DNA of 21,425 nucleotides from a virus: IMG/VR virus record IMGVR_UViG_3300043446_000790, positions 1-21,425 of that record; one strand, written 5' to 3'. The first letter of the stretch is position 1; every line of letters starts with the position of its first letter. A model generated the notes under the pieces. That model worked only from the letters and a program-made list of their open reading frames with translations. It was not told where the DNA came from and ran no database searches. A program made the position numbers and the translations under genes. Shown piece after piece: positions 1-21,425 of this stretch.

Positions 1-1225
1 AAATATCAATCTTCACATTAGAAGATGGTGCATACACAAACATATTCACATCACTCGGCACAGGGTGTTTGCCACCTAGTCGAACATACATTTTCAACAC
101 AATTGCCAATGCACAGTTGAACGGTGGAGTTGCACCATTCTTGCCTTGCTTTTGCTGAAAGTCTTTGTAAGCGGCACTAGTAGCAGATTTCAATTCAGCC
201 ATGCTAACAAAGAATGTTTTGATTACCGCATGTAATTCATCTAAAAATACATTAAACGCTTTACCTGTTGTCGGCTGATTAACATTATGGAAACCTTGAT
301 ACAAGTTTCCGTAGAAACCAAACATACTAGAATCGTTAGTACCTTTCCAGTATTTGTTGTTTGTTTTCATAATGAATTCCAACTCTGGCATATCATTTGG
401 CTTGTAGTCGGAAACAGCTTCGATGTGACTTAATGTACCAATCATACCCAAGTCCTGATGACCTTTTGGAAGCGGCACAGCATTTTCTTGCACCATGAGT
501 TGTTGCTTCTTATACGCCAACTCATACTCACCATTGTGTCCTGGGTTGCCGTAGAATTCAAAACTACGAACATACACACGGTGATAATCGTATGGACCCC
601 ATGCTTTAGAACCTTCGCCGTTGCGATACAAAGCCGCAACCATTGGGAATGATTCGTCATCAGTATCAATTACCCAACATGGGTATTCAAAGTCAAGACC
701 GTCTTGAATGATTTCACGCTCACCAGTCTTTGGATTTGTGCGAGACATTAAGCCTTCTTGAATTAGAACTGCAACGCTAGTTAAAGTGTGCATACTATCA
801 AACACAAACAACTCAGGTTTTCCATTCAAACGCACAACATAAATTGGACTTAGCAAGCGTGGGTCAAACTTAGCAAGAATGCCTGTCATGTGTGCATGGT
901 CAAGCAAACGTTGAACTTCCTCAGGAGTCAACAGGGAGTTAAGTTTGTGCTTTTCAAATTTTGGGATTAAATCAGCATCAAATGTGATGTTATTGGTCTT
1001 GTAGAATCCAACTTGATTCTTATACTTTTTGTCAGCTAAAATTTCAGCAGTAAGTTGGTTAACTTTTTTGTTAACTAATTTGTTTTTAGGTTTTGCTAAT
1101 GGATTATCAATCGTAGACAAGTTAACTTGACGGCGATTTGGAGTCCATGTAATTTTAGTTTTTGCTTTTTGGGTCACAGGTGAACCTTTGACGAGTTTAG
1201 AAGATTGTGATTTTTTAGCTGGCAT
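1..1225 (-). CDS. Partial protein with a possible ParB-like domain
   Basis: The frame is open from an ATG at 1225 to the left window edge (408 codons, no stop), so the C-terminus lies outside. GGAG sits 6 bases before the ATG and a near-consensus promoter lies just upstream, so this gene starts its own transcription unit. The first ~55 residues are basic and low-complexity (Lys/Ser/Pro), probably disordered. Residues ~121-158 read DPRLLSPIYVV, then a short loop, then FVFDSMHTLTSVAVLI. This resembles the 'preferred value, then DGxHR' core of ParB/Srx-type nuclease domains, but DGxHR is replaced by DSMHT, so catalysis is doubtful. The remainder (residues 175-408) has no motif I recognise. The ParB assignment is an inference from pattern only; the coding call itself is firm. 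Confidence 0.8.
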   Translation of the reverse strand, partial: MPAKKSQSSKLVKGSPVTQKAKTKITWTPNRRQVNLSTIDNPLAKPKNKLVNKKVNQLTAEILADKKYKNQVGFYKTNNITFDADLIPKFEKHKLNSLLTPEEVQRLLDHAHMTGILAKFDPRLLSPIYVVRLNGKPELFVFDSMHTLTSVAVLIQEGLMSRTNPKTGEREIIQDGLDFEYPCWVIDTDDESFPMVAALYRNGEGSKAWGPYDYHRVYVRSFEFYGNPGHNGEYELAYKKQQLMVQENAVPLPKGHQDLGMIGTLSHIEAVSDYKPNDMPELEFIMKTNNKYWKGTNDSSMFGFYGNLYQGFHNVNQPTTGKAFNVFLDELHAVIKTFFVSMAELKSATSAAYKDFQQKQGKNGATPPFNCALAIVLKMYVRLGGKHPVPSDVNMFVYAPSSNVKIDI

Positions 1226-1254
1226 TAAATGCTCCGTTAGTTAAGAATGTTATT

Positions 1255-1283
1255 AGTATACAACCAAACGGATTATTTGTCAA
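1255..1283 (-). promoter_or_regulatory. Sigma70-like promoter for the partial gene at 1-1225
   Basis: On the minus strand TTGACA (1278-1283) is followed by a 17-base spacer and TATACT (1255-1260), a near-perfect bacterial consensus. It lies in the 61-base gap between the HNH gene and the next start, about 30 bases before the ATG at 1225. Recognition by host RNA polymerase early in infection is inferred. Confidence 0.8.
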
Positions 1284-1286
1284 CCA

Positions 1287-2219
1287 TTATATTTGTACTA
1301 CTTTTAGTTTACAATTATCATGGTGGTGTCGAATATAGTTTACTTTCCCACCTACTATCTTTCCGCAATGCTCACATGTATATTTTGTAGCAGGCACACC
1401 TTTGTTATAAGGAATTCTTCCACCTGTCGCATATTGCGCTTTTACCTTTTCACTAAGTTTCTTTCGTTGTTCCGGAGTGCGTTTATCAGTACCATTAGCT
1501 TTTCTACCAGCAGCCGCTTTGGCACCTATTGCCGCCCAATCCCTATTCAACCAACCATCGCTTGTTTGTCTAATGTCAATCATGTGGGTACGGTATTCAG
1601 GATCAGTCCATCTATCTACCATGATATTAGACATTTTTTCTTTTAGAACAGGATCTTCAAATCTCTTTTTCACATTAGCCGAAATAATTTTTCTCACATC
1701 TTCCGTATGAGTCTTTCCATACATACCGTTGTTTGCACCTGACAACTTAGCGGAACGAATGTCTTTAGTTCTAGCGTTTGCTTGCTTAATCTTCTCAATA
1801 GTTTCGGGTGTGTGTTTCTTACCATAGAAACTATTACCTTCACCTTTTCGTTCTTCTGATAAAAGTTTACTGTATGCTTTCCTAGAAGATTCGTAGATTC
1901 TACTAGGAACTAAGTAGCTTCTATTTTGTTTAACATTGCCTGAACCATTGACCATGACATGTAGTGCCATTGTCATTTTATTGTGCATTTTGGGTGTCAT
2001 CTTCATCTTCCACAAAAGAAGATGTGCGATATAGTGTTCTCTAGGGTAAAGTCTAACTACATTAGTGCTCTCGTTGTTTCCACCTAAGGAACGAGGAATG
2101 ATATGGTGAACTTCGCTATAAACGTTTTCAGGGAAGGTACGAGTAGTTGCCTTCTCAACTAACTTCTCATACCAATTGCGATACTTACACTTTTCTACTT
2201 CAACTGGCCATTCTATCAT
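1287..2219 (-). CDS. Free-standing HNH homing endonuclease with NUMOD3 repeats and a C-terminal zinc-finger-like motif
   Basis: A 310-aa protein. Residues 37-66 carry an HNH core: HHIIPRSLGG, Asn53, then EHYIAH. Two NUMOD3-type DNA-binding repeats follow (residues ~127-147 with FYGKKHTPETIEKI, and ~161-180 with MYGKTHTEDVRKI). A basic region comes next (KRTPEQRKKLSEKVK), and the C-terminus has CEHC (282-285) plus HHH and Cys303, likely a zinc finger. Such enzymes nick or cut a specific DNA site and promote spread of their own gene. The ATG at 2219 overlaps the upstream stop (TGATG); a TTG one codon earlier is less likely. No intron boundary is visible around it, so it is free-standing. It sits at the 3' end of the uvdE operon, a typical place for a late-arriving mobile gene. 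Confidence 0.9.
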   Translation of the reverse strand: MIEWPVEVEKCKYRNWYEKLVEKATTRTFPENVYSEVHHIIPRSLGGNNESTNVVRLYPREHYIAHLLLWKMKMTPKMHNKMTMALHVMVNGSGNVKQNRSYLVPSRIYESSRKAYSKLLSEERKGEGNSFYGKKHTPETIEKIKQANARTKDIRSAKLSGANNGMYGKTHTEDVRKIISANVKKRFEDPVLKEKMSNIMVDRWTDPEYRTHMIDIRQTSDGWLNRDWAAIGAKAAAGRKANGTDKRTPEQRKKLSEKVKAQYATGGRIPYNKGVPATKYTCEHCGKIVGGKVNYIRHHHDNCKLKVVQI

Positions 2220-2650
2220 CAACTAACCTCAGTTCTACCATTGCCTATATCACGTTGTACTACGTTTCTGTATTCTCTTTTTGTAGGATCAGCAATCTCT
2301 TGTTCATACATTTCCAATGCTACATTGCGACATACATCTTGGAACCAGCGGTCAATTATGTCTCTATCTGAATCTTCTTTCTTTTTCATGTAGCCTGCCT
2401 TAACAAGTCTAGCAATGAAGATTTCATTCCAGTCAAGTTCAAACGCACCTTCATGGATGTTATTTGGATCTAACTCCATGTTAAGTATGTTTACATATGG
2501 CTCACCTGCTTGAGTTGCTTTTTCTTTAGCTGATAGTTCAGGTTGCTTCTTTTCTTTTGGCTTCTTAGGAGCTTCTGGTTGTTTGACTTCGGGCTCAGAT
2601 TTCTTTTTGCCTAAGCCAAACATTCCTAATGCGTCATTAAATAATCCCAT
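2219..2650 (-). CDS. Conserved phage protein of unknown function
   Basis: A 143-aa protein starting at the ATG at 2650 (MGLFNDALGMFGLGKKK). A GTG four codons upstream is possible, but neither start has a clear ribosome binding site; translation is probably coupled to uvdE, whose 3' end it overlaps by 14 bases. It has two parts: a Lys/Pro/Glu-rich linker (residues ~17-50), then a compact acidic helical domain with the pattern FELDWNEIFIARLVKAGY and later IIDRWFQDVCRNVALEMYEQE. I recall similar proteins in marine T4-like phages, also without a function; this is from memory. No catalytic motif or membrane segment is visible. Confidence 0.8.
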   Translation of the reverse strand: MGLFNDALGMFGLGKKKSEPEVKQPEAPKKPKEKKQPELSAKEKATQAGEPYVNILNMELDPNNIHEGAFELDWNEIFIARLVKAGYMKKKEDSDRDIIDRWFQDVCRNVALEMYEQEIADPTKREYRNVVQRDIGNGRTEVS

Positions 2651-3689
2651 TTTGTTTTGCACTTTCGTATAATTTTACACTGGCAAGATTCTTGCCTTTG
2701 CTTTCGCACATGATATCGAATTTATCAAGAAAACTCAACGCCCAATTATTTACTGCTTCATTCCAGAAATAGTCACTATGGGCTCTAAGTTTTTGTTTAT
2801 TGAATCCAGACTCCAAGAGTGTGTCACGGTTTGGTAGAGTTCGTGCATCATGTCCGACGAGAACATCTTCACGACTAACAGAGTAATGGCAAGTAGGGCG
2901 AATCCCCCGCCACGAATCAATAACCCGTTGTACCCGAGTATCGTCTTTTTGTATGTATTCCGACTCTCTAACCCAATTGTGATGAATATCCATGACAATA
3001 GGGAGAAGGTCAGCAAGTTCAAGGCAGTCTGTAAGTCCATGTGTGTATTCTTCGTTCTCGATTGTTATTGCGTTACGCGCCTCAGGCGATAAACGCTGGT
3101 ATACATCTCTAATGCCTTGTGCGCCTTTGCGGCCTGAGATATGTACATTGATTTTAATATCCTGGAATGACTTTCCAAAACCCATAAAGCGGGCCATGTC
3201 TGCATGATATTCAAACTCCCTTATTGAGTTGTTGACGATGCCTTCCGACTCTGATGCGAGCACCACAAACTGGTCAGGGTGAAAAGACACACGAATATCG
3301 TTTTGACGGATTGTCTCACCCAATGGGGCAAACCAGCGTTGTAGTAAATCTTGTGTGTTAGTAGATAGCCAAAAGTCTTTGTAGTCATCGTGTGTATAGA
3401 ATGAAAGCATGTCAGAAGTAATACGAACCATGCGTAATTCTTGAGGAAGTGTTGCGACCTTCTTCAATAGATTGTGGGTATTGACAATGTTTGTTTTTGC
3501 AACGTCAATAATCTTTTCTTCCACAATGTTACGATTGTTGCGTCTTGCCCAGGCAAGAGTAGTACCACCAGTATTTAACCCTGGTGTACTAGCAATCTCA
3601 CCTTTTTTGTTAACCTCTGCCCATTTGCAAGCAAAGCCGATGCGTTTGATATTGGAGTTGAATGTAGTCATAGCGATACTATAACACAT
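2637..3689 (-). CDS. uvdE: UV-damage endonuclease (UvdE/UvsE)
   Basis: A 350-aa protein of the UVDE TIM-barrel family, which nicks DNA 5' to UV photoproducts and some other lesions. Residues at the expected metal-binding places are intact: FHPDQFVVL (His137), INVHISGRKG (His183), TIENEEYTHG (Glu211 region), IVMDIHHNWV (Asp234, His236), CHYSVSRED (His268) and HSDYF (His304). Length is normal for the family. The ATG at 3689 overlaps the epimerase stop (TAATG), favouring coupled translation; an ATG at 3671 (MTTFNSN) is an alternative because the conserved part begins only at RIGFACKW (residues 16-23). It probably repairs phage DNA in a sunlit habitat, parallel to T4 DenV, though an unrelated family. 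Confidence 0.93.
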   Translation of the reverse strand: MCYSIAMTTFNSNIKRIGFACKWAEVNKKGEIASTPGLNTGGTTLAWARRNNRNIVEEKIIDVAKTNIVNTHNLLKKVATLPQELRMVRITSDMLSFYTHDDYKDFWLSTNTQDLLQRWFAPLGETIRQNDIRVSFHPDQFVVLASESEGIVNNSIREFEYHADMARFMGFGKSFQDIKINVHISGRKGAQGIRDVYQRLSPEARNAITIENEEYTHGLTDCLELADLLPIVMDIHHNWVRESEYIQKDDTRVQRVIDSWRGIRPTCHYSVSREDVLVGHDARTLPNRDTLLESGFNKQKLRAHSDYFWNEAVNNWALSFLDKFDIMCESKGKNLASVKLYESAKQNGII

Positions 3690-4516
3690 TATTTAATTTT
3701 TAGCAAGTCTTCCATGCTATAAAGGGTTTTCATGTATGGGCTAACATCTTCTAGCACACTAGACGGAAGGTCTCCCTTTCTGCGAGGACCAGATTTAATA
3801 CAAAAGTCTACATCATTGACCCTGCAAAATAGGTTAACCATTTCTTTGACTGTATAGCCCACACCATGACCTAAGCATTCAATCTTATTGCTTGGTTGTT
3901 CAATAGCTGTTTTCAATGCTTCGCAAATTTCCATGACATGCACATAGTCTCTAACACAAGTACCATCTTCACTTACATCATAGTCAGTACCATAAATAGT
4001 AAATTCACCACGTTCTTCTGCTTTGAGTAAATTGTACATCAATCCATCAGGATTAGTTGGTTCGAAACCGTCACTACCGATTACATTATAAAATCTGAAT
4101 GTAGTGTAGGGTACTTTCTTATAAGTACACCATTCACGCACACAATCTTCGGCTGCTTTTTTACTAGTACCGTATGCGCTTTCACATTTCTCGGCAGCAC
4201 CTGTACTAGCAAATACAAAGTTCTTAAACTTCACAGTATTCATTACATTCAATGTGCCGCAAAAGTTTGTCATGTAATAATCAGTAGGCATGATTTCACT
4301 CTCGCCCACATTTACTAATGCCGCTAAATGCACAACCGCATCAAATTCGATACTTGACGCAGGGATATTCTGACGAATATCGTGTTTGAACTGTTTTGTC
4401 ACTGGGAATTGCGGGTTCTTCAAATCTAAGCCGTACAATTCGTATTCACCATCTAGTAACTTAGACAAGTGACTACCGATGTACCCTGAATTACCTGTGA
4501 TTAAAATTTTCTTCAT
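3689..4516 (-). CDS. NAD-dependent sugar-nucleotide epimerase/dehydratase (GalE-like, extended SDR)
   Basis: A 275-aa extended short-chain dehydrogenase. The NAD-binding loop is GNSGYIG (residues 8-14), an Asp at the end of beta-strand 2 lies in YGLDLKN, and the catalytic pair is Tyr115 and Lys119 (YGTSK) with an upstream Ser/Thr around residue 104-105. The family converts nucleotide-sugars, classically UDP-glucose to UDP-galactose. At 275 aa it is ~50-60 residues shorter than GalE; the C-terminal substrate domain is trimmed, so the exact sugar cannot be named. Its ATG follows the stop of the glycosyltransferase directly (TAAATG). This suggests it makes or modifies the sugar donor for one of the two glycosyltransferases in the window. 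Confidence 0.88.
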   Translation of the reverse strand: MKKILITGNSGYIGSHLSKLLDGEYELYGLDLKNPQFPVTKQFKHDIRQNIPASSIEFDAVVHLAALVNVGESEIMPTDYYMTNFCGTLNVMNTVKFKNFVFASTGAAEKCESAYGTSKKAAEDCVREWCTYKKVPYTTFRFYNVIGSDGFEPTNPDGLMYNLLKAEERGEFTIYGTDYDVSEDGTCVRDYVHVMEICEALKTAIEQPSNKIECLGHGVGYTVKEMVNLFCRVNDVDFCIKSGPRRKGDLPSSVLEDVSPYMKTLYSMEDLLKIK

Positions 4517-5875
4517 TTAAAATTGAAACAGGCTTGCACCTGTAGCTTCCTCTTTTGGTCTAAACGTAGGGTCTTTGCTCAAGTAAGAGTTTTCATCGGT
4601 ATATATTACATTACAAAACTTATACCTATTACTCAACACACTCTCAAAGTCTTCCCTTGCTAAGTGTTTGCGATTCAAATCCTTAATGTAATCACTATAC
4701 TTAACAGTCTCGTATGTATTTACCTTAGCTTGATTGTTATTGCTTCTTTTCCCTACAAATTCATCTAAAAACTTGATCCAATCTTGTGCCACTGCTTGGT
4801 CTAACCATTGAACATACTTCAATGCACCCGTTTGGTAGTGTTCTTGGGGAGTAACATTATATTCTGATTTGATTGCTACAGCCGCATTGTTGATTGAAGT
4901 TTTAATAAAATACTTACCATCAAAGTTGTCCGACCAGTCTTGCGTGTTAAGCACAACACAAGGCATATGACCCAAACATTCTAAGAATGCAAATGGATAG
5001 TTCTCACGCAAGCTGGGCATAAAAAACACACTTGAACCACGAATAAAGTCTACTTTCTCTTGTCCAGTAATGCCTGCTTTGATTTCGTAATCAGTAATAC
5101 CTGCTTCTTCAAATGCTTTTATAAACTTCTTTTCACCATTTGAGTTAGTCATTACCTTACATGGAAGTTTTGCTTCTTTCATGACCTTAATGTATGCTTC
5201 TGGGTTTTTACCTTCTTCCCATCGCCCGATAAACAACACACCTCTACGTGCATTGAGATTAGGTTCAAGTAATCCTCTTTCACTCATTGGCATTGGCAAC
5301 AACTGACAGTTTGTTGCACCATACTTAGTCAATTCATCAATGTTCTTTTGACTTTGGGTGCCGATAATGATATCACTAAACTCCATATGTTTGTTATAGA
5401 AGTTATGATAACTATCCAAGAAAACATCACTACCTTGACTTTCACGGAAAATCATACTATGTAAATGAGTGTAAAACACAACAGGAATATATTTGTTGAC
5501 TGTCATAGCATAAGCCGCAGTCATCGCTTCCTGTGTGTTGCACACAATCATATCATATATGTTTTCTTCAAACGCTTCTAACAATGCGGTTCGAAAGTTA
5601 ATAATCTTTTCAAAGTTTATAGTGTCACTAAACGCAAACGTAGCAACGTGATTAGTGTAACGTAATGGTTCTAAAGGCCAGATGATGTTGCCACCGGCAC
5701 CTTCGATAACTTTATCAAATGTACCAGTGGGTGCTTTGTCTAAGATAATGTCTACCTTCCAATCAATACGACCGCACATTTCAGTGAAACTTTTACAGAA
5801 TGAACCGATACCACCATGGGGGATAAAGTGCTGGTCACTAATCATAAAAGCAATACGCTTACTATATGTTTTCAT
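4517..5875 (-). CDS. GT-B fold glycosyltransferase (GT4-like) with a clamp-binding-like C-terminal tail
   Basis: A 452-aa protein. The N-terminal Rossmann half has a Gly-rich loop HGGIGSF (residues 20-26). The C-terminal half has FIGRWEEGKNP (215-225) and an EX7E element, Glu291 to Glu299, in SLRENYPFAFLECLG, the hallmark of retaining GT4-type enzymes. The donor is a nucleotide-sugar; the acceptor is unknown. The last residues are ASLFQF, much like the ASLFDMFDF tail by which RB69 DNA polymerase binds its sliding clamp. T4 alpha-glucosyltransferase, a DNA-modifying enzyme, is reported to interact with the clamp gp45, so DNA is a plausible acceptor. It lies in the queD-queE operon and overlaps its upstream neighbour by ATGA. 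Alternatives are glycosylation of virion proteins or host surface sugars. Confidence 0.88.
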   Translation of the reverse strand: MKTYSKRIAFMISDQHFIPHGGIGSFCKSFTEMCGRIDWKVDIILDKAPTGTFDKVIEGAGGNIIWPLEPLRYTNHVATFAFSDTINFEKIINFRTALLEAFEENIYDMIVCNTQEAMTAAYAMTVNKYIPVVFYTHLHSMIFRESQGSDVFLDSYHNFYNKHMEFSDIIIGTQSQKNIDELTKYGATNCQLLPMPMSERGLLEPNLNARRGVLFIGRWEEGKNPEAYIKVMKEAKLPCKVMTNSNGEKKFIKAFEEAGITDYEIKAGITGQEKVDFIRGSSVFFMPSLRENYPFAFLECLGHMPCVVLNTQDWSDNFDGKYFIKTSINNAAVAIKSEYNVTPQEHYQTGALKYVQWLDQAVAQDWIKFLDEFVGKRSNNNQAKVNTYETVKYSDYIKDLNRKHLAREDFESVLSNRYKFCNVIYTDENSYLSKDPTFRPKEEATGASLFQF

Positions 5876-6102
5876 TTAAACTTTCTTTCTATTGCTTGCA
5901 TACAGTGAACTTTTGCCCCGAGTATCAAATCGTTATCGAAGGTAGTTGCACCTTTTAATGTATCCATCTGTTCAACTGCGTCAATACACATGTCAACTAA
6001 GTGTTGACCGAATTGGAACAAGGCTTCTTCATCCCATGAATCAGGTGTTCCTTGTGCATATAGACCTTTCAGATATGCTAACTCTAAAATCTTATGTCTC
6101 AT
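5872..6102 (-). CDS. Small unknown protein between queE and glycosyltransferase 2
   Basis: A 76-aa protein starting at the ATG at 6102, which overlaps the queE stop (ATGA); an in-frame GTG at 6111 is less likely. Its own stop overlaps the glycosyltransferase start in the same way, so it is an integral operon member. The sequence is helical and mildly acidic, with MRHKILELAYLKGLYAQG at the start and an FGQHLVDMCIDAVEQMD helix. There is no signal peptide, membrane segment or Cys cluster. I do not recognise a family; an adaptor role in the modification pathway would be guesswork. Confidence 0.8.
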   Translation of the reverse strand: MRHKILELAYLKGLYAQGTPDSWDEEALFQFGQHLVDMCIDAVEQMDTLKGATTFDNDLILGAKVHCMQAIERKFK

Positions 6103-6941
6103 GTTCCCCACTCATTCTTAAACAACGGTACCTGTAATCTATCACTATAGCGCCAGCCTCTTTTCATTGCTGCCAATGCTACATTTTTTGCATTAAGATT
6201 GTACACACTTTCAACACCACCAACAGGCATTAGATAGACTGGGCCCTTAAAGCCAAACTTTCTATAGTCTAATACTGCATCCTCTGCTTCACGTACATCT
6301 TCTTCTGTCGCTACTACAAACTTCAAGTATGTGAAACCTGTTTCATAGTATTGCTTAATGATATCAGGACGAATTGCATCATCTTGTATTTCACCGCTTA
6401 CTGATAATTTAGGACTGACACTAAATGTCAATGCGTTCTTTTCTCTATTTCTTTTCCACTCATTTAAATAATCTCTCAATTCCTGAGATAACATTTGTGT
6501 GCCGTTAGTTTCAAATGTCAACTCTTTGAGGCTTCTCATTTTCTCATGTGAAAGTAAGTCAGGATACGCTCTTTGCCATCCAAGAAGAGGTTCGCCGCCC
6601 GTGATAACAAGGTGCTCATCCAACCAACGCTTTCCAGGAAGTATATCACAAATGCTGTCAGCAATACTATCGGTATCGAGCACAGGACTAAGATGTTTAA
6701 AACGAGGGTCCCAACTAGCGTAGCTGTCACAACCTGTAGAGACAAGAGGTAAGTTCTTATACTCTGTAATACTATCTGCGTCAATTTTGTTTCGTTCTTC
6801 ACTTAGTTGTCCTTTCGGCATGCCGAATCCACTACACTTAAAGTTACATCCGTATGTTCGTAAGAATACAGAAGGGACGCCCATGTAGCGCCCTTCGCCT
6901 TGTATGCTATAAAATAATTCTGCTACTTTTAATTTGCTCAC
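6099..6941 (-). CDS. queE: 7-carboxy-7-deazaguanine synthase (QueE), phage-type radical SAM enzyme
   Basis: A 280-aa radical SAM protein. QueE converts 6-carboxytetrahydropterin to 7-carboxy-7-deazaguanine. It opens with the family signature VAELFYSIQGEGRYMGVPSV and continues with GCNFKC (Cys32, Cys36), TGGEPLL (114-120, SAM-binding) and FETNGT (143-148). The usual CxxxCxxC cluster motif is split: after Cys36 comes SGFGMPKG and a ~34-residue insert, then TGCDSYASW, whose Cys71 matches the third cysteine (canonical WCDT). I recall the same split in other phage QueE proteins. The start overlaps the queD stop (ATGA), giving a tight queD-queE pair. The function assignment is strong. Confidence 0.93.
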   Translation of the reverse strand: MSKLKVAELFYSIQGEGRYMGVPSVFLRTYGCNFKCSGFGMPKGQLSEERNKIDADSITEYKNLPLVSTGCDSYASWDPRFKHLSPVLDTDSIADSICDILPGKRWLDEHLVITGGEPLLGWQRAYPDLLSHEKMRSLKELTFETNGTQMLSQELRDYLNEWKRNREKNALTFSVSPKLSVSGEIQDDAIRPDIIKQYYETGFTYLKFVVATEEDVREAEDAVLDYRKFGFKGPVYLMPVGGVESVYNLNAKNVALAAMKRGWRYSDRLQVPLFKNEWGT

Positions 6942-7435
6942 AATAATTCCTCACACCATTCACGGTGTCCTTCTCTAAATGCCATGTTACTTTGTGTCTC
7001 ACGTACTTCAACACGATAGCACCACAATCTTTTTGCTTCGCCTTCACCCCACATGTCAGGGATGTAAACTCCATTGACATATTTGTAAAGCATATCAGCA
7101 AGTGATTCGCAACCTAAGCGAGGCAAGATAGTTAACTTAGCCATCTTCTTTTCTTGTAACAGTTTGAATGTTTCAAGTTCTGGGTCGTCTTCTGCGACTA
7201 ACAATGTGTGGTCAAATTGATCCTCAAGAATCTTCTTTAGTTCTTTCAAACCACCGTAGTCAGCCGCCCAGTTACGAACATCCAAATCGTTCGTACCGAA
7301 ATAAAATTTCATACTGAAACTATATCCATGAATAGTATTACAATGGCTGTCTGCACGCCATTGACGATACGCACATGGGAACGCATCGTGGTACTCTTTA
7401 GTACTTGTATATTTGTATGTAATTGGATTATGCAT
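6938..7435 (-). CDS. queD: 6-carboxytetrahydropterin synthase-like protein (QueD), phage-type
   Basis: A 165-aa T-fold protein (PTPS/QueD family), expected to make 6-carboxytetrahydropterin from dihydroneopterin triphosphate. The start is the ATG at 7435, which has a strong AGGAG; an in-frame start at 7495 lies upstream of the promoter and is rejected. Visible elements are the catalytic Cys32 in SHCNTIHGYSF, FDHT (Asp75-His76), EDDPE, and the Glu110 element GCESLADML. The canonical zinc site (AAH and HGH) is altered: it reads CAYRQW and HGY, so only His36 and a neighbouring His31 remain in that stretch. I recall the same CAYRQW...HGY pattern in other phage homologues, so it is probably a real subfamily and not decay. 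It is first in an operon with its own promoter and dyad. Confidence 0.88.
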   Translation of the reverse strand: MHNPITYKYTSTKEYHDAFPCAYRQWRADSHCNTIHGYSFSMKFYFGTNDLDVRNWAADYGGLKELKKILEDQFDHTLLVAEDDPELETFKLLQEKKMAKLTILPRLGCESLADMLYKYVNGVYIPDMWGEGEAKRLWCYRVEVRETQSNMAFREGHREWCEELL

Positions 7436-7441
7436 ATTTTC

Positions 7442-7465
7442 TCCTATGTTAATTATAGCATAGGA
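7442..7465 (-). promoter_or_regulatory. Perfect 7-bp inverted repeat over the queD promoter -10 and ribosome binding site
   Basis: TCCTATG (7442-7448) and CATAGGA (7459-7465) form a perfect dyad with a 10-base centre. It encloses the TATAAT of the queD promoter, and its gene-proximal arm contains the AGGA of the ribosome binding site. It could be a repressor operator, or, in transcripts reading in from upstream, a hairpin that hides the ribosome binding site. Confidence 0.6.
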
Positions 7466-7480
7466 CGCAGAGTTTGTATA
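7452..7480 (-). promoter_or_regulatory. Sigma70-like promoter for the queD-queE operon
   Basis: On the minus strand TATACA (7475-7480) is followed by 17 bases and TATAAT (7452-7457). The predicted transcript start near 7445 leaves a leader of only ~10 bases, which still holds the AGGAG before the queD ATG. The -35 matches consensus at four of six positions, the -10 at all six. The rest of the gap (7466-7509) has a weak interrupted inverted repeat (AGCGG/CCGCT) without a T-run. Confidence 0.65.
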
Positions 7481-7509
7481 GCGGGATGAGCCCAAAGAGA
7501 CCGCTTTAT

Positions 7510-7671
7510 TTAACCATTCTTTTCTTTAAGATAGTTTTGGTATTCTTTTTGCAATGCCTTCTCTACTTCGGCATCAGCATCAAGTCCGTGCTTTTCTTTC
7601 ATCTGTTTTCGTACTTCATCAGTTACAATCACAGCCATTCTTTCTTTCCATTCTTCATATGATAGTGTCAT
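7510..7671 (-). CDS. Small charged helical protein (53 aa)
   Basis: A 53-aa ORF from the ATG at 7671 to a TAA at 7510, read by hand in the gap between the nucleotidyltransferase and queD. AAGGAA lies about five bases before the ATG. The product is very rich in Lys and Glu and looks fully helical (MTLSYEEWKERMAVIVTDEV, then a KEKHGLDADAEVEKAL stretch). No cysteine, membrane segment or recognised family is present. Good start context, clean placement and protein-like composition argue that it is real; the function is unknown. Confidence 0.65.
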   Translation of the reverse strand: MTLSYEEWKERMAVIVTDEVRKQMKEKHGLDADAEVEKALQKEYQNYLKEKNG

Positions 7672-7680
7672 AGTATTTCC

Positions 7681-8142
7681 TTATTTATCCTTTTGTGCTT
7701 CTGCTACACGCTTACGTAAGCCGCTACTACTAAACGAATGGTCACGGCTATTGAAGATGTGATTGATATTCTTTTGAGCACCCTCAGCACGTCCAGTAAA
7801 GTCCTTGCTTTGATATTCTACACCCAAGATGCGAACATCAATTGGTAGAATTAGTATGAGGTCGATTAGGTCTTGCTCTGTTTGGTACACAACAATTTCA
7901 TCGACATAACGGCAAGCCGCCAATTGGATTTGTCGTTCAACAACCGATTGTACAGGTGCATTTTTAGTCTCAGGTCTATCAATTGTGGGGTCAGTTTGGA
8001 GCCCTGCAATAAGATAATCGCAATGATTTTTAGCCTCACTAAGCATCGCAATGTGACCAGCGTGTAGTAAGTCAAAGGTCGAGAATGTAATGCCAATCGT
8101 TTTACCTTCTTGTTTTAATTGTTTAATTTTATTAAATATCAT
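7681..8142 (-). CDS. Cytidylyltransferase/adenylyltransferase-like nucleotidyltransferase (TagD/HldE-C type)
   Basis: A 153-aa protein with the HxGH nucleotidyltransferase signature: ITFSTFDLLHAGHIAML, HAGH at residues 27-30, and a second motif SSSGLRKR near the C-terminus, equivalent to the ISSTxxR phosphate-binding loop. Relatives transfer CMP or AMP from the triphosphate to small phosphorylated compounds (glycerol-3-phosphate, heptose-1-phosphate, ethanolamine phosphate). Which substrate applies cannot be read from the sequence. With an epimerase and two glycosyltransferases nearby, making an activated sugar is the simplest inference. Its start overlaps the upstream gene by 11 bases. Confidence 0.85.
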   Translation of the reverse strand: MIFNKIKQLKQEGKTIGITFSTFDLLHAGHIAMLSEAKNHCDYLIAGLQTDPTIDRPETKNAPVQSVVERQIQLAACRYVDEIVVYQTEQDLIDLILILPIDVRILGVEYQSKDFTGRAEGAQKNINHIFNSRDHSFSSSGLRKRVAEAQKDK

Positions 8143-8407
8143 CGCCGTCTATATGTATAATTTCTTCTACTAAAGGTTCGGGACCTTCATCACTAAACCC
8201 CCAAGTCAATTCGTATTCTTTACCTGCATGAAAGTATGTTTCGGTAAATGTTCGTTGATTGTTACTAGTTTCATTTGGATCAAGTAACGCAAAAAGGGTG
8301 AGCATATATTTACGCTCATCACCTTCTATTAATCTGCGTTCTTTATAACCTATTCGTTTAAGAAAGGCTAACGCTTCTTCTTTGCTCATCGGCTTAATGT
8401 ACGCCAC
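8132..8407 (-). CDS. Unknown 91-aa acidic protein
   Basis: A 91-aa protein with a GTG start at 8407 supported by AGAGGG just upstream; an ATG six codons later (MSKEEALAF) is the alternative. It begins with a short helical part (KEEALAFLKRIGYKERRLIEGDE), then a beta-rich middle (YMLTLFALLD...TFTETYFHAGKEYELTWGF) and an acidic end (EEIIHIDGDDI). It overlaps the preceding ORF by 22 bases and the nucleotidyltransferase by 11. No family is recognised. Confidence 0.7.
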   Translation of the reverse strand: MAYIKPMSKEEALAFLKRIGYKERRLIEGDERKYMLTLFALLDPNETSNNQRTFTETYFHAGKEYELTWGFSDEGPEPLVEEIIHIDGDDI

Positions 8408-8622
8408 ATTACCCTCTGCTCATTCTCTTTTAAGAATTCATCTTCACCTGCAAATGTAGGACTATCTTTCATAATCTCGTCTAGTAACCACTTAATACGA
8501 TGTAAATCTTTTTTGATTTCAAATTGTGTAAAGCCATCATTATACCTACTATGTAATTCAATGCCGCTCAGATAAATTTGATGATGTACTTGTTGATAAT
8601 CCATTGGTTTACGATATCCCAT
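8386..8622 (-). CDS. Unknown 78-aa protein
   Basis: A 78-aa protein starting at the ATG at 8622 with a strong AAAGGAGAG before it; that ribosome binding site overlaps the end of the upstream 59-aa gene. The sequence is hydrophilic and helical (MDYQQVHHQIYLSGIELHSR, FEIKKDLHRIKWLLDEIMKD). Its position between a FolE-linked miniprotein and the nucleotidyltransferase makes it part of the folE transcription unit. No family or catalytic motif is recognised. Confidence 0.75.
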   Translation of the reverse strand: MGYRKPMDYQQVHHQIYLSGIELHSRYNDGFTQFEIKKDLHRIKWLLDEIMKDSPTFAGEDEFLKENEQRVMWRTLSR

Positions 8623-8623
8623 A

Positions 8624-8803
8624 TTACTCTCCTTTACACGTGCAATTTCTGCCTTGATTACAGTTACCGGTACAGGCTGAATCAGGTGTCATCTTGACAA
8701 TATAAAAGACACAGAGAGCCGCAAAACATATGCAAAAAATAATTGCGGCACCTTTTAGAACCATGCCTAAAAATAAACTTATACCTGATAGAACTTCAAT
8801 CAT
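8624..8803 (-). CDS. Single-pass membrane miniprotein with a Cys-rich CNQGRNCTC tail (59 aa)
   Basis: A 59-aa ORF whose ATG overlaps the folE stop (ATGA) and whose TAA lies two bases before the next gene's ATG. Residues ~6-36 form one hydrophobic segment (SGISLFLGMVLKGAAIIF and on through CICFAALCVFYIV), after which a polar tail reads SACTGNCNQGRNCTCKGE with four cysteines. This CxxxCNQGRxCxC type of tail recurs in small phage proteins as I remember them; the function is unknown. The likely location is the inner membrane, with orientation not determined. The exact fit between two genes argues strongly that it is translated. Confidence 0.75.
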   Translation of the reverse strand: MIEVLSGISLFLGMVLKGAAIIFCICFAALCVFYIVKMTPDSACTGNCNQGRNCTCKGE

Positions 8804-9480
8804 TTTGAACCTTGTCTTGCGATACTAAGGAACTCTGCTCTTGCTGATGGATCTGTTTTGAAACCACCACCAAGACGTACTGTGACGGTGCTTGAGCCTG
8901 TATCCTCGACACCTCTTGACTTAACGCAATAATGTTGTGCATCAATGAGGACTGCAACGTCTTCGGTTTCAAGAATATATTGTAGACTGTGGAAAATCTG
9001 CTCCGTAAGTCTTTCTTGGATCTGCGGGCGTTTACTAAAATATTCAACGATTCGGTTGATTTTCGATAAGCCCAAGACTTTTTGTTTGGGGACATAAGCA
9101 ACTGTTGCCAAACCGTCGATAACGACAAAATGGTGTTCGCAATTACTTTGTACTGAAACATTACGTTCCACCACCATTTCATTGTAGTGCATTTTGTTAT
9201 CAACTGTCGTACATTTTGGAAATGCTTCATAATCTAAACCCCAGAAAATTTCATTGACATACATTTTAGCAACACGCTTAGGTGTTTCAATTAAACTATC
9301 ATCAGTCAAGTCTAATCCTAAGATACGCATGATTTCTGTGAAGTGACCTTCGATACCTGCAATTTGATCCTTGCGGTCGATGTTGCGTTTGTTGATTGGG
9401 GTTTCGACACCCATTTTGACTAAGTGCTCATGCACTCGTTGACCCAATTCTGGATCGCATTTTGTTTTATTAAAACTCAT
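8800..9480 (-). CDS. folE: GTP cyclohydrolase I (FolE)
   Basis: A 226-aa GTP cyclohydrolase I, which opens GTP to dihydroneopterin triphosphate, the first step to both folate and 7-deazaguanines. Zinc ligands are in place: Cys114 and His117 in SNCEHHFVVIDG and Cys185 in HYCVKSRG. Other family marks are ETPKRVAKMY (65-74), the GLSKINRIVEYFSKRPQIQE block and RGVEDTGSSTVT. Length matches the bacterial enzyme (~220 aa). The ATG at 9480 has GGAGGGT before it. With queD, queE and dpdA in the same region, its role here is most likely precursor supply for DNA modification. Confidence 0.96.
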   Translation of the reverse strand: MSFNKTKCDPELGQRVHEHLVKMGVETPINKRNIDRKDQIAGIEGHFTEIMRILGLDLTDDSLIETPKRVAKMYVNEIFWGLDYEAFPKCTTVDNKMHYNEMVVERNVSVQSNCEHHFVVIDGLATVAYVPKQKVLGLSKINRIVEYFSKRPQIQERLTEQIFHSLQYILETEDVAVLIDAQHYCVKSRGVEDTGSSTVTVRLGGGFKTDPSARAEFLSIARQGSK

Positions 9481-9515
9481 AGATAACCCTCCGTTGTGAT
9501 GGTTTTATTTTGACA

Positions 9516-9539
9516 TTGTGCAACCTTTGTGTTGCACAA
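9516..9539. promoter_or_regulatory. Perfect 9-bp stem hairpin or operator upstream of folE
   Basis: TTGTGCAAC (9516-9524) and GTTGCACAA (9531-9539) are perfectly complementary around a 6-base loop. No T-run follows on either strand, so an intrinsic terminator is unlikely. It lies in the 73-base gap before folE, ~25 bases upstream of its ribosome binding site, and may be an operator, an RNA processing or stability hairpin, or both. A TAAATA element (9541-9548) sits directly upstream. Confidence 0.6.
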
Positions 9540-9553
9540 GTATTTAGTCACAA

Positions 9554-9751
9554 TTACTTAGCGGCTGCTTTTTCTGCGGCACGTGCGTTCTTAGTTTCGG
9601 TGATTTCGTTGCGGCGTGCTTTAACTGCTTTAGCTAATTCAGCTAGTGCTTTACGGGCACGAGTACCTGCGGCTGAGTTACCTTTTTCGAACTTTTCATG
9701 TTCTGCTAGGTATGCTTCTAATTGTGTGTTGATATCATTGTGTGCTGACAT
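9554..9751 (-). CDS. Small basic histone H1-like (Hc1-type) protein
   Basis: A 65-aa protein from the ATG at 9751 with AAAGGAAAG upstream; 14 codons further upstream a longer in-frame start exists but lacks such a site. The core reads FEKGNSAAGTRARKALAELA followed by KAVKARRNEI, the pattern I associate with Hc1-like small proteins, found in Chlamydia as a chromatin protein and commonly in phages. The rest is Ala/Lys/Glu-rich and helical. DNA binding is plausible from composition, not shown. It overlaps the preceding gene by 17 bases. Confidence 0.75.
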   Translation of the reverse strand: MSAHNDINTQLEAYLAEHEKFEKGNSAAGTRARKALAELAKAVKARRNEITETKNARAAEKAAAK

Positions 9752-9995
9752 TTTTCTTTCCTTTAGTTTTCTTTGTTGGTGTAACAGAATCAATCTGTTC
9801 TACGGAAGCAATTGCTTCCTGTACTTCTTTTAGAAGCTGTACATCATCCCAAATAAGTTCAGTTGTACCATCTTCAAAAGTCTTTACAGTCAAGTGTGTA
9901 CCTTGACTAATCACGGGCCAACCACCTGAAGGGACATTTGTTTCAATATCTTTCTTCTTCGGTGCTGCCTTCTTTGTTTTCTTTTCAGTTACCAT
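9735..9995 (-). CDS. Unknown 86-aa protein with basic ends
   Basis: An 86-aa protein starting at the ATG at 9995 (MVTEKKTKKAAPKKK), chosen because AAGGAG lies before it; the longer in-frame start at 10052 has no such site. Lys-rich N- and C-termini flank a beta-like centre (GGWPVISQGTHLTVKTFEDG, TTELIWDDVQLLKEVQEAI). It overlaps the end of glycosyltransferase 1 and the start of the Hc1-like gene. The basic tails would suit nucleic-acid contact, but no family is recognised. Confidence 0.75.
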   Translation of the reverse strand: MVTEKKTKKAAPKKKDIETNVPSGGWPVISQGTHLTVKTFEDGTTELIWDDVQLLKEVQEAIASVEQIDSVTPTKKTKGKKNVSTQ

Positions 9996-11178
9996 ATTTG
10001 GACTCCTTAGTATGTTTGCGATAATCAGTTGACATACGCAACCATTGTTCACCGTTACCTTCGATTATATCGCAAATACGGTCAATAGTAAAGTCAGTAT
10101 AGTCACTAATTTTACCCATGTTCTCGCTTGGCTTCTTCAATAACTTTTCCATCTTATCTAGTGCATCCTCTACTGACCAGGGTACATACATACGAGTATG
10201 GTCATTTGCAAAAGTTTCAGGGAAAGAACGATAAGCAGGATAAAGTACATTACATCCCAAAGCATCAGCTTCGGAGACTGTATTGGAGACCCAATCTTGT
10301 AAAGCGCAATTAAAAACAATGCGACTATCGTTGACCACATTATAATAATCATTCTTGTTCAAGTCCTCATATACCGTTAGTTTACCTGCAGCCTGCATAT
10401 CTCGGGTACGTTGCATGTAACTATCATTGTTACTCTTTAGTTTCGCACCAGAGCAAATTACAAACTCTACACCACTGCCTGGATGACGACTATGCCAAGC
10501 ATCAATTACATCCATATAGAAGTCAGGTTGCTTCTCTTGGTCCCATCGTGCTGAGAATACGACACGATGCTTTCTTTCATTGAAAGGTTTGATTGTGCCA
10601 ACTCTTTCTTGTACCTCACTCTTACCAAACGCAAGACCGGAAATATTATAGATTGGGGCTTCCCAGCCTGCAATCTTCATGTTCATGACCATTTCTTCGT
10701 TAGACGCAAGTACTGCACCTCCACTTTGGCGTACAGCCTCACACACCATCTGTTCGTATAAGCCCATCCATTTGGACATCCCCCATACGTGAACAAAGTC
10801 ATCAGGATCAATTGACTGTGCGAGGCATCTAACAAAAATCTTTGGACGATGTTCTTTAGAAACTTGATTAATGATATAAGGCAAACTTTCAAAGCCCGGC
10901 TGAAACATATCTTCAAAGTAGATAACATCTTCATTTGTAACTTTACCTTCTTTCATCATCTTAACTAAGTTCATTAGTTGAGACATACCAAAGTAACTAC
11001 GACCATGTGCGTCAAGCACTTGACCAGTTACAATTTGTTGGTCAGTAGATAATGTTTCACCGGGCACTACTACATAGTTAATGCCTCTACGTTTAAAGAC
11101 ACGCTCATTCCACTCTGTGAGTTGTAGAGTATATCTTGCTTTGTAGGGTTCAAGACCCATGTAGTAAAGTGTTCTCAT
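9985..11178 (-). CDS. GT-B fold glycosyltransferase (glycosyltransferase 1)
   Basis: A 397-aa protein. The C-terminal half has VVFSARWDQEKQPDFYMDVI (residues ~206-225), the donor-domain entry typical of GT4-like enzymes, and an acidic donor-binding element QDWVSNTVSEADALGC (294-309). The N-terminal half includes YYMGLEPYKARYTLQL, VVPGETL and GQVLDAHGRSYFGMSQLMNL. I recall close relatives beside the clamp and replication genes in T4-like phages of cyanobacteria. Acceptor and sugar are unknown. Unlike glycosyltransferase 2 it ends in a polar tail (KESKYGN) without a clamp-like motif. It overlaps the upstream gene by ATGA, so it is in the clamp-dpdA transcription unit. Confidence 0.82.
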   Translation of the reverse strand: MRTLYYMGLEPYKARYTLQLTEWNERVFKRRGINYVVVPGETLSTDQQIVTGQVLDAHGRSYFGMSQLMNLVKMMKEGKVTNEDVIYFEDMFQPGFESLPYIINQVSKEHRPKIFVRCLAQSIDPDDFVHVWGMSKWMGLYEQMVCEAVRQSGGAVLASNEEMVMNMKIAGWEAPIYNISGLAFGKSEVQERVGTIKPFNERKHRVVFSARWDQEKQPDFYMDVIDAWHSRHPGSGVEFVICSGAKLKSNNDSYMQRTRDMQAAGKLTVYEDLNKNDYYNVVNDSRIVFNCALQDWVSNTVSEADALGCNVLYPAYRSFPETFANDHTRMYVPWSVEDALDKMEKLLKKPSENMGKISDYTDFTIDRICDIIEGNGEQWLRMSTDYRKHTKESKYGN

Positions 11179-11381
11179 CGATTAATTGCCTCTGCCCAAC
11201 CATCTTTTGCTGGTTTACCAGCAAGTTGTTTAGTATGTTGACGATACACGAAATTTCGCATATCATATAGTGTTGCCTCGTCAAATTTAAATCCATAGTC
11301 TACACAGAATTCACGATAGTTTTCCAAGTCTTCGAAAATTTGTTTGACTTTAGGATTATGTTGAATGTGAGGTTTTGCCAT
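11175..11381 (-). CDS. Small conserved phage protein, 68 aa, unknown
   Basis: A 68-aa protein from the ATG at 11381 with AAGGAAA upstream; a much longer in-frame start inside the preceding gene is rejected. It reads NPKVKQIFEDLENYREFCVD, YGFKFDEATLYDMRNFVYRQ and QLAGKPAKDGWAEAINR. I remember such a short protein from other T4-like phages of aquatic bacteria, without a function. It is helical and soluble with no metal motif, and overlaps glycosyltransferase 1 by ATGA. Confidence 0.75.
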   Translation of the reverse strand: MAKPHIQHNPKVKQIFEDLENYREFCVDYGFKFDEATLYDMRNFVYRQHTKQLAGKPAKDGWAEAINR

Positions 11382-11394
11382 TTTGTTTTCCTTT

Positions 11395-11850
11395 TTAAAT
11401 AGCGATGTTGTTATAAGGTTTAGTTGTGTTGTAATAAATCGTGGCACCATTCTCACCGTCTTCGGAGACAGTAATAGTGATATCACGGTCGGGATATCGT
11501 TGTGCGATTTGATTGTATAAATCATCGCTCAACATTTCACAACTTTTGTAATCCAACTGTAACGTACCTTGTGCATATAGATGCTCAAGCCAGCGTTTGA
11601 ATTGAATAAACTCGATATCCCTATCGTTGTGAAATACTTCAATCGACACATCAAAGTGAAACATGTGACGATGTGGAGTTCCTAGAAAGCTAACGTCATA
11701 CATGTCACCTGTTTTTAATGCAGGGTCAGTTGCCGCAGCCGGATAGCAATGAATGCCTTCCTTTTGAAAAGTTACAAAGATTGTACGTTTAGCCGCGTGA
11801 CTAATACGTTGTCTTGTTTCAAATAATGCTTGTTCTCTTTGTTCATTCAT
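11395..11850 (-). CDS. Putative T-fold protein, distant QueD/PTPS relative
   Basis: A 151-aa protein. Residues 60-90 read HRHMFHFDVSIEVFH then DIEFIQFKRWLE, resembling the QueD pattern 'HGH, beta-strand, then DFxxLK'. Residues 103-112 are SCEMLSDDLY, close to GCESLADMLY of the window's QueD, where the Glu is functional. The end, ITITVSEDGENGATIYY, resembles the last T-fold strand. The catalytic Cys-xxx-His-Gly motif is not present. It may be a catalytically altered pterin-binding or folding partner, or simply share the fold. The family call is an inference; the gene itself is well supported, with its ATG overlapping the upstream gene by eight bases and AAGGAAA nearby. Confidence 0.6.
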   Translation of the reverse strand: MNEQREQALFETRQRISHAAKRTIFVTFQKEGIHCYPAAATDPALKTGDMYDVSFLGTPHRHMFHFDVSIEVFHNDRDIEFIQFKRWLEHLYAQGTLQLDYKSCEMLSDDLYNQIAQRYPDRDITITVSEDGENGATIYYNTTKPYNNIAI

Positions 11851-12043
11851 GTGTCATTTCCTTGTCATATTCCTGTTGTGCTCGTTCAAACTTACGAATG
11901 TCATCTTTGTAGATGAGTTTTTGCTTTTTTAGAGCCTTAACTTTCATTTCATCGTAGTTTGGATTGAGCATTAAATCCTGAATCACACTATCAATCAAAC
12001 GATGTGATTCAGTTAACGTTTGGATTCGTTGTTTGTATGGCAT
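11843..12043 (-). CDS. DUF465/YdcH-like small helical protein
   Basis: A 66-aa protein from the ATG at 12043, two bases after the dpdA stop. It matches the DUF465 pattern: a His-containing first helix (LTESHRLIDSVIQDLM) and a second Lys-rich helix (VKALKKQKLIYKDDIRKFE, like the family's LKKxKLxLKDxI). Members are short two-helix proteins with no established reaction. Here it is translated directly after dpdA and just before the T-fold protein. Confidence 0.7.
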   Translation of the reverse strand: MPYKQRIQTLTESHRLIDSVIQDLMLNPNYDEMKVKALKKQKLIYKDDIRKFERAQQEYDKEMTHE

Positions 12044-12044
12044 A

Positions 12045-13511
12045 TTATTCAAATGTAAATAGTTCGTTAAACTTTGTACGTGCGTTTACAGTTTTCTTAC
12101 CACTGAAACCCTGAGCACCTGCTGACATTTGTTTCCACATAGAACTGTATTGTTCAATTACTGCGTGGCTTTCTTGTCTAGTTTTCTTACTAAAGACTTC
12201 ATCAACAATATCTTTGAATTTGACGCCAGAATCAAAGTGATGAACCATAGAAGGTATAATACCCTGTTCATACCTACGATTTGCTTCTTGTACCGCATGA
12301 ATATGTTGGAATACATTATGCGATTGAATCAATGTATAACTCAAAGTGTCCCAGCTTGTCTTAGTTTCTTTACCATGTTGCCCGATGAACCCATGTCCTC
12401 GATAGCACACATCACGAACTAGTAGTTTATCAGTAACTGGACTATCTGTAAACATAGTATGGACACCGTCCTGCAAACAGGCATCCGAAAACTTACGACT
12501 ATCGGTCGCATAGTTTTTGTTTTCTACAGTTTTGGTCATTTGATATGACCATTTCTCATCATCGTTCAAGTTGTTATTGAAGTAAGCCAAACCTTTAGCC
12601 GCACTAAAGAATGGGCTTGCACAGTCAAACGTAATTTGAAGTTTTGGGTTATGGTACTTACGAATTGCTTTCTGAATATCAGTAAACAACACAGCATACT
12701 CTAAAATAGATACACCCAAACAGTGAATCAAGTCGTGTTTACCTTCAACTAACAAGCCATCATAGATAATGTCAACCATTCTACGCAATGTCAAGTGAAT
12801 GTCAATCTTGTTCTGACCACCGAATGCCCAACCATTGAAGTGATTCTCTGGATAGACGTTTGGATCACAGTACTTCTTCATTTCATTGTACCAATCATCA
12901 CTTTCAGTATGATTAGTACCTTGTAAAACATTTAAGAACTTGCAGTTACCATTACGATGTTTAACAAAGTACTCATTGTTAATATGAGTAGCATTAATAG
13001 CATCTTGGATGTTATGAATACCGTGCATAGGAATAGCTTTAGTATTCAAAAATGATTGTGATGGGATATCTAAACACATACCATAGTCCATGTATGTGTC
13101 CATCCACTTTAGAACAATCTTTCTTTTCTCCATAGCTTTGGGACAATTAGGATCCTTCCAGTCAGCAGGCCATTGACCTTTAAGAATCTGGAAACCACCT
13201 GAGTCACCTAACATGAATGTACCTTCTTCACGTTCTCTAATGATAGATTCACTAGGATCGTCAACAGTTGTATCTAAGTTAGCATGACCAGCAGAATACA
13301 AACCCCACTTGTAAGTGTATAAGCCTTCATTACTATTGAGAAAGTTTAGTTTCTCTACGTCCCCATTGAAACTTGCAGGAATACGTTCTTTAGGAAAATA
13401 TTCTTGACCTTTTCGTTGCTTACCCAAGCCACTAATATAGAAACTACTGACTGCAGGTAAGAACAATGCCCATTCTGGACTATGTGTGTTAGATAAATTT
13501 ACTTGTTCCAT
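12045..13511 (-). CDS. dpdA: DpdA-like phage tRNA-guanine-transglycosylase homologue (7-deazaguanine insertion into DNA)
   Basis: A 488-aa protein related to tRNA-guanine transglycosylase. GDSGGFQI (102-109) matches the catalytic DSGGFQ motif with Asp103. LNVLQGT (193-199), AFGGQ (229-233) and HCLGVS (263-268) are substrate-loop equivalents. FDCASPFFSAAKG (295-307) matches the TGT element FDCVxPTRxARxG, with Asp296 as nucleophile. The TGT zinc-site cysteines are not evident in canonical form. Phage DpdA proteins swap guanine in DNA for a 7-deazaguanine; I assign that role from the nearby folE, queD and queE. The last residues, KFNELFTFE, look like a sliding-clamp-binding tail. The start overlaps the upstream stop (TAATG). 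The DpdA subtype is undetermined. Confidence 0.88.
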   Translation of the reverse strand: MEQVNLSNTHSPEWALFLPAVSSFYISGLGKQRKGQEYFPKERIPASFNGDVEKLNFLNSNEGLYTYKWGLYSAGHANLDTTVDDPSESIIREREEGTFMLGDSGGFQILKGQWPADWKDPNCPKAMEKRKIVLKWMDTYMDYGMCLDIPSQSFLNTKAIPMHGIHNIQDAINATHINNEYFVKHRNGNCKFLNVLQGTNHTESDDWYNEMKKYCDPNVYPENHFNGWAFGGQNKIDIHLTLRRMVDIIYDGLLVEGKHDLIHCLGVSILEYAVLFTDIQKAIRKYHNPKLQITFDCASPFFSAAKGLAYFNNNLNDDEKWSYQMTKTVENKNYATDSRKFSDACLQDGVHTMFTDSPVTDKLLVRDVCYRGHGFIGQHGKETKTSWDTLSYTLIQSHNVFQHIHAVQEANRRYEQGIIPSMVHHFDSGVKFKDIVDEVFSKKTRQESHAVIEQYSSMWKQMSAGAQGFSGKKTVNARTKFNELFTFE

Positions 13512-13900
13512 TAAGGTATCATTGAAGGTTTAATATCGTTGCCCGGACTATTAAGTAAAGTCTGGACCATTTTAATTTGTTCTTGCTTCTGTTTGATTTG
13601 GTCAACTAAGTCTTTGATAGCAGGATGTTCTTGTGCTTGCTTGTCAAGTAGTTGTTCTTCCATCATCTTTCTTTCTGCCCAAGACAATATTGAAACTGCT
13701 TGGGGAGTTAATGAAACTGTAGCACTACCTGTATTGAGAGTAACCCAGTTACTACCATCATACACTTCCATCTTTTGACTACTAGTGTTATATCTCATGT
13801 TACCAACACCCTGGTTACCTGAATACCCATTCACATAGGTACTACCAGAGTAACTAGCAACATTGATATAAGCACTTCCGCCTAATACAGAGTCTATCAT
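13511..13900 (-). CDS. Fibre-motif plus coiled-coil protein, possible minor virion protein
   Basis: A 129-aa protein in two parts. Residues 1-58 are Gly/Ser/Tyr/Asn-rich and beta-like, including VGNMRYNTSSQKMEVYDGSN and WVTL, a motif typical of phage fibre and other structural proteins. Residues ~68-118 are a charged helical segment (ILSWAERKMMEEQLLDKQAQ and IKQKQEQIKMVQTLL), probably a coiled coil. There is no enzyme motif. It overlaps the clamp gene upstream (ATGA) and dpdA downstream (TAATG), an unusual place for a structural-type sequence. Confidence 0.8.
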   Translation of the reverse strand: MIDSVLGGSAYINVASYSGSTYVNGYSGNQGVGNMRYNTSSQKMEVYDGSNWVTLNTGSATVSLTPQAVSILSWAERKMMEEQLLDKQAQEHPAIKDLVDQIKQKQEQIKMVQTLLNSPGNDIKPSMIP

Positions 13901-14631
13901 TTTTGTTGTGCTGGTAAACGATATGTGTAAACTGCTAGACCTGAATCAACAACAATCTCACATAGACCTTGGTCACTGATTTTGAATGTCTTGTCACCTG
14001 CTAAACTTAGAATAGCAAGAACTTGCTTGATTGGCCATGACCATGCACGAGACAACTTGCCAGTTACATTGCCTTCAAACACAAAGTTACCTGAGTGACT
14101 TGAATGGTCTCCGAAGAACACTTTCAAATCAGTACCATCAACTTTAGTTACGAAAGTTGTTTCTTCTGAGTTAGCACTTGCTTGTTTCTTCAAACGCTGA
14201 ATCGATGCTACACTCGGAGTAAACTCAACGTTGAAATTAATAGCAACCGTCATGATTGGCTTCTTAACTTTTTCTGAGATTACGTTAGAACCCATCAAGC
14301 GATAGTCGTTAACGAAACTACCATCTTTAGTTTCAAAGTGAATAGTGTCTGGTGTATCAACACCATCACGTTGCTTCTTTAAAACTGTGATTTTAGATTC
14401 TGCATCATAATCATCAAAGCCAATGATTGTGCTTAGTTTTGTCAAGTTAGGCATACCGAACGAGCCGATAAACTCTGCATTTGGGTTCTTAAACAAACCA
14501 GAAATCATAACAGAACGGTCTTCTGCGTTTGCGATAATCTCTGTTTGAGTTTGTGAACCTTCTACACGAATAAGGTCGATGCCTTCTAATGCTCGTGTGT
14601 GTTCAATAATGTCTTGTAAAATATCTTTCAT
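13897..14631 (-). CDS. 45: DNA polymerase sliding clamp (T4 gp45-like)
   Basis: A 244-aa protein similar in length and pattern to T4 gp45 (228 aa), the trimeric ring that tethers the polymerase and, in T4, activates late transcription. Typical stretches are FGMPNLTKLSTIIGFDDY (residues ~58-76), FVNDYRLMGSNVISEKV and a C-terminal domain ending in VYTYRLPAQQK. The ATG at 14631 has AAGGA upstream and a strong promoter ~45 bases before it. It follows the polymerase gene with a 78-base gap. Two other proteins in the window besides the polymerase have tails that could bind it. Confidence 0.9.
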   Translation of the reverse strand: MKDILQDIIEHTRALEGIDLIRVEGSQTQTEIIANAEDRSVMISGLFKNPNAEFIGSFGMPNLTKLSTIIGFDDYDAESKITVLKKQRDGVDTPDTIHFETKDGSFVNDYRLMGSNVISEKVKKPIMTVAINFNVEFTPSVASIQRLKKQASANSEETTFVTKVDGTDLKVFFGDHSSHSGNFVFEGNVTGKLSRAWSWPIKQVLAILSLAGDKTFKISDQGLCEIVVDSGLAVYTYRLPAQQK

Positions 14632-14672
14632 GTTTATGTCCTTGTTAATGTATTTAGGAATACTTAATGTGT

Positions 14673-14701
14673 ATTATATAGGAAGTTTTTGCGTTTGTAA
14701 A
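14673..14701 (-). promoter_or_regulatory. Sigma70-like promoter for the clamp-dpdA unit
   Basis: TTTACA (14696-14701) is followed by 17 bases and TATAAT (14673-14678) on the minus strand, inside the 78-base gap between polymerase and clamp genes. A CCTAAATA element at 14651-14658, closer to the clamp ATG, resembles T4-type late promoters (TATAAATA) and may serve a later phase. Confidence 0.75.
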
Positions 14702-14709
14702 CAATTAGT

Positions 14710-17418
14710 TTACCCGAATGAGAACAAATCGTCAAACGTAGATTTAGTATCTGTGTTTGCTCTCAAGTCCCAGTTCAATACACCCAATAAGTTTTCAATC
14801 TTTTCAGTCACTAGTGTGTCTTCCATTAAGTCATCATCAAATGGTAACTCTTTGAACCACTCTGGCAATCTAAGTTCGTCAGTTGGGTATGCAACAGAAG
14901 TCATCTTCAACGCATTTGGTTTGAGTTTACAAACAACAATCTTCATACCGTCAACAATCTTTTGGCTATAGTTATCACCGTGCATTTCACGTAGATAGTT
15001 CCAGTTGATAGCTGCCATAGCATGACCTACACCACACTTACCTGTTTTCTTCCAGTTAGTTGTGTGAGTAGTCAACTTGTTAACTGACTTAGGCGAGCCT
15101 TTAGTCCATGATTCTTGCGCTGATAATGTTCGTTTGAAATCTTTAATGACTTCGATAACATCTTCACGTGTTTTACCTTGCTGAATAACCATACTCAAAA
15201 CGTTCATTAAGAATTCTTGTACGTATTTAGGCGTATCAGCACGTTTCAAATCTAAACCCATAGCCTTAATGTCACCTAGTGAACCATCTTTGTCTTTGCG
15301 CTTGCCTTCTTTATCATAGATGTTAACTGCGTAACGTTTCTTAGTGATAAAGATTGTGCGGTCAGCAACTAGTTCACGACCAGCTTTAATGATTGCACCA
15401 TTCTTACGAGGAGCATGAAATGCTTTCTCCATAAATGCAGGAAAACTATCGTTAACATTCTCACCGATTGTGTCGTAAAGCTGAATACACATGTCTTTGT
15501 CCCATGTCATTTCACCTTTTGCTACTTGATCCTTAAGTGCGGGCCAAGCAGTAAAGTAACATGAGTCAGTATCACCGTAAACGATAGAACGACCATCATG
15601 CTTATACTCACCTTCAACACATTCGTTGATATGGCTCATCATGTGCTTAGTAATCTGACGACCACTTAGAGTTACCGACTGACCAATGCGCTTGTCATAG
15701 AAACGACAATGCTCGTTCAACAACGCACCATAAGCAGAGTTCAATAAAATCTTACGAACAAGTTGACGCTTATCGTAATAGTCGTACATATCAGTGCCGT
15801 ATGCTTCTTTTGCCTTAGCTTGTGTTTCCTTACGTTCACTGTACCAACGACTTAATAGACCGGGAATCACACCTTCTTTTTCATAAGTATAGATGGTTCC
15901 GTTCGCTGAAATCATCCAAGGCTTGTGACTATCAAAGATTAATTTCCATATCTCTGCCGCAGACATTTGCACCGAGCGACCATCTTCGTAATCTACCCAT
16001 AGTAATGTACCACGTTCTTGGTTCATAATTGCTGTGTACTCTAAAGCACCAAACAAGTTTTCCCACAAGATAGCACCAGTTACATCGTCATCGCCTTCTT
16101 TGTAAAACTTCTTAGCTTTAGCAAGGCGCTGACCTTTTTCTTTCATGTACTGGTCTGTGAGGTCTTGTCTGACCTGAGCAACGATGGTTTCTGGCGCCAT
16201 GTTGAGTGCCCGGATGACTGACGGGTAGAGTGAGTTAATGTCAACTGCCCCGACCCAGTCGTGCATTCCCTTTTGGGGATTAGCAACATAGGCACCTGCC
16301 GCTGGTTGAATATCTTCTTCATTTTCTTTCTTCCTTTTCTTATCTGGAACTACCATACCACGTGCATGTGCTTCGTTCATAATAGCCATTTCAATCATAG
16401 CTACTGAGCCCATAACAGTGGGTAACAAAACTGTGTTCTCGTGTGCTAGTGCGTTTGCTAACTCTAAGAACTTTAGTTTATTGTGAATCTTTACCAACAA
16501 CATAGTATCTTGTCTGTTGTATTCTAAGAACTTAAACCAGTCCTTGTTATACAATTGGTCAAGAGTACCTTCATATTGTGTTTTGTTTTCACCGACTTCC
16601 ATCTCACCGATGAAGTCTAGTTTGTAACTGTGGCGTGATTCGTAGTTGTACTTCTTATACAACTGTAAATAGTCCATGTGAATGCGACCAACTAAGTCAT
16701 AAGTCATTTCGACTTTACCGAATCGTTCGTATTCACGAGGTTTGGGAAGTTGTCCCATTAGACAGAACTTGCGTGTGTCGTCTTTTGACATTACACGTGT
16801 AACTCTATTGACCATGTATGGAATATCATAGCCTTCTGAGTTCCAACCAGTCATAACGTCAGCATCTTCAATCAACATAAAGAATGTATCAAACATATCC
16901 TTCTCGTTGTCAAAGATTAAACAGTTTTCAAATTGACTAGCAATTTCTTGTGCTGTTTCTTTACTCATGTGCTTTGGTGGGATACACAATGTTACCAATG
17001 TGTCTTGCCAATCTAAGTACAATGAGATAGCTGTTACTGGATTGAATGGATCACTCGTAGGACTGAAACCTTTAACTGGGTCAAAGTCTACTTCAATGTC
17101 GAAAAAGCATGTGTGAAGTTTTGGGGGTTCAACGCCTAAGTAGTTTTCACTTAGGCAACGGAACACAACGTTAACGTCACTTTCATACAAAGTTTTGTTT
17201 GAGAGGACTCTACGTTCTTTTTCAAACTCACTTCGTTTTCTGGAACTAAAACGTGTTACGGAATTGCCGTAAATACTTCGTTGCTTCCCCTTTGGATCAT
17301 CGTAATAGAATACATAATTAGTTGGGAACTCTTTATATGCTCTTTTACCCTCAGGGGTTCTCTCTACTACATAGATACGGTCTTCATCACGTGAATGAAT
17401 AGCATCAACGTATGACAT
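14710..17418 (-). CDS. 43: Family B DNA polymerase (T4 gp43-like)
   Basis: A 902-aa replicative polymerase, the size of T4/RB69 gp43 (~900). Exonuclease motifs are intact: FFDIEVD (Asp107, Glu109), GWNSEGYDIP (Asp198) and YNRQDT (Asp304). Polymerase motifs are intact: motif A DINSLYPS (Asp393), motif B KILLNSAYG (Lys556 to Gly564) and motif C YGDTDS (Asp616, Asp618). It should therefore be active and proofreading. The C-terminus, TFDDLFSFG, corresponds to the clamp-binding tail of RB69 gp43 (ASLFDMFDF). The ATG overlaps the dsbA-like stop (TAATG). No intron or intein interrupts it. Confidence 0.97.
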   Translation of the reverse strand: MSYVDAIHSRDEDRIYVVERTPEGKRAYKEFPTNYVFYYDDPKGKQRSIYGNSVTRFSSRKRSEFEKERRVLSNKTLYESDVNVVFRCLSENYLGVEPPKLHTCFFDIEVDFDPVKGFSPTSDPFNPVTAISLYLDWQDTLVTLCIPPKHMSKETAQEIASQFENCLIFDNEKDMFDTFFMLIEDADVMTGWNSEGYDIPYMVNRVTRVMSKDDTRKFCLMGQLPKPREYERFGKVEMTYDLVGRIHMDYLQLYKKYNYESRHSYKLDFIGEMEVGENKTQYEGTLDQLYNKDWFKFLEYNRQDTMLLVKIHNKLKFLELANALAHENTVLLPTVMGSVAMIEMAIMNEAHARGMVVPDKKRKKENEEDIQPAAGAYVANPQKGMHDWVGAVDINSLYPSVIRALNMAPETIVAQVRQDLTDQYMKEKGQRLAKAKKFYKEGDDDVTGAILWENLFGALEYTAIMNQERGTLLWVDYEDGRSVQMSAAEIWKLIFDSHKPWMISANGTIYTYEKEGVIPGLLSRWYSERKETQAKAKEAYGTDMYDYYDKRQLVRKILLNSAYGALLNEHCRFYDKRIGQSVTLSGRQITKHMMSHINECVEGEYKHDGRSIVYGDTDSCYFTAWPALKDQVAKGEMTWDKDMCIQLYDTIGENVNDSFPAFMEKAFHAPRKNGAIIKAGRELVADRTIFITKKRYAVNIYDKEGKRKDKDGSLGDIKAMGLDLKRADTPKYVQEFLMNVLSMVIQQGKTREDVIEVIKDFKRTLSAQESWTKGSPKSVNKLTTHTTNWKKTGKCGVGHAMAAINWNYLREMHGDNYSQKIVDGMKIVVCKLKPNALKMTSVAYPTDELRLPEWFKELPFDDDLMEDTLVTEKIENLLGVLNWDLRANTDTKSTFDDLFSFG

Positions 17419-17678
17419 TAGAGAGTTTTACCCACTGTTTCCAAAATTGTGTTGAGTTCTTCGTTGTCTTGATTAGTCTGTGTGAGACTTGCTTTGTGTG
17501 CTACTCGGATAGCCTTTTTGAGTACAGAAGGTTTGACTTCTAATTCTTCTGCGATTGCTTTTACTGTATCAGATAGACCTTCATTGAGTGTATCAATCTC
17601 GTGCAAGACTTGCATACCTTCATTAATCAACTGGGTAAGTTTGATTTTTTGGTCACCACTGAAAATTTTTGCTGTCAT
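17418..17678 (-). CDS. dsbA: DsbA-like double-stranded DNA-binding protein (T4 type)
   Basis: An 86-aa helical protein: KIKLTQLINEGMQVLHEID, then LSDTVKAIAEELEVKPSVLK, KAIRVAHKAS and an acidic tail. Length and the 'LxxTVKAIAEELxVKPxxLxKAxRxA' pattern fit T4 DsbA (89 aa), a late-transcription accessory DNA-binding protein; this rests on memory of the family. AGGAG lies before the ATG at 17678 and a consensus promoter lies just upstream, so it heads the polymerase transcript. Confidence 0.7.
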   Translation of the reverse strand: MTAKIFSGDQKIKLTQLINEGMQVLHEIDTLNEGLSDTVKAIAEELEVKPSVLKKAIRVAHKASLTQTNQDNEELNTILETVGKTL

Positions 17679-17702
17679 ATATAATCTCCTAAAGAAGTAG
17701 TT

Positions 17703-17731
17703 ATTATATATGAGCTACGCAACAAAGTCAA
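17703..17731 (-). promoter_or_regulatory. Sigma70-like promoter for the dsbA-polymerase unit
   Basis: On the minus strand TTGACT (17726-17731), a 17-base spacer and TATAAT (17703-17708), five of six and six of six to consensus. It occupies the 78-base gap between the GNAT gene and the dsbA-like gene, ~25 bases before the ATG. Confidence 0.82.
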
Positions 17732-17756
17732 ACTTTTTGCGTAATGAATTTGACCT

Positions 17757-18119
17757 TTATTCTTCCCAAATACGAACATCTTCGCCGCGATGTTTGTCCC
17801 AGAAGCCGGCGCCTGCATCTGTTTGGTCATAACTACGATGAATTTCATAACCATGACTAGTTACATAGTCATACATTATTTTAGCAATACCTTGACCCTG
17901 GTACCTATCTTCTACACGTAAATCTTGTGGGTCCAGTTCAGTGACTCCACCAACTGTATCACCGATGTTAAAAACAACATATCCCAACTCGTTAGTACCC
18001 CAATCATCAATTGCTTTGACAATTAGTTGCCCATCTTTTTCAACCATGGACATCTTCAACCCTTCATAATCTTCTGTAGGGTATTTTTTGTATTCGACTA
18101 TAAATTCATTTGCTCTCAT
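17757..18119 (-). CDS. GNAT acetyltransferase-like protein with a capsid-targeting-like N-terminus
   Basis: A 120-aa protein starting MRANEFIVE, like the T4 internal-protein capsid-targeting peptide MKTYQEFIAE. It continues as a compact GNAT fold: PQDLRVEDRYQGQGIAKIMY carries the acetyl-CoA pyrophosphate loop (RYQGQGIA, residues 72-79), and the end is AGAGFWDKHRGEDVRIWEE. The same GNAT block with ~60% identity forms the N-terminal half of the protein at 19412-20095, so the two arose by duplication. The acceptor is unknown; if cleaved after Glu9 and packaged, it would be an injected modifier of host proteins. The ATG lies within the 3' end of the 57-aa gene. Confidence 0.82.
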   Translation of the reverse strand: MRANEFIVEYKKYPTEDYEGLKMSMVEKDGQLIVKAIDDWGTNELGYVVFNIGDTVGGVTELDPQDLRVEDRYQGQGIAKIMYDYVTSHGYEIHRSYDQTDAGAGFWDKHRGEDVRIWEE

Positions 18120-18279
18120 TAATCATTCTCTTTATTAATGTAAAAATGCTCAAAGGATTCTTATTATACTGTTTTTGTAAGACTTGTGCTTTAAAATCAA
18201 TAGTCTCTTTGCCCATTTCAAATAAATCACCTGGTACTTTTTGTACTTTATTGGAAGATATCGCGGTGTTCTTTGCCAT
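18106..18279 (-). CDS. Small unknown protein overlapping its two neighbours (57 aa)
   Basis: A 57-aa ORF from the ATG at 18279, inside the 3' end of the metallopeptidase gene, to a TGA at 18106, 14 bases into the GNAT gene. It fills the otherwise empty 128 bases between them. The product is Lys-rich: MAKNTAISSNKVQKVPGDLF, then EMGKETIDFKAQVLQKQYNK and NPLSIFTLIKRMINESK, probably a C-terminal amphipathic helix. A shorter start exists at the second Met (residue 22). The ribosome binding site is weak. No family is recognised. Translation is plausible from gap-filling and coupling. Confidence 0.6.
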   Translation of the reverse strand: MAKNTAISSNKVQKVPGDLFEMGKETIDFKAQVLQKQYNKNPLSIFTLIKRMINESK

Positions 18280-18838
18280 AAATCTTAATGTACTTTCCCG
18301 CTAACATATCTGCCATTGCCTCGATAGGACTTCCTGGATAACTATCCCCAGGTTTAATCATATTAAGTTCTTCTTGGCGTTGATGAACTAGTTCATGGAA
18401 AACTGTTCTAAAGATATCTACTAAATTTCTATTTTCAATATAGACCCAAATTTCATCACCGTTATGTAAACCTGTGTGATGTCCTTGCTGTGCTTGATTG
18501 GTGTCTCTACTGAATTTAAATTTAGGCTTTGATTTAACATGTAACACTTTCATTGACCAATCAACAAAGTGATGTAATCGTGCTAAGTCTTTATCTGAAT
18601 CTACTGATTCATTGACTTGTTCTTCGTTACGTTGTTTGATTTTCTTTACCCAGTTGTCTGGGGTAGAACGGTACTTTTTGACGAATAAATCGTGTAGTTT
18701 CTCGCCTGTTAATTTATGCTTATGACAAATTTTTTGCATCAATTCGTCAATTGCATCATAGTCAATTCTTTTGAGTGTAGGTAGCTTATTTGCTAGTTCT
18801 TCTACGGGGTCAGAAAGTTTAAAGTCGTTAAATCGCAT
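18248..18838 (-). CDS. HExxH zinc metallopeptidase-like protein
   Basis: A 196-aa protein. The C-terminal half carries HELVHQRQEE (His148, Glu149, His152) and a downstream SPIEAMADMLAGKY with Glu173 as the likely third zinc ligand, the gluzincin arrangement. The N-terminal half (residues 13-80) is helical and charged, and TGLHNGDEIWVYIEN (122-136) resembles the edge strand before the active helix. The start MRFNDFKLSD echoes the MRANEF leader of its neighbours but lacks the FIxE cleavage pattern. There is no signal peptide or membrane segment, so it acts in the cytoplasm, or in the host after injection if packaged. CATAAATA ends six bases before the ATG. Confidence 0.8.
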   Translation of the reverse strand: MRFNDFKLSDPVEELANKLPTLKRIDYDAIDELMQKICHKHKLTGEKLHDLFVKKYRSTPDNWVKKIKQRNEEQVNESVDSDKDLARLHHFVDWSMKVLHVKSKPKFKFSRDTNQAQQGHHTGLHNGDEIWVYIENRNLVDIFRTVFHELVHQRQEELNMIKPGDSYPGSPIEAMADMLAGKYIKIYGKEHRDIFQ

Positions 18839-18935
18839 AATATGTATTTATGCGTAAAAGCTCACTTTAGCAATTCAAAGGGTAGCGAATCCTGTTGCTC
18901 GGCAGCAGCCGCCGACACGGTCCTAAGGCGTGTTC
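18839..18935 (-). other. Structured, GC-rich intergenic gap
   Basis: A 97-base gap inside an otherwise overlapping operon. It contains a 5-bp perfect hairpin ACACG/CGTGT around a 9-base loop holding the palindrome CCTAAGG (18915-18933). A second possible hairpin, GTTGCT/AGCAGC with a CGGC loop, spans 18894-18909, and a competing CGGC/GCCG pairing overlaps it. No T-run follows, and no tRNA fold could be drawn. CATAAATA at 18845-18852 resembles a late promoter. A GTG-started 18-codon frame (18862-18918) also fits inside. Confidence 0.5.
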
Positions 18936-19415
18936 TTATAGTTTATTCTCAGGTTTGTCGTATGCTCTACGGTCAGTAAGTGAGAATACCATACCATCGA
19001 CTGGATCTTTTTTGCTATACAAGTCCCAATCAGGTAATAATCGTTTTATCATCTTAGCATATAAGCCAATGCGACTATCTTCTTTCGCATTGAATGTAAT
19101 TTCTTCAACTCTATCAAGACCATACTCTTTTAAGAAAGCACGTGTAATATCAACTGCTGTTGACATTACTTCTGCTGAGTTACCTGTGCCAGTTTGTCCG
19201 AATAAGTCTAACTCATCAGGGTCTACATCAGGTTTTCTTATTAAACGAAATTGTATTTCCCACTTTTTAGGATTGCTACCTGTAAACGCTTGCCAAAGAT
19301 ATTCTCTACCGCCTACTTTGAAAAACGCAGATACTTCGTTAGTACCAAGGCGTGCCCACTCCCAGTTCTTTTTACCGGGTTCGAATACTTCAGTGATAAA
19401 TTCGTTTGCTCTCAT
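18936..19415 (-). CDS. Unknown phage protein with a capsid-targeting-like N-terminus
   Basis: A 159-aa protein starting MRANEFITE, matching its neighbours' leader and the T4 capsid-targeting/protease-cleavage pattern (cleavage expected after Glu9). The body is alpha/beta: SAFFKVGGREYLWQAFTG, KKWEIQFRLIRKPDVD, a Gly-rich turn TGTGNSAEVMSTAVDITRAF (residues ~75-95) and ITFNAKEDSRIGLYAKMIKR. I have a memory of a broad phage family with this GTGN...SR.LY.RMIKR pattern, still unnamed. No catalytic site is evident. The ATG overlaps the upstream stop (ATGA). Confidence 0.8.
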   Translation of the reverse strand: MRANEFITEVFEPGKKNWEWARLGTNEVSAFFKVGGREYLWQAFTGSNPKKWEIQFRLIRKPDVDPDELDLFGQTGTGNSAEVMSTAVDITRAFLKEYGLDRVEEITFNAKEDSRIGLYAKMIKRLLPDWDLYSKKDPVDGMVFSLTDRRAYDKPENKL

Positions 19416-20095
19416 TGGTCTGTGTAATCCTCAACTTGTGTAATCATGTTGGGTAGTATGTCGCCTAAGTACATGCACTGGTCTGTTTCTTTTAAACTGT
19501 CAATCCAATTGTCAACAGTAGTATGATCCAAATCACCCACTAATCTCTTTTGGTCTAATTTACTTACGTCAACTGTAATTAAAGTAACATAATCATTACC
19601 AGTTCTTTCTTGGTCTGACACAGCATACTCTAATGCTAAGTCAGGGTTATCAGTTAAGAATACTGCGTGGTGTCTGCCACCTCGTAAACCTTGTTGCTGA
19701 ATAACATCAGCGGGCTCAGATGTTCCATGCCATAGTTGTGTAGGTGCTGATTGTGCATCTTCCCAAACATACGCATCTTCTCCGCGATGCTTATCCCAAA
19801 AGCCAGCTCCTGCTTTAGTTTGGTCATGACTTCTATTGATGATGTACCCTTCATCTTTTAATGAATCGTACATAGACTTGGCAATACCTCTATTACGATA
19901 TTCATCATTCACCCAGAGGTCTTGAGGATATAACTCTTTGTTTTCTTTGTGAAACTTAACGTAAGCTAATGGAGTTTTAGTTGCTGGTTCAAATGCCTTC
20001 ATAATCAACGCATGGTCGTTAAAGGCAAACTTTAAAGATAAGCCATTGCGTTTTACTGCTTTAGCTTCTTCAGTAACAAACTCAGTTGCTCTCAT
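19412..20095 (-). CDS. GNAT plus ADP-ribosyltransferase-like fusion with a capsid-targeting-like N-terminus
   Basis: A 227-aa protein. Residues 1-9 are MRATEFVTE, the leader motif. Residues ~20-113 form a GNAT domain (YRNRGIAKSMYD, residues 66-77, acetyl-CoA loop; ending AGAGFWDKHRGEDAYVWED). Residues ~121-217 look like an ADP-ribosyltransferase/KptA-type fold: LWHGTSEPADVIQQQGLRGG (His at 123), VFLTDNPDLALEYA (Tyr at 157), VTLITVDVSKL, and YLGDILPNMI near the end, where this superfamily has its third active-site element. The classic R-S-E triad is not visible. T4 packages the ADP-ribosyltransferase Alt and injects it with DNA; this may be a functional analogue. It overlaps the dps stop (TAATG). 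Confidence 0.75.
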   Translation of the reverse strand: MRATEFVTEEAKAVKRNGLSLKFAFNDHALIMKAFEPATKTPLAYVKFHKENKELYPQDLWVNDEYRNRGIAKSMYDSLKDEGYIINRSHDQTKAGAGFWDKHRGEDAYVWEDAQSAPTQLWHGTSEPADVIQQQGLRGGRHHAVFLTDNPDLALEYAVSDQERTGNDYVTLITVDVSKLDQKRLVGDLDHTTVDNWIDSLKETDQCMYLGDILPNMITQVEDYTDQ

Positions 20096-20541
20096 TACTC
20101 ACGTTCTTTTTTGAGAATACTACGAATGAACCATGCTTTCTTAGCATATAAGTCTTGTAGTTCAGCCATGTAGTTAGCAATACCTTGTTGACGTTCTTGT
20201 GTCGCTTGGTCAAACATTTCAACTACTAATTGAATCATTGTTTCGCAATCTTGCAATGATTCAGCAAACATCAATTCAGCACGTGGGATTTTAGTTTGGT
20301 CTTGAATGATACTCAACTCACTGTAACGAGATAAGCTACCTGGAGTATATGCACCTAGTATTCTTACATACTCAGCAATACGGTCGATTGTGCCACTTAC
20401 ATCACCATATAGTGTGTCAAAGAATTCGTGATATTGTGGGAAATCAGAACCTTCAATATTCCAATGAAAGTTTTGTGACTTGATAGCAAAACTTTGAGTG
20501 CTTGCTAATAACACTTTTAAACTGTCTGATAACATATTCAT
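20095..20541 (-). CDS. dps: Dps-family ferritin-like protein
   Basis: A 148-aa Dps protein, normally a 12-subunit shell that oxidises and stores iron and protects DNA. All five ferroxidase ligands are present at the spacing I know from E. coli Dps (12, 4, 11, 4 residues): His26 in FHWNIEG, His38 and Asp42 in YHEFFD, Asp53 and Glu57 in DRIAEYVRILG. The lysine-rich N-terminal DNA-binding tail of E. coli Dps is missing, so DNA binding is uncertain. It has no capsid-targeting leader. Its ATG overlaps the micro-ORF stop (ATGA) and its stop overlaps the next ATG. Confidence 0.92.
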   Translation of the reverse strand: MNMLSDSLKVLLASTQSFAIKSQNFHWNIEGSDFPQYHEFFDTLYGDVSGTIDRIAEYVRILGAYTPGSLSRYSELSIIQDQTKIPRAELMFAESLQDCETMIQLVVEMFDQATQERQQGIANYMAELQDLYAKKAWFIRSILKKERE

Positions 20542-20600
20542 TTACTCGGTTGTGGGGGAGGACTACCTTTACGATTCCAATAGAATTCAAAGTAGTCCAT
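20538..20600 (-). CDS. Possible 20-aa micro-ORF between the GP88-family gene and dps
   Basis: An ATG at 20600, five bases after the GP88-family stop codon, opens a frame of 20 codons that ends with a TGA overlapping the dps ATG (ATGA). The peptide is aromatic then Pro-rich (MDYFEFYWNRKG, then a PPPQP stretch). It exactly bridges two genes, as the other coupled genes here do. No ribosome binding site is clear. It may serve only to couple translation into dps, or be a real microprotein. Confidence 0.4.
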   Translation of the reverse strand: MDYFEFYWNRKGSPPPQPSK

Positions 20601-20604
20601 TTAT

Positions 20605-21425
20605 TTAGTGTCTCAATAACAATGTGCTTATTACATTAGGATCATTTGCACTAATGTCACCTTCGCCTGGAGCAACGATAACGTTGTACTTCATACCAGA
20701 AACTTTAGGCTTGCTTGTGTATTCATCATAAGAAAGAATACTGCTTGGGCTTAGTCCATACTGTTGCGCTAAACGATTCTTCAACTCTTTTAATTTATCA
20801 GGTTGAACTTGCCATTGACCAGATGAACCTTTGATTAAGTTACCCTTTTCGTTCTTAACTAATAAGTCTTGGAACAACTCATCAGGAACAATACGACTAT
20901 TCTTAGTTGAATCTAAATTAGGATCAGCTGCCTTAACTTGTTTCTCTTGTGATGTATGAGCACCTTCACTCCAGTTGATAATGAAGTTAGCTGGCTTCTT
21001 ACCTAGAGCCGCGCCTGCCATTTTTGTGTAAGCATAGAACTTAACATCAGGATGCTTTTGAGCCATCTTTAATGCCAAGTCTAAGTATTCTGGACTAAAG
21101 AAGTCACCAGCATCATGCCAGCGAATAGTTACACTGTAGCCACCCTTCTTGCCTAATTGTTCTTCTTTAGCAATCTCACTGCTTAACTGATTGAAGAAGC
21201 CGGTTGGGTCATTCAATAGATATGTTAAGATACGACCATCGCTCAACCAAGCTGCCTTGAATTGAACTTTACCGCCCTTCATAGCAAAGCAATCTACTTT
21301 ACATGAACCAGCACCTGGACATGTATTAACAATGATTAGTTTACCAGTAGTTTCATCTACTGCTACACCAGTCAATGCAGCAAAGCCAACGTTAAAGAAT
21401 TGTTCTAAAGCGCCATTTGAATGCT
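20605..21425 (-). CDS. GP88-family Cys-rich phage protein (5' end outside the window)
   Basis: The frame is open to the right edge, so the N-terminus is missing; the in-frame TTG at 21375 is not taken as the start because homologous-looking sequence continues upstream (ALEQFFNVGFAALTGVA). Visible: NTCPGAGSCKVDCFAMKGG with three spaced cysteines, YSVTIRWHDAGDFFSPEYL, VKFYAYTK, and a long polar C-terminal half ending VISTLLLRH. The CP..xxC..xC and RWHxxGDFFSxEYL patterns fit the mycobacteriophage gene-88-like family as I remember it, whose biochemical role is not known to me. The cysteines could bind metal. Confidence 0.75.
   Translation of the reverse strand, partial: HSNGALEQFFNVGFAALTGVAVDETTGKLIIVNTCPGAGSCKVDCFAMKGGKVQFKAAWLSDGRILTYLLNDPTGFFNQLSSEIAKEEQLGKKGGYSVTIRWHDAGDFFSPEYLDLALKMAQKHPDVKFYAYTKMAGAALGKKPANFIINWSEGAHTSQEKQVKAADPNLDSTKNSRIVPDELFQDLLVKNEKGNLIKGSSGQWQVQPDKLKELKNRLAQQYGLSPSSILSYDEYTSKPKVSGMKYNVIVAPGEGDISANDPNVISTLLLRH

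What the first reader, a model, noticed from the sequence alone, without database searches (positions are those of the whole stretch)
17757..20095. Cluster of proteins with a capsid-targeting-like leader: candidate injected effectors
Three proteins begin MRANEFIVE, MRANEFITE and MRATEFVTE. T4 internal proteins begin MKTYQEFIAE, are packaged by this peptide, and are cut after its Glu by prohead protease gp21 (consensus (I/L)xE). The bodies are a GNAT, an unknown and a GNAT plus ADP-ribosyltransferase-like fusion, all fitting host-takeover roles. A fourth neighbour (MRFNDF...) is a metallopeptidase with a weaker leader. A set of four different bodies behind a shared leader suggests a modular injected-effector island.
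Basis: partly seen in the sequence, partly recalled or inferred. Interest (0 to 1): 0.8.

Follow-up and report, generated by a model that had tools for sequence, protein, structure and literature searches.

The report
Phage cargo proteins sharing packaging tag
A large uncultured relative of phage T4 carries enzymes that all begin with the same nine-residue tag, which looks like T4's signal for loading proteins into the virus head to be injected with the DNA, and in related phages the tag's cut site also separates the units of longer fused proteins.

Summary
The leader is real and far beyond chance. Three minus-strand ORFs begin M-R-A-x-E-F-[IV]-x-E; a fourth (zincin) has a degraded form whose orthologues are intact. 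In T4-like relatives and IMG/VR the motif marks starts of more than 30 unrelated bodies (41 hits versus 0 in reversed controls; at least 120 rows versus 5 for an E/F-swapped control). Chosen only by M[RK]A..F, residue 9 is E in 71 of 74 proteins and never D, residue 7 is I/L in 68, and conservation stops there: T4 gp21's (L/I)xE site. All eight independently found leader records of at least 191 kb encode a gp21-type protease. Tiny leader proteins repeat the predicted gp23 cleavage context. New: when leader bodies occur inside longer proteins, [ILVM]xE sits exactly before them at 61 of 79 junctions (background 1.75%). Best explanation: a T4-type capsid-targeting system delivering modular cargo, probably as polyproteins cut in the prohead. 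New variant of a known kind.

The parts
17757..18119 (-). 120-aa GNAT-family protein; leader MRANEFIVE = codons at 18093-18119, predicted cut after E9
   Evidence: ORF; Pfam Acetyltransf_1/7 weak, E 1.5e-3; paralogue of the GNAT at 19412-20095, 47.5%
18248..18838 (-). 196-aa zincin-type metallopeptidase (FHELVH); degraded leader MRFNDFKLSD|P at 18809-18838
   Evidence: 54 orthologue N-termini compared, 51 with an E-site, this copy with LSD; CATAAATA box 14 nt upstream of ATG at 18845-18852
18936..19415 (-). 159-aa protein of predicted GNAT-like fold; leader MRANEFITE = 19389-19415
   Evidence: alignment of 12 homologues; AlphaFold model of homologue L033 residues 15-150, GNATs at Z up to 9.1
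19412..20095 (-). 227-aa fusion; leader MRATEFVTE = 20069-20095; GNAT = residues 10-112; ART-superfamily module (KptA/Tpt1-like) = residues 113-227
   Evidence: ORF; PF18760 ART-PolyVal E 4e-4, below cut-off; model residues 118-227 match Tpt1/KptA at Z 10.4, rmsd 2.7; ART module found behind other leaders
19752..19768 (-). possible internal gp21-type site VWE|D (after residue 112, last base 19760) between the GNAT and ART modules
   Evidence: lies in a low-confidence linker, residues 105-117, of the model
20095..20541 (-). Dps/ferritin-like gene immediately upstream of and overlapping the leader genes; in relatives the place behind it holds different leader proteins
   Evidence: PF00210 E 2e-17; conserved upstream context with different cargo in L003, L007, L027, L036, L038
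14710..17418 (-). gp43-type DNA polymerase, places the window near T4-like jumbo phages; no leader
   Evidence: PF00136 E 3e-42; nearest cultured hits Phosso, Atu_ph07, XaC1, GAP32

Best explanation
The shared nine-residue start is a capsid-targeting propeptide that works like that of T4 internal proteins. During late infection it brings enzymes (here GNATs, a GNAT fused to an ART-superfamily module, probably the zincin) into the prohead core; the phage's gp21-type prohead protease cuts after Glu9; the mature enzymes stay in the head and enter the next host with the DNA, where they modify host targets or block defences. In this phage group the same cleavage rule also separates modules of longer fused proteins, so cargo can be delivered as polyproteins cut inside the prohead. 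Shown: shared leader, strict [IL]xE end, unrelated bodies, presence of gp21 and gp23 in large relatives, matching predicted gp23 sites, exact placing of [ILVM]xE before internal modules. Inferred: targeting, cleavage, packaging, injection and the effect on the host.
For: Selecting ORF starts only by M[RK]A..F: E9 in 71 of 74, D9 in 0, I/L at 7 in 68, no conservation after 9. Codons vary synonymously (GCA/GCC/GCG/GCT, TTT/TTC, ATC/ATA/ATT, GAA/GAG), so selection is on the protein. 34 body clusters. T4 ipII and ipIII begin MKTYQEFIAE; T4 work puts targeting at residues 4 and 7 and processing at 8 and 10, and gp21 cuts after L/I-x-E (PMC9026906). gp21 (PF03420) in 8 of 8 leader records of at least 191 kb found by DNA pattern alone, and no HK97-type protease; also in G006 and G013 with gp23. 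Predicted gp23 sites LAE|, LME|, LRE|, LNE|, LTE| in this clade; small proteins MKIREIVE|SATAGATSAGNVA and MRANEFIKE|TASAGATTSGNIA repeat the gp23 context. Internal junctions: 61 of 79 with exact [ILVM]xE at -1 versus 1.75% background, 0 with D, 14 of 18 families. Same ART module behind MLSKEFIFE, MRATEFISE...MAE, MKTIREYLNLLE, MKINEILTE and ...DITE. Leader residues 1-10 have pLDDT under 50.
Against: No virion or mass-spectrometry data for any member; no cultured phage with the MRAxEFIxE form was found. T4 position Y4, important for targeting, has no equivalent (A3 or variable residue 4 here). The leader also occurs on a GH19 peptidoglycan hydrolase, not an obvious host-takeover enzyme; but relatives have a separate GH19 copy, and the four such copies whose N-termini were read lack the leader. 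The window zincin has D instead of E. Late promoter boxes stand before only 13 of 70 leader genes, so late expression is not demonstrated generally. Related sequences are not independent, so the computed p-values are too strong.
Confidence: 0.78

Rival explanations
1. The leader is only a structural scaffold-binding propeptide: the proteins are loaded and cut in the prohead as part of head assembly, but act in the particle (DNA condensation, head size, peptidoglycan passage) and are not effectors in the host cytoplasm.
For: The commonest leader family (about 125-130 aa) and basic Lys/Arg-rich bodies have no enzymatic signature; a GH19 hydrolase could act on peptidoglycan during ejection; T4 IPIII influences head assembly (PMC9026906).
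Against: GNAT, ART, zincin and kinase-like bodies have no obvious head role; T4 Ip1-3 are injected and block defence nucleases (PMC12373910).
Confidence: 0.12
2. The leader is a short N-terminal signal for something other than the capsid (membrane, a phage compartment, stability), and its Glu-terminated motif is not cut by gp21.
For: No cleavage data; some bodies continue with a Tat-like or hydrophobic segment (MSRRGFLGALGAGAMAAS).
Against: E but not D at 9, the same [ILV]xE before internal modules, and identity with the gp23 site context.
Confidence: 0.07
3. The leader is a DNA-level element (translation enhancer or recombination site) that spreads with exchanged genes, without function in the protein.
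For: Genes behind the Dps-like gene are exchanged with nearly identical upstream DNA.
Against: Synonymous codon variation at the conserved residues; leaders with different residues keep only [ILV]xE (zincin orthologues such as MNTKDIIIE, MISDEILTE); most internal sites are not leader remnants.
Confidence: 0.02
4. The internal [ILV]xE junctions are cut not by gp21 but by another protease, for example the zincin carried as a module of the same proteins, as proposed for polyvalent proteins.
For: Zincin modules occur in the island and inside fusions; Iyer et al. proposed autoproteolysis by embedded metallopeptidases (PMC5512222).
Against: Fusions with junctions such as L003, L033 and L009 show no zincin motif; the site equals the predicted gp23 site of the same clade.
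Confidence: 0.08

Closest known systems
T4 internal proteins IPI, IPII, IPIII and their capsid targeting sequence
   Same: Short N-terminal peptide ending EFIxE, unrelated bodies, gp21 present in the larger relatives, (L/I)xE cut rule
   Different: Nine residues and MRA instead of MKTY(F); bodies are recognisable enzymes and multi-module fusions; leader found on more than 30 body clusters in uncultured T4-like jumbo phages; packaging not shown
T4 Alt (packaged ADP-ribosyltransferase)
   Same: An ART-superfamily enzyme predicted to be packaged after gp21 processing
   Different: The window's ART module resembles KptA/Tpt1, not shown to belong to the Alt/VIP2 clade; it has a shared exchangeable leader
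Polyvalent proteins (Iyer et al. 2017, PMC5512222)
   Same: Multi-domain proteins combining ART, GNAT, zincin and kinase-like domains, predicted to be packaged and injected
   Different: Domains here are separated by prohead-protease-type sites and begin with a capsid-targeting-like leader; the published model proposes embedded peptidases
Cyanophage GNATs S-CRM01 g185 (MKTFDEFLTE) and B23 gp252 (MKTYSQFITE)
   Same: T4-type leader in front of a GNAT, in cultured T4-like phages
   Different: Leader is the 10-residue T4 form; relation of their GNATs to the window's was not tested

Membership tests
T4-type capsid-targeted internal proteins | N-terminal propeptide ending in (L/I)xE with E required | tested here: met
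   E9 71/74, D9 0/74, I/L7 68/74; in the window the zincin copy is an exception with LSD, and 19412-20095 has V at 7
T4-type capsid-targeted internal proteins | Targeting residues Y4 and F7 of MKTYQEFIAE | tested here: inconclusive
   F is conserved (F6 here); no Tyr at the corresponding place, A3 is conserved instead
T4-type capsid-targeted internal proteins | Bodies unrelated apart from the leader | tested here: met
   34 body clusters by BLAST with leader removed; 102 first-module families by a finer grouping
T4-type capsid-targeted internal proteins | gp21 (peptidase S77) encoded by the same phage | tested here: met
   10 of 10 leader-bearing records of at least 191 kb; not testable in the window itself, a 21-kb fragment
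T4-type capsid-targeted internal proteins | Cleavage by gp21, presence in the virion, injection | not testable with these tools
   needs virion proteomics or assays
T4-type capsid-targeted internal proteins | Late expression | tested here: inconclusive
   late-promoter-like box within 120 nt of 13 of 70 leader genes; others may lie inside operons
GNAT acetyltransferases (17757-18119; 19412-20095 N-terminal half) | Profile match over the curated cut-off | tested here: not met
   19.1-19.6 bits against 20.7-27; the homologue L016 passes PF13508 at 34.4 bits, and fold matches agree
ART superfamily, KptA/Tpt1-like (19412-20095 C-terminal half) | ART fold | tested here: met
   Z 10.4, rmsd 2.7, 90 residues to 8tg6; PF18760 E 4e-4 below cut-off; activity not tested
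Polyvalent proteins | Several effector domains in one polypeptide | tested here: met
   L003/L033 GNAT-like + GNAT + kinase-like, L372, window GNAT + ART
Polyvalent proteins | Release of domains by an embedded peptidase | tested here: inconclusive
   L003/L033/L009 show no zincin motif; sites fit gp21

The most novel reading that the evidence does not exclude
Uncultured T4-like jumbo phages build injected cargo as modular polyproteins: one N-terminal capsid-targeting peptide loads the chain into the prohead, and the capsid-maturation protease, whose sites are placed exactly before each exchangeable module, releases separate effectors in the head. A domain becomes cargo by acquiring either the leader or an [ILV]xE junction.
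Probability: 0.6. Interest if true: 0.82.

Novelty: new variant of a known kind. Interest (0 to 1): 0.72.

Why it matters
If true, a simple sequence rule (an M...EFIxE start, or [ILV]xE directly before a module) would predict virion-packaged, injected proteins in many uncultured phages, where such proteins cannot be recognised by homology. It would link T4 internal proteins, until now mostly small anti-restriction proteins, with the multi-domain polyvalent proteins, and give the prohead protease a second job as a polyprotein-processing enzyme. It also gives ready candidates for counter-defence and host-takeover functions, and cultured cyanophages (S-CRM01, B23) carry a GNAT behind a T4-type leader in which the idea can be tested.

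Tried and rejected
Chance similarity: rejected by reversed and swapped controls and by the scarcity in genome contigs (25 matches, many inside genes or in very short frames). Common descent of all carriers: rejected by 34 unrelated body clusters, though true of the two GNATs in the window. Leader as endolysin feature: rejected as the main reading because the separate GH19 copies read in G001, G003, G006 and G013 lack the leader. Searches of cultured phages for the ART fusion, for a common leader body and for the leader in cultured jumbo T4-likes and model cyanophages found no MRAxEFIxE case. Late-promoter enrichment: only 13 of 70, not used as evidence. Foldseek on the window fusion gave no hit below E 1e-3; the ART and GNAT-like assignments rest on the structural re-alignment of middling models (mean pLDDT 70 and 62). 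Papers: no report of prohead-protease-cut effector polyproteins was found in the open library; most subscription papers and preprints were not searchable.

Full report
Observation. The window is a 21.4-kb virus fragment with a gp43-type polymerase whose nearest cultured relatives are T4-like jumbo phages (Phosso, Atu_ph07, XaC1, GAP32). Next to it, behind a Dps-like gene, lie the four genes of the finding, at the stated coordinates and all on the minus strand. The starts MRANEFIVE, MRANEFITE and MRATEFVTE are as described.

More than chance. In 14 related records the generic pattern M[KR]xxEF[hydrophobic]xE occurs 41 times and its reversed control never; in 19 further records about 70 times against 0. 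In 257 Gb of bacterial and archaeal contigs there are 25, many of them inside genes or in very short frames. None was found in five cultured jumbo phages.

The leader is a protein-level unit that ends at Glu9. In loci collected through the polymerase, without regard to the leader, ORF starts chosen only by M[RK]A..F number 74; residue 9 is E in 71 and D in none, residue 7 is I or L in 68, residue 5 is E in 61 and D in 9, and from residue 10 on conservation vanishes. Codons vary synonymously. Bodies fall into 34 clusters with the leader removed. The zincin family gives an independent view: among 54 orthologues the first residues vary widely (MNTKDIIIE, MISDEILTE, MKSYQIITE, MRANEFLLE) but 51 keep a hydrophobic-x-E ending at residue 8-10. 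The window's copy and L032 have L/I-S-D; in T4 Asp at this place blocks cutting but allows targeting (PMC9026906).

Link to gp21. All eight leader records of at least 191 kb found by DNA pattern alone encode a peptidase S77, none an S78 protease; the eleven shorter records lack it, as fragments may. G006 and G013 encode both gp21 and gp23. The predicted gp23 propeptide ends in this clade are LLAE|, LME|, LRE|, LNE| and LTE|, followed by a [ST][AT]-rich GAT/GTT...GN motif. Small proteins carry the same context directly behind a leader: MKIREIVE|SATAGATSAGNVA, MKIRDILE|SATAGATSSGSIA, MRANEFIKE|TASAGATTSGNIA. T4 gp61.1 (MKTFKEFIKE...GTTSGAVVNKGP) looks alike.

Modular cargo and polyproteins. Different leader proteins stand behind the same Dps-like gene end in relatives (L003, L007, L027, L036, L038). 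The window's ART module recurs at 80-96% identity behind MLSKEFIFE, behind MRATEFISE plus a Gly-rich segment ending MAE, behind MKTIREYLNLLE and MKINEILTE, and at the end of a 412-aa fusion after DITE. Asking in general where leader bodies occur inside longer ORFs, with the leader left out of the queries, 61 of 79 distinct junctions have [ILVM]xE exactly before the module, none has [ILVM]xD, shifted positions give 0-11, and the background is 1.75%; in 14 of 18 module families the best junction has the site. These counts include related sequences, so p-values are optimistic, but the family-level count is not explained by relatedness. In models, leader and junctions fall in low-confidence stretches (residues 1-10 and 105-117 of the window fusion; 1-14, 155-162 and 238-293 of L033; site list).

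What the bodies are. 17757-18119 and the first half of 19412-20095 are GNAT paralogues. The second half of 19412-20095 matches the ART lobe of Tpt1/KptA (Z 10.4). The 159-aa 'unknown' is modelled, through its homologue L033, as a GNAT-like fold (Z up to 9.1, acetyltransferases throughout the top rows), a middling score. 18248-18838 is a zincin by its HELVH motif. Elsewhere the leader precedes AAA_33/zeta-toxin-like kinases, GH19 hydrolases and basic proteins. The GH19 case could count against cargo, but relatives have a further GH19 gene elsewhere, and the four of these that were read (G001, G003, G006, G013) have no leader.

Comparison. T4 internal proteins share only a leader that directs packaging, are injected, and Ip1-3 each block a GmrSD nuclease (PMC12373910). 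The system here works like that, with other cargo. Membership cannot be claimed, because packaging was not testable and the T4 targeting residue Y4 has no counterpart. Polyvalent proteins (PMC5512222) share the domain repertoire, but the separation of modules by prohead-protease-type sites was not found in the papers searched.

Verdict. A real, widespread, capsid-targeting-like leader; processing and injection likely but unproven; the polyprotein junctions are the most novel part.

Noticed in passing
G006, G013, G001, G003 (loci L108-L162): Late-promoter-like DATAAATA boxes lie at two preferred distances from the start codon, 12-13 nt (47 cases) and 25-29 nt (65 cases) (overlapping pieces counted twice). 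The short class would put transcription start at or near the ATG, suggesting leaderless late mRNAs.
   Followed up: partly
L207:3893-4078, L224:7400-7597, L360:3528-3776, L216:11638-11838; T4 gp61.1: Tiny proteins consist of a leader ending in [IL]xE followed by a copy of the gp23 mature N-terminus motif (ATAGATSAGN) and a basic tail; they may dock where gp23 is cut.
   Followed up: partly
G006:200850-201269(-), G006:13480-13854(+), G001:47883-48221(+): Short ORFs carry a gp23 N-terminal segment (such as IIMPIIRQVTPTLLANSILGVQPMTGPVGEIFTMKA) joined to an unrelated C-terminal part.
   Followed up: no
S-CRM01 g185 (NC_015569 139045-139440), B23 gp252 (MN695335 122703-123095): Cultured cyanophages carry a GNAT behind a T4-type leader (MKTFDEFLTE, MKTYSQFITE), annotated only as acetyltransferase or hypothetical.
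   Followed up: partly
G001, G003, G004, G006, G007, G009, G010, G013: GH19 peptidoglycan hydrolases: several records have a leader-bearing copy in the island and a copy of about 207-239 aa at another place; the N-termini of the latter read in four records lack the leader.
   Followed up: partly
window 17418-17678(-): Small protein next to the polymerase matches PHROG transcription-regulator family 639 (E 2.5e-9) and phrog_12534, a possible DsbA-like late-transcription factor.
   Followed up: no
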